Assembly (NCBI GenBank): GCA_016124575.1
Contig: WGNM01000016.1
Coordinates: 62,001-126,000, forward strand
From: Cryomorphaceae bacterium
GTDB taxonomy: Bacteria > Bacteroidota > Bacteroidia > Flavobacteriales_D > Sanyastnellaceae
Reading direction: 5' to 3'
Length of the DNA stretch: 64,000 nt
Below are positions 1 to 64,000 of this stretch, in pieces; positions within the stretch are counted from its first letter, which is position 1, and every line of letters begins with the position of its first letter. Below the pieces are notes generated by a model that had not been told where the DNA came from, ran no database searches, and worked only from the letters and a program-made list of their open reading frames with translations. Made by a program: the position numbers and the translations under genes.

Positions 1-260
1 CTATTCGTGAGATAGATAAACTGTCCGGCAGTTACAGCATCGGCAGGAAACGTATATTCTATTCCATCTGTTCCTCCTCCGTTGTTCGCGACGCCCATGC
101 CATAAATGGAAAGGTCAGGGATGTCGTTCACAACATACAACTCTATTGTTTTTGGTGTAGCACCCGGATATAGAATCCCTGTTAGGATCAAATCCTGGGC
201 GTGAAGCATACAAACCGACAATGTCAGCAGCAGCGTAGCAATTAAGTATTTAATTTTCAT
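1..260 (-). CDS. Secreted LTD-like surface protein, N-terminal part only (cut by window edge)
   Basis: The minus-strand frame opens with ATG at 260 and stays open to base 1, giving 86 visible residues. It starts with a signal peptide (MKIKYLIATLLLTLSV, with a likely cleavage site after ...LHAQ). The mature part begins DLILTGILYPG, continues with PKTIELYVVNDIPDLS, and then has a glycine-rich GMGVANNGGGTDG segment followed by EYTFPADAVTAGQFIYL. This wording is typical of lamin-tail-like surface modules in Bacteroidota exoproteins. The C-terminus, where a T9SS tail or a nuclease/phosphatase domain would lie, is outside the window. It lies 34 bp downstream of a porin gene on the same strand and may be the last visible member of that locus. 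Family assignment is from pattern memory; the existence of the gene is secure. Confidence 0.75.
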   Translation of the reverse strand, partial: MKIKYLIATLLLTLSVCMLHAQDLILTGILYPGATPKTIELYVVNDIPDLSIYGMGVANNGGGTDGIEYTFPADAVTAGQFIYLTN

Positions 261-294
261 GACTAGTGATTTTGGTTATTAAACTTTATAGTAG

Positions 295-1533
295 TTAGAA
301 TCGTACTTGAAACATGATGGTTCCGAGAATTGTCTTTACTTCACTTGCACCAGTCATTTGTGAAACTGATCCATGAAGCTTTAGATTATTCCCTTTGAGG
401 TATCGCGTCAATCCAAGTGAGAGTTCGCTATTCTCGCCAATAATCGAATTGGGATTGAATTCAAACTCTGGCTGCAATGCTGCATACCTTACATTTACTC
501 CGTATCCGCTTTTGGTGGTATATCCCAAATCCCCATGGTAGCCTCTTCCCAATGCTAAAAACTGACTAATCTGAGTCGGTAAAAGCGGTGCCTGACCAAG
601 TTGATCAGTATATGTCTGTTGCAACGAGGTTGCAGTAGCTACTAGGTATTCACCCAACAGTGAGAACCCCTTGTATTTAAAAAGAAAATCGCCATACAAC
701 TTTCGATAATCGGGCAGTTGAGCTGTACCCTCTGCGTTGAATATGAAAAACTCTCCATGTCCTTCACCGGTCACGCCACTGGCGCCATCGTTGTAACTTG
801 CGGCAGCCCCGATAACCAATTTCGGTTTTTCTTCATGACTTAGATCTGCAATTATTTCTTGGTTAGAATCTTTGAATTTACCTAGTGGATAAATATCAAG
901 TCTAGCCGCATATTTCAAGCCACCCAAGTCAACGTCTCTCGAATCTGTACCAAAGGAATTACGGCCATCACCAGAGGTAACGGCTATCGAAGGTTCGACA
1001 ATAAAATTATCATTTCCAAAGCTCGAATTTATATACAAACCAAATTCTCGTCCGGAACGGCTATAGGCTGTACTAAGCAGACTTCGATTTAAAAAAGTAA
1101 GTTGATCTTCCATTACCAGCATCTCGCGGTTATTGCCGATGCTCTGCTTCTGTCCGATGGTGATGACGGTCGAGGGATGAATGTGATAAGCTACCCATGC
1201 ATCTAGCAAAGCTTGGTTAGAACTGAAATCAGCTTGAATGAAAAAGCTAACTTTCTCGTTTTTTGCATTTCCAGAGACATTGAAATAGGAGCGTCGGGCA
1301 TTTAAGAAATAATCGGTTTCGTTTCCACCTACCTGCATGAAACCCACTGCTGGTTGAAGCATCCCGCCTATGGCGAATTGATAAGCGCCATCCTGAGTAC
1401 TGATCGTCAATCCGCTCCCCAATTCGAAACCCACGGTCGAAACAGATCCGTTGTCTTGGGCAATCGTTTCAGTGCTCAATGCAATCAATATAACAACGGC
1501 ACAGCGTGCTATAAATATCCTACTTACTTTCAT
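295..1533 (-). CDS. Outer-membrane porin, OprP/OprO-like beta-barrel (second copy)
   Basis: 412 residues with an N-terminal signal peptide (ending near ...TETIAQ), no hydrophobic segments after it, alternating beta pattern throughout and a C-terminal phenylalanine (IMFQVRF), as expected of a BAM-inserted outer-membrane barrel. The segments FFIQADFSSNQALLDAWV and IGQKQSIGNNRE match the phosphate-selective porin O/P family pattern. It is a paralogue of the porin at 3079-4389, sharing LLDAWV, GQK, the REFGL(Y/F) segment and the LGEY/LGEF strand. Its start overlaps the end of the M14 peptidase gene by 14 bp, so translational coupling is likely. The true substrate is unknown: the family name does not prove phosphate transport, and peptide or dicarboxylate uptake fits the neighbours better (inference). 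Confidence 0.85.
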   Translation of the reverse strand: MKVSRIFIARCAVVILIALSTETIAQDNGSVSTVGFELGSGLTISTQDGAYQFAIGGMLQPAVGFMQVGGNETDYFLNARRSYFNVSGNAKNEKVSFFIQADFSSNQALLDAWVAYHIHPSTVITIGQKQSIGNNREMLVMEDQLTFLNRSLLSTAYSRSGREFGLYINSSFGNDNFIVEPSIAVTSGDGRNSFGTDSRDVDLGGLKYAARLDIYPLGKFKDSNQEIIADLSHEEKPKLVIGAAASYNDGASGVTGEGHGEFFIFNAEGTAQLPDYRKLYGDFLFKYKGFSLLGEYLVATATSLQQTYTDQLGQAPLLPTQISQFLALGRGYHGDLGYTTKSGYGVNVRYAALQPEFEFNPNSIIGENSELSLGLTRYLKGNNLKLHGSVSQMTGASEVKTILGTIMFQVRF

Positions 1534-3082
1534 TGTCTATACTTTTAAAATCTCCCTTGAGCCTATAAATAGGAAGTTCATCGCCCATTTCAACTTTCAA
1601 CAATCCAAATGATACGAAGCTGTTCTTAGCCTCTGGCTCGAAGAGTTCAATGGCAAGATTGGATCTGGATTGCTCCAGTAACAACACCTGCGTCCCTTGC
1701 GGAAATTCTTTTCTCGACATTTCGGTAGTGGTCGATACGTGCTGGCGAAACACTCCTTCGTACTTTTCCGAATCCTGACTTGAAGCAGTGGCGATGTATT
1801 TCTCGACTTCTAAAAACTGCGGCTGATCAATTGCCACAAGTGTGAAACCAAGTGTCAGCAGTTTTTCCGACAAGTCGGGATAACCAGGCAACAGCACATA
1901 GCCAACAGGTCGTGATCGCTTAAGTGTAGGTGTCGATTTGAATGCGTCATGTACCGTGACATCGAGCGATATCTCTTCATTCTTGTCTAAATCAATAAAG
2001 GCAAGCTGTGTAACCTTCTCTTCAGCTTGGCTGGTTACGATTGCTTCGCTGGTGTTATCATTCAATGTGTTGAGCAAACTGTGAATGCCTTCTGCATTGT
2101 CGCTTGTTGTTTTTAGGAACGACATGGCAACCAAGTACCCGCAATGCACCCTGCGCGTGAATGAGGTGCGATTCAAGCCTACTCCTCGTACTTCTATAAG
2201 CGCTGAAATGGTATTGCGCAGGGCAAACGATGTGGCACTCGATCGTGCATTCGAAGATCCTTGATGAAAATGGGTATGTCCGCTGTGATCTTCCGTAGAG
2301 AAATAATCATGATGTCTGAATCCAACGCTCTCCATTGCTCTTCTGGCATCTGAAATGAATACATCGTTCGTGTAATTTCTCAATACTTGAGGCACATTGA
2401 GATTTCCAGAATACATGAACATGACGTCATAAATGGATGTTACGCCGAAGGTGCTCATCTTCGCATAATCCGCCCGGAAAGGGCGATACTCGTGAAAATC
2501 AACAGCTACTTGCGCATCAAAGGCATTAAAAGCATTCTTTAAGATGGTAGTTTCGGGAGCAAGCAGCTTTGTTTGATCTCTGTTCAGGTCTAGTCCGTTT
2601 GCGGCATACCTATTCTGCTTTTCAAACCCGTCAATATTGGCCATGGGTATCACTCCCAATTCTATCGTATTCAACAAAGCAGCACAGCTATCATTGTTGA
2701 GCATTTGATGCAATAAAAAAAGCATCGCTTCTGTGCTCGCTGGTTCATCGCCATGAAGTCCTCCCTGCATAAACACTCTGGTCTTTGCTTCTTGCGAGTC
2801 GGGGTTGGTGACGACTATCATTGGAATGTCTTTGCCTTCTTGGCTCTTACCGATGACCGATAGCTTTGCTTTTGCCGGGTGTTTTGAGACCAATTCATTC
2901 AAAAAAGCTATCAATTCGGCATGGGTGGTAAATCCCTTTTTCTTAGCAAATGCGGGTGTATTGATTTCGAGGATATGTTCCGGAAAAAAGGTCTCCGTGA
3001 CCTTCTTTGATTGAGGACTCAGTTGCGCGCATGAGAGCACAGGCAGCAGTAAAATCAATATGGTCACATTCCTTATCATCAA
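1520..3082 (-). CDS. M14-family zinc carboxypeptidase, probable lipoprotein
   Basis: 520 residues. The N-terminus has a hydrophobic stretch ending in a lipobox-like PVLSC (Cys 18), so an anchored exported protein is likely. M14 zinc-carboxypeptidase motifs are in order: zinc ligands in GGLHGDEPAS (HxxE), the substrate-binding DLNRD motif, the third zinc ligand in DFHEYRPF, and the general-base glutamate in LIEVRGVG. All key residues are therefore retained and the enzyme should be active. It would trim C-terminal residues from peptides in the periplasm or at the surface. It sits between two paralogous porins, overlapping both (4 bp upstream, 14 bp downstream). This arrangement suggests that peptide products are handed across the outer membrane. 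The exact substrate is not deducible. Confidence 0.88.
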   Translation of the reverse strand: MMIRNVTILILLLPVLSCAQLSPQSKKVTETFFPEHILEINTPAFAKKKGFTTHAELIAFLNELVSKHPAKAKLSVIGKSQEGKDIPMIVVTNPDSQEAKTRVFMQGGLHGDEPASTEAMLFLLHQMLNNDSCAALLNTIELGVIPMANIDGFEKQNRYAANGLDLNRDQTKLLAPETTILKNAFNAFDAQVAVDFHEYRPFRADYAKMSTFGVTSIYDVMFMYSGNLNVPQVLRNYTNDVFISDARRAMESVGFRHHDYFSTEDHSGHTHFHQGSSNARSSATSFALRNTISALIEVRGVGLNRTSFTRRVHCGYLVAMSFLKTTSDNAEGIHSLLNTLNDNTSEAIVTSQAEEKVTQLAFIDLDKNEEISLDVTVHDAFKSTPTLKRSRPVGYVLLPGYPDLSEKLLTLGFTLVAIDQPQFLEVEKYIATASSQDSEKYEGVFRQHVSTTTEMSRKEFPQGTQVLLLEQSRSNLAIELFEPEAKNSFVSFGLLKVEMGDELPIYRLKGDFKSIDNESK

Positions 3083-4389
3083 AATGCAATTGAGGTTAAA
3101 AAATGTCCAATAAGGAGATGTCCACTAATCGGATTCCCGATGATGTCCAACGACCCATCATTCAGTTTCACATAGCTAAACGACGCCTGAACTTTCACTC
3201 CATAATTTCTGCTCAAATACTTGCTCACACCAACTGCATAGGTATCTGGCCGGTTGTAAAATGTGCCATTGTTGAGAAATGAGTATTCATCGGCGTTCAG
3301 ATGCGTGTATCTGATGTCTATTGAGTATAAACTCTTAAAAAGGTAACCCACTTGAATATTGTAGCCAGATCCCAACATCATTCTGCTTCTGACGTAATTT
3401 TCAACATTTTGCGCGCCGTCGACGTCGAAAACGGTGGAGGTGGTGCCGTCAACGCGGACACGTCGTGTGATGTCATCAGGGACAGAAGCAGCGGTTTGAA
3501 CAAATTCTCCAAGGACAGAGAATCCTCTGTATTTGAACATAAAGTCAACGCCTATTTTAGAAAAGTCTGGAAGCGATTCTTGCAATGAATCGTTGAGATA
3601 CAAAATAGCCCCACTCTCTCGTCCGCGGCGGCTGCTCATACCTTTGTTAAAACTTGCATTTACGCCAATCACCAGCTTGGGCGATAGCTCACGCATCATA
3701 TCAACTTCTCTGAACTGGCCCAAATTCGAGAACAAACCAAAAGGCAAATAGTCGATTCTTCCTCCCACTTTGAATCCTCCGTGGTCAGCATTCAATGCAT
3801 TTAATCCGTCTCCATTGGTAAGGGTAAAGTAGTTCTTAAAATATGCTCCTCCTTTGGTGCGAATATCACCTTGGAAAAATAGGCCAAATTCGCGTATGGT
3901 GCTAAAAGCGGAGGTGAGCGGACTTCTTTCCACAAGCTGCAGCGACTGTGAAGAAACGGTTAAACCGCGATTATCGGTAGGTGTTGCTTTTTGTCCGAAA
4001 GCGAGCTTCACTCTTTTCGTGAAGTTGTAAGACACCCACGCATCCAACAAATAGGTTGAATTTGCTAAATCAACTTCTGGCGAACCGCTTAAATCTACTT
4101 GCAACCGGTAGTCAATTTTCTCTTTTGCTGCATCACCCGAGATCTCAAGCCTCAATCTGCGCATCCGAAAGCGGGTGTAAGTAGTTCGAGCTAAACTGGT
4201 ATCAGAATAAAAAGTTGTTTCTGAAAAAGGTTGGGCATACCCCCTAAAGGTCAGCGAATAGTCATTCGATGAAAAGGTAAGCCCTTCGCCGAATGTGTAT
4301 TTATTCAACACAGGATTTTGCGCCTGCACTGAAAAGTCAAACAAGCAAGATAACACAACTAAAATCGCAAATGTTATTTTACGTGCCAT
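3079..4389 (-). CDS. Outer-membrane porin, OprP/OprO-like beta-barrel (first copy)
   Basis: 436 residues with a cleavable signal peptide (about residues 1-23, ...FSVQAQ), long beta-rich body and terminal phenylalanine (LTSIAF). The segments LRLEISGDAAKEKIDYR, SYNFTKRVKLAFGQK and REFGLFFQGD place it in the phosphate-selective porin O/P-like family with the paralogue at 295-1533. The first 16 bp overlap the 3' end of iadA, and the stop codon overlaps the start of the M14 gene (ATGA), so the three genes are almost certainly cotranscribed. Expected role is passive passage of small charged solutes through the outer membrane; which solute is unknown. Confidence 0.85.
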   Translation of the reverse strand: MARKITFAILVVLSCLFDFSVQAQNPVLNKYTFGEGLTFSSNDYSLTFRGYAQPFSETTFYSDTSLARTTYTRFRMRRLRLEISGDAAKEKIDYRLQVDLSGSPEVDLANSTYLLDAWVSYNFTKRVKLAFGQKATPTDNRGLTVSSQSLQLVERSPLTSAFSTIREFGLFFQGDIRTKGGAYFKNYFTLTNGDGLNALNADHGGFKVGGRIDYLPFGLFSNLGQFREVDMMRELSPKLVIGVNASFNKGMSSRRGRESGAILYLNDSLQESLPDFSKIGVDFMFKYRGFSVLGEFVQTAASVPDDITRRVRVDGTTSTVFDVDGAQNVENYVRSRMMLGSGYNIQVGYLFKSLYSIDIRYTHLNADEYSFLNNGTFYNRPDTYAVGVSKYLSRNYGVKVQASFSYVKLNDGSLDIIGNPISGHLLIGHFLTSIAF

Positions 4390-5540
4390 GGCTGATTTTC
4401 AGGTTCGTAATTCCCTTTTACCAAGGCATTTTTGTCTTCCATCATCAGCACTCCTTTCGCAAAAACATCGGTTAGTTCCATGTTTTCGGAAAAGCAGCAG
4501 AAATCGGCATCACAACCCACTTTGATTCTTCCTTTGTTTACAAGTCCGAGATTTACAGCCGGATTGACGGTGACCAGCCTAATTGCTTTCTCGATCGACA
4601 ATCCGCCTTTCTGAATCAGGTCTACTACTTCTTTCAAATTAGCATCAATAGGTGCGCGCGTCACTCCGATCACCTTTCCTGAATCATCTCTTTTATCTAG
4701 TCCGGCATTGCCATCGGTGCTGAAGGTCATTTTATCGATTGACACCCCCTGTTCCAGAGCATAGAGCACAGCGAGGTAAGGTGCTGTGTACTTCGAAGCA
4801 CCTGTCGTAATATCGATCATACCACCCAACTTGGCAAACCGAATGGCTTCGTCGAACAATTCCTTTGTTCTGCCAACGTGTGTTGGAGAAATATGCTGTA
4901 TGGGAAATTCATAGTCTTGAACAAGTTCGAAGAGCAGGTCCATTTTCGACTTCAAGGCACCCAAATGCAGGTGCAATATCCCTTTTTTGGAAGCTATCAT
5001 CCCTCCCACCATCACTTCCCGAAGGATGCGAACCAACTCCAATGCAGTTGGGTACGACGATCGTATGTCGCTGATCGCGATTTTACACCCAATAACTTTG
5101 TCTATAAAAAGCAAATCCTCTTGCACGGTATCCATGATGTACATTGGATCAAGTCCGTAGTAACCAGTAAATATGTACGTGCTCAATCCTTCTTGCTCCA
5201 AGGCCTTTGCTTTGCTGTAAAGCGATCGGACATTCTTGGTGCACCCATCTGTACCCAATAAGCCAACAACGGTTGTAGAGCCACAGGCGATTATTTCTGA
5301 AAGAGTAAGCTCAGGCGTCATAGATGAAAAACCGTGCTTACCGCCAGCGCCAATTATATGAATGTGCTGATCAATGAATCCAGGAGTTACAATTCTACCC
5401 TGAGCATTCCACTCATGTGTTATTGCAGCATGAGCGTCTATGTGGCCTTCAATCGCAATGATCTTTCCATTTGCAATAAGGATATCCTTCATCCCCAGCG
5501 CCTCAGGCGCATAAACATTCGCATTTCGAATAAGTAACAT
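4374..5540 (-). CDS. iadA: Isoaspartyl dipeptidase (beta-aspartyl peptidase), amidohydrolase superfamily
   Basis: 388 residues, the usual length of IadA. The metal-centre motifs are all present: GFIDQHIHIIGAGG (HxH), GLLGTDG, the TGYYGLDP tyrosine region, the bridging lysine in CKIAISDIRS, HLHLG and HISPTHVGR histidines, and the STDGNAG aspartate. This enzyme hydrolyses beta-linked Asp-Xaa dipeptides that arise from protein ageing or from isoaspartyl polymers, releasing aspartate in the cytoplasm. No signal peptide is present, consistent with a cytoplasmic site. The gene lies 3 bp after dcuC and overlaps the following porin by 16 bp. Coupling to a C4-dicarboxylate carrier, outer-membrane porins and an exported carboxypeptidase argues for a nutrient-scavenging rather than purely repair role. 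Confidence 0.95.
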   Translation of the reverse strand: MLLIRNANVYAPEALGMKDILIANGKIIAIEGHIDAHAAITHEWNAQGRIVTPGFIDQHIHIIGAGGKHGFSSMTPELTLSEIIACGSTTVVGLLGTDGCTKNVRSLYSKAKALEQEGLSTYIFTGYYGLDPMYIMDTVQEDLLFIDKVIGCKIAISDIRSSYPTALELVRILREVMVGGMIASKKGILHLHLGALKSKMDLLFELVQDYEFPIQHISPTHVGRTKELFDEAIRFAKLGGMIDITTGASKYTAPYLAVLYALEQGVSIDKMTFSTDGNAGLDKRDDSGKVIGVTRAPIDANLKEVVDLIQKGGLSIEKAIRLVTVNPAVNLGLVNKGRIKVGCDADFCCFSENMELTDVFAKGVLMMEDKNALVKGNYEPENQPWHVK

Positions 5541-5543
5541 AGG

Positions 5544-6908
5544 CTATAGGAAATGAGCAATCAACAAGACGATCAAGCCGGCTGAAAGCGGTATTAGGTT
5601 TCTTTTTACTATTTCTATTGGAGATACTCCGGCAATCTCGGCGGTTGCGATAATTATCCCTGACACAGGTGAAACTGTTCTCCCCATTGAAGCTGCCAAA
5701 TTCATTGGCAACAAAACAGAAGCACTGCTAACACCGAGATCACGAGCTATTTTTGGTACCAATGGACCAAAGGCAAAAAAAGCCGCATTTCCACTTCCCA
5801 TCATGATCGACGAGAGGTAGATCATAACAGCAAGAACAATGGTTATCCCTACGAAGCCAAACCCGGCTCCAATCGACAAATCCACCAATCCGTCAACAAA
5901 ACCCAATGAAATCAATCCTTTTGCGAAGATATCGGCAGCAATTATCAAGGTTACCACAGACTTAAAAATATCCCCCATTCCATCCCAAAAAACCTTCAGT
6001 GACTGCATCACCTCTTTGATTTTCTTCACTCTTATCAACTCAAAGAGGATCGCGACAAACAGACTAATGATCATTGCTGTGGTAGTATCCAATACGATTG
6101 GATGAGGAAAAAAACTAAACAGGTCAGAAAATACAATTAAAAGAATCAAAGGCAGCACTGGAATGATCGCGTAATGCATGGGTACTTCAACCTTTACTTC
6201 CTTCGTGAACTCAGAATTCTTTACTTCTACAGCTCCCTTTTTATCGAAGTATCGATTGGTAAAAAAGTAAACAACCATCAAGGTGATGTTCAATGGGGCA
6301 ACTAAAATCAACTGTTCTTCAATGAAATAGTTGATGGCTTCCATTTCAGCATATGAAGCTGCACTGGCAGTGATGGCCGAGGCCGGACCTACACAAAAGG
6401 CTGTGCATGCTGTGATAACGGATGCTGCTGAAAGTCGACTAACACCAAGACTCAATAAAATTGGAAAAATGGATGCCATCAATAGCAAACTTAGTCCTGC
6501 CGCCGATGGGATACAAATAAATAAAACTTGACCGATAGGGATAACAAAAACCGCAGTGAGATTGGGATGACTTCTCAGAACATGCAATGGCTTCATGGCA
6601 AGATGTACCAATGCATTGGAAGCCCCAATTTTATGCGTGTAGGCTACAAATCCGCCAATAGACATAATCATCAATCCAACACCTGCATTAATCGATGAAA
6701 AGGATTCCTTGATTAGTTTAAACAAATCAAAACCACCCAATCCGGTTGATTTCACTAAGTCTGGAAGACTGGAGCCTAAAACCAACGCCACGCCCATCAT
6801 CAGCAGTCCCGATATTAGGAGAACAGCATGTGGATAGAACTTGTTGATGAGCAATTTCGCGACAACAACAATGAACACCAGTGATAATATCGGGCCTAGA
6901 ATCGTCAT
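5544..6908 (-). CDS. dcuC: DcuC-family C4-dicarboxylate transporter
   Basis: 454 residues and strongly hydrophobic, with about 12 apparent membrane segments. The segments SIGGFVAYTHKIGASNALV, IPSAAGLSLLLMASIFP, the MMGSGNAAFFAFGPLVP loop and SMGRTVSPVSGIII are characteristic of the DcuC carrier family in the inner membrane. In characterised bacteria this family exchanges or takes up C4-dicarboxylates such as succinate, fumarate or aspartate. Here it is 3 bp upstream of iadA and 3 bp downstream of an LTD lipoprotein gene, so it is a core member of the operon. Moving isoaspartyl dipeptides or the aspartate released by IadA is the obvious inference; the direction and substrate cannot be read from the sequence. 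Confidence 0.88.
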   Translation of the reverse strand: MTILGPILSLVFIVVVAKLLINKFYPHAVLLISGLLMMGVALVLGSSLPDLVKSTGLGGFDLFKLIKESFSSINAGVGLMIMSIGGFVAYTHKIGASNALVHLAMKPLHVLRSHPNLTAVFVIPIGQVLFICIPSAAGLSLLLMASIFPILLSLGVSRLSAASVITACTAFCVGPASAITASAASYAEMEAINYFIEEQLILVAPLNITLMVVYFFTNRYFDKKGAVEVKNSEFTKEVKVEVPMHYAIIPVLPLILLIVFSDLFSFFPHPIVLDTTTAMIISLFVAILFELIRVKKIKEVMQSLKVFWDGMGDIFKSVVTLIIAADIFAKGLISLGFVDGLVDLSIGAGFGFVGITIVLAVMIYLSSIMMGSGNAAFFAFGPLVPKIARDLGVSSASVLLPMNLAASMGRTVSPVSGIIIATAEIAGVSPIEIVKRNLIPLSAGLIVLLIAHFL

Positions 6909-6911
6909 ATC

Positions 6912-7859
6912 TTAAAATGCTGTTCCGTTTGATTTGGTTCCTGGAGAAAATAACACCCCTGGGACTACCGAGCCATGTTGCACGAAATCGCCCGTCAAAT
7001 CAGGATTTCGTGTATACGACTCGTTGGGATTATTTGACAGCGGCTCAATATCGAAAGCGATAACCACATTTCCATCTGCATTGATCAAATACATCACATC
7101 GCCAGCATTCGTCATGTTGAAATCACCCGAGGTTGATGTCTGCACCACCGCTCCACCAAAACTACCTGTCGGTGTGCCGCCTCCAAAAACCACCATTGCA
7201 GCTCCAGCGGGGATGATAGAACCATCTGGAAATAGGTGATTTGGGGTATTTGCAGCTAAACCTGAATCATCGAAGATCTTGTATCCACTCACATCTAAAT
7301 CCAATGAAGAGAGGTTTACGAACTCCAAAAATTCATCATCGGCCTGGTTGTATACGCCATCATTGTTTGCATCTCCATCGAGGGCATTGTTGGATGGGTC
7401 GTATAAAACCTCGTTCAATATCAATTGAGGAACTTGTTCCACATCATCGTCTTCAATATTGATTGTCAATTGTTGAAATCCATTGGCACTGCCATTTTGC
7501 ACTGATCCAATTCCGACCACTACCGATTCATTGCCTTCTTCAAGGTCATCTTGAATGGCTGTAATGGTCATGCTTCCAGTGATGGCACCGGCAGGTACAG
7601 TGATGCTACTTGCACTTTCTGAATAGTCGCTTTGTGAAGCTGAGCCTGAAAAATCAAGGTTTATTATTACATTCTCCGTATGACTTGCAGATAAAGTAGC
7701 AACCACCGTTGCTAGGCCGCCATCTTCCGAAATATTGATCTGATTGCTGGATATGGTAACAGTTGGACCTTCTTCTCCGCCTGGGACAACGACATCGTCG
7801 GTTTCGCAGGAAAGAAGAAAAAGAGAAAACACCATCAAGTATATCGCGCTTCTAATCAT
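6912..7859 (-). CDS. Lipoprotein with Calx-beta-like and lamin-tail (LTD) domains
   Basis: 315 residues. A short hydrophobic N-terminus ends in the lipobox LLSC (Cys 18), followed by acidic ETDD. That acidity after Cys is compatible with surface export of lipoproteins in this phylum. Residues about 35-140 have the Calx-beta repeat pattern (ISEDGGLATVVATLSA, then a DDLEEGNESVVVGI acidic Ca-binding stretch and ITINIEDDD-like end). Residues about 146-315 are a lamin-tail domain (LILNEVLYDPS, DGVYNQADDEFLEFVNLS, NPNESYTRNPDLTG). The LTD half is closely similar to that of the next gene upstream (7920-9305). No T9SS tail is present, so it reaches the surface as a lipoprotein if at all. Function unknown; adhesion or substrate binding for the downstream operon is an inference. 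Confidence 0.85.
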   Translation of the reverse strand: MIRSAIYLMVFSLFLLSCETDDVVVPGGEEGPTVTISSNQINISEDGGLATVVATLSASHTENVIINLDFSGSASQSDYSESASSITVPAGAITGSMTITAIQDDLEEGNESVVVGIGSVQNGSANGFQQLTINIEDDDVEQVPQLILNEVLYDPSNNALDGDANNDGVYNQADDEFLEFVNLSSLDLDVSGYKIFDDSGLAANTPNHLFPDGSIIPAGAAMVVFGGGTPTGSFGGAVVQTSTSGDFNMTNAGDVMYLINADGNVVIAFDIEPLSNNPNESYTRNPDLTGDFVQHGSVVPGVLFSPGTKSNGTAF

Positions 7860-7919
7860 TTCGTTAGGTTGTTGAATGTAGTCGTATTCATTCGTTGAAA
7901 TAGTCGGTTGCCCGGGGCA

Positions 7920-9305
7920 TCAATGCTTGATGAAACGGGTCACCTTATCTCCTCTTTCGGTTTGTATTCTCAGGAAATAGACCCCGGCGTTGAACATCGA
8001 TAGGTCGATTTTCGTCTGCACAACAGCGCTAGAACCTTGCAATACTTTTCCATCAATGGCTACTATTTCATAGCTGAGCACCCGTGCTGATGAAACGATA
8101 TTGATAAACTCCGCGGCAGGATTCGGGTAAATCGATACAGTAAACGGGTTGATGATCGTACCTACATTGTCGCCCTGGTTGCTAATTGTAACATTCAAGC
8201 TTCCCGAAACACCCGATCCATCATTGGCAGTTGCTACAACGGTCACAACACCGTCTGTTAACGCCTCCAAAAATCCATTGGTATCTATTGTTCCAGACCC
8301 AGTGCCGTTTACCAGCGACCATGTAACAGTGGTGTTTTCTGCTTCTAAAGGAAGAACAATAGCAATCATTTGAAGTCCGCCCCCTTGCTCAGTTATGGTT
8401 GTCACTCCTCCTTCGCCATCAACCACGATCGATGTAACCAATACCGACGATTGTCCGCTGACAACGATGTTCATCGAACCTGTTATCCCTGATGCATCAT
8501 TCGCTGTGGCAACTACCGTTATATCGCCATCGGCGGCAGCGGTTAACAAACCATTTTGATCAATGGTTGCGGCACCAGTTATAGCCTCTACCGACCATGA
8601 AACCGATTGATCGGTGGCAAACAAAGGAAGGATGGAAGCGAACATTTGCAAGGTGCCTTGGTTCTCGGCTATTTCAGTAATGCCCAGTTCAGATGTTACA
8701 TCGATGCTTTCAACCACAAAAGCAGTGTTGAAAGGTGTGCCGTCGAACATGGTTCCAGGTGAAAACAAAACGTCGGCTAGCAAAGAGCCGTGTTGAACAA
8801 ATGCTTCATCGCCTGTAATGTCGGGTGTGCGCGTGTACGATTCATTAGGGTTGTTCGATAGGGCGTCAGAATCAAACGTCAACTCCCATTCGCCTTGCGG
8901 GTTTTTAATACCGATAACCTCACCTGTGTTGTTGAAATTCAGGTTCGATGGGGTGTCGTCTGCACTCAGAACCACCGCACCTCCGAAAGAACCAACGAGC
9001 GGTCCACTGCCAAATACAACAAGAGCGCCCATAGGAGGGACAAATGTTCCTGCTGGAATGGTGTATCTCAAAGTGCCTGAAGTGATGTCGTCCCAAATCT
9101 CATAGCCACTTGCATCAAAATTGGTGCTGCCAATGTTCACGAATTCTATAAAAGAGTCCATTTCTTGGTTGTAAACACCATCGCCATTGGCATCACCCAG
9201 CAAACCTGAGTCTGATGGGTCGTATAAAACTTCGTTAATGATTAACTGTGCAGACAATTCATTGCCCGCAAAAAAAATCGCTAGCAGTATTAAAATTCTT
9301 TTCAT
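7920..9305 (-). CDS. Secreted LTD / Ig-like (BIG2) protein with T9SS type A sorting domain
   Basis: I place the start at ATG 9305 (MKRILILLAIFFAG, a good signal peptide) rather than at an in-frame ATG 42 bp upstream that would bury the signal sequence. That gives 461 residues. In order: LTD domain (LIINEVLYDPSDSG, NPNESYTRTPDITG), two bacterial Ig-like group 2 repeats (each with VSWSVE/VTWSLV, a TIDxNGxL segment and VVATANDxSGxxGS), and a T9SS type A tail (SIYPNPAAEFINI ... GVYFLRIQTERGDKVTRFIKH). The tail predicts export by the T9SS whose core genes lie at 30.6-36.5 kb. It is the first gene of the leftward locus and faces the MocR regulator across a 127-bp gap carrying a direct-repeat operator. 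Confidence 0.9.
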   Translation of the reverse strand: MKRILILLAIFFAGNELSAQLIINEVLYDPSDSGLLGDANGDGVYNQEMDSFIEFVNIGSTNFDASGYEIWDDITSGTLRYTIPAGTFVPPMGALVVFGSGPLVGSFGGAVVLSADDTPSNLNFNNTGEVIGIKNPQGEWELTFDSDALSNNPNESYTRTPDITGDEAFVQHGSLLADVLFSPGTMFDGTPFNTAFVVESIDVTSELGITEIAENQGTLQMFASILPLFATDQSVSWSVEAITGAATIDQNGLLTAAADGDITVVATANDASGITGSMNIVVSGQSSVLVTSIVVDGEGGVTTITEQGGGLQMIAIVLPLEAENTTVTWSLVNGTGSGTIDTNGFLEALTDGVVTVVATANDGSGVSGSLNVTISNQGDNVGTIINPFTVSIYPNPAAEFINIVSSARVLSYEIVAIDGKVLQGSSAVVQTKIDLSMFNAGVYFLRIQTERGDKVTRFIKH

Positions 9306-9397
9306 GATACAGTGGGTTTTGATCGCTTTTGAGTCGCTTTCAAACAAATTTCTTAATTCAACACCCTCAAAAGACTCTTTTTTTTATCTAGATTCAC

Positions 9398-9428
9398 CAT
9401 ACCAGTTAATACTTTTTAAGCATACCAA
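9398..9428. promoter_or_regulatory. Direct-repeat operator, CATACCAGT-N14-CATACCA, upstream of the MocR gene
   Basis: CATACCAGT at 9398-9406 and CATACCA at 9421-9427 are repeated head to tail with a 23-bp period, about two helical turns. This is the architecture expected of dimeric MocR/GabR regulators. The second repeat ends 5 bp before the regulator's ATG, so occupancy would block its own expression; it also lies in the gap shared with the divergent LTD/DcuC/IadA locus. The same arrangement recurs inverted at 10916-10945. Seen directly in sequence; the binding protein is inferred. Confidence 0.7.
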
Positions 9429-9432
9429 TACA

Positions 9433-10914
9433 ATGGACATCTTGCTCGAACGCATCGTAAACGACTACCAAAAAAACAACAAGAACGCAAGTAAGCGGAT
9501 ATATCTGCGCCTATATGAGACCTTACGAAACGGCATTTTGAACAACGATTACCCTGTAGGTAACCATTTACCATCGACCAGAGTTTTAGCCTCCACACTA
9601 AGAATTTCGCGCAGTTCGGTGATGAGAAGTTACGAATTATTGGGCATCGAAGGCTATATCAATTCGAAACAGGGTTCAGGCTATGCCATTCTCGACATTT
9701 TGAAGAAAAATGAAATACGAAAGGTGCCCATATCAGCCGATAAATATGCCGAACTTTCAAACGAAGGAAAGTCGTTTCTAGCCAACATCAACCTCATTAA
9801 CCCGACTGATGATAAAAGCATTGCATTCAGACCTGGCCTACCTCCGCTCGATATTTTTCCAGTGAACCTCTGGAAGAACCTGAGTAATTTGTATTGGCGA
9901 AACATCAAAACATCAACCCTCTCCTACTATCCCTCGTCAGGAATAGAATCGCTCAAAAAAAGTCTGGCATCGTACCTGAACATCAGCCGAAACCTCAAGT
10001 GCAACTACCACCAAATCATTATTGTTTCCGGCTCTTTGCAATCGCTTTTCTTAATTGGGAAAGTATTGATAAACATAGGTGATACAGTGTACATGGAAAA
10101 CCCGACTTTTCCGAACGTGCATACCATTTTTCGCAGTTTAAATGCGCATATTGTAGGACTCGAAATGGATCTCGAAGGTGCAATAGTGCCGTCTAAAAAG
10201 AAAAAAACGACGGTTCAACCTAAATTGATTCATGTTACTCCTTCTGCCCACTATCCATCAGGCGTTCCGATGAGTTTGACAAGAAAACACGAAATCCTCG
10301 AATGGGCAGCGGCAAACAAAAGTTTTATCATCGAGAACGACTACGAACACGATGTCATCCATCGAAATCAGAAAAACCCGAGTTTGTTTAGCTTAGACAA
10401 CGAAGACAGAACCATTTACCTCGGCACCTTCAACCGTGTGCTCCACCCTTCTATACGACTGGGATACATGATCGTGCCCAATCACCTGATCAATGCAGTT
10501 CAAGCTCTCCAAAAGCTCTCACATCGATTCATCTCCCCTTCTATTCAAATCGTGATGAATCAATTCATTGAAAAGAAGATGTTGATGTCTCACATAAAAA
10601 ATGTCCAACAAGCCGCCGATGAGCGCAGAAAGACGTTCATTCATGCTTTCAATATCGCTTTTAAAGGAAAACTAACCATCGCTGAACTTCCCTCCGATGT
10701 CTTGCACTTGCTCATCGAACTGCCTCCCGAAGTAGCTGAATCGAAATACATTTCCATTCTCCAAGACCAAAAAATTGTGGTCCACCCTTACAGCAAATGC
10801 TTTATACATGGACCAGTAGGAAACGGCATCATCGTTGGTTTCTCATCTGTGCGGACACCTGCAATGAAAAAGAAAATACAACTCATGGCCGATTTGTTCT
10901 TCGAACACTTCTAA
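9433..10914 (+). CDS. MocR/GabR-like transcriptional regulator (GntR wHTH plus aminotransferase-fold domain)
   Basis: The ATG at 9433 (MDILLERIVN) is chosen because the longer in-frame extension is low-quality sequence crossing the operator. That gives 493 residues. Residues about 18-88 are a GntR-type winged helix (RLYETLRNGILN, GNHLPSTRVLASTL, SRSSVMRSYELL, SKQGSGYAI). Residues about 130-490 are a type I aminotransferase fold: SGSLQSLFLIG, NPTFPN, HVTPSAHYPSG, ENDYEHDV (the PLP-pyridine aspartate), then GTFNRVLHPSIRLGY. In this last motif the family usually has F-S-K, the lysine forming the PLP aldimine. Here it is Asn334-Arg335 (CGT at 10435-10437), so the Schiff-base lysine is absent. The protein still looks intact. 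It probably controls itself, the divergent peptide locus and the downstream hydrolase through the flanking repeats. Confidence 0.9.
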   Translation: MDILLERIVNDYQKNNKNASKRIYLRLYETLRNGILNNDYPVGNHLPSTRVLASTLRISRSSVMRSYELLGIEGYINSKQGSGYAILDILKKNEIRKVPISADKYAELSNEGKSFLANINLINPTDDKSIAFRPGLPPLDIFPVNLWKNLSNLYWRNIKTSTLSYYPSSGIESLKKSLASYLNISRNLKCNYHQIIIVSGSLQSLFLIGKVLINIGDTVYMENPTFPNVHTIFRSLNAHIVGLEMDLEGAIVPSKKKKTTVQPKLIHVTPSAHYPSGVPMSLTRKHEILEWAAANKSFIIENDYEHDVIHRNQKNPSLFSLDNEDRTIYLGTFNRVLHPSIRLGYMIVPNHLINAVQALQKLSHRFISPSIQIVMNQFIEKKMLMSHIKNVQQAADERRKTFIHAFNIAFKGKLTIAELPSDVLHLLIELPPEVAESKYISILQDQKIVVHPYSKCFIHGPVGNGIIVGFSSVRTPAMKKKIQLMADLFFEHF

Positions 10915-10915
10915 G

Positions 10916-10945
10916 TGGTATGAAATAATTTACTACACTGGTATG
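10916..10945. promoter_or_regulatory. Second direct-repeat operator, inverted copy of the 9398-9428 site
   Basis: TGGTATG at 10916-10922 and ACTGGTATG at 10937-10945. On the minus strand this reads CATACCAGT-N14-CATACCA, identical in both half-sites and in the 23-bp period to the site before the regulator gene. It begins 2 bp after the regulator stop codon and ends 51 bp before the start of the lipoprotein hydrolase gene, so that gene is a likely second target. Confidence 0.68.
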
Positions 10946-10996
10946 TGCCAATTTGGATTTTCTAGACAAACTTTCACCGTTGTACTTTTAAGAACG

Positions 10997-11905
10997 ATGA
11001 AAATATATTTCCTCTTTTTCGCAGTTATCTTGCTTTCCGTTTTTTCTTCTTGCGATAAAAATGAAGAACTCACGCGGACGTCTTCTAAAAACGCGCTTTC
11101 GGGAACGGGTTCATTTACTTTCACCAACTACCCGCCTTTTGCCGATAAACCGATTGAAGTGTACTACCATGTGCCTGAAAATGCCGATGTAAACTCGCCC
11201 ATTCTGATAACACTTCACGGCGACGACCGTAGCGGTGCATATTCACGAAGTGCATTTATCGAAAAGGCCAATCTTCTCAATTTTATCGTGATCTCTCCGC
11301 AATTTTCTGAAGATCATTTCCCTGGCGGGGATGCCTACAATTTGGGTAATATCTTTTACGATGGCGACAACCCAAGTCCGACGACGATCAACGATCAATC
11401 TCTTTGGTCGTTTATGGTGATCGACCCAATTTTCGCCTATTTCAAAGAATTGACTGGCAACAATGCATCAACCTACGATTTGTTTGGATTTTCTGCTGGT
11501 GCTCAGCTCGCTCACCGCCTTTTGATCTACCAACCCAATGCAAACTTCAATAGAATTGTGGCTGCTTCCGCAGGATGGTACACTGTTCCCAACGACGTCG
11601 TTTTTCCTTACGGATTGACTGGTAGTCCGGCAGAAACGGCCGACCTCACTCCGGTTTTCGATGCACAATTGAAAATAATCGTAGGTTCCAACGACAACGA
11701 TCCCGACTCACCCGGACTGCGGCACAATGAATTTGCAGATGCTCAAGGACTCACCAGATTGGATCGCGCTCAATATTTCTACAATTCTGGATTGATTGAA
11801 GCACAGGCGGGAGAATTTCCTTTTAACTGGACATACCAATCGGTAAATGGTGCCGGCCACGATTTGATTCCCATGGCATCTTTTGCGGCCGATTTGCTCT
11901 ATTAA
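10997..11905 (+). CDS. Alpha/beta-hydrolase-fold lipoprotein
   Basis: The start ATG at 10997 gives MKIYFLFFAVILLSVFSSC, a lipoprotein signal with a lipobox-like FSSC; the upstream in-frame ATG adds 18 residues before it and is rejected. The product has 302 residues. The segment ILITLHGDDRSGAY resembles the oxyanion-hole HG motif, GFSAG is the nucleophile elbow (Ser), and the late NGAGHDLIP supplies a candidate catalytic His, with an acidic residue in VGSNDND. Fold and catalytic order match esterase/PHB-depolymerase-like or peptidase-like hydrolases. The substrate is unknown. It stands alone between the MocR-type operator and the GGGP-synthase gene, and is probably part of the same regulon as the leftward locus. 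Confidence 0.8.
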   Translation: MKIYFLFFAVILLSVFSSCDKNEELTRTSSKNALSGTGSFTFTNYPPFADKPIEVYYHVPENADVNSPILITLHGDDRSGAYSRSAFIEKANLLNFIVISPQFSEDHFPGGDAYNLGNIFYDGDNPSPTTINDQSLWSFMVIDPIFAYFKELTGNNASTYDLFGFSAGAQLAHRLLIYQPNANFNRIVAASAGWYTVPNDVVFPYGLTGSPAETADLTPVFDAQLKIIVGSNDNDPDSPGLRHNEFADAQGLTRLDRAQYFYNSGLIEAQAGEFPFNWTYQSVNGAGHDLIPMASFAADLLY

Positions 11906-12047
11906 CTTGTTCCACAGAATACACAGGTGAAGTCTATGTGGTTGATTCCACTTCGGGAGATTAGTCTATCTGCCTCACATTCATAGCATTACACAATTCA
12001 ACCCATCGTTTTGGTGTGAACACTCACCATACATACTTCGGTTAATG

Positions 12048-12055
12048 TACTTTTG
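12048..12055 (+). promoter_or_regulatory. Candidate -7 box TACTTTTG before the GGGP synthase gene
   Basis: TACTTTTG fits the Bacteroidota TAnnTTTG -7 element. It ends only 4 bp before ATG 12060, so a transcript starting the usual few bases downstream would have almost no leader. No clear -33 TTG was seen at a standard distance. Confidence 0.4.
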
Positions 12056-12059
12056 TCGG

Positions 12060-12767
12060 ATGATGCTCGATAAAATCAAAGCGGCAAAAAAAGCGAAACA
12101 GAAGCTTGTAGCGATACTCATTGATCCCGACAAGGCCGATGATCGCATGCTTCAAAGTGTCGTGATTTCAAACCCTGATTTGGTCTTTATCGGCGGCAGC
12201 CTCATCACCGAAGGTGGATTCGAAAAACGGGTGGCAGAAATAAAGGAAAAGCTAAAAAGGCCTTTGGTGCTGTTTCCCGGACATCCTTCGCAAGTTACCC
12301 CAGACGTTGACGCCGTCCTTTTTCTTAGTCTCATCTCGGGTAGAAATGCCGATTTGTTGATCGGTCAACACGTGGTAGCAGCGCCGAGAATAAAAGAGCT
12401 GGGCTTAGAAACCATCGCAACAGGGTACATACTTATTGACGGTGGAAAACCAACTACAGCATCGTACATCAGCGGCACGCAGCCCATTCCTCGCGACAAA
12501 GGCACCATCGCAGCAGCAACGGCTATGGCGGGTGAAATGCTCGGACTGCAATGCATCTACCTCGATGCCGGCAGCGGTGCTTCATTGGCAGTTCCCCCTG
12601 ACCTCATCCGCGCCGTGAGCGCGAACACTGAAATACCGCTTATTGTAGGTGGCGGAATTCGTACAAAAGAACAAATCCGGTCGGCCTTCGAAGCGGGTGC
12701 CGACCTTGTTGTAGTTGGAACCGCCATTGAAGAACAACCGGATTTGCTGGCTTCTTTGCTTGATTAA
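12060..12767 (+). CDS. Geranylgeranylglyceryl phosphate synthase family protein (PcrB/GGGPS-like)
   Basis: About 235 residues from ATG 12060 (MMLDKIKAAK). An ATG at 12045 is in frame but overlaps the apparent promoter box. The product is a TIM-barrel prenyltransferase: the N-terminal AILIDPDKA segment, FIGGSLITEGGF, VLFPGHPSQVTPDVDAVLFLSL, then YILIDGGKPTTASYISGT, YLDAGSGA, and the phosphate-binding IVGGGIRTKEQI and ADLVVVGTAIEE motifs. In archaea the family links a polyprenyl diphosphate to sn-glycerol-1-phosphate. Bacterial members of this longer type occur in Bacteroidota, and their final lipid is poorly known. No neighbouring gene for a second ether-lipid step is visible. It faces tail to tail with the TonB receptor (14-bp gap). 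Confidence 0.9.
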   Translation: MMLDKIKAAKKAKQKLVAILIDPDKADDRMLQSVVISNPDLVFIGGSLITEGGFEKRVAEIKEKLKRPLVLFPGHPSQVTPDVDAVLFLSLISGRNADLLIGQHVVAAPRIKELGLETIATGYILIDGGKPTTASYISGTQPIPRDKGTIAAATAMAGEMLGLQCIYLDAGSGASLAVPPDLIRAVSANTEIPLIVGGGIRTKEQIRSAFEAGADLVVVGTAIEEQPDLLASLLD

Positions 12768-12781
12768 GCTGGAATCAAAAA

Positions 12782-15475
12782 TTAAAATTCTAGCGTCAAA
12801 CCAACCAAGAAGTTACGTCCTGCCTGCGGATAGAAAAAATTCTCTGAAACCCGCTGACTATCATACAGATAGCTGTAGGTATATCCGTTATTCACGAAAT
12901 CGACATCCAAAATATTGTTGACAAGCAAGTTCACGGTCAAGGCGCTCATCATGGTCTCTTTCAAGGTGTAAGTAAACCTCAAATCGTTCACGAAGTAAGC
13001 ATCCATCTTGTTGGTCTCACTCATGGTGTTGTCGAGGTATTGCTCGCCCACGTAACTGGTTTGCCAGCCGATCTCTCCAACATGATTTTTTGTTTTCAGA
13101 AAGGTGTACGACAGCAATCCTCCAGCGGTTAAACTCGGAGAGTAGCTGATGTCGGTAGTGCCCAAATCTCTCTGCTCGTAGCCAATGAAATTGAAGTCGG
13201 CATCGTAGGCCACCACTTGCTCATTGAAATCTACAATCTTGTTCTGGCTGTATGTCGTGGTGCCATAAATGCGCCATTTCTCTTTTATTCTCCAGTCGAT
13301 TACCACTTCAACACCTCGGCGATAGCTGTTGTCGACATTGGTGCGAATGGGCGTGCCAACGTCGTTCAAAGCGCCTGTCAAAATCAATTGGTCGGTGTAC
13401 TGCATGTTGAACAAATTCACACTGAAACCATAGGTGGCGGTATTGCGGCGATAACCAAATTCGATGTCTTGCAGGCTTTCAGCTTTGGGCTTATCACCTA
13501 GCGGACGGTCGATGTAGTCGTTGCGCATAGGCTCTCTGTTCCCATAAGCTATGGATGCGTACACTTGATCTTGTCCGGATACGTTGTATGTCAGCCCTCC
13601 TTTTGGATTGATAAACGACAAGGTATCGCCAGTGTTCAAGGTTCTTAAATCGGCATCAACGCCACGCACTTGGTAGTGCACTGTTCGGTATTGAACGTCA
13701 GCAAAAACAATGAGTTTGTGGTTGATATCGTAATTGATTTTCAAGTAGTTGTTGAAATCGGTCTTCAACCCATTGTTCAGGTAGTAAAAATCGGCATGGT
13801 TGGTACCATTGGTATGTTCCATCCAGGTCAACTCACCAAAGTGATCTCCGTCGTAACGGTTCCAAGCACCACCAAAGTTCACTTGCAATTGATCGTCTCC
13901 TAACCAATGCAAATAGTTCAAGGCATAGGTGGTTCCGTAAAAATCATTCTCCAACCAGCGCCTTCTGATGACATCGGTTTTTGATATGCCGGCAATGCTG
14001 TTCAACAAGACGTCGCCTTGTGGGTTGGTAATGGGCGCACCGTTGGGGTCGGTTACTATGTTGTGCTCGATCTCTACCTGATCCCACCCGAAATTGGATT
14101 CGAAATCGGTATTGATCGGATTTCCTTCGGCGTCAACACCATTGCTGAACTCTTGGGCAGCATCCAACACGATTGGATTCAACCCGTAATCGGTAAAATC
14201 GTCGTCGGTGCGGTACTGCTCGAAATATCCTCTGCCGTAAGTGTAGTGTCCTGCAACGTTGAAGGTCAAGTTGCGGATAATCGTCCCACCTGCGTGCAAT
14301 TGATAGTGGTCTTGCGCATAGTCGTCGACTTGGTTGTTGTAGGTGTAGAAGTTGTATGTGCGACCAGAAGTGAGTAGGTTCTCCAATTCACCATCCGACA
14401 ATCCATTTCTTGCTGCATAGTCCATCATGCCTGCCTCATCGTTGTTCAAACGCGACTCTGGCGTACCAAACCACGATTGATAGGTACGTTCTTTTCCTCC
14501 AAAAACAATGGCTTTTACATGCACACGTCCTGGATTCCACTCTCCCGCTAAATAGTAGCTCTTCAAATCGCTGCTGGCGCGATCGATGTATCCATCGCTG
14601 GTTATTTGCGAGAGTCGGCCTTCGAGCGACCAGATGTTATTGATCTTGCCTGTTCCGAAACTCACGCTGTGCTTCCAGGTATTGAAAGAACCGTGGCTAT
14701 TGGCAATGCTAGCGTAGGGCTGATTCGAAATTCTCGCTGTATTTACCGCTACCGACCCGCCAAATGCTCCAGCACCGTTGGTGGATGTACCAACACCACG
14801 TTGAATGGTGATGTTGTCGGCACTCGTTGCAAAATCAGGTAGATTCACCCAAAATACTTGCTGCGATTCTGGATCGTTGTAAGCAATTCCGTTGATGGTA
14901 ACGTTGATTCGACTTTGGTCGGAACCGCGTATGCGCATCCCGGTATACCCGATACCCGTTCCGGCGTCAGATGTTGTTACTACCGACGGTGTAAAGCGCA
15001 AGAGATAAGGCAAGTCTTGTCCGTTATTCAACGGCTTAATATCTGCCTGGGTAATTTCATTTACGGCAAACATGCCATTTTTCGTGTTCCCTAAAGAGCC
15101 TGTGATAGACACAGCTTCAATAGACACCAAAGGCGTAATGACATTGGTAGTCACGGGATCCATGACGGTGATGACATCTCCGTCTTTGGCTAAGTTAAAA
15201 TCGCGTTGGAAATCACCTTCGATTTGAAGCGATTCCCGAATGGATTTGAAGCCAATGTGGGTAACAACAAGAACGTAATAGCCCGGTTGAAATCCGGTCA
15301 ATTTATACCCTCCATTTTCATCGGTAAGGGTCCCGTGTGGCGAGTTTTCGATCACTACCACGGCACCTTCTAAGGGTTTACCTTGAGCGTCAATTATGCG
15401 CCCACTGATGCTGGCTGATTGTGCAAAAGAAAGCAATCCTACCAGACAAAATAACATTAAAACAACTGGTCTCAT
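12782..15475 (-). CDS. TonB-dependent outer-membrane receptor, probably for thiamine or a thiamine precursor
   Basis: 897 residues: signal peptide (to ...LSFAQS), a carboxypeptidase-regulatory-like beta-sandwich (ISGRIIDAQGKPLEGAVVVI ... YVLVVTHIGFKS, residues about 23-105), plug domain (about 120-240, with the MRIRGSDQSRINVTINGI segment and VGTSTNGAGAFGGSV), then a long beta-barrel ending in LTLEF. It moves a ligand through the outer membrane using TonB energy. The ligand is inferred from cis-regulation: a TPP riboswitch lies directly upstream at 15528-15617, so expression should fall when thiamine pyrophosphate is plentiful. No thiamine kinase or inner-membrane transporter gene is adjacent in this window. 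Confidence 0.92.
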   Translation of the reverse strand: MRPVVLMLFCLVGLLSFAQSASISGRIIDAQGKPLEGAVVVIENSPHGTLTDENGGYKLTGFQPGYYVLVVTHIGFKSIRESLQIEGDFQRDFNLAKDGDVITVMDPVTTNVITPLVSIEAVSITGSLGNTKNGMFAVNEITQADIKPLNNGQDLPYLLRFTPSVVTTSDAGTGIGYTGMRIRGSDQSRINVTINGIAYNDPESQQVFWVNLPDFATSADNITIQRGVGTSTNGAGAFGGSVAVNTARISNQPYASIANSHGSFNTWKHSVSFGTGKINNIWSLEGRLSQITSDGYIDRASSDLKSYYLAGEWNPGRVHVKAIVFGGKERTYQSWFGTPESRLNNDEAGMMDYAARNGLSDGELENLLTSGRTYNFYTYNNQVDDYAQDHYQLHAGGTIIRNLTFNVAGHYTYGRGYFEQYRTDDDFTDYGLNPIVLDAAQEFSNGVDAEGNPINTDFESNFGWDQVEIEHNIVTDPNGAPITNPQGDVLLNSIAGISKTDVIRRRWLENDFYGTTYALNYLHWLGDDQLQVNFGGAWNRYDGDHFGELTWMEHTNGTNHADFYYLNNGLKTDFNNYLKINYDINHKLIVFADVQYRTVHYQVRGVDADLRTLNTGDTLSFINPKGGLTYNVSGQDQVYASIAYGNREPMRNDYIDRPLGDKPKAESLQDIEFGYRRNTATYGFSVNLFNMQYTDQLILTGALNDVGTPIRTNVDNSYRRGVEVVIDWRIKEKWRIYGTTTYSQNKIVDFNEQVVAYDADFNFIGYEQRDLGTTDISYSPSLTAGGLLSYTFLKTKNHVGEIGWQTSYVGEQYLDNTMSETNKMDAYFVNDLRFTYTLKETMMSALTVNLLVNNILDVDFVNNGYTYSYLYDSQRVSENFFYPQAGRNFLVGLTLEF

Positions 15476-15496
15476 AACATGTATTTTTTGTTAAAC

Positions 15497-15520
15497 GGAC
15501 TGTACAAGGGCCGTCAGTCC
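15497..15520 (-). promoter_or_regulatory. Hairpin between the TPP aptamer and the receptor start (possible expression platform)
   Basis: GGACTG (15497-15502) and CAGTCC (15515-15520) form a 6-bp stem with a 12-nt loop in the leader, after the aptamer and 21 bp before the ATG. There is no U-run after it, so translational rather than transcriptional control is more likely. Confidence 0.45.
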
Positions 15521-15527
15521 AGCATTT

Positions 15528-15617
15528 AACCCGCTCCCTTACCGGCATTACCCGGTCAGGTTCAAAGGGTATAATCTCAGCCTAATTTTAACGTTTTAAC
15601 ATTAGGCACCCCTGTTC
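15528..15617 (-). ncRNA. TPP riboswitch (THI element)
   Basis: Read on the minus strand, the conserved core is complete and ordered. AGGGGTGCC is followed by a P3 arm GCCTAAT/ATTAGGC, then the invariant CTGAGA, ACCC, TTGAACCTGA, CGGGTAATGCCGG and finally AAGGGAG. These are the pyrimidine-sensing (CUGAGA) and pyrophosphate-sensing helices of the thi-box aptamer. It sits in the leader of the TonB receptor gene, beginning about 10 nt after a TATCTTTG promoter box (15634-15627), so the aptamer begins almost at the 5' end of the RNA. Expected effect: repression of the receptor in thiamine-replete cells. Confidence 0.95.
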
Positions 15618-15626
15618 GAGACGAGG

Positions 15627-15634
15627 CAAAGATA
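15627..15634 (-). promoter_or_regulatory. Candidate -7 box TATCTTTG for the riboswitch/TonB receptor transcript
   Basis: The minus strand reads TATCTTTG, matching TAnnTTTG, about 10 nt before the start of the TPP aptamer, which is the expected placement for a transcript whose 5' end carries the riboswitch. Confidence 0.5.
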
Positions 15635-15689
15635 GTATTTCAATCGAATTTTGTCGCTTTGGTATCATTTGTCAAACTATCTTTAGAAA

Positions 15690-16454
15690 ATGGATTCCGA
15701 TTTGCTCCACACTGCCATCAAAGCCACCCAAGCGGTGGCGCCTGTTTTACGACACTTTCAAGCGCAGCCCATAGAGGTTTTCACAAAGGCCGACCATAGT
15801 CCGGTAACAGCTGCCGACCAAGCAGCGCACGACCTCATTTACACTTTTCTTTCAAAAACAGGTTATCCCATTGTTTCAGAGGAAGGAGCAATGGAAGAAA
15901 GCCCCATTGCCTATCCTGCTTTTTGGTTGGTCGACCCGCTTGATGGGACAAAAGAGTTCATCAAAAAAAGCAAAGAATTCACCGTCAACATCGCCTTTAT
16001 AAAGCACGGCGTGGCTATTGGCGGTGTGATCGGCATCCCCATGGAGGGCACCATTTGGGTAGGTTCACTAGACAAAGGCTTGCACATCCTTACTGAAGAC
16101 GATGTAGCCCACGGAGTGTTTGAGAAAAAAGCGAATATTATTCAGCACGAGCGACGTAAAATCGTTACTTCCCTTTCACATCCCCATCCGAAAATTACAG
16201 AGTTCATTGCCAAAGAGAGACTTCAATTCCCTGAACTCGAAGTGGTTGCAGCAGGAAGTTCACTGAAGTTTTGTCAAACTGCCATAGGCTCAAACACCAT
16301 TTATCCGCGATTTTCGCCTTGTATGCTATGGGATGTGGCTGCCGGAGATGCCATCCTGCGTGCAGCAGGGAAGAAAATTACTCAGCTATCAAACGGAGAC
16401 CCAATCAATTACAACGCAGCATCGTGGATTGTACCCCCATTTATAGCCGAATGA
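15690..16454 (+). CDS. cysQ: 3'(2'),5'-bisphosphate nucleotidase CysQ
   Basis: 254 residues, inositol-monophosphatase superfamily. Metal-binding motifs are present: TAADQAAHDLI, IVSEEGAMEE (Glu), the signature LVDPLDGTKEFI, and the C-terminal MLWDVAAGDAIL. CysQ removes the 3'-phosphate of PAP/PAPS during sulfate assimilation and nucleotide recycling in the cytoplasm. The putative promoter box TATCTTTA lies at 15678-15685, only 4 bp before the ATG. Its TGA (16452-16454) abuts the rsgA stop on the other strand with no base between. Confidence 0.93.
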   Translation: MDSDLLHTAIKATQAVAPVLRHFQAQPIEVFTKADHSPVTAADQAAHDLIYTFLSKTGYPIVSEEGAMEESPIAYPAFWLVDPLDGTKEFIKKSKEFTVNIAFIKHGVAIGGVIGIPMEGTIWVGSLDKGLHILTEDDVAHGVFEKKANIIQHERRKIVTSLSHPHPKITEFIAKERLQFPELEVVAAGSSLKFCQTAIGSNTIYPRFSPCMLWDVAAGDAILRAAGKKITQLSNGDPINYNAASWIVPPFIAE

Positions 16455-17378
16455 TCACACGCGATACGGGCCTTCTTCTTCGTTGTACATCGACAAATAG
16501 CTCTGGTATCGTTCAGGTGGAATGCTGGTTTCTTCAACCGCTTTGCGCACGGCACATCCCGGTTCATTGATGTGCAGACAATTGTGAAATTTACATTCAG
16601 GCAATAAGCGAAACATCTCTGGGAAATGGTGGTGCAGCTCCTCCTTTGGGATGTCGACCAATCCAAATCCTTTGATACCTGGCGTATCAATAATCCACCC
16701 GCCATCTGGCAGAGGGTGCATTTCCGCAAACGTAGTCGTATGCTTGCCTTTGTTGTGAGAGTCTGAAACCTCAGCAGTTTTCAGCGCCAAGCCAGGAACC
16801 AATTGGTTAATCAGCGTGCTTTTTCCAACGCCTGAGTGTCCGGATATCATGCTTATTTTATCCTTCATCATCCCGCATACAGCGGGGATACCCACGCCGT
16901 GAAGGGCATCGGTTCTTAGGCTGTCATACCCACAAAATCGGTACAGATCCTCCATCCATTCCAAATCCTCCATTTGCTCTTGGTCGTACTCATCGATTTT
17001 ATTAAAAATCAAGGTTACTGGGATGTTGTAGGTGTCGGCAGTTACAAGAAATCGATCAATAAATCCGGTAGATGTCCGCGGACGTTCCAACGTAACCACC
17101 AAAAAAGCACGGTCTACATTGCACGCCACGATGTGGGCTTCTTTGCTGAGATTCACCGATTTCCGAATGATGTAGTTCTTGCGATCTTCAATGATATCGA
17201 TAACCCCGAAACCATCACTATCGATCTCAAAACGCACCCGATCACCTACGGAAATGGGGTTTGTGGTTCTCAAATCCTGCAATCGAAAACGACCTTTGAT
17301 CTGACATACATACTGTTGATTGTCATCACCAAAAACCTCGTACCACTTTCCTGTAGATTTTATTACCAGTCCTTTCAA
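16455..17378 (-). CDS. rsgA: Small ribosomal subunit biogenesis GTPase RsgA (circularly permuted)
   Basis: 307 residues, typical length. An N-terminal OB-fold (about 1-70) is followed by a circularly permuted GTPase: G4 FNKIDEY precedes G1 SGHSGVGKSTLIN and G3 DTPGIKGFG, the hallmark order of RsgA/YjeQ. The C-terminal zinc knuckle is intact (ECKFHNCLHINEPGC: Cys-x4-Cys-x-His-x5-Cys). It checks maturation of the 30S subunit. The minus-strand box TACTTTTG (17401-17394) lies 15 bp before its ATG with a TTG at 17421-17419, a good match to the phylum's promoter form. Converges on cysQ with zero spacing. Confidence 0.96.
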   Translation of the reverse strand: MKGLVIKSTGKWYEVFGDDNQQYVCQIKGRFRLQDLRTTNPISVGDRVRFEIDSDGFGVIDIIEDRKNYIIRKSVNLSKEAHIVACNVDRAFLVVTLERPRTSTGFIDRFLVTADTYNIPVTLIFNKIDEYDQEQMEDLEWMEDLYRFCGYDSLRTDALHGVGIPAVCGMMKDKISMISGHSGVGKSTLINQLVPGLALKTAEVSDSHNKGKHTTTFAEMHPLPDGGWIIDTPGIKGFGLVDIPKEELHHHFPEMFRLLPECKFHNCLHINEPGCAVRKAVEETSIPPERYQSYLSMYNEEEGPYRV

Positions 17379-17393
17379 TTGATATCTTTACAA

Positions 17394-17433
17394 CAAAAGT
17401 ACTGATTCAGACGCTGATCAATTGCTACCTTTG
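17394..17433. promoter_or_regulatory. Divergent promoter pair for rsgA and gldA
   Basis: TACTTTTG on the minus strand at 17401-17394, with TTG 17 nt further upstream (17421-17419), serves rsgA. TACCTTTG on the plus strand at 17426-17433, 17 bp before the ATG, serves gldA. Both match TAnnTTTG; the two promoters overlap head to head within 40 bp. Confidence 0.5.
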
Positions 17434-17450
17434 ACATTCAATTCGCATTT

Positions 17451-18362
17451 ATGTCGATAGAAATTTCGCATGTAAGTAAGTTTTACGGGGAGCAAAAGGC
17501 ACTCAACGATGTATCATTGAACATTGGCAGTGGAGAAATCATTGGTTTTTTAGGTCCAAACGGGGCAGGAAAGTCAACCATGATGAAAATAATCACCTGC
17601 TTTATTCCTCCATCGGAAGGAACGGTTAAGGTGTGTGGTTTCGATGTTGGGGAAGAGGCCTTGGAGGTAAGAAAGAAGGTTGGCTATTTGCCTGAGCACA
17701 ACCCCTTGTATTTGGAGATGTATGTGAAAGAATACCTTTCGTTTGTCGGTGGAATTTACAAGCTCAACAATCTGAAATCAAGGGTTGACGACATGATTCA
17801 TCGGGTGGGATTAGAAAAAGAACAGCACAAGCTTATTGGGGCATTGTCGAAGGGTTATCGTCAGCGTGTAGGCCTCGCTCAAGCCATGATTCACGACCCT
17901 GAAGTGCTGATACTCGACGAGCCTACCAGCGGCTTGGACCCCAATCAATTGGTTGGCATTCGCGAATTGATTCGAACTATCGGGAAAGAAAAAACGGTTA
18001 TGCTTTCAACACACATTATGCAAGAGGTAGAGGCTATTTGCAACCGTGTTGTTATCATCAATCGTGGAAACGTGGTGGCTGATGAACCTTCAGCAAATTT
18101 ACGAGGCCGCACCCGTGCCGGGGCTGCTGCAGTTACGGTTGAATTCGATAAACCGGTTGAATTGTCGCAGCTACGCACAATACCAGGCGTTAGTGGTGTT
18201 GAATCGGTATCAAATGGCATTTGGAAGCTCACCACTGTTGGCGACAACGATTCCAGGAAAGTAATATCTGAATGGGCGCAACAAAACGACCTCTTTGTCT
18301 TGGCCATGAAACGCGAAGAGCAAAGCCTTGAAGATGTGTTCAAAGAGCTCACGAATTCCTAA
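17451..18362 (+). CDS. gldA: Gliding-motility-associated ABC transporter ATPase GldA
   Basis: 303 residues. It is an ABC ATPase with Walker A FLGPNGAGKST, Q-loop LPEHNPLY, signature LSKGYRQRVGLAQAM, Walker B VLILDEPTSGLD and the STHIMQEV switch histidine. The C-terminal about 80 residues (AAVTVEFDKPVELSQL onward) match the GldA/NosF-like extension. GldA with GldF and GldG forms an inner-membrane exporter linked to gliding in Flavobacteria. gldF and gldG are not in this window, so gldA stands alone here, as it does in other gliding Bacteroidota where the two loci are separate (recalled, not checked). Confidence 0.88.
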   Translation: MSIEISHVSKFYGEQKALNDVSLNIGSGEIIGFLGPNGAGKSTMMKIITCFIPPSEGTVKVCGFDVGEEALEVRKKVGYLPEHNPLYLEMYVKEYLSFVGGIYKLNNLKSRVDDMIHRVGLEKEQHKLIGALSKGYRQRVGLAQAMIHDPEVLILDEPTSGLDPNQLVGIRELIRTIGKEKTVMLSTHIMQEVEAICNRVVIINRGNVVADEPSANLRGRTRAGAAAVTVEFDKPVELSQLRTIPGVSGVESVSNGIWKLTTVGDNDSRKVISEWAQQNDLFVLAMKREEQSLEDVFKELTNS

Positions 18363-18486
18363 TATTTCGGTTTGAAAAACATCCCCGCTGGGAGTACATC
18401 TTCATCGCACCAAAAAGCCCGTTTCGGCGATCGGAATTAGGAGAGTCAGATTGAAAATGAGAGCGAAGGTTTGTTATTATTGCAGG

Positions 18487-18840
18487 TAATCGCAAAGAAC
18501 ACGTGGTTATGGTTTGCATCTATCTTTTTTTTACAATGTGCTAGCAGTCTATTTCGTCTCTGCGCGCTTTGCGGAGTGTGGTTTCTCTGCGTCTAGAAAA
18601 AGAAATCATGACCAACTTTGTATTCTCTCTTTTTGTGTATTTAAAAAGTTAATCGCAGAGAACGCGGAGGTAAGCGCAGAGAACGCAAAGAAAAACCCTT
18701 AAGCGTTGTAGGGTTTTGGAGAGCGAGAATGAAAATGAGAGCGAAGGTGCGAACCTGGATGTTGGTTTTGAACTCCGAAAGGGTGGTATTGTCCTGGTGA
18801 ATCGCAGAGAACGCAAAGGTTAGCGCAGAGAACGCAGAGA
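18487..18840. repeat. CGCAGAGAACGC repeat family, three larger units in both orientations
   Basis: Forward units are at 18650-18690 and 18799-18840. Each carries two CGCAGAGAACG motifs 21 bp apart (starting at 18654 and 18675, then 18804 and 18825). A diverged single forward motif is at 18489-18503 (TCGCAAAGAACACG). An inverted unit is at 18555-18594 (TCTCTGCGCGCTTTGCGG ... TTTCTCTGCGTCT). The inverted and first forward units could pair into a long stem around the AT-rich spacer 18595-18649. Confidence 0.7.
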
Positions 18841-18926
18841 TTGATTTTGAAGGGGATATGCATCATTAACGCAATGAAAAACCCTCGTGTCTCAATACTC
18901 ACACTCAAGACTGTTTTTATTTTTTC

Positions 18927-18954
18927 CGGTGGTTTCGACTCCGCTCAACCACCG
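18927..18954. repeat. REP-like palindrome
   Basis: CGGTGGTT (18927-18934) and AACCACCG (18947-18954) form a perfect 8-bp stem around the loop TCGACTCCGCTC. The sequence type (TTTCGACTCCGCTCAACC) resembles extragenic palindromes dispersed in many Bacteroidota genomes. It lies 37 bp downstream of the stop of the minus-strand lipoprotein gene and could end that transcript. Confidence 0.55.
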
Positions 18955-18990
18955 ATTATTCTCCACACTCTGAAATCAAATGGCAACTAT

Positions 18991-19491
18991 TCATTGATTT
19001 CTGTTAGGTCTAACACAAATGATTGTGTCAACATGAATTCTCGAAGGGTCGAAATAATGGGACTTATCTATCATGTGAATGGAATCAATTTCACTTGTCA
19101 ATTGATTGATTTTGACATTAATCCATATTCTCCCCCAATTAATACTATCACTGTAGCATTTAGCAGCTGGAACTCCAATTGACTTGATCCCACCATTCTT
19201 CGAGTAACCCTCAATTATATTCCCTCGAAAGCTATTACAAATATCATCTGCACTTAGTTGTTTCAAGCATGGGTCAAGCTCAAGAAGAAGCATCTCTAAC
19301 TCATTTTCGATGTTTGATTTCAGGCAATAACAACCGTCCAGTGAATCTGACGGAATAAACTCATCCCGAGCAATCTCACGAAAGCGATCTAATTTGCACT
19401 TGCAATCGTTTTTCACCTGTTTCTTTTGAAGTAGCGAACAACCGCACAAAAAGAGAGCTGCAACCAAAAGAGATATTTTCAAAGTACTCAT
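18991..19491 (-). CDS. Small cysteine-rich lipoprotein of unknown function
   Basis: 166 residues. The N-terminus MSTLKISLLVAALFLCGC has a lipobox-like LCGC (Cys 18). The mature part has further cysteines (CKCKLD, GCYCLK, DPCLKQ, DICNSF, AKCYSD, IICVRP) that could pair in the oxidising envelope. No domain is recognised. Its ATG overlaps the stop of the decayed protease/T9SS gene by 4 bp (ATGA), so it was probably translated with that gene. It lies at the edge of the repeat-rich accessory stretch. Confidence 0.65.
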   Translation of the reverse strand: MSTLKISLLVAALFLCGCSLLQKKQVKNDCKCKLDRFREIARDEFIPSDSLDGCYCLKSNIENELEMLLLELDPCLKQLSADDICNSFRGNIIEGYSKNGGIKSIGVPAAKCYSDSINWGRIWINVKINQLTSEIDSIHMIDKSHYFDPSRIHVDTIICVRPNRNQ

Positions 19492-19949
19492 TCGATAACA
19501 AATTTAGAACTCCATGTGCGATTGGATGTTTGAATGAAGTATATGCCTCCTGCATAGCCGCTGCAATTTACCGTCATGCGTGTTAAATCAATCGGTCGGA
19601 GTTCTATCTGTTTGCCATGAACATCATAAATATAGAGCAGTTCTCCTAAAAATGAGTCGGGAATGTTCTCGAGTAGTACCTCGCTCGAGCTTGGAACAGG
19701 AAAAAGTAGAATATCATTCATTGTTTCTTCAACATAGTTGTTTGAAACACACTCAAAGTAGCCGTGTGATAAATACCCACACAAATTTACCCACTCGTTG
19801 TTCAAGCTTTGGTCAAGGATATAACTTCCACCATCCAAAGCTGTCTGATCCAATTGTCTCTTGCAGGGCTCATTGTCTGTTGTGGTCCACAACATTACAT
19901 CATTTTCATTATTCGAATGTCTTAACCCATGCCAATGACCTATTTCATG
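19488..19949 (-). pseudogene. Remnant of a metzincin (matrixin-like) protease with T9SS type A tail
   Basis: An ATG-initiated frame covers 19488-19895 (135 residues), but reading the same frame upstream to 19949 gives HEIGHWHGLRH, the zinc motif HExxHxxGxxH. It continues HSNNENDVM, matching the matrixin pattern HS-x5-(V/L)M where the Met is the Met-turn. Directly before the first His is an in-frame TAA (19952-19950), and no start codon serves this segment. The catalytic core is therefore present but the N-terminal half, signal peptide and start are gone. The C-terminus still carries a degenerate T9SS type A sorting domain (LLFPVPSSSEVLLENI ... GGIYFIQTS). Either a deletion/rearrangement junction or decay explains it. 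The residual ORF may be translated but should not be exported. Confidence 0.7.
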
Positions 19950-20071
19950 TTAAGGCGCATAGCGCAGCCGACAATCTTCACCAACAGTTCTTTTCGTCTA
20001 TCGACAAATCGAACTTAATCCATTTAGTTGAAGTTTCCAAATTAAACATGAAAGACTACAATTTAGTAAAC

Positions 20072-20111
20072 AAAAAAAGCCCCGCTTATGCGGGGCTCGT
20101 GCGGGGCTTTT
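20072..20111 (-). terminator. Intrinsic terminator of groESL
   Basis: On the minus strand AGCCCCGC-ATAA-GCGGGGCT is followed by seven Ts, 36 bp after the groEL stop. A second copy of the GC arm (GCGGGGCTTTT, 20101-20111) can pair with the same partner arm, giving two mutually exclusive stems. That lets the element act in both directions. Confidence 0.88.
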
Positions 20112-20133
20112 ATATCCTCTAAAAATCGAAATC

Positions 20134-21774
<1,641 letters not shown>

Positions 21775-21786
21775 TTAATTTGTGAT

Positions 21787-22071
21787 TCAAATGATTGCAA
21801 AAATGTCTGACTCGCGCATAATGAGGTAATCTTTCCCCTCAACGCTTAGTTCTGTTCCGGCATACTTGCCGTACAATACAGTGTCTCCTACAGCTACGGT
21901 CATCGGCTCATCTACCTTTCCTGTACCTACAGCAATTACTTTTCCGCGCTGTGGCTTCTCTTTGGCTGTATCAGGAATAATGATTCCACTTGCTGTTTTC
22001 TCTTCTGCCGGCGCTGGCTCTACCAACACGCGGTCAGCCAATGGCTTAACATTTACTGACATATGATTCAC
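21787..22071 (-). CDS. groES: 10 kDa co-chaperonin GroES
   Basis: 94 residues from ATG 22071 ([15 protein letters not shown]). The second ATG at 22062 (MSVNVK) gives the more common N-terminus and could be the true start. The signature [25 protein letters not shown] includes the mobile loop that contacts GroEL. The C-terminal [11 protein letters not shown] matches the family. First gene of the groESL operon, separated from secG by a terminator-like hairpin and a 13-bp palindrome. No CIRCE element (TTAGCACTC) is present. Confidence 0.98.
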
Positions 22072-22151
22072 TTATTTTTGGTTTAACTTTTATGAGTTTG
22101 ACCGTTCTAGTCATTTTCTATGCCAAGGCAATTTTCACCTTGAGAAAGGAC

Positions 22152-22164
22152 AAAATGCCATTTT
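22152..22164. promoter_or_regulatory. 13-bp palindrome AAAATG-C-CATTTT in the groES leader region
   Basis: Perfect 6-bp arms around one base, 80 bp upstream of the groES start and immediately downstream of the secG terminator hairpin. The position suits an operator or an upstream element for heat-shock control; no regulator is known to me. A weak sigma-54-like TTGGCA-N8-GA match lies at 22126-22110 (minus), lacking the canonical -12 GC. Confidence 0.35.
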
Positions 22165-22170
22165 ACGGAC

Positions 22171-22204
22171 AAAAAAAATGTCAGTATGGTGACATACTGA
22201 CATT
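22171..22204 (-). terminator. Terminator-like perfect hairpin after secG
   Basis: On the minus strand, a perfect 12-bp stem AATGTCAGTATG / CATACTGACATT with a 4-nt loop (22204-22193 and 22188-22177) is followed by a run of T, eight in all counting the stem end. It lies 20 bp after the secG stop. The stem is AT-rich, so efficiency may be modest; its perfection would also suit a protein-binding site. Confidence 0.65.
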
Positions 22205-22224
22205 CAAAATTCGTTTTGATCTTA

Positions 22225-22536
22225 TTACTCGGCAGGCACTTCAGCACCACCATCCAATCCTTCGATAGGAGCAGTAACCTCTTCTTGGAACGTATTGCTG
22301 CTTCCGTCTTTCTTGTTGCCATAGAAGGCAGCTGAAGACATGCACAACACGAACAATGCGATTGTCAAATACCAAGTTGCTTTCTCAAGAAAGTCAGCGG
22401 TCTTTTGAACACCACCAATTTGTGACGCACCTTGAAAACCTGTTGCCAAGCCTCCACCTTTAGAATTCTGAACTAGAATCACTGCTGCGAGCAAAAAGCA
22501 CACTACAAGAATCAATACAATGATAAAGTAACCCAT
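22225..22536 (-). CDS. secG: Protein translocase subunit SecG
   Basis: 103 residues with two membrane segments (about 3-22 and 56-74) separated by the conserved cytoplasmic loop NSKGGGLATGFQGASQIGGV, diagnostic for SecG. The acidic C-terminal tail (EEVTAPIEGLDGG) is as seen in other Bacteroidota. SecG assists SecYE-dependent export. It starts 9 bp after the TPR-like gene and ends the lptE-side operon before a terminator hairpin. Confidence 0.95.
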   Translation of the reverse strand: MGYFIIVLILVVCFLLAAVILVQNSKGGGLATGFQGASQIGGVQKTADFLEKATWYLTIALFVLCMSSAAFYGNKKDGSSNTFQEEVTAPIEGLDGGAEVPAE

Positions 22537-22545
22537 CTTTTCCGC

Positions 22546-23538
22546 TTATTTCGTTGATTTTCTTCGCTCCTGGAGCTTTTTAATTTGGTTTGCAAAGTAA
22601 ACGCTTTTTTCTGGAAACTTCAAACTTAGGACATTATACGCTTTTATGGCCTTTGCAAATTGTCCCTGTTCCGCGTAAATCTTAGCCATGGTCTCGGTTA
22701 CAAAGGTCTCGTCTTCAACCAAACTCAACCGTGCGATGTCGTCAGATCGAAACTGATCGGCTTTGCCTGGGGTGATTTTCGGACTAATCTTGATAAACCT
22801 GTCTATCAATGCTTGCTGTTTCTTCTTGGGGTCAGAAGGCAATTCAACGGGCGCGATTTCTTTCTCAAACGCACTTCCCGCGGCTCTGCTTTTCAGCCAT
22901 GTCGCATAGGCAGATAATGTTTGAGGTGCCGTTATTGGTTCTGTGCGCTTCGTGCTTTGTGCCTCTTCTTCCTCAATCTCTTCTACCTCCCCGGCTTCTA
23001 TCTCAATGGTGCTCGAAATGGCCTCAAGCAAAATCTCACGTTGCAAATCATCAAAATCGCTGGCTTTTTTAATCGGCAACAACTCAACAGGCTCAATTTC
23101 CGATGTTTTATCAACGGGGGCAATCACATCTGCTTCAGCTATAAATTCAGGGGCATCGACAACAATTTCTTGTTCTTCAGGAATCAGATCAACAACTGGA
23201 ACCTCTTCCAATTTCGATTCTTCTGGCTCTATTTCAGTTTCTACTTCGTAGGTTTCGTGTACCTCACCAATTTCCTTCTCGAAAGATCGCACGTGTTCTT
23301 CCAAGCGCTCCTTGGTTAAAAATGCGTACAACGCCGACCGGCTGCTGGCATAAACGGCTGCTTTTTGGAGGTGTTTATCAAGATCAATGTGCGATTGGTT
23401 ATGATCAGCCTTGCACAACAATATATGTCCGATACTGAACCACGGATACTCGGCTGTAACCTTCAGTAAATCATCGCGCATGTCGACGAGCCCGCTGTGC
23501 GGGGATGAACTAGCTTTGATGAAATCTTCTTTAACCAT
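22546..23538 (-). CDS. Acidic TPR-like protein of unknown function in the lptE-secG operon
   Basis: 330 residues, no signal peptide. Residues 1-90 form a helical domain (DLLKVTAEYPWFSIGHILLCK ... SSRSALYAFLTKERL). Residues about 95-200 are a long acidic, low-complexity linker (repeated EEIE/EVEE). The C-terminal 80 residues contain TPR-like helices (FVTETMAKIYAEQGQFAKAIKAYNVLSLKFPEKSVYF). Similar genes sit beside secG in other Flavobacteriia (recalled). It starts 2 bp after lptE. A scaffold or assembly role is possible, but no function is established. Confidence 0.8.
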   Translation of the reverse strand: MVKEDFIKASSSPHSGLVDMRDDLLKVTAEYPWFSIGHILLCKADHNQSHIDLDKHLQKAAVYASSRSALYAFLTKERLEEHVRSFEKEIGEVHETYEVETEIEPEESKLEEVPVVDLIPEEQEIVVDAPEFIAEADVIAPVDKTSEIEPVELLPIKKASDFDDLQREILLEAISSTIEIEAGEVEEIEEEEAQSTKRTEPITAPQTLSAYATWLKSRAAGSAFEKEIAPVELPSDPKKKQQALIDRFIKISPKITPGKADQFRSDDIARLSLVEDETFVTETMAKIYAEQGQFAKAIKAYNVLSLKFPEKSVYFANQIKKLQERRKSTK

Positions 23539-23540
23539 GC

Positions 23541-24053
23541 CTACCAGTTTCCTAAGCTCGCGTTGAAAATTTCTTGGAGCAACTGCTCGTTGATCTGACT
23601 CATTAAATCTTCTTCTACTGTTAATAGATCCGATGAACTGTCGTAGTCGGCAAATTTACTGAATGACCGATCGAACGATAAATCTTTTTCAATGGTATTG
23701 GTATATCGCACTTGGACGGTCACCGTCAATCGGTTGCGCGAAGCTGTTTCATCGCCTTGCACACTGATGGGCTGCACGCGATAATCAACAATGGCGCCGC
23801 TGTACCTTAGCTCACCGTCTTCATCAACCAGTTTCAAGGTCGATTGGCGCTGTATTAAATCTTTCAGCGATTCAGTGAAGTTCAAGGCAACCGTCGGACT
23901 GGCTTGAGGTGTCTGCGATTTGAAGTAGTCAACAGAATAGGTGCGTGCTCCTGAAGTCTGCGCCCCATACGGAGTATACACCCCACATCCGCCCGCTAGG
24001 GCGACAAGGAAAATAAAAGAGATGTATCGCATTAACCTCATCATGCTGTTCAC
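23541..24053 (-). CDS. lptE: LPS-assembly lipoprotein LptE
   Basis: 170 residues using GTG at 24053, whose GTGA overlaps the TGA of the sigma-54 regulator; an ATG at 24044 (MMRLMRY) is an alternative. The N-terminus is a lipoprotein signal ending LAGGC (Cys 23), then GVYTPYGA and an alpha/beta domain with TESLKDLIQRQSTL, IVDYRVQPISVQ and RLTVTVQVRYTN, matching the Bacteroidota LptE family. LptE plugs the LptD barrel that inserts LPS in the outer leaflet. Its coupling to a sigma-54 activator is notable. Confidence 0.85.
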   Translation of the reverse strand: MNSMMRLMRYISFIFLVALAGGCGVYTPYGAQTSGARTYSVDYFKSQTPQASPTVALNFTESLKDLIQRQSTLKLVDEDGELRYSGAIVDYRVQPISVQGDETASRNRLTVTVQVRYTNTIEKDLSFDRSFSKFADYDSSSDLLTVEEDLMSQINEQLLQEIFNASLGNW

Positions 24054-25261
24054 TTTAAATTGTATTCCTTAATTTTCCTGTACAAGGTTCGTTCTGATAT
24101 TCCCAATTCTTTCGCTGCATACTTTCGTTTGTTCGCATGCTTTGACAGTGCTTTGCGGATGAGTTCTTTCTCTGTTTCTTGAAGCGAGAAGCTTTCTTCC
24201 ACATCATCAACTTGGACACGCTCCATACGCGCTGGCAGTTGCAAGATCGATCCGTCATCTTCCATCATGTCGGTGTTATCACTAAAAACCTTGCGTATCA
24301 AATCGGCGTTGGTTCCTGAGACATCGATATTGCCCTCGCTTCTAATTATTTGTAAGACCAACTTTTTGACATCGTTCAAATCGTTCTTCATTTCGAACAG
24401 CAGCTTGTACAAAATCTCACGTTCGTCAAAATTTTGGGTACGTCCGCCCCCCTCTACCACCGCTGGCAGTCGGCTCATATCATCAGCAGGCAAATAGCGC
24501 AACAAGGTAGCTGCGTCGATGTCGCGTTGTTGTTCAATAACCGACATTTGCTCGGTAATATTCTTCAGTTGGCGAATGTTACCCGGCCAAGGATACTTCT
24601 CGAGCAATGCGATGGCATCGTTGTTCAGGGCCAAGGCTGGCATGCGGTATTGTTCAGAAAAATCGGTCGTAAACTTCCTGAATAACAGGTAAATGTCTTC
24701 ACGGCGCTCACGCAATGGCGGCATGTAAATTGGGACCTGGTTCAAGCGATAGTACAAGTCATCGCGGAACTTTCCTGAGCGAATGGCTTCGCCGAATTTC
24801 ACGTTGGTAGCGGCAACAACGCGGACGTCTGTTTTGATTACCTTACTCGATCCAACGCGAATGAACTCGCCTGTTTCAAGGACACGCAGCAGGCGAACTT
24901 GGGTTTGCAAAGGCAGTTCAGCAACCTCATCCAAAAAAATCGTCCCTCCATTGGCCACCTCAAAATACCCTTTTCGGGCATCGTGGGCCCCTGTAAAAGA
25001 CCCTTTTTCATGTCCGAACAACTCAGAATCAATCGTCCCTTCGGGGATGGCACCGCAGTTCACAGCTATGTACGGCCCGTGTTTCCGAGCGCTCAAGCTG
25101 TGAATGATTTTCGGCATCGCCTCTTTACCAACGCCGCTTTCCCCATTGATTAAGACAGAGATGTTGGTAGGAGCCACGTGAATGGCGACATCGATGGCAC
25201 GATTCAACAAAGTTGAATTGCCTATGATACCAAAACGTTGCTTTATGCTTTGAACTTCCAT
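24050..25261 (-). CDS. Sigma-54-dependent transcriptional activator without receiver domain
   Basis: 403 residues. The AAA+ activator core starts almost at the N-terminus: Walker A NGESGVGKEA, the sigma-54-contacting GSFTGA loop, Walker B GTIFLDEV, and sensor/arginine-finger region FRDDLYYRLNQVPI. The C-terminus is a Fis-type HTH (AAKELGISERTLYRKIKEYNL). No response-regulator, PAS or GAF domain precedes the core, so activity must be set by expression or by a partner protein. It lies between miaB (3 bp after it) and lptE (4-bp overlap), suggesting a tie to envelope biogenesis, but targets are unknown. Confidence 0.9.
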   Translation of the reverse strand: MEVQSIKQRFGIIGNSTLLNRAIDVAIHVAPTNISVLINGESGVGKEAMPKIIHSLSARKHGPYIAVNCGAIPEGTIDSELFGHEKGSFTGAHDARKGYFEVANGGTIFLDEVAELPLQTQVRLLRVLETGEFIRVGSSKVIKTDVRVVAATNVKFGEAIRSGKFRDDLYYRLNQVPIYMPPLRERREDIYLLFRKFTTDFSEQYRMPALALNNDAIALLEKYPWPGNIRQLKNITEQMSVIEQQRDIDAATLLRYLPADDMSRLPAVVEGGGRTQNFDEREILYKLLFEMKNDLNDVKKLVLQIIRSEGNIDVSGTNADLIRKVFSDNTDMMEDDGSILQLPARMERVQVDDVEESFSLQETEKELIRKALSKHANKRKYAAKELGISERTLYRKIKEYNLK

Positions 25262-25264
25262 GCT

Positions 25265-26698
25265 TTATGACTGAACGGCTGTTCCGATGAGTGTTACAGA
25301 CGTACAACTGTGGGTGTCAACATCAACGTAAGTTCCGGGAACTAAATTTCCTTTCGGGAAAACGACAACCGTGTTCTGTGAGTTGCGACCAAACAATTGC
25401 TCATCAGATCTTTTTGAAACACCCTCTATCAATACACGCTGACGTTTTCCGACAAATGCTTGGGTGCGCATGGCAGCGCTTTGCATCTGCACATCAATGA
25501 TTTCTTGCAGACGACGACCTTTCACTTCTTCTGTGATGTCGTCTTCATATTTTCTTTCTGCCAAGGTGCGCGGACGTTCAGAATATTTGAACATAAATGC
25601 CATATCGTACCCAACTTCCTTCATCAAACTGATGGTTTCTTGGTGTTGTTCTTCTGTTTCGCCGCAGAAACCAGCAATGACATCGGTAGAGATTGCACAA
25701 TCGGGCATGATGCGACGTATGGCCGCTATTCTTTCCAGGTACCACTCCCGCGTGTATCCGCGGTTCATCTTTTTCAGCACTTCAGAGCTTCCGCTTTGAA
25801 CAGGCAAGTGAATGTACTTGCAAATGTTGTCGTACTTCGCCATTGTGTGCAACACCTCATCGGTCATATCTTTCGGGTGACTTGTTGAAAAGCGCACGCG
25901 CAAATCAGCATTCACTAAGGCCACCTTTTCGAGCAACTGAGCGAAATTTACAACCTCTTTCCCTTCTTCCTTCACCTCTCCTTTGCTCGTCAAATTCCAC
26001 TTGTATGAATCCACGTTTTGTCCGAGCAGTGTCACCTCCCGGTACCCCAAGTCAAACAACTCCTGCGCTTCTCGCACCACCGATTCAGGATCACGGCTTC
26101 TCTCACGTCCACGTGTAAAGGGCACCACACAAAACGAGCACATGTTATCACATCCCCTCATGATCGAGATGAAAGCCGTTATGCCGTTCGAGTTGAGGCG
26201 AACCGGACTAATTTCGGCGTAGGTTTCCTCACGAGAGAGCAACACGTTCACGGCTTTTTGTCCGCTGTCAACCGTTTCAATAAGATTCGGCAAATCGCGG
26301 TATGCATCAGGCCCCACCACAAGATCCACCAACTTTTCTTCTTCGAGCAATTGATCTCTCAGGCGTTCAGCCATGCACCCCAATACCCCTACAACCATGT
26401 CTGGTTTTTTCGACTTCAGCGAGCGGAGATATTGCAAGCGTGCACGCACACGTTGCTCAGCATTGTCGCGAATGGCGCAGGTATTGAGCAAAACAACATC
26501 AGCTTCTTCGGCGTCGCGTGTGGTTGTAAAACCAGCTTCTGTTAAAATAGAAGCCACAATCTCCGAGTCAGAGAAATTCATCTGGCAGCCGTAGCTTTCC
26601 AGGAGAAGTTTTCTTCCACTGCCTGTTGATGGAACAGGCGCCATTACCGCTTCGCCCTGTCGATTTTCATCAATAACTTTTTCGCCTTCGTGTAGCAT
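25265..26698 (-). CDS. miaB: tRNA-2-methylthio-N6-dimethylallyladenosine synthase MiaB
   Basis: 477 residues. Methylthiotransferase domain with [13 protein letters not shown] (first cluster Cys), [10 protein letters not shown] and [10 protein letters not shown]; radical SAM motif [21 protein letters not shown] (CxxxCxxC); C-terminal TRAM domain (about 405-470). It adds the methylthio group to ms2i6A37 of tRNAs. The N-terminal about 25 residues before LLLESYG are variable. First gene of the leftward operon, divergent from topA. Confidence 0.96.
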
Positions 26699-26994
26699 AA
26701 TTCAAATTCAATTGAGGTCTGCAAAGGTACGACAATCCATCGAGTATGACACTTTGACAGACTGAAAAAACCACGGTTTAACTTCTATTAAGCAACTCCT
26801 TCAAATGCCCATTCAGACCGAAGTGTCAGCTACAAAACGATACCCACCATTAACAAAGTTAACAAGCGATTGCGCATACTTATATATATGTTTTCTTGTG
26901 AGTGTCAATCGGATTGTCCTTAATTTGCACAACAGTTATTGCGCCGCAGGGTCTGAAATTTCATCATTTCCTGTCCGAAACACTGTCTTTGAGC

Positions 26995-29301
26995 ATGTCA
27001 AAAAACCTAGTTATTGTTGAGTCCCCCGCGAAAGCGAAGACCATAGAAGGCTACCTTGGAAAAGACTTCACCGTCAAATCGAGTTATGGCCACGTGAGAG
27101 ATTTACCGAAAAGTGATCTCGCTATCGACATCGAAAACGGCTTCAAACCTGTGTATGAAGTATCGGCCGATAAAAAGAAATTACTTTCGGAACTGAAAAG
27201 CCTCGCCAAGAAAGCAGAAATTGTTTGGTTAGCGACGGATGAGGACCGCGAGGGAGAAGCGATATCATGGCACTTAGCGGAAGCTTTGGGTTTGGATGTT
27301 GCCAACACCAGGCGGATCGTATTTTCTGAAATCACCAAGACCGCCATTTTAAAGGCGATTGAAAACCCGCGACAGGTAGACATCAACTTGGTGAATGCAC
27401 AGCAAGCGCGTCGCGTACTCGACCGTTTGGTAGGTTTTGAGCTTTCTCCTGTGTTATGGAAAAAAGTGAAGCCTGCATTGAGTGCAGGACGAGTTCAAAG
27501 TGTTGCCGTGCGTATTTTGGTTGAACGTGAACGCGAGATAACAGCTTTTAATGCTGAATCGAGCTTTCGCGTGGTCGCCATTTTCGATCTCGACGGTACA
27601 GAATTAAAGGCAGAATTACCTCACCGCTTCAACACCGAAAAAGAAGCGATGGCTTTTTTGAACGATTGCATTGGCAGCACATTCAACATCGCCAACCTCG
27701 AAACAAAACCATCGAAGAAAAGTCCGGCAGCGCCGTTCACCACTTCTACCCTTCAGCAAGAAGCTTCTCGCAAACTTGGTTTTTCAGTTACACAAACCAT
27801 GGTTGTAGCTCAAAAGCTTTATGAAAGTGGACGAATAACCTACATGCGTACCGATAGCGTGAACCTCAGCGACCTTGCTTTGGCTTCAGCCTCTGAAGAA
27901 ATCACCCGTTCTTACGGCGCTGAATTCGCTCAAACGAGGAAATACACATCGAAGTCGAAAGGTGCGCAAGAAGCTCACGAAGCCATTCGTCCGACCGATA
28001 TGTCGGCACACCGCATCGAAGGCGAACGCAACGAACAACGCTTGTACGAGCTTATCTGGAAACGCACTCTGGCATCGCAAATGGCCGATGCACAGCTCGA
28101 AAAAACGACAGCAACAATCGCCATTTCTGGCAGCAAAGAACAGCTACAAGCCAAAGGTGAGGTCATTAAATTTGAAGGTTTCTTGAAAGTATACCTGGAA
28201 GGAACAGATGATGAAGACGAAGAAAGCACCAAAGGCATGTTGCCACCATTGGCGGTCGGACAGGTTTTGAACCTCAACAAACTGAATGCTACTGAGCGCT
28301 TTTCTCAGCATCCACCGAGATACACCGAAGCCAGCTTGGTAAGGAAAATGGAAGAGTTGGGCATCGGTCGACCTTCTACATATGCACCCACCATTTCGAC
28401 CGTTCAAAAACGCGGATACGTAGTAAAAGAAGATCGCGACGGATCAGAAAGAAAGTTCCGCGTGCTCACACTTGAAAAAAACGCTGTTGTTGCTGAAACA
28501 CAAAGTGAGACAGCAGGCACAGAGAGGGGTAAACTCTTCCCGACTGATATCGGCATTGTGGTGAACGACTTCCTCGTACTCAACTTCGGCGACATTCTCG
28601 ATTACAACTTCACCGCAAAAGTGGAAGAAGAGTTTGACGGCATTGCGCAGGGTGAGGTGCAGTGGACGACCATGATAAAAGGTTTTTACAGCGGCTTCCA
28701 CAAATCGGTAGAGCGCACAATTGAAACGTCAGAAAGAGCAACCGGCGAAAGAGAATTGGGCAATGACCCAGAAACTGGGAAGCCCGTCATAGCGCGCATC
28801 GGACGATTCGGACCGATGGTACAAATTGGCGCCAGCGATGACGAAGAGAAACGCTTTGCCTCCCTATTGCCCGATCAAAGCATCACCAGCATCACCCTTG
28901 AACAAGCGCTTACCCTATTTCAATTGCCTCGCAAACTGGGTGAGTTTGAGGACAAAGTAGTAAGTGCTGCTATCGGACGATTTGGACCTTATGTGAAATA
29001 CGGAAGCATGTTTGTGAGCATCAAAGAAGCCGATGGCGACTCTCCGTATACCATCACCCTTCAACGCGCCATAGAACTGGTGAAGAATAAAATTGAAGCT
29101 GACGCGAAAAGTTTGCTCAAAACCTTCACTGAAGATGCTGATGTCCGCATACTTGAAGGACGTTTCGGACCCTACATAAAAGCTGGCAAGCAGAATGTTA
29201 AAATCCCGAAAGACAAAGTAGCAACAGAGCTTACATGGGAAGAAGTGAAAGCACTTATTGAAGCAGCACCGAAAAAAACAACCGCTCGCAAACGTAAATG
29301 A
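26995..29301 (+). CDS. topA: DNA topoisomerase I
   Basis: 768 residues from ATG 26995 (MSKNLVIVESPAKAKTIEGYLG); a longer in-frame extension is rejected because the family begins exactly here. TOPRIM domain with the ATDEDREGEAISWHL metal motif, active-site tyrosine in RITYMRTDS, and HEAIRPTD. The C-terminus has three short repeats (ARIGRFGPMVQIG, AAIGRFGPYVKYG, LEGRFGPYIKAG) and a basic tail in place of Cys4 zinc fingers, as usual in Bacteroidota. Relaxes negative supercoils. The 296-bp gap to miaB shows no gene. Its stop overlaps the next start (ATGA). Confidence 0.97.
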   Translation: MSKNLVIVESPAKAKTIEGYLGKDFTVKSSYGHVRDLPKSDLAIDIENGFKPVYEVSADKKKLLSELKSLAKKAEIVWLATDEDREGEAISWHLAEALGLDVANTRRIVFSEITKTAILKAIENPRQVDINLVNAQQARRVLDRLVGFELSPVLWKKVKPALSAGRVQSVAVRILVEREREITAFNAESSFRVVAIFDLDGTELKAELPHRFNTEKEAMAFLNDCIGSTFNIANLETKPSKKSPAAPFTTSTLQQEASRKLGFSVTQTMVVAQKLYESGRITYMRTDSVNLSDLALASASEEITRSYGAEFAQTRKYTSKSKGAQEAHEAIRPTDMSAHRIEGERNEQRLYELIWKRTLASQMADAQLEKTTATIAISGSKEQLQAKGEVIKFEGFLKVYLEGTDDEDEESTKGMLPPLAVGQVLNLNKLNATERFSQHPPRYTEASLVRKMEELGIGRPSTYAPTISTVQKRGYVVKEDRDGSERKFRVLTLEKNAVVAETQSETAGTERGKLFPTDIGIVVNDFLVLNFGDILDYNFTAKVEEEFDGIAQGEVQWTTMIKGFYSGFHKSVERTIETSERATGERELGNDPETGKPVIARIGRFGPMVQIGASDDEEKRFASLLPDQSITSITLEQALTLFQLPRKLGEFEDKVVSAAIGRFGPYVKYGSMFVSIKEADGDSPYTITLQRAIELVKNKIEADAKSLLKTFTEDADVRILEGRFGPYIKAGKQNVKIPKDKVATELTWEEVKALIEAAPKKTTARKRK

Positions 29302-30464
29302 TGGAAGGAATTCTTGATTTTTTTGAACCTACCGACATCGATTTTACCCCCTCGGAAAACGGTGTCAGAAAGCTAGGCGACAGCATTCGCATCCACAGCC
29401 GAAACAGCATGCCCTCTCCTATTGGAACGCGCATAGCAATTATTGGTGTGAAAGAAGAACGTGGCACACCGAACAACGAAGGATGTGAAAACGGAGCCGA
29501 TGCCGTTCGCAAGTATCTGTATGAGTTAACCGATATTGACACCCCGCTGGAAATCATCGATCTCGGCAATATAAAAGCCGGAGATCGCATTTCGGATACG
29601 TATGCGGCCTTGCGCACCACCTGCAGAGAGCTCATTGCTGGGAATGTGATACCCGTTATTATTGGGGGTGGACAAGATCTGACGTACGGAAATTATGCAG
29701 CGTATGAATCATTGGAACAAACTGTAAACCTTGTTACTGTTGATTCACGTCTTGATTTTGGAGGAGATCCAAATCACATGATGGCCGACAATTTCTTGAA
29801 TCAGATCGTCATGCATCAGCCAAACTATCTGTTCAACTACAGCAATATTGGTCATCAGCGATATTTGACCGATAAAGATGTGGTAGAGTTGATGGACAAA
29901 ATGTTTTTCGACTTGCATCGACTGGGTGAAGTGAACGGAAAAATCACTGATGCTGAACCCGTGTTGCGCAATGCAGATATAGTAAGCATCGACATGTCTG
30001 CGGTGCGCGGATCTGACAGTCCGGGCTGCGGCGGTGCTGGGCCAAATGGTTTTTATGCAGAAGACATGTGTCAATTGTGCCGATATGCCGGCATGAGCGA
30101 TAAGCTGACCTCTTTCGGTATTTATGAATACAATCCATTCTTGGATCCCCGAGGGTTTTCAGCGCACCTTGTAGCCCAAATGTTGTGGCACTTTATTGAA
30201 GGCGTAACACTGCGCAAAGGAGATTACCCAATCGCCAATAAAGAAACATACGTCCGCTATATCGTGCCAATGAGCGACCACGAATTGGTGTTCTATAAAA
30301 GTCCACTTACCGATAGATGGTGGATGGATGTGCCATATGTAAGCGGATCTTCAACAAAATACCAACGACATCATTTGGTGCCTTGCACGTATGAAGACTA
30401 TCAATCTGCAACCAATGAAGAAATGCCCGACCGCTGGTGGAAGACCTTCCAGAAGCTGGGTTAA
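29298..30464 (+). CDS. Arginase/formimidoylglutamase-fold protein with degenerate metal site
   Basis: 388 residues, coupled to topA by a 4-bp overlap (a second ATG at 29301 is equally possible). The fold is that of the ureohydrolase family: IAIIGVKEERGTPNNEGCENGAD, VIPVIIGGGQDLTYGNY, LVTVDSRLDFGGD, IVSIDMSAVRGSDSPG, then FGIYEYNP. The binuclear Mn ligands are largely lost: GGGHD has become GGGQD (residues 123-127), DAHxD has become DSRLD (149-153) and SxDxD has become SIDMS (230-234). It is unlikely to be an arginase or HutG. The product is long and otherwise well kept, so it is not decaying. Position just upstream of porP-gldKLMN suggests a link to that system (inference). Confidence 0.82.
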   Translation: MMEGILDFFEPTDIDFTPSENGVRKLGDSIRIHSRNSMPSPIGTRIAIIGVKEERGTPNNEGCENGADAVRKYLYELTDIDTPLEIIDLGNIKAGDRISDTYAALRTTCRELIAGNVIPVIIGGGQDLTYGNYAAYESLEQTVNLVTVDSRLDFGGDPNHMMADNFLNQIVMHQPNYLFNYSNIGHQRYLTDKDVVELMDKMFFDLHRLGEVNGKITDAEPVLRNADIVSIDMSAVRGSDSPGCGGAGPNGFYAEDMCQLCRYAGMSDKLTSFGIYEYNPFLDPRGFSAHLVAQMLWHFIEGVTLRKGDYPIANKETYVRYIVPMSDHELVFYKSPLTDRWWMDVPYVSGSSTKYQRHHLVPCTYEDYQSATNEEMPDRWWKTFQKLG

Positions 30465-30628
30465 TTGTTAAAAAAGACGATTCGAAGAACAAAAAAAATA
30501 AATTTGACTTCGAAAGAATCAACAATCAAAAGTTGATCAAATTTGTAGCAACCAAAATTTAGCTATATTAGCCCTTTCTCTTTGGGGAAAATAAGCTGAG
30601 AAGTAGATACTTTAACCTGGAAATTGGA

Positions 30629-31582
30629 ATGAGACGCATCCTATTATTTGTCGTTGTTTCACTGGCTTTCACAAGCCTAAAAGCACAACAAGACCCACAA
30701 TTTACGCAGTGGTTTCAAGACAAACAGTCGTTTAACCCGGCTGCAGTTGGCTTAACAGACGCACACTGTTTATCTGTATTTTATCGCAATCAATGGAATG
30801 GTTTTGACAACCAGCCAAACACCGCTATGGTGAATTACAGTGGTCGCATTGCCAATTTTGGAGGTGTAGGTTTAACATTCTACAACGACCAACTCGGACA
30901 AGAGACGAATAATATTTTCAGAATCATGGGAGGCTACCACATCAATGCAGGTGGTGGGACGTTGAGCTTAGGTTTAGGTCTTGGCTACTACGGTAAGCAA
31001 TTGGGTAACTCATGGCTACCGCCAGATGGGGTTGCTTCGATACCTTCTGATGCTGCGATTAATTCAGACAAGCGTTCTGACGGCAGTTTCGACATGAACC
31101 TAGGAGTTTATTATTACCAGCCAGAGAAATACTATTTCGGTATTTCTTCTACACACTTGACACAATCGGATCTCGACCAGTTATCTATCAAGGTAGCGCG
31201 TCACTACTATTTGATGGGAGGATACAACTTCGACATCAATAGCGATTTCGTATTACGCACCAATTTGTTGGCGAAATCTGACTTCAACAAGTCTGCAATC
31301 GACGTTAACGCGAACATCTTGTGGCGTGGAATGCTTTATGGAGGTCTTTCATACCGTCCGGGTGATGCTGTGGCACCGATGGTTGGATTAGAATACTGCA
31401 CATCTTCTGGAGACAAGTCTACACAGAAGAATCAGTGTTTTAGAATTGGGTATAGTTATGATGCTACTACCTCAGAAATCAAGAACTATAGTTCTGGGTC
31501 TCATGAGATATTCGTGGGATACTGTTTCAAGATTGTCAACATCCCGTCGACACAAAAACACGCCAATCCGCGTATTTGGTAA
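30629..31582 (+). CDS. porP: Type IX secretion / gliding outer-membrane protein, PorP/SprF family
   Basis: 317 residues: signal peptide (...TSLKAQ), then QDPQFTQWFQDKQSFNPAAVGL, the family's opening, and a small barrel with GLTFYNDQLGQE, YYFGISSTHLTQ and GLSYRPGDAVAPMVG. PorP/SprF proteins associate with the T9SS trans-envelope complex. Gene order porP-K-L-M-N is the same as in the well-known por operon. The 164-bp upstream gap should contain the operon promoter, but I see no unambiguous -7 box. Confidence 0.92.
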   Translation: MRRILLFVVVSLAFTSLKAQQDPQFTQWFQDKQSFNPAAVGLTDAHCLSVFYRNQWNGFDNQPNTAMVNYSGRIANFGGVGLTFYNDQLGQETNNIFRIMGGYHINAGGGTLSLGLGLGYYGKQLGNSWLPPDGVASIPSDAAINSDKRSDGSFDMNLGVYYYQPEKYYFGISSTHLTQSDLDQLSIKVARHYYLMGGYNFDINSDFVLRTNLLAKSDFNKSAIDVNANILWRGMLYGGLSYRPGDAVAPMVGLEYCTSSGDKSTQKNQCFRIGYSYDATTSEIKNYSSGSHEIFVGYCFKIVNIPSTQKHANPRIW

Positions 31583-31683
31583 AATATTTTGAAACAAAGG
31601 AAGTTATACATACGTAAACATACGCTTGTAAACCTGCTACACTGCAACAGACTTGAGAAACCTGTTGTAAAACCAAGGAAATC

Positions 31684-33054
31684 ATGAAAAAGTCGCTTTA
31701 TTCACTTTTGCTCTTAGTTGGTCTTGCCGGATGCTATTCGGGACCACGAGGAGAGTTAGTCGGAGTTTACCCGAGGGAAGAATGGATACAGGTTAATCCT
31801 TATGGGATGAACTACATTCATTACGGGTCATTCACCATGGGTCCTAGTGATCAAGACGTTCCTTACGCCTTGAACTCAAAGTCGAAAACGGTAACCATTC
31901 CGGCATTCTACATTGACATTCACGAGATCTCTAACAATGAATACCGTCAGTTCGTTTATTACGTCCGCGATTCATTGATGCTGGATGCATTGGCTCAGAA
32001 CGACAACGAAGATTATTTCTTCGCAGAAAGCCCTGAAACAGGCAAAGAACTTGACCGCTTTATAGACAAGGGGTATGTTCTAAACTGGGAACAGGAGATT
32101 GACTGGGAAGATGAAGACATCTTTGATCTATTGTACGATGAATTTTTCCTTCAGGGGAATGATCGTTTTTACAACCGTCATCAGTTGGATTCTAGAAAAT
32201 TGAAATACCGTTACTGGTGGATTGATTTCGAGAGTGCTGCTCGTAAAGATGGTAAAGATGAAGAGTTGGGAGAAATGAACTCGTTGAACCAACTTCATTC
32301 TGTAAAAGGTCATAGTGATCGTTCTCAGTTCATCATTGAAGAGAACATCAACATCTATCCAGACACTTTGGTTTGGGTGCATGACTTCACATACGGATTC
32401 AATGAGCCACTTACTGAAACGTATTTTTGGCACCCTGCTTACGACGACTATCCTGTTGTTGGAGTATCATGGGGACAAACCAAAGCGTTTAATGCGTGGA
32501 GAACTCAAATTCTGAACGATTGGAAGCACAAGAATGGCGAAAGCTTTGTTCAGCGTTTCCGCATGCCGTCTGAAGCTGAGTGGGAATACGCAGCTCGTGG
32601 TGGTTTAGAGCTTGCTCCATACCCATGGGGAGGTCCTTACACACGGAATATTCAAGGTTGTCCGTTGGCTAACTTTAAGCCAATGCGTGGTGACTATGTT
32701 GAAGATGCCGGTTGTCATACCGTTCCGATTGAGTCATACAGCGCGAACGATTACGGGTTGTTTCAAATGGCTGGTAACGTAGCGGAGTGGACAAACACGG
32801 CCTATGATGAGTCGGTTTATGACTTCACACACGACATGAGTTCAGAATACCAATATCACGCTAAAGCGGATGATGCTCCAAGTTTGAAGCGCAAAGTAAT
32901 TCGCGGAGGATCTTGGAAAGATATTGGCTACTTCATTCAAACTGGAACTCGTTCATACGAGTATCAAGATACAGCAAAGTCGTACATCGGCTTTAGAAGT
33001 GTTATGTCTTATTTGGGTCGCGGTAAAAACGTTTCCCCAGAAGATTTTAACTAA
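31684..33054 (+). CDS. gldK: T9SS ring lipoprotein GldK
   Basis: 456 residues, lipobox LAGC (Cys 17). It has a formylglycine-generating-enzyme-like fold: YGSFTMGPSDQD, IDIHEISNNEYRQFVYYV, VGVSWGQTKAFNAW, RMPSEAEWEYAARGG, FQMAGNVAEWTNTAY, VIRGGSWKD and IGFRSVMSY. In this family the fold is structural: GldK (PorK) with GldN forms the periplasmic ring under the outer membrane. It follows porP by 101 bp; the gap has a short tandem ACATACG repeat (10-bp period) but no terminator. Confidence 0.96.
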   Translation: MKKSLYSLLLLVGLAGCYSGPRGELVGVYPREEWIQVNPYGMNYIHYGSFTMGPSDQDVPYALNSKSKTVTIPAFYIDIHEISNNEYRQFVYYVRDSLMLDALAQNDNEDYFFAESPETGKELDRFIDKGYVLNWEQEIDWEDEDIFDLLYDEFFLQGNDRFYNRHQLDSRKLKYRYWWIDFESAARKDGKDEELGEMNSLNQLHSVKGHSDRSQFIIEENINIYPDTLVWVHDFTYGFNEPLTETYFWHPAYDDYPVVGVSWGQTKAFNAWRTQILNDWKHKNGESFVQRFRMPSEAEWEYAARGGLELAPYPWGGPYTRNIQGCPLANFKPMRGDYVEDAGCHTVPIESYSANDYGLFQMAGNVAEWTNTAYDESVYDFTHDMSSEYQYHAKADDAPSLKRKVIRGGSWKDIGYFIQTGTRSYEYQDTAKSYIGFRSVMSYLGRGKNVSPEDFN

Positions 33055-33113
33055 AAATTGAAACCTGTTAGTATACCTAGTTATCATCGTTTAAACCCCT
33101 AAAGCAAGAGAAA

Positions 33114-33905
33114 ATGAAACCTGGAAGTAAAAAGTGGAAACTGTTTATGGCCAAAGTGTATGGTTTGGGAGCTGCTGTCGTAATTATCGGCGCACTTTTC
33201 AAAATTCAACACTGGCCCTTTGCATCGGCACTACTCGTAGTGGGTCTTCTTACAGAAGCACTCATCTTTATCTTTTCATCATTTGAACCACCACACGAAG
33301 ATCCAGATTGGACTTTGGTTTATCCAGAGTTGTTGGCTTCAGGTGAAGATCATGACCACCACAACCGTGTAGCACCTAAGAAAGCATCTGGATCTATCAC
33401 AGAGGCGCTAGACAACATGCTTATGGAAGCGAAAATTGAGCCTGAACTTCTTCAAAGTCTTGGAGATGGCATGCGCACTTTGAGCTCACAAGCAACGCAA
33501 TTGACAGACATCACTGACGCCACTGTAGCAACGAAAGAATACTCTTCTGCTTTGCACGGTGCGAGTGAAAAAGTTGGCGAATTGGCTAACACATATGCAG
33601 AAGCTTCTGCAAGCCTAACAGGTTTGAAAGAAGGACAAAGTCACGGTGCTACTGCTGGTGAACACTTGCAGAAAATGACAGAGAATTTGTCATCTTTGAA
33701 CAACATGTACGAACTGCAACTTCAAGAGCTTGCGAAGACTCGCGATCTTTACGGTGGTATGTCGTCGTTGGTTGAAAACCTCAATGACTCAATTGAAGAT
33801 ACTCGCTTGTACAAAGAGAATATCGCTGAACTTGCTAAGAACCTTCAGTCACTCAACACTGTTTACAGCAACATGTTGAATGCTATGGGCGGCGGTCGTT
33901 CTTAA
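33114..33905 (+). CDS. gldL: T9SS inner-membrane motor protein GldL
   Basis: 263 residues. Two membrane segments at about 13-30 and 36-54 (VYGLGAAVVIIGALFKIQHWP, SALLVVGLLTEALIFIFSSF), followed by EPPHEDPDWTLVYPEL and a long coiled-coil cytoplasmic tail (about 90-260). The membrane helix keeps the conserved Lys/His/Trp patch (FKIQHWP) and the glutamate in LLTEAL that is implicated in proton-driven rotation. With GldM it forms the motor for T9SS and gliding. Third gene of the operon. Confidence 0.97.
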   Translation: MKPGSKKWKLFMAKVYGLGAAVVIIGALFKIQHWPFASALLVVGLLTEALIFIFSSFEPPHEDPDWTLVYPELLASGEDHDHHNRVAPKKASGSITEALDNMLMEAKIEPELLQSLGDGMRTLSSQATQLTDITDATVATKEYSSALHGASEKVGELANTYAEASASLTGLKEGQSHGATAGEHLQKMTENLSSLNNMYELQLQELAKTRDLYGGMSSLVENLNDSIEDTRLYKENIAELAKNLQSLNTVYSNMLNAMGGGRS

Positions 33906-33940
33906 GATCATACATTGTTTAACCCTAAATCTACAATGTA

Positions 33941-35620
33941 ATGGCAGGTGGTAAAGAAACCCCGAGGCAAAAGATGATTGGGATGATGTACTTGGTACTC
34001 ACCGCCCTTTTGGCGATGAACGTTGCTAAGGAAGTCCTCGACGCTTTTGTCTCTATCGACAACTCAATAATGGCGAACGCAACGACGTTCGAAAAGAAGG
34101 CGAATGAACAACACACCGAAATGGCGGCGTTGTACAGTTCAAAGCCTGAGAAATACGAAGAATTCTATCAGAAGTCTACTCAACTCAAAGCGAAAGCTGC
34201 TGAGATGAAGAAGTACCTCAACGAATTCAAAGCCCGCGTTATGTCGGCTTCTGAAAAAAGTGGAGATTACACGACTTTCTTAGATGAGAATGGTAACGCT
34301 CTTCCTATGGATTTCAAACGTGATGGTAATGCTATCATCACTAAGAAAGACGAAAACCAGGAAAACACTGCTTTGGTATACGGCGGTGAACCTGGACAAC
34401 CAAAATCGGGAGAGTGGACGGTTACTGAACTGATGGAAAAAATGACTGATTACAGTAATTTCTGTCAGGGACTCGCGTACAACGAGCGTTTGAAAGAATC
34501 TATTGCTTCAACCTTTTCTTTTCCAAGCTCGGAAGATGCTGACGGTAAAGAACAATTGTGGCATACTCAAAAGTTCTTTCACGTTCCTTTGGCAGCGATG
34601 GTAACCGAAATGTCAACTATTGAAGCTAACGTGAAGCGTGTAGAAGGCGAATTGATGACAGACATCATGAGTAACTTCGAAGCCAAGTCGTATAAATTCA
34701 CCAACCTGGAAGCTATGGTGATTCCTGAATCAAGTTACATTCTTCGTGGAGATACTTTCCGCGCAGAGGTGTTCCTTGGGGCTTACGACAAAAACAATCA
34801 ACCGAAGATCTACCGCAATGCGAGTTCGATCAAACCGGGTGATTCTTCACGTTATGAAAAAGCAGAAAGTTCTGTTCAACTGAAATTGAACGAAAAAGGC
34901 TTTGGTAAACTGCGCATCCCAACCGGTTCAACAGGACTTGGTGATTTCGCCTGGAATGGAATCATCGAGTACGAAGGTCCAGATGGTCAAATGGAGCAGA
35001 AGTATTTTACTACTCCTATGTTTACCGTAGCTGAACCAGCCTTGGTAGTATCACCTTCTAAAATGAATGTGTTCTACCGCGGTTTGCCTAACCCAGTTGA
35101 AATTTCTGTTCCTGGTGTCCCTGCTGACAAGTTGAAACCTTCAATCTCGGGAGGTCATACGTTGTCGAAGGAAGGCAATGAATGGATTGTTAAGCCAGGT
35201 ACTGGAAACGAAGCTGTTATCTCTGTAATGGCAACAATGGCTGATGGGTCTACGAAGAAGATGGGAGATAAAACCTTCCGTGTAAAGCGTATTCCTGATC
35301 CAGTTCCAGTTTTTGCTGGTAAGAAGCCATCTGATAGCACAGTACCTCAAGCAGATTTTCAAATCGCTAGTGGTGTCCGCGCAGAAATGGAAAACTTTGA
35401 CTTTGAAGTGAGCGTGAAGGTAGAATCATTCAACATGGTCTTCATTCGCGACGGTCAAGTAATTGAGAAAACTTCAAATTCAAACCGTGTGACCGACGAC
35501 ATGAAGCCAAACATGGCGAAAGTTGGAAAAGGTCAGAAAGTATACATTGAGAAAATCGTGGTTAAAATGCCTGATGGAACAACCCGTCAAGTTAGTAACA
35601 TCACGCTTAAAGTTGTTTAA
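33941..35620 (+). CDS. gldM: T9SS periplasm-spanning motor shaft protein GldM
   Basis: 559 residues. Short cytoplasmic N-terminus (MAGGKETPRQKMIG), one membrane helix (MMYLVLTALLAMNVAKEVLDAF), then an elongated periplasmic region of four domains: a helical first domain (about 40-225) and three beta domains ending in KKPSDSTVPQADFQI ... QVSNITLKVV. GldM transmits torque or energy from the GldL motor to the GldKN ring. Length and start are standard for the family. Confidence 0.97.
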   Translation: MAGGKETPRQKMIGMMYLVLTALLAMNVAKEVLDAFVSIDNSIMANATTFEKKANEQHTEMAALYSSKPEKYEEFYQKSTQLKAKAAEMKKYLNEFKARVMSASEKSGDYTTFLDENGNALPMDFKRDGNAIITKKDENQENTALVYGGEPGQPKSGEWTVTELMEKMTDYSNFCQGLAYNERLKESIASTFSFPSSEDADGKEQLWHTQKFFHVPLAAMVTEMSTIEANVKRVEGELMTDIMSNFEAKSYKFTNLEAMVIPESSYILRGDTFRAEVFLGAYDKNNQPKIYRNASSIKPGDSSRYEKAESSVQLKLNEKGFGKLRIPTGSTGLGDFAWNGIIEYEGPDGQMEQKYFTTPMFTVAEPALVVSPSKMNVFYRGLPNPVEISVPGVPADKLKPSISGGHTLSKEGNEWIVKPGTGNEAVISVMATMADGSTKKMGDKTFRVKRIPDPVPVFAGKKPSDSTVPQADFQIASGVRAEMENFDFEVSVKVESFNMVFIRDGQVIEKTSNSNRVTDDMKPNMAKVGKGQKVYIEKIVVKMPDGTTRQVSNITLKVV

Positions 35621-35638
35621 TACTCAATTCAGCAAGAT

Positions 35639-36487
35639 ATGAATAAGCTATTGCCCATCCTTGCTGCTCTACTGTTCATCGTCGTTAAGGTCGATGCACA
35701 AGTGCAGAACGTTCTTGACGGAGCATACGTCAAAGAACACAATGCTACCAAGCGTGTAATTCCTTACCCATACCTGCGTGAAGCGGATGTGATGTATGCG
35801 AACCGTGTTTGGCAACGCATCGACATGCGCGAGAAGATGAACCAATCGCTGTACTACCCGATTGAGGAAATCGAAGACCGCAAGAGTTTGTTTGATGTCA
35901 TCAAGTACGCCCTAATTACTGAAGGCTCTTTGACAGCATACAGCCTTGGTCCAACATCCGATGACGATGAGTTTCACTGGCCTATGGAAGCGTCTCAGCT
36001 TGACTCGCTTATCCGCCCAGTGATTACTCAATACACAGAAGATCCAGACACCGGTGAGCGTGTTCCTGTTCAGGTAACTGCTGAGATTAAATCTGCCGAC
36101 ATTACGCAGTATGAAATCAAAGAAGATTGGATTTTCGACAAGCAACGATCTGAGCGTTATGTTCGAATCATCGGTATTTGTCCGATGAAAGAAGATTTCG
36201 ATGATCAAGGTAACAAGCGTGGTTACAAACCATTGTTTTGGTTGTACTTCCCAGAGTGCCGTTATGTATTCGCTAACCATGAGGTATTCAACCTTTTGAA
36301 CGATTCACAGCGTCGTACTTTTGAAGACATCTTCCAAAAGCGCATGTTTACAAGCTATGTCGTTAAAGAATCGAATGTGTTCGACCGTTCAATCTCTAGT
36401 TATGCACGTAACATTGATGCACTGCTTGAGTCTGAAAGAATCAAAACAGAATTGTTCGAAATGGAGCACGATTTGTGGCACTATTAA
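35639..36487 (+). CDS. gldN: T9SS ring protein GldN
   Basis: 282 residues with a signal peptide (...VVKVDAQ). Family features: DGAYVKEHNATKRVIPYPYLREADVMY, VWQRIDMREKMNQ, YYPIEE, YEIKEDWIFDKQRS, IIGICP and LFWLYFPECR. GldN (PorN) pairs with GldK in the outer-membrane-associated ring. Last gene of the porP-gldKLMN operon, 18 bp after gldM; a strong terminator follows 33 bp after the stop. Confidence 0.97.
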   Translation: MNKLLPILAALLFIVVKVDAQVQNVLDGAYVKEHNATKRVIPYPYLREADVMYANRVWQRIDMREKMNQSLYYPIEEIEDRKSLFDVIKYALITEGSLTAYSLGPTSDDDEFHWPMEASQLDSLIRPVITQYTEDPDTGERVPVQVTAEIKSADITQYEIKEDWIFDKQRSERYVRIIGICPMKEDFDDQGNKRGYKPLFWLYFPECRYVFANHEVFNLLNDSQRRTFEDIFQKRMFTSYVVKESNVFDRSISSYARNIDALLESERIKTELFEMEHDLWHY

Positions 36488-36520
36488 AATAATTCCTGGC
36501 GATTCGCCGATAAATATTAA

Positions 36521-36550
36521 AAGCCCGCACTTCAATAGGAGTGCGGGCTT
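36521..36550 (+). terminator. Intrinsic terminator of the T9SS operon
   Basis: AAGCCCGCACT / AGTGCGGGCTT, a perfect 11-bp GC-rich stem with an 8-nt loop, followed by a T-rich CTTCTTTACT stretch. It isolates gldN from the ABC-F gene, whose own promoter box lies just after it. Confidence 0.92.
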
Positions 36551-36559
36551 CTTCTTTAC

Positions 36560-36567
36560 TACTTTTG
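36560..36567 (+). promoter_or_regulatory. Candidate -7 box TACTTTTG for the ABC-F gene
   Basis: TACTTTTG matches TAnnTTTG, 25 bp before the ATG and 9 bp after the gldN terminator. Confidence 0.5.
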
Positions 36568-36592
36568 CAATCTTAAATTCGCGCATCACACC

Positions 36593-38539
36593 ATGTTATC
36601 AATCAACAACCTCACCCTTCATTTCGGACAACGCACACTTTTCAATGGTGTAAATCTTTTCGTTGGCGAAAGAGAGTGCCTCGGGTTGACAGGTAAAAAT
36701 GGTGCTGGTAAATCTACACTGCTGCGCTGCATTGCCGGGAAAGTAGCAGCTTCGGAAGGCAACATATCGTTGCCACGCGACACCACCATTGGTTTTCTAG
36801 AGCAAGAAATGCATCACAACGATGATCGCACAGTAATGGAAGAAGCTTCTGCTGCTTTCGAAGAGATACAACGCCTTGAAAGACTCATAGAAGCTTATAC
36901 CAAAGAGATCACTGAGCGCACCGACTACGAAAGTGAAGATTTTCAGCGCACCATAGATCGTTTGAGCGAAGCCAACGATAGGTTGAATTTACTAGGAGGT
37001 GCGAATATGCAGGAACGCACCCAGCGGATTCTGCAAGGACTAGGCTTTCTAGCCACCGATATGGATCGTAAACTCCGGGAATTTAGCGGCGGATGGAAGA
37101 TGCGCGTTGAACTCGCAAAATTACTGCTTCGTAACCCCGATCTACTGCTGCTGGATGAGCCAACCAACCACCTCGACATTGAATCCATTGAGTGGTTAGA
37201 AGAGTTCTTAAAAACATACGCCGGCGCTATTATATTGATATCTCACGACAAAGCATTTTTGGATGCCTTGACAAAGCGAACAGTGGAAATTACATCCAGT
37301 AGAGTGTACGACTTCAAAGGCAACTATTCGAAGTACATCGCATGGCGGGCCGAAGAAATAGAACGCCAAGAGCAAGCCTTTAAAAACCAGCAGAAATACA
37401 TCGAAGACACACAAAAGCTCATCGACAAATTTAGAGCGAAGAAGAACAAAGCAGCCTTTGCACAGTCGCTAATCAAAAAGCTCGATAAACTCGAACGACT
37501 TGAGCCCGACGAATTCGAAAATGCCAGTTTGAATTTTCGCTTTCCTCCTGCCCCACGCTCCGGAAAAGTTGTCTTCACCGCTGAACAATTGAAAAAGAGC
37601 TTTGGTGACTTGGATGTCTTCGAAAACATCGACATCATCGTCGGCCGACAAGAAAAAGTAGCCCTTGTAGGAAAAAATGGTGCTGGAAAAAGTACCTTTT
37701 CTAGAATTCTTATTGGCAAAGAAACCTTTGAAGGGATGTTTCAAATCGGACACAATGTTGAAATTGGTTACTACGCCCAAAACCAAGCCGACGAGTTAAA
37801 CCCAGAAAAAAGTGTCTTCGAAACCCTTGACGACGAAGCGCAGGGAGACATCCGGAAAAATCTGCGTGCCCTACTAGGCGCCTTCCTCTTTTCAGGTGAA
37901 GACGTCGATAAAAAAGTGAAAGTGCTATCTGGAGGAGAGAAAGCCCGACTCGCATTGTGCAAATTGCTCCTGCAGCCCTATAACTTCCTTATTCTGGATG
38001 AGCCTACCAACCACCTCGATATGCGATCGAAAGACGTTTTAAAGAGCGCGCTGCAAGCTTATGACGGCACCATGTTGATAGTTTCGCACGACAGAGACTT
38101 CCTTGCAGAGCTCACCGAGATGGTTTATGAAGTAACACCAACCGGTTTGAAGCAATACATTGGCGATATCCGACACTTTTTGAATCAGCGCAAAGCTCAA
38201 TCTATCGCCGCTTACGAAGCCGATAAACAGCACCAAAAGAGATCAGAAACAGTCATTGAAGAGCCGAAAAAAGCGGTGTTGTCGCATGCTGAGAAAAAAG
38301 AACAAGAGCGGGAACGTCGTATCGCCCGAAATCGGGTAACAAAACTTGAAACTCGGATAGAAGAAATAGAAGCAGAGATTGCGAAACTAGATCAGCAGAT
38401 GCTTGAAATCGATTTCACAGACCCCGCATTGTCGGAAAAGGTGTTAGGCGAATACAACGCATTGAAAACAAAACTTGCCGACGTTGTTAGCTCATGGGAA
38501 GAAGCTGAGGAAATCGCTTCAAAATTGGAGACGGAGTAA
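36593..38539 (+). CDS. ABC-F family ATPase (ribosome-associated type)
   Basis: 648 residues with two ABC domains and no membrane segment. First domain: GKNGAGKST, FSGGWKMRVELAKLL, LLLLDEPTNHLD. Second domain: GKNGAGKST, LSGGEKARLALCKLL, FLILDEPTNHLD. A linker with charged helices (about 250-320) joins them, and a C-terminal coiled coil (about 560-645) resembles that of Uup/YdiF-type members. ABC-F proteins act on the ribosomal E-site or in translation quality control. Subfamily cannot be fixed by eye. Its TAA abuts the rluD-like stop with no gap. Confidence 0.93.
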   Translation: MLSINNLTLHFGQRTLFNGVNLFVGERECLGLTGKNGAGKSTLLRCIAGKVAASEGNISLPRDTTIGFLEQEMHHNDDRTVMEEASAAFEEIQRLERLIEAYTKEITERTDYESEDFQRTIDRLSEANDRLNLLGGANMQERTQRILQGLGFLATDMDRKLREFSGGWKMRVELAKLLLRNPDLLLLDEPTNHLDIESIEWLEEFLKTYAGAIILISHDKAFLDALTKRTVEITSSRVYDFKGNYSKYIAWRAEEIERQEQAFKNQQKYIEDTQKLIDKFRAKKNKAAFAQSLIKKLDKLERLEPDEFENASLNFRFPPAPRSGKVVFTAEQLKKSFGDLDVFENIDIIVGRQEKVALVGKNGAGKSTFSRILIGKETFEGMFQIGHNVEIGYYAQNQADELNPEKSVFETLDDEAQGDIRKNLRALLGAFLFSGEDVDKKVKVLSGGEKARLALCKLLLQPYNFLILDEPTNHLDMRSKDVLKSALQAYDGTMLIVSHDRDFLAELTEMVYEVTPTGLKQYIGDIRHFLNQRKAQSIAAYEADKQHQKRSETVIEEPKKAVLSHAEKKEQERERRIARNRVTKLETRIEEIEAEIAKLDQQMLEIDFTDPALSEKVLGEYNALKTKLADVVSSWEEAEEIASKLETE

Positions 38540-39577
38540 CTATTGTTTTGCTGTAGCAGCGAAGCCCCTCCACTTTTCGAGGACATTCTTCATGTCATCC
38601 GGAAGTTCGGATTCAAAATGCATCCACTCCCCTGTTTTGGGATGTTTGAAACCCAGCGATCGCGCGTGCAGTGCTTGACGTTGTAACATGTCGAAACAGT
38701 TCTTCACAAACTGCTGATACTTCGAAAATGATGGCCCCTTCATGATCTTGTCGCCACCGTAATCTTCATCGCAAAACAGCGTGTGACCGATGTGTTTCAT
38801 GTGCACACGGATCTGATGCGTGCGGCCAGTTTCCAGCTTACATTCGATTAACGTGACATAACCAAAACGTTCGATGACCTTGTAGTGAGTTACCGCATGT
38901 TTTCCGTAGGTTCCTGTCGTGTAGACATCCATCAATTTGCGGTGCTTCGCAGATCGACCGATGCTTCCGACAACGGTTCCATCTGCCTCAATATCACCCC
39001 AAACCAATGCCATGTAGCGGCGTTCTACAGTATGCTCGAAAAACTGATTGCTCAGATTTGATAAGCCATTATCGGTTTTCGCGATTACCATCAATCCGGT
39101 AGTTTTCTTATCGATACGATGCACCAAACCGGGACGCATGTGTTCAGAGTTGGCAACATTCGGCAGGTTTTCGAAGTGAAAAAGCAAGCCATTCACTAGC
39201 GTTCCCGTGTAGTTTCCGCTTCCAGGATGTACGACCAATCCAGATTGCTTGTTGATGATTACCACCTCATCATCTTCATAAACGATGTTCAATGGAATGT
39301 CTTCAGGCAGAAGCTCCATCTCTCTGACGGGATGGGGCAACTCCATGGTTATCACATCGCCAGGTTTGACCCGATAATTTTGTTTTACAACAACGCCATT
39401 CGCCTTAATAAAACCAGATTTCGCCGCTGCTTGCAGTCGATTTCGAGACGTATTCGCTAGACGATCAATGAGGAATTTATCGATGCGTTCAGCACCTTGA
39501 CCAAGGCCAACCTCTATTTTATAATGTTCGAATAAGTCATCGCTTTCCTCGAACTCATCTTCAAAATTTTCAGTCAA
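38540..39577 (-). CDS. rluD: RluA/RluD-family 23S rRNA pseudouridine synthase
   Basis: 345 residues with TTG at 39577 as the only usable start: an in-frame TAA lies three codons upstream and no ATG occurs before the S4 domain. S4 RNA-binding domain (about 28-90: RIDKFLIDRLANTSRNRLQ ... VKQNYRVKPGD), then the catalytic motif HRIDKKTTGLMVIAKT with the nucleophilic Asp, and the late RTHQIRVHMKHIGH. It converts specific uridines in rRNA. It follows the T9SS protein gene by 2 bp in an operon with the PASTA protein. Confidence 0.93.
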   Translation of the reverse strand: MTENFEDEFEESDDLFEHYKIEVGLGQGAERIDKFLIDRLANTSRNRLQAAAKSGFIKANGVVVKQNYRVKPGDVITMELPHPVREMELLPEDIPLNIVYEDDEVVIINKQSGLVVHPGSGNYTGTLVNGLLFHFENLPNVANSEHMRPGLVHRIDKKTTGLMVIAKTDNGLSNLSNQFFEHTVERRYMALVWGDIEADGTVVGSIGRSAKHRKLMDVYTTGTYGKHAVTHYKVIERFGYVTLIECKLETGRTHQIRVHMKHIGHTLFCDEDYGGDKIMKGPSFSKYQQFVKNCFDMLQRQALHARSLGFKHPKTGEWMHFESELPDDMKNVLEKWRGFAATAKQ

Positions 39578-39579
39578 TA

Positions 39580-41487
39580 CTAATTAGATTTCATAAGACG
39601 CTCGCGCCCTATTACGTTACCTGCAGCATCTCTGATAATGATGAAATACAGTCCATTCGATTCAGATCCCAAATCAAGCACATACGGCATGATCGCTGTT
39701 TTCTCAGTAAAAATCAGTGCGCCATTGCTATTGAAAACCTCAATACGCTCGGCTTTAGCTGACCCATCGAATTGAAAGGTAAACAATCCATTCGATGGAT
39801 TCGGATAAACAGTGAAAGCAGGAGCATCATCCTCTTCAATTCCATTCCAAACCGATGTTTTACCCGATTTAAAAACCGGTCGAATCATGAGCGATCCTTG
39901 GATGGAAGATTGCGTCCATGTAGCCCCCGTTCCAAGTTGATAGTATAGTCGGGTAGCATTTGCGTTTGTGTTTTTGTCGAGTCCCACATTCAGTTGTGCA
40001 TCGCTGTCTTGGACAAACCCTACAAAAATGTTTCCTGGGTTCACATGAATTGGAGCATCGTAGGGATAATAGGCGAAGACATTGTATCCGTTATCGTAAT
40101 AGTTAGGGGAACTGAAGCCAAAGTTCTCAGCCAACTCCGACCCTGGCACGCCGCCAGAGCTCGACCATGCTCTCAGGATGAACGACTCACCCGAGTTATC
40201 GTCTTGGAAAGGAGTGAAATGGATGAACAGTCCGAGCAACGAATCTTCTATTTCTATAGGGAACTGAACCGCCATGCGAGAACCCGCAGTGTTCAGAGCA
40301 TATGCACGCTCAGCTGTACCATCGTCGTAAGCATAATAATTCGTAAACACCTGTTGGAAAGTGATGCTATCATTGTTTGGCACACCTACTTTCTCTTGGA
40401 AAAGAATTCCGATGTTGTCTTCATAAAAGCTCACATTGAAGATGGCACATGTGTCATTCACCGTCGTATCGTAGACAAAATCATTGGGAGCATCGTTCAC
40501 AGCGTACTGCGTTACAAAGGTTTCCTCGGGCAATACCACGACCTGTGAGAAATCGTTTTGGTTGTTCCAAATCGTACTCTCGTATTCGACTTTAAAGCCA
40601 GATGTTACGTTATCGGCTTGGCTCGCGCTTAAGTTTTGTTGCAACGTCTTCACTGTGTCGGCCATTAGCAAGTTTGGATTCGCCTTAAAATGCGTCCATG
40701 GCATTGCGCTAAAATTCCGAAGCAAGGTATACTCACAATCGACAAAAGCCACTTCGAAATAGTTAAAATCTTCTGGGTTGATGTTATCATCCATGAAGAC
40801 ATAATCGATGTGCCAGTGGTCGAGATTACCGGTCAGCGTAGCGTAGTTACGAAAGCGGAATCTGAAGCCATCTTGAAAGAAAATCTGGTTATCTACCGGA
40901 ATGAAGACATTCTCAAAAGTTACCATCTCACTACCCGGAATGCTCCAAACCTCTATCCACGGATTATCGCCGCCTGCAGGTGCGAAGAACTCCAGAATAA
41001 GCGAATCTTGAGGGTCTGGGGCGTTCCCCCTTCCACCACCTTGGTAGAAAAAAGTCAGGTAAATATTGTCTGCCAGTTGCGCACCAGCCAAATTGATAGG
41101 CAAGGAAGTAAGCGTATCAGCCGGACCGTAGGTATCGGGAGACGAAAAATCGTATGGATAACCAGTGCGATCCAATCCATCGAGCGTGGCAACGCCTACG
41201 GTAGGAGGTTTGATAGGGAAATTGCAATTGATAGCTGCATTGTCGTCATCCCAGCGTTGCAATTCAACCGGGATTTCCGGATCGCTTGTAGGGAGAGAGT
41301 AGGTAGAAAAGTCATCGAAAAAAGGCAATGACAGGCTTCCCGTTCCACGTCCATCTCGCTGAGGAAACTCCTTTTCCATTATATAACGATCAGCCTTTTC
41401 AGCATCGAACAACAAATACGACTCAACCTCTTGCGCGAGTCCTGAAAGGCCAAGTGATAAAAGCAATATGGATAGCAAATACTTCAT
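39580..41487 (-). CDS. Large secreted protein with T9SS type A sorting domain, function unknown
   Basis: 635 residues from ATG 41487 (MKYLLSILLLSLGLSGLAQ, a clean signal peptide); a start 36 bp upstream would hide it. The body is a beta-rich exoprotein of about 540 residues with no recognised enzyme motif (opening FDAEKADRYIMEKEFPQ, SLSLPFFDDFS). It ends in a T9SS tail: FTVYPNPSNGLFTFQF ... LDLGSESNGLYFIIIRD. Insertion between a PASTA gene (10 bp upstream) and rluD (2 bp downstream) indicates cotranscription with housekeeping genes. That suggests a conserved, non-accessory surface role. Confidence 0.85.
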   Translation of the reverse strand: MKYLLSILLLSLGLSGLAQEVESYLLFDAEKADRYIMEKEFPQRDGRGTGSLSLPFFDDFSTYSLPTSDPEIPVELQRWDDDNAAINCNFPIKPPTVGVATLDGLDRTGYPYDFSSPDTYGPADTLTSLPINLAGAQLADNIYLTFFYQGGGRGNAPDPQDSLILEFFAPAGGDNPWIEVWSIPGSEMVTFENVFIPVDNQIFFQDGFRFRFRNYATLTGNLDHWHIDYVFMDDNINPEDFNYFEVAFVDCEYTLLRNFSAMPWTHFKANPNLLMADTVKTLQQNLSASQADNVTSGFKVEYESTIWNNQNDFSQVVVLPEETFVTQYAVNDAPNDFVYDTTVNDTCAIFNVSFYEDNIGILFQEKVGVPNNDSITFQQVFTNYYAYDDGTAERAYALNTAGSRMAVQFPIEIEDSLLGLFIHFTPFQDDNSGESFILRAWSSSGGVPGSELAENFGFSSPNYYDNGYNVFAYYPYDAPIHVNPGNIFVGFVQDSDAQLNVGLDKNTNANATRLYYQLGTGATWTQSSIQGSLMIRPVFKSGKTSVWNGIEEDDAPAFTVYPNPSNGLFTFQFDGSAKAERIEVFNSNGALIFTEKTAIMPYVLDLGSESNGLYFIIIRDAAGNVIGRERLMKSN

Positions 41488-41497
41488 AGCGTACAAA

Positions 41498-42292
41498 TTA
41501 ATCTCCGTTGAATAAGCTGTCAACAGGTTCGGCCCTGAAGCCCAAATAGATATCTACCAAGCTTCCGACCTGATACGACGGTTCGGCGTTGGGTGAAGGC
41601 GTTTGAGCATACACCCTTGCCGTGGCTGAATCATTGGCCGTGACGACATCAAAATCAAACAAAGTAGAGCCCAACGTAAGTCGCGAACCATTCAAAATAT
41701 TCTCAGCTTCTTCTAACGTCAAACCTTTCAGAGAAGGAATAGATACACGTCCATCACTACTTTGCCCTACCACCAAAGTAACGCGATCGCCTTTTTTAAC
41801 TTGAGAACTTGGTTTTAGTTTGGTTCCCCGATGCAACACACGAATCACCATTCTGTCGAGTAGGTGGTTTTCTTCGTATTGGACATCGAACTTAATGCCC
41901 TTGTTTTGGAGAATGATTTGAGCCACACGCTCGTTCATACCTTCTTTTACCCCAACTATTTCAGCAGGAGGCGTTTTACGGTAAACGGTGAGATAGATCA
42001 ATCGATCTTCCTTCACTTTTGAGCCCGGAATAGGACTTTGTTCGAAGACAAATCCACCTTTAGAGTTTTCGGAATACACAGAATCAATGACGACCGCCCT
42101 TAACCCCATATCTTCGAGTTGAGTGGTAGCAGCATCCGCGGCGTTGCCGCGAATATCAGGAACTTCAAGCGCATCACCATGATCGGTATACATGCGCAAA
42201 TAGATGTAAAAAACCCCAGAGACGACAGCAATGAAAACCGCTGCCATGAGAAGATTTTTTACAAATGCTTTACTAAAAATGAATTTGATCAA
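41498..42292 (-). CDS. Membrane-anchored PASTA-domain protein without kinase
   Basis: 264 residues: cytoplasmic 1-12, one membrane helix (about 13-33, LLMAAVFIAVVSGVFYIYL), then three PASTA repeats (LEVPDIRGNAADAATTQLEDMGL; IVGVKEGMNERVAQIILQNKGI; VSIPSLKGLTLEEAENILNGS), each ending in an LxVY/LVVG/DIYLG strand. PASTA modules bind peptidoglycan fragments or act as spacers; here there is no Ser/Thr kinase or PBP domain attached. First gene of the operon with the T9SS protein and rluD. Confidence 0.88.
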   Translation of the reverse strand: MIKFIFSKAFVKNLLMAAVFIAVVSGVFYIYLRMYTDHGDALEVPDIRGNAADAATTQLEDMGLRAVVIDSVYSENSKGGFVFEQSPIPGSKVKEDRLIYLTVYRKTPPAEIVGVKEGMNERVAQIILQNKGIKFDVQYEENHLLDRMVIRVLHRGTKLKPSSQVKKGDRVTLVVGQSSDGRVSIPSLKGLTLEEAENILNGSRLTLGSTLFDFDVVTANDSATARVYAQTPSPNAEPSYQVGSLVDIYLGFRAEPVDSLFNGD

Positions 42293-42334
42293 AGCCCTAT
42301 TGTTTCGGTATAAAATGAAATCGAGAGACGACGA

Positions 42335-44578
42335 TTACTTTGACATAACGTTGCCAATGGCATTTTCATATAAAGGGCGAATATCTTCTATGAAACCAAA
42401 GTGTTCACCATCAACCACCAACTTACCTTTGGTCACGTGTCCGAGCAATGTTACAGGCACATTGTGCTCACCAACCATGTCGAGAAACTCCTCTTCATAA
42501 TCTTCGGTAACGGTAACAATAACGCGGCTTTGAGACTCACCAAATAGGAAAGCATCTTTGCGCACTTCAGAATCAGAAACGATATCGAAGCCCAATCCAG
42601 ACACCAATCCCATTTCAACTAGGCATGTGTACAATCCGCCATCACTGATATCGTGCGCTGCATTCAAATAGTTATTTTGAATGAGGTCTTTGATACATTG
42701 TTGCAAACGGAATTCCTCTTCAATATCGAAATGCGGAGCTGGTGACAAACGAATTCCGTGTATTGACGCCAGGTATTCAGACGAATTGATATCATCTTTC
42801 GACTCACCGAGTAGGAAAATGAGATCTCCTTTGTATTTGAAATCCAACGTCGTATGGGTCGATTTGTCTTTAAGCACCCCAAGCATACCAATTGTAGGCG
42901 TAGGGAAGACAGGAGACGACGATCCATCTTCTTTCGTGGTTTGATTGTAGAAGCTCACATTACCGCCAGTAACGGGCGTGTTAAACTTCAGGCATGCTGC
43001 CGACATTCCCTTAATAGCTCCAACAAACTGCCAGTACACTTCTGGATTGTATGGATTACCAAAATTCAAACAATTGGTAATAGCACTTGGCTCACCACCT
43101 GAACAAACGATGTTACGCGCCGCTTCAGCAACAGCTATTGCAGTTCCTTTTTCAGGATCATTGTTTACATAACGCGCATTGCAATCAACAGTTAGTGCGA
43201 TGGCTTTATTGGTTCCTTTTATATTGACCACAGCGGCATCCGACGGACGATTCGTGTTCATGTTTGCGGTTCCTACCATGCTATCGTATTGTTCCCACAC
43301 CCATCTTTTTGATGCAATGTTTGGGGTAGAAATCAGTTGGCGAGCGACAACAACCAAGTCTTTAGGTTCAGGGACATCGCTAATTTTAAAATTTTGAAGG
43401 TCGCGGAAATACTGCGGTTCAGCGTATTCTCTTTCGTATACCGGTGCGCCACCTCCAAGTACTAGACTTTCGGCTGGAATTTCACTCACACATTCACCAT
43501 TCATGAAATAGCGGAGAGTGCCACCTTCGGTCACCACACCAATTTTCGCCGCATTCAAATCCCACTTATCAAAGATTCTTTCAACGACTTCTTCTTCTCC
43601 CTTTTTCACTACAACAAGCATCCGTTCTTGCGACTCCGACAACAGAATTTCGAAAGGACGCATATCAGCTTGTCTGAGTGGCACAAGATCCAAATTGATA
43701 TCCATACCAACGCCGCCACCAGCGCTCATTTCAGAGGTTGAGCAAGTGATACCCGCGGCACCCATATCTTGCATACCTACAATGGCATTTGTTTTGGCCA
43801 ATTCCAAGCTTGCTTCAAGCAACAGTTTTTCCTGGAAAGGATCACCCACTTGTACAGAAGGAAGATCGTTTGCAGAATCATCGGTGATGTCTTTTGATGC
43901 AAATGACGCACCTTGTATTCCATCTTTACCTGTTGAAGAACCTACAATATAAACAGGGTTACCAGGGCCTTTTGCTTTCGCTGAAATTATTTCGTCGACG
44001 TTCAAGATACCAGCAGACATCGCATTCACAAGCGGGTTTACCTGGTACGACTCATCGAAGAACACCTCACCGCCTACCACGGGAATTCCGAAAGCATTGC
44101 CGTAGTCGCCAATTCCTTTCACTACGCCATTCAGCAGCCATTGCGTGCGTGGATTTTCCAACTTCCCAAATCGCAGACTGTTGAGCTGCGCTATTGGACG
44201 AGCGCCCATCGTAAAGATATCGCGATTGATACCTCCCACGCCTGTAGCAGCGCCTTGATAAGGCTCAATGGCTGATGGGTGGTTGTGGCTTTCTATTTTA
44301 AAAGCGCACCCCAGTCCTCCTCCGATATCGACAATTCCGGCATTCTCTTCACCAGCTTTTACAAGCATATGAGGACCGTCTTTAGGCAACGTTTTCAGCC
44401 ACTTGATCGAATTTTTGTAAGAACAGTGTTCGCTCCACATTACCGAGTAGACACACATTTCGGTGAAGTTCGGTGTACGACCTAAGATTGAAGCGATTTG
44501 ATCAAATTCTTCTGGTCTAAGGCCCATTTCTTGGGCTTGTTCGAGGGTTGCAAGATTTTGCGCTGCGGTGGTGTTCAT
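42335..44578 (-). CDS. purL: Phosphoribosylformylglycinamidine synthase subunit PurL
   Basis: 747 residues, the short PurL type that needs separate PurQ and PurS subunits. Signature segments: MWSEHCSYKNS, KIESHNHPSAIEPYQGAATGVGG, MGARPIAQLNSLRFG, QDMGAAGITCSTSEMSAGG, and the second half TGGNVSFYNQT and AHDISDGGLYTCLVEM. It performs the fourth step of purine synthesis (FGAR to FGAM) in the cytoplasm. The promoter box TACTTTTG lies 21 bp before the ATG. Divergent from dtd. Confidence 0.97.
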   Translation of the reverse strand: MNTTAAQNLATLEQAQEMGLRPEEFDQIASILGRTPNFTEMCVYSVMWSEHCSYKNSIKWLKTLPKDGPHMLVKAGEENAGIVDIGGGLGCAFKIESHNHPSAIEPYQGAATGVGGINRDIFTMGARPIAQLNSLRFGKLENPRTQWLLNGVVKGIGDYGNAFGIPVVGGEVFFDESYQVNPLVNAMSAGILNVDEIISAKAKGPGNPVYIVGSSTGKDGIQGASFASKDITDDSANDLPSVQVGDPFQEKLLLEASLELAKTNAIVGMQDMGAAGITCSTSEMSAGGGVGMDINLDLVPLRQADMRPFEILLSESQERMLVVVKKGEEEVVERIFDKWDLNAAKIGVVTEGGTLRYFMNGECVSEIPAESLVLGGGAPVYEREYAEPQYFRDLQNFKISDVPEPKDLVVVARQLISTPNIASKRWVWEQYDSMVGTANMNTNRPSDAAVVNIKGTNKAIALTVDCNARYVNNDPEKGTAIAVAEAARNIVCSGGEPSAITNCLNFGNPYNPEVYWQFVGAIKGMSAACLKFNTPVTGGNVSFYNQTTKEDGSSSPVFPTPTIGMLGVLKDKSTHTTLDFKYKGDLIFLLGESKDDINSSEYLASIHGIRLSPAPHFDIEEEFRLQQCIKDLIQNNYLNAAHDISDGGLYTCLVEMGLVSGLGFDIVSDSEVRKDAFLFGESQSRVIVTVTEDYEEEFLDMVGEHNVPVTLLGHVTKGKLVVDGEHFGFIEDIRPLYENAIGNVMSK

Positions 44579-44598
44579 GAAAAAGATAACTTTGGCAG

Positions 44599-44606
44599 CA
44601 AAAGTA
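44599..44606 (-). promoter_or_regulatory. Candidate -7 box TACTTTTG for purL
   Basis: The minus strand reads TACTTTTG at 44606-44599, 20 bp upstream of the purL ATG. No purine riboswitch or operator was recognised in the 79-bp gap shared with dtd. Confidence 0.45.
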
Positions 44607-44657
44607 GGGTTTTTACGTCGTTTTATAGAATCACTTCTTCACCTACAATTGTATTTT

Positions 44658-45113
44658 ATGCGTGTAGTAGTTCAACGCGTTTTATCAGCGTCGGTAACCA
44701 TAGATAAAAAAGTGGTTGGTAGCATTGGCCAGGGCTTGATGTTATTGGTTGGAATTGAAGAAGCCGACAGCCGAGATGATGCCGATTGGCTTGTTAACAA
44801 AATTAGCCAATTGCGGATATTTAGTGACCTGGAAGGCAAGATGAATCTCGACTTAAAATCCATAGATGGAAAAGTGCTGATTGTGAGTCAATTTACCCTG
44901 CATGCTTCGTACAAAAAAGGGAATCGACCATCATTTCTTCGCGCTGCCCATCCCGAAAAATCGATTCCGCTTTACGATTATTTCATTTCCACATTCAAAG
45001 ATACCATTGGAGACGATAAAGTTGAAACAGGAGAGTTCGGGGCCATGATGGACGTCGCTTTGGTAAACCACGGACCAGTAACTATTCTAATGGACAGTTT
45101 AAATCGCGAATGA
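44658..45113 (+). CDS. dtd: D-aminoacyl-tRNA deacylase
   Basis: 151 residues from ATG 44658 (MRVVVQRVLSASVTID, the standard family N-terminus); an ATG 90 bp upstream lies inside the purL promoter and is rejected. Catalytic motifs VSQFTLHASYKKGNRPSF and NHGPVTILMD (the Gly-Pro chirality filter) are intact. It frees tRNAs wrongly charged with D-amino acids or glycine. The TGA abuts the stop of the opposing gene with no gap. Confidence 0.95.
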   Translation: MRVVVQRVLSASVTIDKKVVGSIGQGLMLLVGIEEADSRDDADWLVNKISQLRIFSDLEGKMNLDLKSIDGKVLIVSQFTLHASYKKGNRPSFLRAAHPEKSIPLYDYFISTFKDTIGDDKVETGEFGAMMDVALVNHGPVTILMDSLNRE

Positions 45114-46184
45114 TTAGAAGGTTTTGCCTATACTCAAACCAGGAATAAACCATCGGAAACCCAATGGCGAAGGCACTCTTAAATGTGTGATATTCGCTCT
45201 CATGACTACACCCGAATTCGACTCAAATCGATACCCCAGTTGATGGCCTCCCCATATTGATGGCAATTTATACAAAGCCAAAATGAGCGATGGAACAGCT
45301 TCAACCGCATGCCGTGTACTGCCATAGGCCACGCCTAAACCAACGGGCACGTATGCAATTTTATCAAACGAACCGCCCACTCCAACGTGTACCGACATCC
45401 GCAGTCTTCCTTTTTCGAGGAAATTCCCTGCATAATTTATGGCTGCTCCATGATACGTTCTTCCTGCAACTTCTACATACAACAAATTGTTCTTTTTAGA
45501 TCCTGGCTCCTCCTGCTTGTCAAACAGTCGCAAACCAGCGCGCACACCGTATCCTACAACGTAGCTTCCGGGTGAGATATCAACCGACTCATAGGGCGAC
45601 ATATCTGGCATTGACCAATCAACGAATGGACTGATTACAATTTGCTTTGAATCAGAAATCGGAATATTAAAGTCGAAGCCGCCCTGCAACGATATCGAAA
45701 ACACAGGAGATTCTATTTCTTCATATTCACAGAGGTGATCGTTTACATAAAAATCGTAAAACCGCTCACTATAGGTCGTAAAAGTTCCATTCACAGCGGC
45801 GAACCCACCGATGGAAAATCCATTTAAAGTTATCAGATCTCGACTGATCAAAACAGGCACATCGAAATAGTTCCTTTTGTACAGCGCATCATAAGTGGTT
45901 TCTAGTCCTTCGCATTTGTGACCAAAACCTATTCTCTGCTGTCGCAGGATGGAGCCCAGTTTTATTGTAGCATGCGGAGAGATTCTCGACACGCGGAGTC
46001 CCCCAATAGCCCATCCGAAACTCTCATTTGGCAAACCTTCAATGACGCCTCCGGTAGAACGCAATTCGGGAATAGACCCATCCAATACGAGATCGAACGA
46101 TTTGTCTTTATCATAGCTCTGACCCAAAATATTTGGAGTGAAAAGCAACAGGAATAGTCCTAAAACAATGTGATAATTCTTCAT
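45114..46184 (-). CDS. Outer-membrane beta-barrel protein of unknown function
   Basis: 356 residues, signal peptide ending near ...NILGQ. The remainder has alternating beta pattern with aromatic girdle residues, Gly-rich hairpins (VHVGVGGSFDKIAYVPVGLGVAYG) and a terminal phenylalanine (LSIGKTF), consistent with a 12- to 14-strand outer-membrane barrel. Three to four cysteines (HKCEG, HLCEY) are unusual for such proteins. No family is recognised. It stands alone, head-on against dtd with zero spacing and divergent from nothing nearby. Confidence 0.7.
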   Translation of the reverse strand: MKNYHIVLGLFLLLFTPNILGQSYDKDKSFDLVLDGSIPELRSTGGVIEGLPNESFGWAIGGLRVSRISPHATIKLGSILRQQRIGFGHKCEGLETTYDALYKRNYFDVPVLISRDLITLNGFSIGGFAAVNGTFTTYSERFYDFYVNDHLCEYEEIESPVFSISLQGGFDFNIPISDSKQIVISPFVDWSMPDMSPYESVDISPGSYVVGYGVRAGLRLFDKQEEPGSKKNNLLYVEVAGRTYHGAAINYAGNFLEKGRLRMSVHVGVGGSFDKIAYVPVGLGVAYGSTRHAVEAVPSLILALYKLPSIWGGHQLGYRFESNSGVVMRANITHLRVPSPLGFRWFIPGLSIGKTF

Positions 46185-46287
46185 ATAAGCTCAAGTAATG
46201 TTATTCCGAACTTACACGAATCACTCGCTCATCGCCAAATTTTTAACGATTGACTTTGTGGATGATAGTTAAAATTTTGTGGATGCA

Positions 46288-48495
46288 TCAATTGAACACC
46301 AAACGTTGTCTGCCCAAAATAACACCCTCCCGAAAAAACTCGACAAAATAGCACCCTTGAGCAGGGTTAGACAGGCGGAATTCAGCAGAATTCAACCAAT
46401 CGACCGCGATTTCACGTCCGAGGGCATCGAAAACCACCATATTGACATTCGAGGCAGAGAGGTGGAAAATATCATTTCCAGGATTTGGGTAGACGTATAT
46501 TTCAGCCTCGCTTCTGACAACAGACCGAATCTGAGAAACATCGGATTTACCATTAAAATCAACTTGGACAACACGATAGTAGCTAGTACCAGAATACGGC
46601 CTATGATCGATAAGCTGATATGCCTGCTCTTGATTCGTTGTCCCTGCCCCTGGCACAACACCCACATCCTCCCATGATGCTGTATCGATGGATCTTTGCA
46701 CAATAAAATGACTGTTATTCAACTCAGAAGCCGTGAGCCAATCGCACATAACCACCGATTCATCATCACTCAATTTGGCTGTAAAATCGAGCCATTCAAC
46801 CGGCAGCATAATTGTTGCGCACGCCACTACAACGTCATCGGAGACCGTGATGTTTGTGCCATCGCATTTGGTGTACACGGCTTCAGCGATGTAGGTATGT
46901 GTTCCATCTACTGGACAAATATCCAACGATAAACCAGAGCCTAAGAACCCCGTCTGATCGTACCAGTTCACAGCGAAATTCGCGGGCCCATTTGGAGTGA
47001 AACGCCAAGCCTCATTGTTCGCTGACCACGGCCCTGTTTGTCTGCCGCTAGGCACAAATCCTGTTAACCCCGTCGCGTTTTGGATCCCGATTAAAGCATT
47101 ACCATTGTTCCACCCGGTGCAAGTAGGTTTGTTTTGGACATACACTTCAATCACATTGGTTGTTTCGTAGAAAACAATTTGAGAGGTGCTTCGGATGGAA
47201 GTGCAACTGAACTGACAGATATCGTTGTAATTCACAACAAAAACACGGCACGGGGCGGTTCCGAGAATTGAATAATTGGCTCCTCCACAAATAGACGGGT
47301 CGATGTCGTGATATACCCCAAACACACTATTGAGGGGTAGAGCGGGGTTCGGACAAGGCGCATTGAAAGACCAATTGCAATAGAGATTTGCTTGAGCGAC
47401 ATCGAACGACACCAGACCATTGGAGCCGACAACCATTTGCGAATAGTTGTTTCCAAAGAAGCAAAAATCGAAAGGTAAATTCACTACGTTAGACCAAACA
47501 TCATCAGTCCCAATCGAAAATCCTGTACCCCCATTGAATGGAAACGGAGGAGCAAAAGCGATTGAACAAACCTCGTAAGATGTTGTCTCACCAGATTCAA
47601 ACACATCTGCCGTAACTTGAATGGTTGATGAACAAGGGTCATCACATATTGGTAGAGAGATGTCGGCACCTAAATCAATTGCCGGACAGCCAGTAGGGTC
47701 GCTGCTAAAGCAAGGCGGGATGTATTCAGTGCAAAAAGGAGCCGACAAGAAATTGCCACTCCCCATTGTGGTATTAAAAACGTGATTTCCATCGTTTAAC
47801 AAAACGAAATTGGCACCATTCCATCCATCACCGAAAGAATCGTAAAGGTTCACAACATAGCAACCTTCAGGCAAGCACAGCGTGACTCCGCCAGGTTCGT
47901 TTGCGATACCAGACGCAACTATTGTAGCACCGTCTAACACCTCCCAACTTATTTCATTATCGAAAGTTCCACCACCTGCAATGATGGTTAAACATTCATC
48001 GTAGCAACAATTTAAGTTATCGGTATCGCCCAGCGCATAATTGCAAGCCACAGGGTCGTTGCAACCACCCGCAGGTAGGCATGAGAGCAGCGTTACTCCA
48101 AAATATTGAGCATTTGTAAAATTCCACGTGCAATTATACTGATTTACCTGAATGGTGTAAGAACCTGTGGTAGCAGCCGTAAACGTAACAACCGAAGCCA
48201 ATCCACACGAATCATCGTTGTAAGCAACAACCACTTGAGAAGGATTGAAAACCGTTATTTGCGTATCCCATGAAGTGCCACACATCGATATCTGGTACGT
48301 GCATCCAGCAGTTGCTTGAAGAGAATACTGGTCGCCACCCCACACATTGGTTAAAACGACAGTTGACCCTACCCCAGCGGGTGTGACATCACCATAGTTG
48401 ATTCCTCCGAACCCACATTGCGCCGAAAGTTTCAGACCCCCTAAAAGTGACATCTGAAAAATCAAAATCGCTACCAATAGCTTCTTTATCAGCAT
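46288..48495 (-). CDS. Secreted adhesin-like protein with T9SS type A sorting domain (paralogue 1)
   Basis: 735 residues from ATG 48495 (MLIKKLLVAILIFQMS). The mature start CGFGGINYGDVTPAG opens a cysteine-rich module (YSLQATAGCTYQISMCGTSWDTQI, then GSYTIQVNQYNC). A GGCNDPVACNY segment and a glycan-binding-like module (GCYVVNLYDSFGDGWNGANF) follow. The middle has a Cys-rich beta domain with FDFCFFGNNYSQMVVGSNG and VFGVYHDIDPSICGG. The C-terminus has the common WLTASELNNSHFIVQRS fibronectin-like segment and a T9SS tail (IYVYPNPGNDIFHL ... CYFVEFFREG). It shares the first about 250 residues with the gene at 48570-50915. Function: cell-surface adhesion is inferred. Confidence 0.85.
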   Translation of the reverse strand: MLIKKLLVAILIFQMSLLGGLKLSAQCGFGGINYGDVTPAGVGSTVVLTNVWGGDQYSLQATAGCTYQISMCGTSWDTQITVFNPSQVVVAYNDDSCGLASVVTFTAATTGSYTIQVNQYNCTWNFTNAQYFGVTLLSCLPAGGCNDPVACNYALGDTDNLNCCYDECLTIIAGGGTFDNEISWEVLDGATIVASGIANEPGGVTLCLPEGCYVVNLYDSFGDGWNGANFVLLNDGNHVFNTTMGSGNFLSAPFCTEYIPPCFSSDPTGCPAIDLGADISLPICDDPCSSTIQVTADVFESGETTSYEVCSIAFAPPFPFNGGTGFSIGTDDVWSNVVNLPFDFCFFGNNYSQMVVGSNGLVSFDVAQANLYCNWSFNAPCPNPALPLNSVFGVYHDIDPSICGGANYSILGTAPCRVFVVNYNDICQFSCTSIRSTSQIVFYETTNVIEVYVQNKPTCTGWNNGNALIGIQNATGLTGFVPSGRQTGPWSANNEAWRFTPNGPANFAVNWYDQTGFLGSGLSLDICPVDGTHTYIAEAVYTKCDGTNITVSDDVVVACATIMLPVEWLDFTAKLSDDESVVMCDWLTASELNNSHFIVQRSIDTASWEDVGVVPGAGTTNQEQAYQLIDHRPYSGTSYYRVVQVDFNGKSDVSQIRSVVRSEAEIYVYPNPGNDIFHLSASNVNMVVFDALGREIAVDWLNSAEFRLSNPAQGCYFVEFFREGVILGRQRLVFN

Positions 48496-48537
48496 AAAAA
48501 GCACATTTAGAGTCTTTTAACTCTTAAAGATCATGAC

Positions 48538-48564
48538 TCAGATAGTTTTAAGAAATCTATCTGA
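48538..48564. repeat. Hairpin in the gap between the two adhesin paralogues
   Basis: TCAGATAG (48538-48545) and CTATCTGA (48557-48564) form a perfect 8-bp stem with an 11-nt loop. No T-run follows on either strand. It lies 5 bp after the stop of the upstream paralogue and may limit read-through or protect the 3' end. Confidence 0.45.
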
Positions 48565-48569
48565 AGTAG

Positions 48570-50915
48570 TTAGTTAATAATTACTCTTGCTCGCATCACT
48601 TCATTTTCTCCATTCAACCGAAGTTCGAAAATGTAGCACCCAGAGGCTGGTTTGTTAATCAAAATTTCGGAAGCTCCGATGTTTGAAAAACCAACTTCTC
48701 GACCTTGCATATCAAAAATTCTCAACCGCCCGTCCGACAATCCCTTTACTAAGAAAAGACCAGAACCAGGATTCGGCATCACTTCAAATTTGTTGTTTTC
48801 TCTAGCTACATCATCTATGACAGACCAATCTTGACTGCCGTTGAAATCGGTTTGACGCACCCTATAATACGAAATACCGTTTAAAGGATTTGTATCGAGC
48901 CAGCGATAGTTGTTCAACAAATTCGTTGAGCCATTGCCATCAACCACGCCTACATCTTCCCACGCCAAACCATCTGAAGAGCGTTCGATAGTAAAATAAT
49001 CGTTATTGACTTCTGAAGCCGTTGACCACGCACATTCTACATAATTTGGCCCGAGCGTATTCGCTTCAAACTCAAGCCAATTTACAGGCGCCATGAGCAA
49101 AGAACAAATAAACAAAGTTGCCTCAGGAGGAGCAGCACAAGAGCATACATCGTCGAGGGTAATCGTAATTGATTCAGGCGCATTTGTCAATCCTGTCAAC
49201 AAACCTAGAACATCTAAATCCGCCGCAGACTCACCGGGTTGGAAAGTAACCGTTGTTGGAATAGACTCAAAGCTAAGCCCATCGGCAGCGGTGCCAGAAA
49301 TTGTAAAACTCACAGTTGTAGGCTCTGTAAAAGGATCACCATTGTTCAGGAATAAAAAACTACCATTTGGTTCGCACGAGGATGGTGAGCTTTGAGCCCC
49401 ACTTTCAGCAGCGGCAGCAACTACAACATCAATTCCGGCATTGAAACTTTGAGCGCGTAAGAATACTGCTGAATCATAAGCACCATCTCCAACATCTGCT
49501 ATTGCAATTGTGATCTGATAAGTGGCACAGGGTACTGTTGTAATCGTCGCGGTTAAAGGCACGGTATGTCCGTCATACTGTGTCCCAAATCCGCCACTAT
49601 TGTCGACGTAAAACTGCGGGTAGAAAGGCGGACATCCAGCGCCATTATCATTTACATTGTCGATAGAAACCAAATCAGTAGTACCGGGCACTGTTGCAAT
49701 GTTCGTATTCGGAGCATAACCCGGACCGCTGACAAAAAACCCAAAAGCATCATTAAAACTGCAAACGAATTCAGGGTATTCTTCAGAGGCAAAGACATAC
49801 TCGAAAGTTACCTGCGACGAACTCGCCACAAAGTCGAAAGTGAACTCTACTGCGTCATAAGTGAAATCACCCGTAGCAGCTTCCAGCAAAGCAGAACTGC
49901 CTGAAATGTTATTGCCCGAAATGCTTCCACTATTGTTCGGACCAATGGCATCAATCGCATTGCCCGTTGTGAGCAGAATTCCTGCTTCAATTCCAATTGC
50001 CGAGCCATTTGAAAACATACCAATTGCATTTGGGGCACCAAAGAACTGAATATTGGAAGCATCTAGACAAGGTCCGAGAAAGACATCTGTTATCAATTGA
50101 GCAGCAGAAAATGTGCCCACCTCAACAATTATGGGCTGGGCAGGCTCCGGAAAACCACAATCCATGTTGCCAACCATGAAATTGCCCTGAGAAAAACTCC
50201 CATCGATCATTGTTCCCTGGCCTAAAACAGTTGCTCCTGCATTTACCTGCCAATTGGCGCCATTCCATCCGTCGCCAAAAGAGTCAAACAAGTTGATGGT
50301 ATAGCATCCATCGGGCAGACAAAGATTCATACCTGACACAGCCGAACCAGAAGACATTTGGACACCTGTATCATTCACAATGTTCCACGAAATTTCATTG
50401 TCAAAAACCCCTCCCCCTGCTGTGAACGCCAAACATTGTCCGTAACAACACTGCGAATTATCAGTGCTTCCAGGCATGTAGTTGCACGCCGCAGGATCAT
50501 TGCATCCACCGAGTGAGGTGCACGAAACCAAAGTGACGCCGAAATATTCTGCCCCAGAAAAATTCACTGCGCAGTTCCATTCATTTACCTGAATGACATA
50601 CGTCCCAGAAACCGCAGCCGTGAAACTCACAAACGAGGCAAGGCCGCAGGAATCATCATTGTAACCAACAACAACTTGAGAAGGATTGAAAACTGTAATT
50701 TGAGTATCCCATGAAGTGCCGCACATGGATATCTGATACGTGCATCCAGCGCTAGCTTGAAGAGAATATTGGTCGCCACCCCAAACATTCGTAACCACAA
50801 AAGTAGAACCTACACCTGTTGGAGTTACATCGCCATAGTTCGTCCCACCAAACCCACATTGACTTGCACCAAGAAAAGAGCTAAAAATAGCTATGCACAA
50901 AAAGGCAATTTTCAT
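48570..50915 (-). CDS. Secreted choice-of-anchor-L protein with T9SS type A sorting domain (paralogue 2)
   Basis: 781 residues from ATG 50915 (MKIAFLCIAIFSSFLGASQ); an earlier in-frame ATG would place 17 polar residues before the signal peptide. Residues about 20-260 are nearly the same module set as in the neighbour (CGFGGTNYGDVTPTG, AGCTYQISMCGTSWDTQI, GCYTINLFDSFGDGWNGANW). Then comes a choice-of-anchor-L domain (GILLTTGNAIDAIGPNNSG, YVFASEEYPEFVCSFNDAFGFF, with TITIAIADVGDGAYDSAV-like end), a short beta domain, the ASEVNNDYFTIERSS segment and a T9SS tail (FEVMPNPGSGLFLVK ... CYIFELRLNG). Tandem duplication with domain exchange is evident. Confidence 0.87.
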   Translation of the reverse strand: MKIAFLCIAIFSSFLGASQCGFGGTNYGDVTPTGVGSTFVVTNVWGGDQYSLQASAGCTYQISMCGTSWDTQITVFNPSQVVVGYNDDSCGLASFVSFTAAVSGTYVIQVNEWNCAVNFSGAEYFGVTLVSCTSLGGCNDPAACNYMPGSTDNSQCCYGQCLAFTAGGGVFDNEISWNIVNDTGVQMSSGSAVSGMNLCLPDGCYTINLFDSFGDGWNGANWQVNAGATVLGQGTMIDGSFSQGNFMVGNMDCGFPEPAQPIIVEVGTFSAAQLITDVFLGPCLDASNIQFFGAPNAIGMFSNGSAIGIEAGILLTTGNAIDAIGPNNSGSISGNNISGSSALLEAATGDFTYDAVEFTFDFVASSSQVTFEYVFASEEYPEFVCSFNDAFGFFVSGPGYAPNTNIATVPGTTDLVSIDNVNDNGAGCPPFYPQFYVDNSGGFGTQYDGHTVPLTATITTVPCATYQITIAIADVGDGAYDSAVFLRAQSFNAGIDVVVAAAAESGAQSSPSSCEPNGSFLFLNNGDPFTEPTTVSFTISGTAADGLSFESIPTTVTFQPGESAADLDVLGLLTGLTNAPESITITLDDVCSCAAPPEATLFICSLLMAPVNWLEFEANTLGPNYVECAWSTASEVNNDYFTIERSSDGLAWEDVGVVDGNGSTNLLNNYRWLDTNPLNGISYYRVRQTDFNGSQDWSVIDDVARENNKFEVMPNPGSGLFLVKGLSDGRLRIFDMQGREVGFSNIGASEILINKPASGCYIFELRLNGENEVMRARVIIN

Positions 50916-51074
50916 CTTGGTCTTTGACAACACTGCGGCTTCAATTAAGGAAATGTTAAAATACAAAAATTTCGTCGATATTCAACACCCTCAAAATAAA
51001 TACGACGAAAACGCAATAATCATCGACGAACGGGAAGTGATTTGCAAATTGAGATATTCCCTACCTTCGACAAT

Positions 51075-51413
51075 ATGGATCAAGAACATATTTCACTTAA
51101 AAATGCTCAATTGCAGGTTGATGAATGGATAAAAACATATGGCGTCCGTTATTTCCATCAGCTCACTAACATGGCCATATTGACCGAAGAAGTCGGAGAA
51201 ATGGCACGCATTATAGCGCGACGTTACGGCGAGCAGTCGGAAAAAGAAAGTGATAAAAACAAAGACCTTGGCGATGAAATGGCCGACGTCTTGTGGGTAC
51301 TTTTGTGCCTTGCCAACCAATGCGATATCGACCTTGAGTCGGCCTTCAAAAAAAACATCGAAAAGAAAACCCGACGCGACAATACCCGTCACATCAACAA
51401 TCCAAAATTGTGA
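51075..51413 (+). CDS. MazG-like nucleotide pyrophosphohydrolase
   Basis: 112 residues from ATG 51075 (MDQEHISLKNAQLQVDEWI). The all-alpha NTP-pyrophosphohydrolase metal motif is intact: EEVGE (in ILTEEVGEMARI) and GDEMADVLW (ExxD). It is the short single-domain form. It probably hydrolyses non-canonical or surplus nucleoside triphosphates. Its TGA overlaps the GTG start of the following lipoprotein gene (GTGA). Confidence 0.88.
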   Translation: MDQEHISLKNAQLQVDEWIKTYGVRYFHQLTNMAILTEEVGEMARIIARRYGEQSEKESDKNKDLGDEMADVLWVLLCLANQCDIDLESAFKKNIEKKTRRDNTRHINNPKL

Positions 51414-54220
51414 GAAACACAATACTGTTAGCCCTCTCTGTTTGTCTATCTGTATCATGCAGTAGTCAAAAAAAACAAGTCGCCCTTCAACCAACGAATG
51501 GACTTCTTCGTTTTGAATCAGCAACGCTTGAACAGCCTTCTTTTGGAGGAATAGAAGCAGCGTCGATAGGTCCAACAATTATGAGCGGACGCGTAACAGA
51601 TATAGCCGTGAATCCACTAGAACCCACCGAATTTTATGTGGCCTATGCATCGGGTGGACTTTGGTACACCAACAGCAATGGGGCTTCTTTCACTCCCGTT
51701 GGAGATGCGCTGCCCACAATCACCATTGGCGATATCGATGTTGTGTGGTCAACTCCTCACACCATCGTCCTTGGAAGCGGTGAAAACAACAGCTCACGCA
51801 GTTCGTATTCAGGTTTGGGCGTGTTCATTTCTCGCGATGGCGGATTGCATTGGGAAAACGCTGGTTTACTTGATTCACATCACATAGGGCGCGTCAGCAT
51901 TCACCCTTTGGACAATAAAAACATCTGTGTTGGATCCATGGGGCCCTTGTATTCAGAAGGTGGACAAAAAGGAATATATATTTCCGAAGACGGTGGAACC
52001 ACGTGGAAAAACACACTGCAGAATTTAAGCATCATCGACATCGTCCGCGACCCCGCCAATCCAGACCATCTTTTTGCTGCTTCGTGGGAACGAACTCGAA
52101 AAGCATGGAACTTCATTGAATCAGGAAAATCATCAGGCATCTGGGAGAGTCTCGACAACGGTTCGACATGGAAAAACATCACTTCCAACAACGGATTTCC
52201 AATTGGTGAAGGATGTGGCAGAATTGGACTTGGTATTTACAACGGGACCAAAGGCTTTCATCTTTATGCATTGGTTGATAACCAATCACGACGACCAGTT
52301 GATATTGACGACGCGTCCGACATCCTTGCGAAGCAAGACTTTTTAGAAATGACCAAAAGCACATTTCTTGAACTTGACACAGCGCAGTTATCGACATTTT
52401 TATCAGACAACGATTTCCCGGATGAATACAGTACCACGACGATTATGGAGATGGTAGCGAACGATAAAATAAAGCCCGCAGCCCTTTACGACTATTTATT
52501 TGACGCCAACAACGACCTTTTCGACACCCCAGTTGTTGGTCCAGAGCTTTATCGATTCAACATTTCGGAGCAACGGTGGGACAAAACGCATGACGACTAC
52601 ATCGACGACCTTTGCTATAGTTATGGATATTACTTTGGCGTGATTACCGTAAACCCATCTGACCCCCATAACATATACATAGCAGGTGTTCCATTGCTGA
52701 CATCTGACGACGGAGGAGTGAGCTGGAAATCGATACAACAAGAAAACCAACACGTAGATCATCACGTAGTTTGGGTTAACCCAATGAAATCAGGACACCT
52801 CATCAACGGCAATGATGGCGGAATAAACATCACCTACAACAACGGTGACGCCTGGATCAAATGCAACACCCCTGCTGTGGGGCAGTTTTACTCGGTAGCA
52901 GTAGATGATGCAACGCCTTACCGGGTTTACGGCGGACTTCAAGACAACGGCGTTTGGCGCGGACCATCGGATTATAAACATTCGACAGATTGGCATCAAT
53001 CAGGCCGATATCCTTATGAATTTCTGATGGGTGGCGATGGCATGCAAGTAGCGATTGACCCAAGAGACAATGAAACCGTTTATACAGGCTACCAATTTGG
53101 GCATTATTACCGCTTGAAAGAAGGTACAGAAGGACATTACTTTCACCCCCACCACATGCTTGGACAGCGACCTCATCGTTGGAATTGGGAGACGCCCATT
53201 CATCTTTCACGGCACAATGCCGACATCTTGTACATGGCCAGCAACAAATTTCATCGCTCACTCGATCGCGGCGAAACATGGGAGACACTTTCGGAAGATC
53301 TGACAGACGGCGTGATTGCTGGAGACGTGCCTTATGGCACAGCAACTGTAGTTGTTGAATCACCTTTAAGATATGGCAGAATTTACATCGGAACAGACGA
53401 TGGAAACGTGCACATCACCAACGACGGTGGCTACAATTTCAAAAAAATAAACAAAGGACTTCCTGACCTGTGGGTTAGCGACATCGAACCATCGAATCAC
53501 AACCCCGATCACGTTTACATTGCATTGAACGGGTATCGCAACGATCATTTTGAACCGTATGTCTACACCTCAAACGATTTAGGAAATACATGGACTCCTA
53601 TTTCGAGCAATTTACCTAAGGAAGCAGTTAACTGCATTGAGGAAGACGAAACCAACAGTCGAATATTGTACGTTGGAACCGATGGTGGTTTATACATCTC
53701 CATCGACGGAGGAAAAGAATATCACCACATTACAGCCTTGCCTCGCGTGGCAGTGCACGATGTAGTGATACAAGAACGCGAAGGAGATTTGATTGTTGCC
53801 ACACATGGAAGATCGTTGTACCGTATAGCGTTGGAATCACTGCGGACATTTGCGAAAAACCCCAATGATTTGGCTATTACCCACATTCCAACCATTAAAT
53901 ACAACGAAAAGTGGGGTCGCAAATCAAACATCTACACCCCTGAAAAAGAGCCTCGCCTTGTAATTTCGGTGAATGTACCCGCAGAAGGAAAAGGCCTTCT
54001 TCAAGTATCTGACAGCACCGGAAAAATAGTAGCCATTCGCGAGCTAGATTTCGCTATTGGTCCGAACCGCATAGCCTTCGACATGCAAATTGATAGCGAC
54101 AAAGTTGATTCAGAAAAGACCGTATCAAAAAACGGAAAAAGTTATCTGGGAATGGGACGCTATGTCGTTACCATTTCGAGCGGGGCAAAAGAAGCGAGAG
54201 GAGACTTAATCGTAGAGTGA
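51410..54220 (+). CDS. Large beta-propeller (BNR/VPS10-sortilin-like) lipoprotein
   Basis: 936 residues using GTG at 51410, overlapping the MazG-like stop by 4 bp. The N-terminus MRNTILLALSVCLSVSC has lipobox SVSC. Throughout there are Asp-box repeats typical of sialidase/BNR and sortilin-type propellers (VFISRDGGLHWEN, IYISEDGGTTWKN, IWESLDNGSTWKN, LTSDDGGVSWKS, HRSLDRGETWET, HITNDGGYNFKK, YTSNDLGNTWTP, YISIDGGKEYHH). These would form two propellers, followed by a C-terminal beta domain. No sialidase Arg triad was recognised. This family is often labelled glycosyl hydrolase in Bacteroidota without biochemical proof; a binding or scaffold role is equally likely. It ends head-on with nadE with zero gap. 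Confidence 0.87.
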   Translation: MRNTILLALSVCLSVSCSSQKKQVALQPTNGLLRFESATLEQPSFGGIEAASIGPTIMSGRVTDIAVNPLEPTEFYVAYASGGLWYTNSNGASFTPVGDALPTITIGDIDVVWSTPHTIVLGSGENNSSRSSYSGLGVFISRDGGLHWENAGLLDSHHIGRVSIHPLDNKNICVGSMGPLYSEGGQKGIYISEDGGTTWKNTLQNLSIIDIVRDPANPDHLFAASWERTRKAWNFIESGKSSGIWESLDNGSTWKNITSNNGFPIGEGCGRIGLGIYNGTKGFHLYALVDNQSRRPVDIDDASDILAKQDFLEMTKSTFLELDTAQLSTFLSDNDFPDEYSTTTIMEMVANDKIKPAALYDYLFDANNDLFDTPVVGPELYRFNISEQRWDKTHDDYIDDLCYSYGYYFGVITVNPSDPHNIYIAGVPLLTSDDGGVSWKSIQQENQHVDHHVVWVNPMKSGHLINGNDGGINITYNNGDAWIKCNTPAVGQFYSVAVDDATPYRVYGGLQDNGVWRGPSDYKHSTDWHQSGRYPYEFLMGGDGMQVAIDPRDNETVYTGYQFGHYYRLKEGTEGHYFHPHHMLGQRPHRWNWETPIHLSRHNADILYMASNKFHRSLDRGETWETLSEDLTDGVIAGDVPYGTATVVVESPLRYGRIYIGTDDGNVHITNDGGYNFKKINKGLPDLWVSDIEPSNHNPDHVYIALNGYRNDHFEPYVYTSNDLGNTWTPISSNLPKEAVNCIEEDETNSRILYVGTDGGLYISIDGGKEYHHITALPRVAVHDVVIQEREGDLIVATHGRSLYRIALESLRTFAKNPNDLAITHIPTIKYNEKWGRKSNIYTPEKEPRLVISVNVPAEGKGLLQVSDSTGKIVAIRELDFAIGPNRIAFDMQIDSDKVDSEKTVSKNGKSYLGMGRYVVTISSGAKEARGDLIVE

Positions 54221-55006
54221 TTATTTAAGATCGGACGGGATTTCGCAAACCGGTATGGGATTCATCTTGTGTTGATTCAATCCATTCAGGCGGCGATAGA
54301 TTTTATAGACATCCAGTTGACGTCCAGAAAGTGTTTGCTCATCCCCTCCCTTGGCGATGAATTCCATGGCCCATTCAAGCTCCGGGTAGCTGGCGCCAAT
54401 TTGATCTTCATCGGTGCGGTCGTCGCCCCACAAACCGTCGGTTGGCGCTGCCTTCATGATTTCATCAATGACATCCATTTCTTTTGCAATGGCGTACACT
54501 TCTGATTTGTACAGATCAGCAATCGGACTTAAGTCGACCCCGCCATCGCCGTACTTTGTGTAGAAGCCCACACCAAAATCTTCCACCTTGTTTCCGGTAC
54601 CTACAACAAGTGCCCCATTGAGTCCGGCATAATAATACAGCGTTGTCATGCGCAAGCGCGCGCGAGTGTTCACCAGAGCCATATCATGCGACGGACCTTG
54701 ATTTTCAGTTATGGCTTCCAAAAAAGAATCAAACACCGGAGTTAGCTCCACCTCGATTTGGCTAACATTTGGGAAATCAGCCATGAGTTTTTCGATGTGT
54801 TTTGCGGCCCGATCCATTTGCGACTTTGCCTGATAGATAGGCATTTCAACGCAAAGAACAGGTTTACCCGTTCGGGCAGCTAACGCAGAGGTAACTGCAG
54901 AGTCAATACCTCCTGATATTCCGACAACGAATCCATTTGTTTTGGAGTTTTCAGAATAGGCAGAAAGCCAATTTACTATGTGATCAACAACTGCTTTTGT
55001 GTTCAT
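54221..55006 (-). CDS. nadE: Ammonia-dependent NAD+ synthetase
   Basis: 261 residues from ATG 55006 (MNTKAVVDHIVNWL); an upstream ATG adds seven residues overlapping the neighbouring gene. P-loop FVVGISGGIDSAVTSAL, adenylate-binding VVGTGNKVEDFGVGFYTKYGDGGVDLSPIADLYK, and the TDGLWGDDRTDEDQIG loop are all present. No glutaminase domain is fused, so ammonia is the expected nitrogen donor. It amidates deamido-NAD. Adjacent to a beta-barrel gene 17 bp upstream; the nadE-gldB-gldC neighbourhood is common in Flavobacteriia (recalled). Confidence 0.96.
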   Translation of the reverse strand: MNTKAVVDHIVNWLSAYSENSKTNGFVVGISGGIDSAVTSALAARTGKPVLCVEMPIYQAKSQMDRAAKHIEKLMADFPNVSQIEVELTPVFDSFLEAITENQGPSHDMALVNTRARLRMTTLYYYAGLNGALVVGTGNKVEDFGVGFYTKYGDGGVDLSPIADLYKSEVYAIAKEMDVIDEIMKAAPTDGLWGDDRTDEDQIGASYPELEWAMEFIAKGGDEQTLSGRQLDVYKIYRRLNGLNQHKMNPIPVCEIPSDLK

Positions 55007-55023
55007 AGGCAAAAAAGAAATCC

Positions 55024-55812
55024 TCAAAAGAGGATTCCCAAATTAAGTTGAATCGCATTCGAAATCGCTTTCAGCTTCACCGTTTCAGGATTTCCACCTA
55101 CAGACTGGAAGATAGGCGAACCATTCTCAGTTTTCACAGCAGTTGTATTGTTCATCGCATTTGTAAAGCCATTATTAAACGTAAAGCCAGCCATAAGCGA
55201 TGTTGATCCTGAAAGATTGTATTCTAGCCCAGCGCCGATAATAAGCGATAGGCGAAACAAATTGATGTCATCAGTAAAATTCGTATTCTCTTCAGTGATC
55301 GAAGCGATGTCTGAATCTTTCCATACACTAACACCTGCTTGATCAACTTGTTCTAATAAGTAGTCGCGCGTATCATCACCTCGGCTTCGGAAGTTAACAC
55401 CCAAACCGAAACCAAATTGCATCCAGTAAGTCATGTATCCAATTTCATTGGTGCGCAGCTTGAACGACAATGGAATCTCAACGTATCTGCTTGCGTAGTT
55501 TCGTGTGCGACGCAAGATTACGTTTGTAGTATCTACCTTATCACTTTGCAGATAAGAGAGTTGTCCGCCTGCTACCAAAATATTCACCCCGGTTCCAAAT
55601 GCATAGTTCTTGGCGAACATGATATCGGCCATGAAGCCGAATCCATACCTCAATACAGCACCTTCGTTTTCGAAATGCTTATCTTCCGGTTGCAGCCAAG
55701 AAACGTTCGGAGCAAGTTGAAAGCCCATTCTAAATTTGTTAAAATCGTCTTGAGAGAGCACCTGACCAGATGCGAGTAGCACAAGTGCGAAAGCTAGAAC
55801 TGTCTTTTTCAT
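55024..55812 (-). CDS. Outer-membrane beta-barrel protein, PorT-like family
   Basis: 262 residues: signal peptide (MKKTVLAFALVLLASGQVLSQ), then FRMGFQLAPNVSWLQPEDK, GFGFMADIMFAKNYAFGTGVNI, YVEIPLSFKLRTNEIGYMTYW and a C-terminal LNLGILF strand. The pattern matches the small outer-membrane barrels (porin-family/PorT-like) of Bacteroidota. Whether it is a true T9SS component is not clear; the adjacent gldB-gldC genes make a link possible. Divergent from gldB across 64 bp, cotranscribed with nadE. Confidence 0.82.
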   Translation of the reverse strand: MKKTVLAFALVLLASGQVLSQDDFNKFRMGFQLAPNVSWLQPEDKHFENEGAVLRYGFGFMADIMFAKNYAFGTGVNILVAGGQLSYLQSDKVDTTNVILRRTRNYASRYVEIPLSFKLRTNEIGYMTYWMQFGFGLGVNFRSRGDDTRDYLLEQVDQAGVSVWKDSDIASITEENTNFTDDINLFRLSLIIGAGLEYNLSGSTSLMAGFTFNNGFTNAMNNTTAVKTENGSPIFQSVGGNPETVKLKAISNAIQLNLGILF

Positions 55813-55876
55813 AATATTGCGGTTTCAATGTCGTTAATGACCGATGGCTTGAGCCGTCAAATCTACCAATTTTTAT

Positions 55877-56902
55877 ATGATCTCACGTATTTGGATTTTT
55901 GTTAGCTGCAGCGCCTTGGTATTAACAGGATGCAAATCAGATCGTTTTGCAAACGACCCCGCGATTGAAAAATTTGAAATCAGCCATTTGAATCTGGTTG
56001 ATAGTTTGGCCGCTACCAGCGAAAAAAATCCAGACGACGCACTTCAAGATTTGTACCACAGTTTCGGAAACCTTTGGTTGGCCTATTGCGAAGACCTCAT
56101 GAAATTTGGTCCCGCGAGCGATTCTATGGCATATGAAGGCATTCAAGCCTTCTTGATTCACCCCGATATGCTGGATGCCAATGAGGCCATTCAGCAAAAA
56201 TTCACAAATCAACTGCACACCTTCGATGCTGAATTCGACCATGCATTTTATAGGTACCAAGGTTATTTGGGCGACAAGCCAATTCCTACCATTGTCTATT
56301 TAAACAGCGGCTTTAATTTTTCTGTATTGCCTCAAGATGGCTATTTGGGAATCGGCATGGAGTATTTCTTGGGGTCAGATCACCCCGTTGTTCAGCACCT
56401 CAATCCACAGGTTTTTCCTCAGTACATGAGGGATAAAATGAAGTCGGAATATCTAATAAGTGAGTCGCTTCGCGGATGGTTGCTTGTGAGCTATCAAGAC
56501 GACTTTTACAGCGACAACACCTTACTTGACGTCATGATGTATTGGGGGAAGATGATGTTTGTTTTAGACGTCATGTTACCAGAAGTATCTGACGCTATTA
56601 AAATGAGTTACACCCCAGAAGAGCAAGCATGGTGTGAGCAAAATGAACGCAATATTTGGATCGAGATCTCGAAACAAGAAGTGCTTTATGAGAAACGCAG
56701 TTTTGAGATCAATCAGTGGATCGCGGATGGGCCGTTTACCAATGCAGAGAACATTCCACAAGACGCCCCTTCTCGGTTGGGTGTATGGATGGGAAGAGAG
56801 ATAGTTAGAGACTTCATGCAAAGGAATGATGATGTAACTTTGCAAGATCTTTTAAAAGAAACGAACTACATGCCGATGCTAAATGCGTACCGGCCCGATT
56901 AA
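55877..56902 (+). CDS. gldB: Gliding motility lipoprotein GldB
   Basis: 341 residues, lipobox VLTGC (Cys 19). The body has the GldB pattern: FEISHLNLVDSL, the LYHSFGNLWLAYCEDLMKFG region, PTIVYLNSGFNFSVLP, YLGIGMEYFLGSDHP, VQHLNPQVFPQYMRDKM, WLLVSYQDDF and YWGKMMFVLDVMLPE. GldB is an envelope lipoprotein required for gliding in Flavobacterium; its molecular role is not defined. Followed by gldC 6 bp later, as in other gliding bacteria. Confidence 0.92.
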   Translation: MISRIWIFVSCSALVLTGCKSDRFANDPAIEKFEISHLNLVDSLAATSEKNPDDALQDLYHSFGNLWLAYCEDLMKFGPASDSMAYEGIQAFLIHPDMLDANEAIQQKFTNQLHTFDAEFDHAFYRYQGYLGDKPIPTIVYLNSGFNFSVLPQDGYLGIGMEYFLGSDHPVVQHLNPQVFPQYMRDKMKSEYLISESLRGWLLVSYQDDFYSDNTLLDVMMYWGKMMFVLDVMLPEVSDAIKMSYTPEEQAWCEQNERNIWIEISKQEVLYEKRSFEINQWIADGPFTNAENIPQDAPSRLGVWMGREIVRDFMQRNDDVTLQDLLKETNYMPMLNAYRPD

Positions 56903-56908
56903 AAAAAC

Positions 56909-57256
56909 ATGAGCAAAGAAGCTACCATTCATATCGTTGTAAATACCGACGAAAACAAAGTTCCAGAGCGTATCGTATGGTCGGCATCCGACGCTAACAT
57001 CGTCGAGAGACGCGCAAAAGCCATGATTTTAGCAATGTGGGACGAGCAAGATAGAAACACCTTGCGGATGGATTTATGGGATAAAGAAATGGACGTTGAA
57101 GAAATGAAGTTTTTTGTCCACCAAACCATGCTCACCCTCGCAGACAGCTTCGAAAAAGCCACAGGCGAAGATCGCATGGCACTATCGATGCGTGATTTTT
57201 GCGAGTATTTCGCCGAGAAAATGGATCTCAGACCAGGGAAATTGGGAGCCATGTAG
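56909..57256 (+). CDS. gldC: Gliding motility protein GldC
   Basis: 115 residues, no signal peptide. Typical start SKEATIHIVVNTDENKVPERIVWSASD and WDEQDRNTLRMDLWDKEMDVEEMKFFVHQTM segment. GldC is a small protein that increases gliding efficiency; mechanism unknown. Immediately after gldB and convergent with engB (8-bp gap). A long open frame antisense to it is a by-product. Confidence 0.93.
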   Translation: MSKEATIHIVVNTDENKVPERIVWSASDANIVERRAKAMILAMWDEQDRNTLRMDLWDKEMDVEEMKFFVHQTMLTLADSFEKATGEDRMALSMRDFCEYFAEKMDLRPGKLGAM

Positions 57257-57264
57257 GTCGCGGA

Positions 57265-57870
57265 CTACCATTGCGCGTTCGTCTCAGAAATAAAGTTGAT
57301 CAGCTCATCTTTTCCTTCACCTTTTGTAGAAGAAGTGCGGAATTGCTGCGGAAGAAACTCCCAAGTCTTGAGCATTTCAGCTTCAAAAGCAGCAAAGTTT
57401 TCTGCTGTTTCCGTCTTATTCAATTTATCGACCTTGGTGAATACCATTACGAACGGGATGCCGTTTTCTCCCATCCACTCCATGAATTCCAAATCAATTT
57501 TTTGGGCGGGCAGACGAGAATCGAGCAATACGAAGGCGCACATCAGGTTTTCACGATTCTTCAGGTAGGTCCGTATCATTAGAGAAAACACTTCTCTATT
57601 CTTTTTCGACACCTTCGCGTATCCATATCCAGGCAAATCAGCCAGCAGCCAGGGGGTTTTCCCCTCATTGATCATAAAGTGATTGATAAGCTGCGTTTTA
57701 CCCGGAGTTTGTGAAATCTTAGCCAGGGAAAGTCGGCCCGTAAGCATGTTGATCAGAGATGACTTGCCGACATTCGAACGACCGATAAAGGCGTATTCGG
57801 GGACATCAGCTTCTGGACATTGTGCCAAATTCGCACTACTCTTTACAAAAGTTGCAGAAAGAATTTCCAT
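57265..57870 (-). CDS. engB: Ribosome-biogenesis GTPase EngB/YsxC
   Basis: 201 residues from ATG 57870 (MEILSATFVKSSANLAQCP), whose A is shared with the stop of the hydrolase gene (TAATG). G1 IGRSNVGKSSLIN, G2 TPGKTQLINHF, G3 DLPGYGYAKVSK, G4 VFTKVDKLN and the terminal SSTKGEGKDEL G5 region are intact. It assists 50S subunit assembly. A longer frame with eight extra residues exists but would overlap the upstream gene. Confidence 0.95.
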   Translation of the reverse strand: MEILSATFVKSSANLAQCPEADVPEYAFIGRSNVGKSSLINMLTGRLSLAKISQTPGKTQLINHFMINEGKTPWLLADLPGYGYAKVSKKNREVFSLMIRTYLKNRENLMCAFVLLDSRLPAQKIDLEFMEWMGENGIPFVMVFTKVDKLNKTETAENFAAFEAEMLKTWEFLPQQFRTSSTKGEGKDELINFISETNAQW

Positions 57871-58631
57871 TACAGCGCCCTCTCCTTCAACCACTTATCC
57901 AATATCGCGTTAAACGTTTCTGGGTGTTCCATCATGGGTGCATGTCCGCATTCATCAATCCAATACAAGTTCGAATTTGCCAGTTTTTCATTGAATTCCT
58001 CCGCCACTTCGGGAGGAGTGATGGTATCGTTTTTTCCCCAGATCAAACAGGCGGGCATTTTCATCGCCGGAAGATCCTTCGACATGTTGTGACGAATTGC
58101 AGATTTCGCGATTGCAAGGATGCGCAACACACGGTTTCTGTCGTTTACAACCTGAAAACACTCATCTACCAGCTCGTCGGTCGCATTCTTCGGGTCGTAG
58201 AACGTCACAGCCACCTTTTGACGAATAAACTCCTTGTCTTCCCTTCTTGGAAAGCTCGATCCAAAAGCATTTTCATATAAGCCACTGCTTGCAGTGAGAA
58301 TAAGCGCCTTCACAACTTCCGGATGCTTTTTTGTGTAGATCAATGCTACGTGACCACCTAGCGAATTACCCAACAAATACACCGAATCAAAGCCCTTGAA
58401 TTTGATAAACTTATCGAGAAACTTAGCCAAGTTTTTCGCATTCGTTTCCAATACTGGCAGTTCATACAGCGGCAGCATAGGAATCAGCACCTTGTAGCGA
58501 TCAGAAAAATGATCGACCACCTGCTTGAAGTTACTCAATGCTCCAAACAATCCGTGAAGTAATATCAATGGAGTGCCCTCTCCCTTCTCAATGTATCGGA
58601 AGCCTCCCTCTTGGCGCAGCTCTTCAGTCAT
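57870..58631 (-). CDS. Alpha/beta-fold hydrolase
   Basis: 253 residues, no signal peptide. Oxyanion motif ILLHGLFG, nucleophile elbow LLGNSLGGHVAL (GNSLG), acid in IWGKNDTITPP and histidine in DECGHAPMMEHPE. This is a complete catalytic triad of the MhpC/esterase-like family. The lid (about 120-190) is short. Substrate unknown. Cotranscribed with engB (1-nt overlap TAATG). The upstream gap of 314 bp to mraZ contains the MraZ boxes and no gene. Confidence 0.88.
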   Translation of the reverse strand: MTEELRQEGGFRYIEKGEGTPLILLHGLFGALSNFKQVVDHFSDRYKVLIPMLPLYELPVLETNAKNLAKFLDKFIKFKGFDSVYLLGNSLGGHVALIYTKKHPEVVKALILTASSGLYENAFGSSFPRREDKEFIRQKVAVTFYDPKNATDELVDECFQVVNDRNRVLRILAIAKSAIRHNMSKDLPAMKMPACLIWGKNDTITPPEVAEEFNEKLANSNLYWIDECGHAPMMEHPETFNAILDKWLKERAL

Positions 58632-58873
58632 GGTATCTCGGTTTTACAATAACCACACAAGGTAGTTCAATCCCAATTTCTAGCGAAGAAAAAAATAAAT
58701 GTTCAAAACACGTTAACAACACAAAATGACTTCAAACATAGCTGTGTTAAGAAATTCACAAATCGAAGGTCAGTTTAATTCATAAATTATTCATTTTCAG
58801 CATCTCTAAGCCACATCTTACCTGGGTCGAAAAAGAAAAACACACATTCCAGAAATCATAAGTTTTCCACACC

Positions 58874-58908
58874 GTGGTAAAAAGTGGTGATTCGTGGTAA
58901 GCCGTGGT
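58874..58908 (+). promoter_or_regulatory. MraZ operator: four GTGGT boxes at 10-bp period
   Basis: GTGGT begins at 58874, 58884, 58894 and 58904, each exactly one helical turn apart, ending 37 bp before the mraZ ATG. MraZ proteins bind tandem GTGG/TGGG-type repeats at 10-bp intervals in their own promoter, so this is the likely autoregulatory site for the whole division cluster. A -7-like box TACTTTTA follows at 58919-58926. Confidence 0.85.
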
Positions 58909-58945
58909 AAATTATTCCTACTTTTACGTTTGGAAAAACCACTTC

Positions 58946-59434
58946 ATGCTCAACCTACTCGGAGAATTTAATTGCAGGGTCGACGCCAAAGGGCGGATGA
59001 TGTTCCCGGTGAAACTGCGCAAGCAGCTTGAAACCGTGTTGCATCAAGGCGTTGTATTAAATCGCGACATCTTCGAGAAGTGTTTGGTGCTTTATCCGCA
59101 GCCTGAATGGGAGCGTATCAACAAAGAGATGGCGCGCTTGAGCAGGTACGATAGAGACCACCAGACATTCCAGAGGAAATTCATGAAAGGGGCTTCACTA
59201 GTGGAGTTGGACAGTGCAGGACGCATGTTGATACCATCTTCTTTGTTGGCGTATGCTGGCATTGATCCGGTGGGAGACAACGAGATAATCGTAACAGGAA
59301 TTTTCGAGAAAATCGAATTGTGGAGCGCTGCCAACTACAACCAGTTTGTGCTTGGTGACGACGACGACTTCGGTGATCTGGCCAGCAAAGTCCGCAAAGA
59401 AATTGAAGGCCCGCAATTCCCACCACTGAACTAA
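58946..59434 (+). CDS. mraZ: Transcriptional regulator and division-cluster gene product MraZ
   Basis: 162 residues from ATG 58946 (MLNLLGEFNCRVDAKGRMMFP). Two AbrB-like halves with the paired DxKGR and DSAGR motifs (VDAKGRMMFPVKLRKQL; ELDSAGRMLIPSSLLAYAG). It forms a ring that binds tandem boxes in its own promoter; four such boxes precede this gene. First gene of mraZ-rsmH-ftsL-ftsI-murE. Confidence 0.96.
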   Translation: MLNLLGEFNCRVDAKGRMMFPVKLRKQLETVLHQGVVLNRDIFEKCLVLYPQPEWERINKEMARLSRYDRDHQTFQRKFMKGASLVELDSAGRMLIPSSLLAYAGIDPVGDNEIIVTGIFEKIELWSAANYNQFVLGDDDDFGDLASKVRKEIEGPQFPPLN

Positions 59435-59443
59435 GCAATTGAT

Positions 59444-60349
59444 ATGGAGAAGCCGGCATATCACGTACCTGTTCTGCTCCATGAATCAATTGATGGATTA
59501 AACATCGACCCAAACGGGGTCTATGTGGATGTAACCTTCGGAGGTGGAGGTCATTCACGGAGTATTTTGAAAAAACTGGACAAAGGGAGATTGTTCGCGT
59601 TCGACCAAGATGAAGACGCAAAAGCCAACGTGCCTGATGACGATCGCTTCACATTGATCGATCAGAACTTTCGCTACATGGAAAACTACCTCCGCCTTTT
59701 TGGAGTGCGGCAGGTGGATGGCATATTGGCGGATTTAGGGGTTAGCTCACATCAGTTCAACGAGGCTGAACGGGGGTTCTCTTTTCGCTTCGACGCTCCT
59801 CTCGACATGCGGATGTCGCAGAAGTCGGCTCTTACAGCCGCAAAGTTCATCGCTGATTCTTCAATTGACGAGTTAGCAACTGTGCTGAGGCAGTATGGTG
59901 AAATGAACGGTGCTGGCAGGGTTGCCCGCACATTGAAGAGCATTGAACCGAAAGGTGCAACACTCACCACGGGAGAAGTGATTCAAGCCATTCAACCCAT
60001 GGTGCCGGCTCTGAAGGCCAACAAGTTTCAAGCGCAGGTATTTCAAGCATTACGCATTGCCGTAAACGATGAAATGGGCGCGCTAAAAGCGATGTTGGAA
60101 CAAAGCGAACGCATTTTGAAGCCCGGCGGTCGCCTGGTCGTGATTTCCTATCACAGCCTAGAAGACCGACTAGTGAAGTACTTCATGCGGTCAGGCAATT
60201 TCGATGATGATCTAAAAAAAGACTTCTACGGAAAACCCCTCTGTCCATTTAAAACCATATCCCGCGGATCAATAAATCCAACGGAAGAAGAAAATGAAAA
60301 CAATAGCCGAGCTCGCAGCGCACGCATGCGAATCGCTGAACATATATGA
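59444..60349 (+). CDS. rsmH: 16S rRNA (cytosine-1402-N4)-methyltransferase RsmH
   Basis: 301 residues: HVPVLLHESIDGL, SAM-binding DVTFGGGGHSRSIL, GILADLGVSSHQFNEAERGFSF, DAPLDMRM and RLVVISYHSLEDRLVKYFM. It methylates C1402 of 16S rRNA. It begins 9 bp after mraZ and its TGA overlaps the ftsL ATG (ATGA). Confidence 0.97.
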   Translation: MEKPAYHVPVLLHESIDGLNIDPNGVYVDVTFGGGGHSRSILKKLDKGRLFAFDQDEDAKANVPDDDRFTLIDQNFRYMENYLRLFGVRQVDGILADLGVSSHQFNEAERGFSFRFDAPLDMRMSQKSALTAAKFIADSSIDELATVLRQYGEMNGAGRVARTLKSIEPKGATLTTGEVIQAIQPMVPALKANKFQAQVFQALRIAVNDEMGALKAMLEQSERILKPGGRLVVISYHSLEDRLVKYFMRSGNFDDDLKKDFYGKPLCPFKTISRGSINPTEEENENNSRARSARMRIAEHI

Positions 60350-60756
60350 AGAACACTTACACCAAACCAGAAGCTGAAGCTGAAGCTGAACCACAAGTGG
60401 AAGAGAAAGAAGTACGCTCTAAAAAGCGCTTTTCTCAAACCATTACTGGGCTGCTAAATGGTGAATTCCTTACGCGCGAAGGGATGGTGAAACACATGTC
60501 GTATGTGGTTTTTCTATGTGGAATCTTCTTGTTGTACATCTACCTCGGATACCAATTCGAGCAGATAGAAAGAAAGAAAAGCCAAACGAAACGTCAACTC
60601 GAAGAGCTGAGCGCAGAATACAAGACACTGAAGAGTGAACTCGAAGCCAAAAAGCAACAAAGCAATGTTGCCAGAGACATCGCGTCACTCGGATTAATTG
60701 AACCCATTTCTCCACCACCTACCATAGAAGCCGACCCATCCTACTTTGAAGAATAA
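60346..60756 (+). CDS. ftsL: FtsL-like division protein
   Basis: 136 residues: charged, Glu-rich cytoplasmic N-terminus (about 1-47), one membrane helix (SYVVFLCGIFLLYIYLGY, about 49-66) and a periplasmic coiled coil (about 67-105, FEQIERKKSQTKRQLEELSAEYKTLKSEL). Bitopic topology plus position between rsmH and the class B PBP gene identify it as the FtsL equivalent; sequence identity to FtsL of proteobacteria is low, as usual. Its last 11 bp overlap ftsI. Confidence 0.85.
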   Translation: MKNTYTKPEAEAEAEPQVEEKEVRSKKRFSQTITGLLNGEFLTREGMVKHMSYVVFLCGIFLLYIYLGYQFEQIERKKSQTKRQLEELSAEYKTLKSELEAKKQQSNVARDIASLGLIEPISPPPTIEADPSYFEE

Positions 60757-62857
60757 AAACGAAATAGCAAACCGCGCCTGGATTGTATTCGCTTTCATCT
60801 GCGTTATAGGCCTTGCCATCTTCGGTAAGATCATCTATATCCAAACAGCAGAGGCATCGAAGTGGGAGGAACGCGCTCAGCGTTACGAGCAACAGGTTCG
60901 TGATATTGAGCCAACACGCGGACAAATCTACTCTTCCGATGGAAGTCTGCTAGCGACATCTGTGCCGGTGTACGACGTCTACTGGGACTCGAAGTCAAGT
61001 GCCATCGATCAAGATGTGTTCCTAGCTGAGCTCGACTCTTTGTGTATTGACCTTCAAAATTACTTCGGCGACAAATCAAAAGCAGAATACAAGCAATTGC
61101 TGCTTGAAGCTCAACGAAAAGGTGATCGCTACTTCCGCGTGAAGAAGAATCTTAAGTACACCGAAATGAAGGTTGTCCGCGAGTTTCACTTTATTCGTCG
61201 CGGTAAGTTCAAGAGCGGTTTCATCTTCGACCGCAAAGACATACGTAAAAAACCGTTTGGGAAACTCGCTGCGCGGACGATAGGTATCGACCGTCACGGC
61301 AGCCGGGTCGGACTTGAGCTTGCATTCAACGAAGAACTTGCCGGAAAATCGGGCAAACAACTCATGGAGCGCATAGCAGGTGATGTCTGGAAACCTGTGA
61401 CAGATAGCTACATCACCCCACCCGAAGAAGGACTTGACATTGTGTCTACAATCAACGTTCACCTTCAAGATGTTGCAGCCAACGCCCTTGAAAAGCAACT
61501 CGTTAAACACAACGCACTGTGGGGAACAGTGGTGCTCATGGAAGTAGAAACGGGCTATATCCGCGCAATTAGCAACCTGTCTAGAGACGCTGAAACAGGC
61601 GAATACCATGAAAGCTTTAACTACGCTGTGGCTGAAACCGTAGAGCCAGGATCGACATTCAAACTCGCTAGTTTGATGGCAGCGATGGATGATGGTCATG
61701 TTGAGCTAGAGGAACTTGTAGACACCGGCATTGGCGTTAAAAACTTCTCAGGTGAAGACATGCACGACTCAAACGAGAAGGATGGCGGAAATGGCATCAT
61801 CACGGCTGAGCAGGTTTTCGAGAAATCTTCGAACATAGGTACTGCAACACTCATCGACAAATACTACAAGAACAACCCTCAGGCTTTCCTTGACAAGCTG
61901 CACAAAATGGGGCTTGGAGAATCGTTGAACATCCGCCTGAAAGGTGAGAAAGCTCCATCAATTTATAAAAAGGCGAAAGAAGGAAACTGGTCTGGGGTAT
62001 CGCTCACGCAGATGTCTATTGGATACGAAATCCTACAAACCCCTCTTCAAACATTGACATTTTACAATGCCGTGGCCAACAATGGTACCATGGTTCGTCC
62101 GCAGTTCGTGGAATCGCTGCGCAGAAACGGTGAAATCGTTGAACAATTTTCTCCTGAAATCATCAACAAAAGCATCTGTTCACGCTCAACCTTGAACAAG
62201 TGTCAGAAAATGATGGAAGGTGTTTGCGAAGAAGGTGGAACTGCCGATTTCATTTTTGCTGATCGCACATACAAGGTCGCGGGAAAAACAGGAACCGCTC
62301 GCATCGCCTATCCAGGCGGATATTACCTGCACAGATACCGTGCTTCATTCGTTGGTTACTTCCCTGCCGAAAAACCGAAGTATTCGATTCTTGTGCTGGT
62401 GAACGATACCAAGAGCGGTGTCTATTACGGTAGCTCAATTGCCGGACCTGTATTCAGAGAGTTGGCAGATAAGATTTATGCCACCGAATTCGAACTACAC
62501 GAAGAAAACGAACAACTGAACCTTGTTGCTGAACACAAACTACCAGCATCGCGAAACGGTTCTCGAGAAGACCTTGAAGCCGTGTATAAGAGCCTCAAAG
62601 TGCCATTCTCGCTGGATGCTGCGGAAGACTGGGTGAGCACCACTACCACTGATGACCATGTAGACCTGAAAGGCAAAACCATGACCAAAGGCTTGGTGCC
62701 TGATGTCCGCGGAATGGGCCTTCAAGACGCTCTATTCCTCCTCGAAAACAGCGGCTTACGTGTGCAGGTATCGGGATCAGGAACCGTGCGCAATCAATCC
62801 GTACTGCCAGGCGCACAAACTAGAAATCACTCCACAATAAGAATAGAACTGTCGTGA
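60746..62857 (+). CDS. ftsI: Class B penicillin-binding protein (FtsI/PBP3) with C-terminal PASTA domain
   Basis: 703 residues starting at TTG 60746 (no ATG exists before the membrane helix). Membrane helix about 11-30 (WIVFAFICVIGLAIFGKIIY), dimerisation domain with EPTRGQIYSSDGSLLA, transpeptidase motifs SxxK (EPGSTFKLA), SxN (KSSNIG) and KTGT (AGKTGTARIAY). A PASTA repeat occupies the last 55 residues (GLVPDVRGMGLQDALFLLENSGL). It cross-links septal peptidoglycan. Overlaps ftsL by 11 bp and murE by 4 bp. Confidence 0.95.
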   Translation: MKNKNEIANRAWIVFAFICVIGLAIFGKIIYIQTAEASKWEERAQRYEQQVRDIEPTRGQIYSSDGSLLATSVPVYDVYWDSKSSAIDQDVFLAELDSLCIDLQNYFGDKSKAEYKQLLLEAQRKGDRYFRVKKNLKYTEMKVVREFHFIRRGKFKSGFIFDRKDIRKKPFGKLAARTIGIDRHGSRVGLELAFNEELAGKSGKQLMERIAGDVWKPVTDSYITPPEEGLDIVSTINVHLQDVAANALEKQLVKHNALWGTVVLMEVETGYIRAISNLSRDAETGEYHESFNYAVAETVEPGSTFKLASLMAAMDDGHVELEELVDTGIGVKNFSGEDMHDSNEKDGGNGIITAEQVFEKSSNIGTATLIDKYYKNNPQAFLDKLHKMGLGESLNIRLKGEKAPSIYKKAKEGNWSGVSLTQMSIGYEILQTPLQTLTFYNAVANNGTMVRPQFVESLRRNGEIVEQFSPEIINKSICSRSTLNKCQKMMEGVCEEGGTADFIFADRTYKVAGKTGTARIAYPGGYYLHRYRASFVGYFPAEKPKYSILVLVNDTKSGVYYGSSIAGPVFRELADKIYATEFELHEENEQLNLVAEHKLPASRNGSREDLEAVYKSLKVPFSLDAAEDWVSTTTTDDHVDLKGKTMTKGLVPDVRGMGLQDALFLLENSGLRVQVSGSGTVRNQSVLPGAQTRNHSTIRIELS

Positions 62858-64000
62858 TAAAACTGCTGCAAGACATATTGTACAAGTGCCGATTGCAGGA
62901 GATCGTGGGAAACACCCATATCGCCATTGAACACCTGTCTGCTGATTCGCGCGATGTAAAACCATTTTCGCTCTTTTTTGCTGTAACAGGCACACAAACA
63001 GACGGACATTCTTACATCCATTCAGCCATCGAAAAAGGAGCAGTCGCAATCGTTTGCGAACGCATACCTGATGAGCGGAAATCACATGTGACATACATAC
63101 AAGTACCAAATGCCGCTGAAGCGCTAGGCATCATTGCTTCCAACTATTTCGATCACCCATCGAAGGAAATAAAACTGATAGGCATTACTGGCACCAATGG
63201 AAAGACAACAGTAGCAACGCTCTTGTACCGATTATTCAGGTTGCTGAACTATAGAACAGGATTGTTGAGTACCGTTGTCAATCGCATCAACGACAAAGCA
63301 TTAGCGGCAACCCATACCACACCTGACGCCATTACTTTGAACCGCTTGTTGCGAGAAATGGTAGATAGTGATTGTGAATACTGCTTCATGGAAGTAAGCT
63401 CACACGCCATTCACCAACACAGGGTTACCGGTATTCACTTCACTGGTGGCGTGTTCACCAACATAACGCACGACCACCTCGACTACCACAAAACCTTCAA
63501 CGAGTATATAAAAGCTAAGAAAGGGTTGTTCGACATACTACCTTCTGGGGCATTCGCCTTGGTGAACAACGACGACAATCATGGTGAGACCATGGTTCAA
63601 AACACGAAAGCGCGCGTACGCACCTTCGGATTAAAAACCATGACCGATTACAAAGCAAAAGTGCTGGAGAATCAATTTACAGGTTTACACCTCTTGATTG
63701 GCGGCAAAGACTTTTACACCAAGATCGTTGGGACATTCAACGCTTACAACCTACTCACCGTGTATGCCGTTGCCGTAGAACTCGCAATTGATCAACTCGA
63801 CATACTCACCACCATGAGTCTGTTAAACAGTGTAGATGGCAGGTTTCAAGTTGTGCGATCGGCAGATGACATATCCGCGATAGTAGACTACGCGCACACG
63901 CCCGATGCTCTCAAGAATGTCCTCTCTACCATCAAAGACGTTCGCACCGGCAACGAAAAAGTAATCACCGTAGTTGGCTGCGGTGGCGATCGCGACAGAA
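62854..64000 (+). CDS. murE: UDP-N-acetylmuramoyl-tripeptide synthetase MurE (3' end beyond window)
   Basis: The frame begins at GTG 62854, overlapping the ftsI stop (GTGA), and is open to base 64000: 382 visible residues. Mur ligase motifs: P-loop ITGTNGKTTVATLL, THTTPDA, FMEVSSHAIHQHR, TNITHDHLDYHKT (with carbamylated-lysine region EYIKAKKGLF), GTFNAYNLL, DGRFQ, IVDYAHTPDAL and VVGCGGDRDR. It adds the third residue to the peptidoglycan stem. The DNPR/DDNPx segment that separates diaminopimelate from lysine enzymes lies past the window end; meso-DAP is expected from taxonomy only. Confidence 0.95.
   Translation, partial: MIKLLQDILYKCRLQEIVGNTHIAIEHLSADSRDVKPFSLFFAVTGTQTDGHSYIHSAIEKGAVAIVCERIPDERKSHVTYIQVPNAAEALGIIASNYFDHPSKEIKLIGITGTNGKTTVATLLYRLFRLLNYRTGLLSTVVNRINDKALAATHTTPDAITLNRLLREMVDSDCEYCFMEVSSHAIHQHRVTGIHFTGGVFTNITHDHLDYHKTFNEYIKAKKGLFDILPSGAFALVNNDDNHGETMVQNTKARVRTFGLKTMTDYKAKVLENQFTGLHLLIGGKDFYTKIVGTFNAYNLLTVYAVAVELAIDQLDILTTMSLLNSVDGRFQVVRSADDISAIVDYAHTPDALKNVLSTIKDVRTGNEKVITVVGCGGDRDR

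Follow-up and report, generated by a model that had tools for sequence, protein, structure and literature searches.

Why does the same pair of spaced half-sites stand on both sides of one regulator gene? The window that we analyzed, a 64,000-nucleotide stretch of DNA from a Cryomorphaceae bacterium, encodes a MocR-subfamily regulator of 493 amino acids (9433..10914, + strand), with a GntR winged helix-turn-helix domain and an aminotransferase fold. Just before this gene is CATACCAGT-N14-CATACCA, which is a direct repeat with a period of 23 bp (operator 1; 9398..9427, + strand). The same arrangement is found inverted between the stop codon of the regulator and the start codon of a hydrolase gene (operator 2; 10916..10945, - strand). 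A sequence-only reading of the window had proposed that operator 1 controls the regulator and a divergent operon, that operator 2 controls the hydrolase, and that together they define an undescribed regulon.

The repeated sites and their conservation

The sequence-only reading described the two sites accurately: each has all 16 specified bases, and their 14-bp spacers do differ. These are the only exact copies of CATACCAGT-N14-CATACCA in the 3.68-Mb genome (G000), where 0.003 are expected from base composition (4.7e-5 per window). In shuffled versions of the window, up to three mismatches gave a mean of 0.27 matches, and two matches were reached in 5 of 100 shuffles. A looser genome-wide pattern, CATACCA-N16-CATACCA with up to two mismatches, had 23 matches versus 18 for a reversed control pattern, so two-mismatch matches are mostly background and operators 1 and 2 are the sole exact ones. 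Operator 1 leaves a gap of 5 nucleotides to the regulator's ATG (9433); operator 2 begins 1 nucleotide past the regulator's stop codon and leaves a gap of 51 nucleotides to the ATG of the hydrolase (10997). The repeats are not accounted for by a known RNA family: Rfam had zero matches across 7000-13000 at the gathering cut-offs.

Orthologues of the regulator are rare, and they form a separate group: all of the matches that we used had E values of 1e-123 or better, versus 5e-20 for the next-best match (14 genomes, searched down to 1e-8). In overlapping sets of genomes, we found orthologues in 2 of 114 from the same family (E <= 1e-60), 5 of 299 from the order (E <= 1e-40), 8 of 395 from the class (E <= 1e-75), and 10 of 64 from another family, f23 (E <= 1e-75). 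A scan of genome contigs found only a sister genome, Flavobacteriales MAG_179, whose regulator (contig JANRAA010000043.1) is 89% identical. Our set of orthologues comprises 19 genomes from 6 families and 9 genera; 10 of the 19 come from f23, which limits their independence, and several are incomplete drafts (81 to 100% complete).

The sequence-only reading had staked its proposal on the repeats being conserved next to orthologues of the regulator, and they are. In all 19 genomes, the start region of the regulator contains the direct repeat on the same strand as the gene, and between 11 and 14 of the 14 half-site bases match (the lowest score, 11/14, is from G153). The site is followed after 2 to 5 nucleotides by an ATG in 15 genomes and by a TTG at the start position in G519 and G582; the start is ambiguous in G535 and G393. 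The consensus of the sites is CATACCAAT-N14-(C/A)ATACCAAT. Around the regulator starts, pairs of half-sites had a period of 23 in 17 cases and four other periods in one case each, although this count is partly circular, as the windows were centered on sites that were located with that period. Judging from this comparison, the repeat looks like an operator that the regulator would bind.

A scan for exact ATACCA-N17-ATACCA in 12 genomes gave 28 matches, 15 of them in the regulon and 13 elsewhere, versus 7 for the reversed control. G140 and G153 had no matches, and all three matches in G582 were outside the regulon. With this background, the scan alone cannot define further members of the regulon.

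Sites at the target genes

Downstream of operator 2 lies a lipoprotein-like alpha/beta hydrolase from the PahZ1 (poly(aspartic acid) hydrolase-1) family (10997..11905, + strand). Using a threshold of E <= 1e-30, we found this hydrolase in 17 of the 19 genomes with the regulator, and 15 of the 17 have a site 5' of it: 13 hydrolases have their own site and 2 (in G535 and G393) share one with the regulator. For most genomes this rests on a matrix that was trained on the 19 regulator sites alone and applied to the 160 nucleotides upstream of each of the 17 hydrolases. Of the 13 regions that were properly scored, 11 had a match, each at the floor of 1/301, and those of G140 and G153 had none. The other four genomes were settled by scanning for the consensus instead: G532 (14/14) and G582 (12/14) have a site for the hydrolase, and in G535 and G393 the regulator and the hydrolase are divergent, with one common site between them. 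In G140 and G153, the hydrolase is directly behind the regulator, with no site in between; there, an inverted match (11 or 12 of 14) lies 3' of the hydrolase, ahead of a gene for a secreted protein.

The sites also accompany genes that have moved. In both genomes from family f62 (G535 and G393), the operon with the DcuC-family transporter and isoaspartyl dipeptidase (IadA) sits about 11 kb away from the regulator, with a site of its own just before the first gene, as expected if operator 1 serves the divergent operon along with the regulator. Similarly, six f23 genomes keep the site before a relocated hydrolase, which bears out the assignment of operator 2 to this gene: the hydrolase of G421 lies on a separate contig, and those of G682, G689, G693, G687, and G726 lie about 11 to 12 kb from the regulator. 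Conversely, G480 and G688 (81% complete) have no hydrolase at E <= 1e-30, and no site with at least 12 matching bases lies behind their regulators. Across the 64 genomes of f23, 8 contain both the regulator and the hydrolase, 2 contain the regulator alone, 1 contains the hydrolase alone, and 53 contain neither (P = 9e-8, Fisher's exact test). The genome with the hydrolase alone (G681, an 84% complete draft) has a 12/14 site before it. No site was found at the second PahZ1-like gene of the window's genome (L091) or at the fragments L092 and L093 in the sister genome (G001). Three natural experiments (REARRANGEMENTS), namely the moved operon, the moved hydrolase, and the genomes that have the regulator but no hydrolase, support regulation by the sites.

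In f62 and another family (f4), operator-like sites precede genes for predicted secreted proteins (L070 3326-4372, L071 5881-6924, L033 37-2595, L032 up to 9202, and L016 3868-7254) whose N-termini resemble each other (ENFDYPAG..DHGW..HS..TNP or close). When three of these proteins were compared to Pfam, L070 and L016 had a T9SS sorting tail and L033 had no match. They are possibly an uncharacterized family of regulon members.

The divergent operon is on the - strand. Its first gene encodes a T9SS-sorted protein with lamin-tail and Big_2 domains (7920..9305), followed by a lamin-tail/Calx-beta protein (6912..7859), the DcuC-family transporter (5544..6908), IadA, which is a beta-aspartyl-peptidase (4374..5540; E = 5e-87 to IadA), a Porin_O_P-family porin (3079..4389), an M14-type zinc carboxypeptidase-like protein (1520..3082), and a second porin-like protein (295..1533), which is similar to the first porin and has no match in Pfam. 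Genes on the same strand run on to the left of the window and encode proteins of 964 and 559 amino acids. The 559-amino-acid protein (G000:C31:57596-59275; L094 9597-11276), which follows the second porin and the 964-amino-acid protein in the direction of the operon, has a second PahZ1-like domain at its C terminus (37.5% identity), and we found no operator of its own. The lamin-tail proteins, DcuC, IadA, both porins, the M14 protein, and the hydrolase recur in relatives, as far as the compared stretches reach; in some genomes these stop within the operon (in G157, before DcuC).

The best matches of the hydrolase in PDB are poly(aspartic acid) hydrolase-1 (E = 2.6e-45). Its structure model (pLDDT 90) is nearest to the fold of PahZ1 from Pedobacter (rmsd 1.7 Å), and homology and fold both place it in this family, with the Ser, Asp, and His in place. 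S166 and D233 are invariant in 14 of 14 sequences and H288 is present in 13, the exception being a row without that stretch; from the fold, we take these three residues to be the catalytic triad. A relation to LpqC (E = 1.5e-34) means that the substrate of the hydrolase could be a different one. Within poly(Asp), PahZ1 hydrolyzes beta-amide bonds, and it takes beta-tri(Asp) but not beta-di(Asp) (PMC4456602); an isoaspartyl dipeptidase could complete this type of degradation. The hydrolase's likeness to PahZ1 joins IadA, the transporter, and the porins in a single putative isoaspartyl/polyaspartate utilization locus. From the gene content, utilization of beta-linked aspartate is the best reading of the locus, with the substrate deduced from the enzyme families.

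Other genes for acidic substrates were seen nearby in relatives. Past the operon, G532 encodes a dicarboxylate symporter and asparaginase II; by Pfam, a sodium:dicarboxylate symporter with asparaginase II lies beyond the second porin in L073 (1039-3322). In L015 (905-2374), a protein that by eye resembles dicarboxylate carriers follows the hydrolase.

Promoter geometry and an unusual regulator

The -7 box of flavobacterial sigma-A promoters is TAnnTTTG, from -12 to -5 (PMC9723704). The window's own three -7-like boxes are weak, with 4 of 6 bases each. The regulator's box, TAGATTCA (9389..9396, + strand; score computed), ends 1 nucleotide before operator 1. The box of the divergent operon, GTCTTTTG (9368..9375, - strand), starts 22 nucleotides from operator 1, and the box of the hydrolase, AAACTTTC (10968..10975, + strand), starts 22 nucleotides from operator 2; these two were scored by eye.

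The same spacings stand out across genomes. On the regulator's strand, in 10 representatives, the best mean match to TAnnTTTG ends 1 nucleotide before the operator (4.9 of 6, versus a mean across offsets of 1.96 with a standard deviation of 0.63). In the divergent promoters of 10 representatives, the best offset is 22 nucleotides beyond the operator (4.7 versus 1.96, standard deviation 0.63), and for the other targets, analyzed separately in 11 representatives, it is again 22 nucleotides (3.9 versus 1.83, standard deviation 0.54). Even if no motif is assumed, both sets have their most informative window of 8 columns at offset 22, above 1,000 of 1,000 random rotations. These sets are not fully independent, as f23 supplies 4 of the 10 and 4 of the 11 representatives. 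If the boxes mark the transcription starts, then the operator would span roughly -3 to +27 relative to the regulator's start and roughly -64 to -35 relative to the starts of the targets, the latter being an activator's position. A site over the regulator's start and upstream of the targets' -7 boxes predicts autorepression along with activation of the targets; this geometry suggests that the regulator represses itself.

The regulator itself has both domains of the MocR subfamily (GntR, 8.7e-11; class I aminotransferase fold, Aminotran_1_2, 1.1e-17) and a predicted operator of repeated boxes, which in this subfamily are often direct repeats (here with a 23-bp period, in 19/19). Its closest solved relative is GabR, by sequence (E = 5e-41 in PDB) and as the best fold match; the structure model is of moderate quality (pLDDT 77, low around residues 336-341). 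We compared it to the nine active-site residues of GabR (Table 2 of PMC6917764). The lysine that forms the Schiff base (Lys312 in GabR) is replaced by Arg335, and the aspartate that contacts the pyridine nitrogen (Asp279) is replaced by Asn302, in all 19 orthologues. Also replaced in all 19 are Arg207 (N228), Tyr205 (F226), and Phe250 (Y274); Arg430 is replaced by K455 in 18; and His114 is opposite P134, as read by eye from the alignment. Arg319 is kept in all 19 (R342), and Tyr281 is kept in 18.

Asp279 and Lys312 are reported to be conserved in all of the MocR clusters considered in PMC6677901. Among other MocR proteins, EnuR with Lys302His does not incorporate PLP and is a constitutive repressor (PMC8739950), and MpaR with K314A loses reporter activity (PMC10790758). 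The loss of both hallmark residues in every one of the 19 orthologues makes the usual aldimine switch unlikely. A functioning regulator with arginine at this position probably senses in another way. Among the titles and abstracts that we covered, none reported a MocR group with these losses.

The regulator's best match in NCBIfam is PdxR (NF052282; 335 bits, versus a cut-off of 320), so automatic annotation would call it PdxR. We rejected this label: we identified no gene for PLP synthesis among the conserved targets, and the PLP residues are lost. As the regulator passes the NF052282 cut-off despite these losses, PdxR is a likely misannotation of it in databases.

Proposed mechanism and comparison with known systems

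We think it probable that, as a whole, the following model is right. The repeats would be operators of the MocR regulator that is encoded between them, with a head-to-tail dimer binding two CATACCA half-sites 23 bp apart. At operator 1, binding would cover the regulator's own start and repress it, and would activate the divergent operon from upstream of its -7 box; at operator 2, the hydrolase would be activated likewise. The surface hydrolase would cleave a beta-aspartyl polymer internally, and the porins, the M14 protein, the DcuC-type carrier, and isoaspartyl dipeptidase would take up and break down beta-linked aspartate. The sensor, without the usual Lys-PLP aldimine, probably contacts its ligand directly, and our guess is that this ligand is an acidic aspartyl compound. 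Sequence comparison shows that the sites are conserved, which genes belong to the regulon, how the promoters are arranged, which residues are lost, and the family of the hydrolase; we infer binding, the sign of control, the transcription starts, the ligand, and the substrate.

Four rivals to this model can be weighed. That the pair is a local duplication or a chance repeat without function seems extremely improbable: the two copies are near each other, and operator 2 is degraded in G001 (one full half-site is left, with 12 of 14 bases), but the spacers differ, the repeat is conserved in six families, and sites stand before relocated genes. On the same grounds we agree with the sequence-only reading that this is selected structure. 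As for the sign of control, the regulator could be a pure repressor of itself and of all its targets, with the ligand releasing it and with the site at -64 to -35 acting by upstream interference. A MocR protein, EnuR, does repress a catabolic operon (PMC8739950). However, a repressor's site more usually overlaps the box or the start, as it does on the regulator's side, whereas the site at the targets lies outside the -7 region and at a fixed phasing to the -7-like box, as for an activator. We consider pure repression to be unlikely.

The ligand and the substrate leave somewhat more room for other readings. The regulator might bind PLP non-covalently and sense either PLP or its adduct with an amino acid. 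The retained Arg319, which binds the phosphate, and Tyr281 would fit this; the loss of the otherwise conserved lysine and aspartate (PMC6677901), and the failure of the EnuR Lys302His protein to incorporate PLP (PMC8739950), argue against it, and we give it a minor share of the probability. The locus might also serve cyanophycin dipeptides or the isoaspartyl peptides of aged protein instead of a polyaspartate polymer, and here too our expectation leans the other way. Two proteins of the window's genome do exceed the cut-off for cyanophycinase (TIGR02069), but their genes are on other contigs (L018 1300-2151 in G000:C4 and L019 1369-2247 in G000:C2) with no match to the operator pattern nearby (within one contig, the closest lies at a distance of tens of kb), and the hydrolase that the operator marks resembles PahZ1, whose family has endo-beta-aspartyl hydrolase activity. 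In a search with PF03575, cyanophycinase-type genes were found elsewhere in the genome and none at the regulator locus. Returning to direct sensing and a polymeric substrate, we tentatively suggest, while rating it below even, that this MocR lineage gave up pyridoxal phosphate and that its aminotransferase fold binds an aspartyl ligand directly and so switches a dedicated beta-polyaspartate regulon; diverse Bacteroidota would then feed on a natural polymer or oligomer of beta-linked aspartate.

The description of the regulon as undescribed holds for the literature that we covered, which was mostly titles and abstracts: no paper on this regulon was found. Beyond the sequence-only reading, our analysis adds the identity of the hydrolase as a putative polyaspartate hydrolase, the promoter geometry, the losses of PLP residues, and the match to the half-site of GabR.

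GabR from Bacillus subtilis is one of the nearest known systems. It has the same two-domain architecture, and its operator consists of direct repeats of ATACCA (PMC4494728), the same hexamer that our half-site contains. GabR represses gabR and activates gabTD (PMC6917764), the two roles that promoter geometry suggests here. Unlike GabR, our regulator has replacements for the PLP residues Lys312 and Asp279, has Asn and Lys in place of the arginines that bind the carboxylate of GABA (Arg207 and Arg430), and has other targets. The boxes of MocR operators are separated by one or several helical turns (PMC5320631), and in that survey by Suvorova and Rodionov (2016), two direct boxes are common, as here, with 186 regulons (the commonest structure has 245). 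Its main text does not contain the words DcuC, isoaspartyl, peptidase, or dicarboxylate. With a defined operator, target set, and promoter geometry for MocR proteins that lack the PLP hallmark residues, it becomes possible to test directly whether the family senses through PLP chemistry, as has been assumed.

The hydrolase resembles PahZ1 from Pedobacter KP-2 and Sphingomonas KT-1 in sequence, in fold, and in the aligned positions of Ser, Asp, and His. By contrast, the passages on PahZ1 in PMC4456602 deal with the isolated enzyme acting on polyaspartate and beta-tri(Asp)s and do not mention a regulator. Enzymes of this type, known from the degradation of synthetic polyaspartate, hereby gain the context of a regulated pathway in Bacteroidota, which offers a route to their natural substrate.
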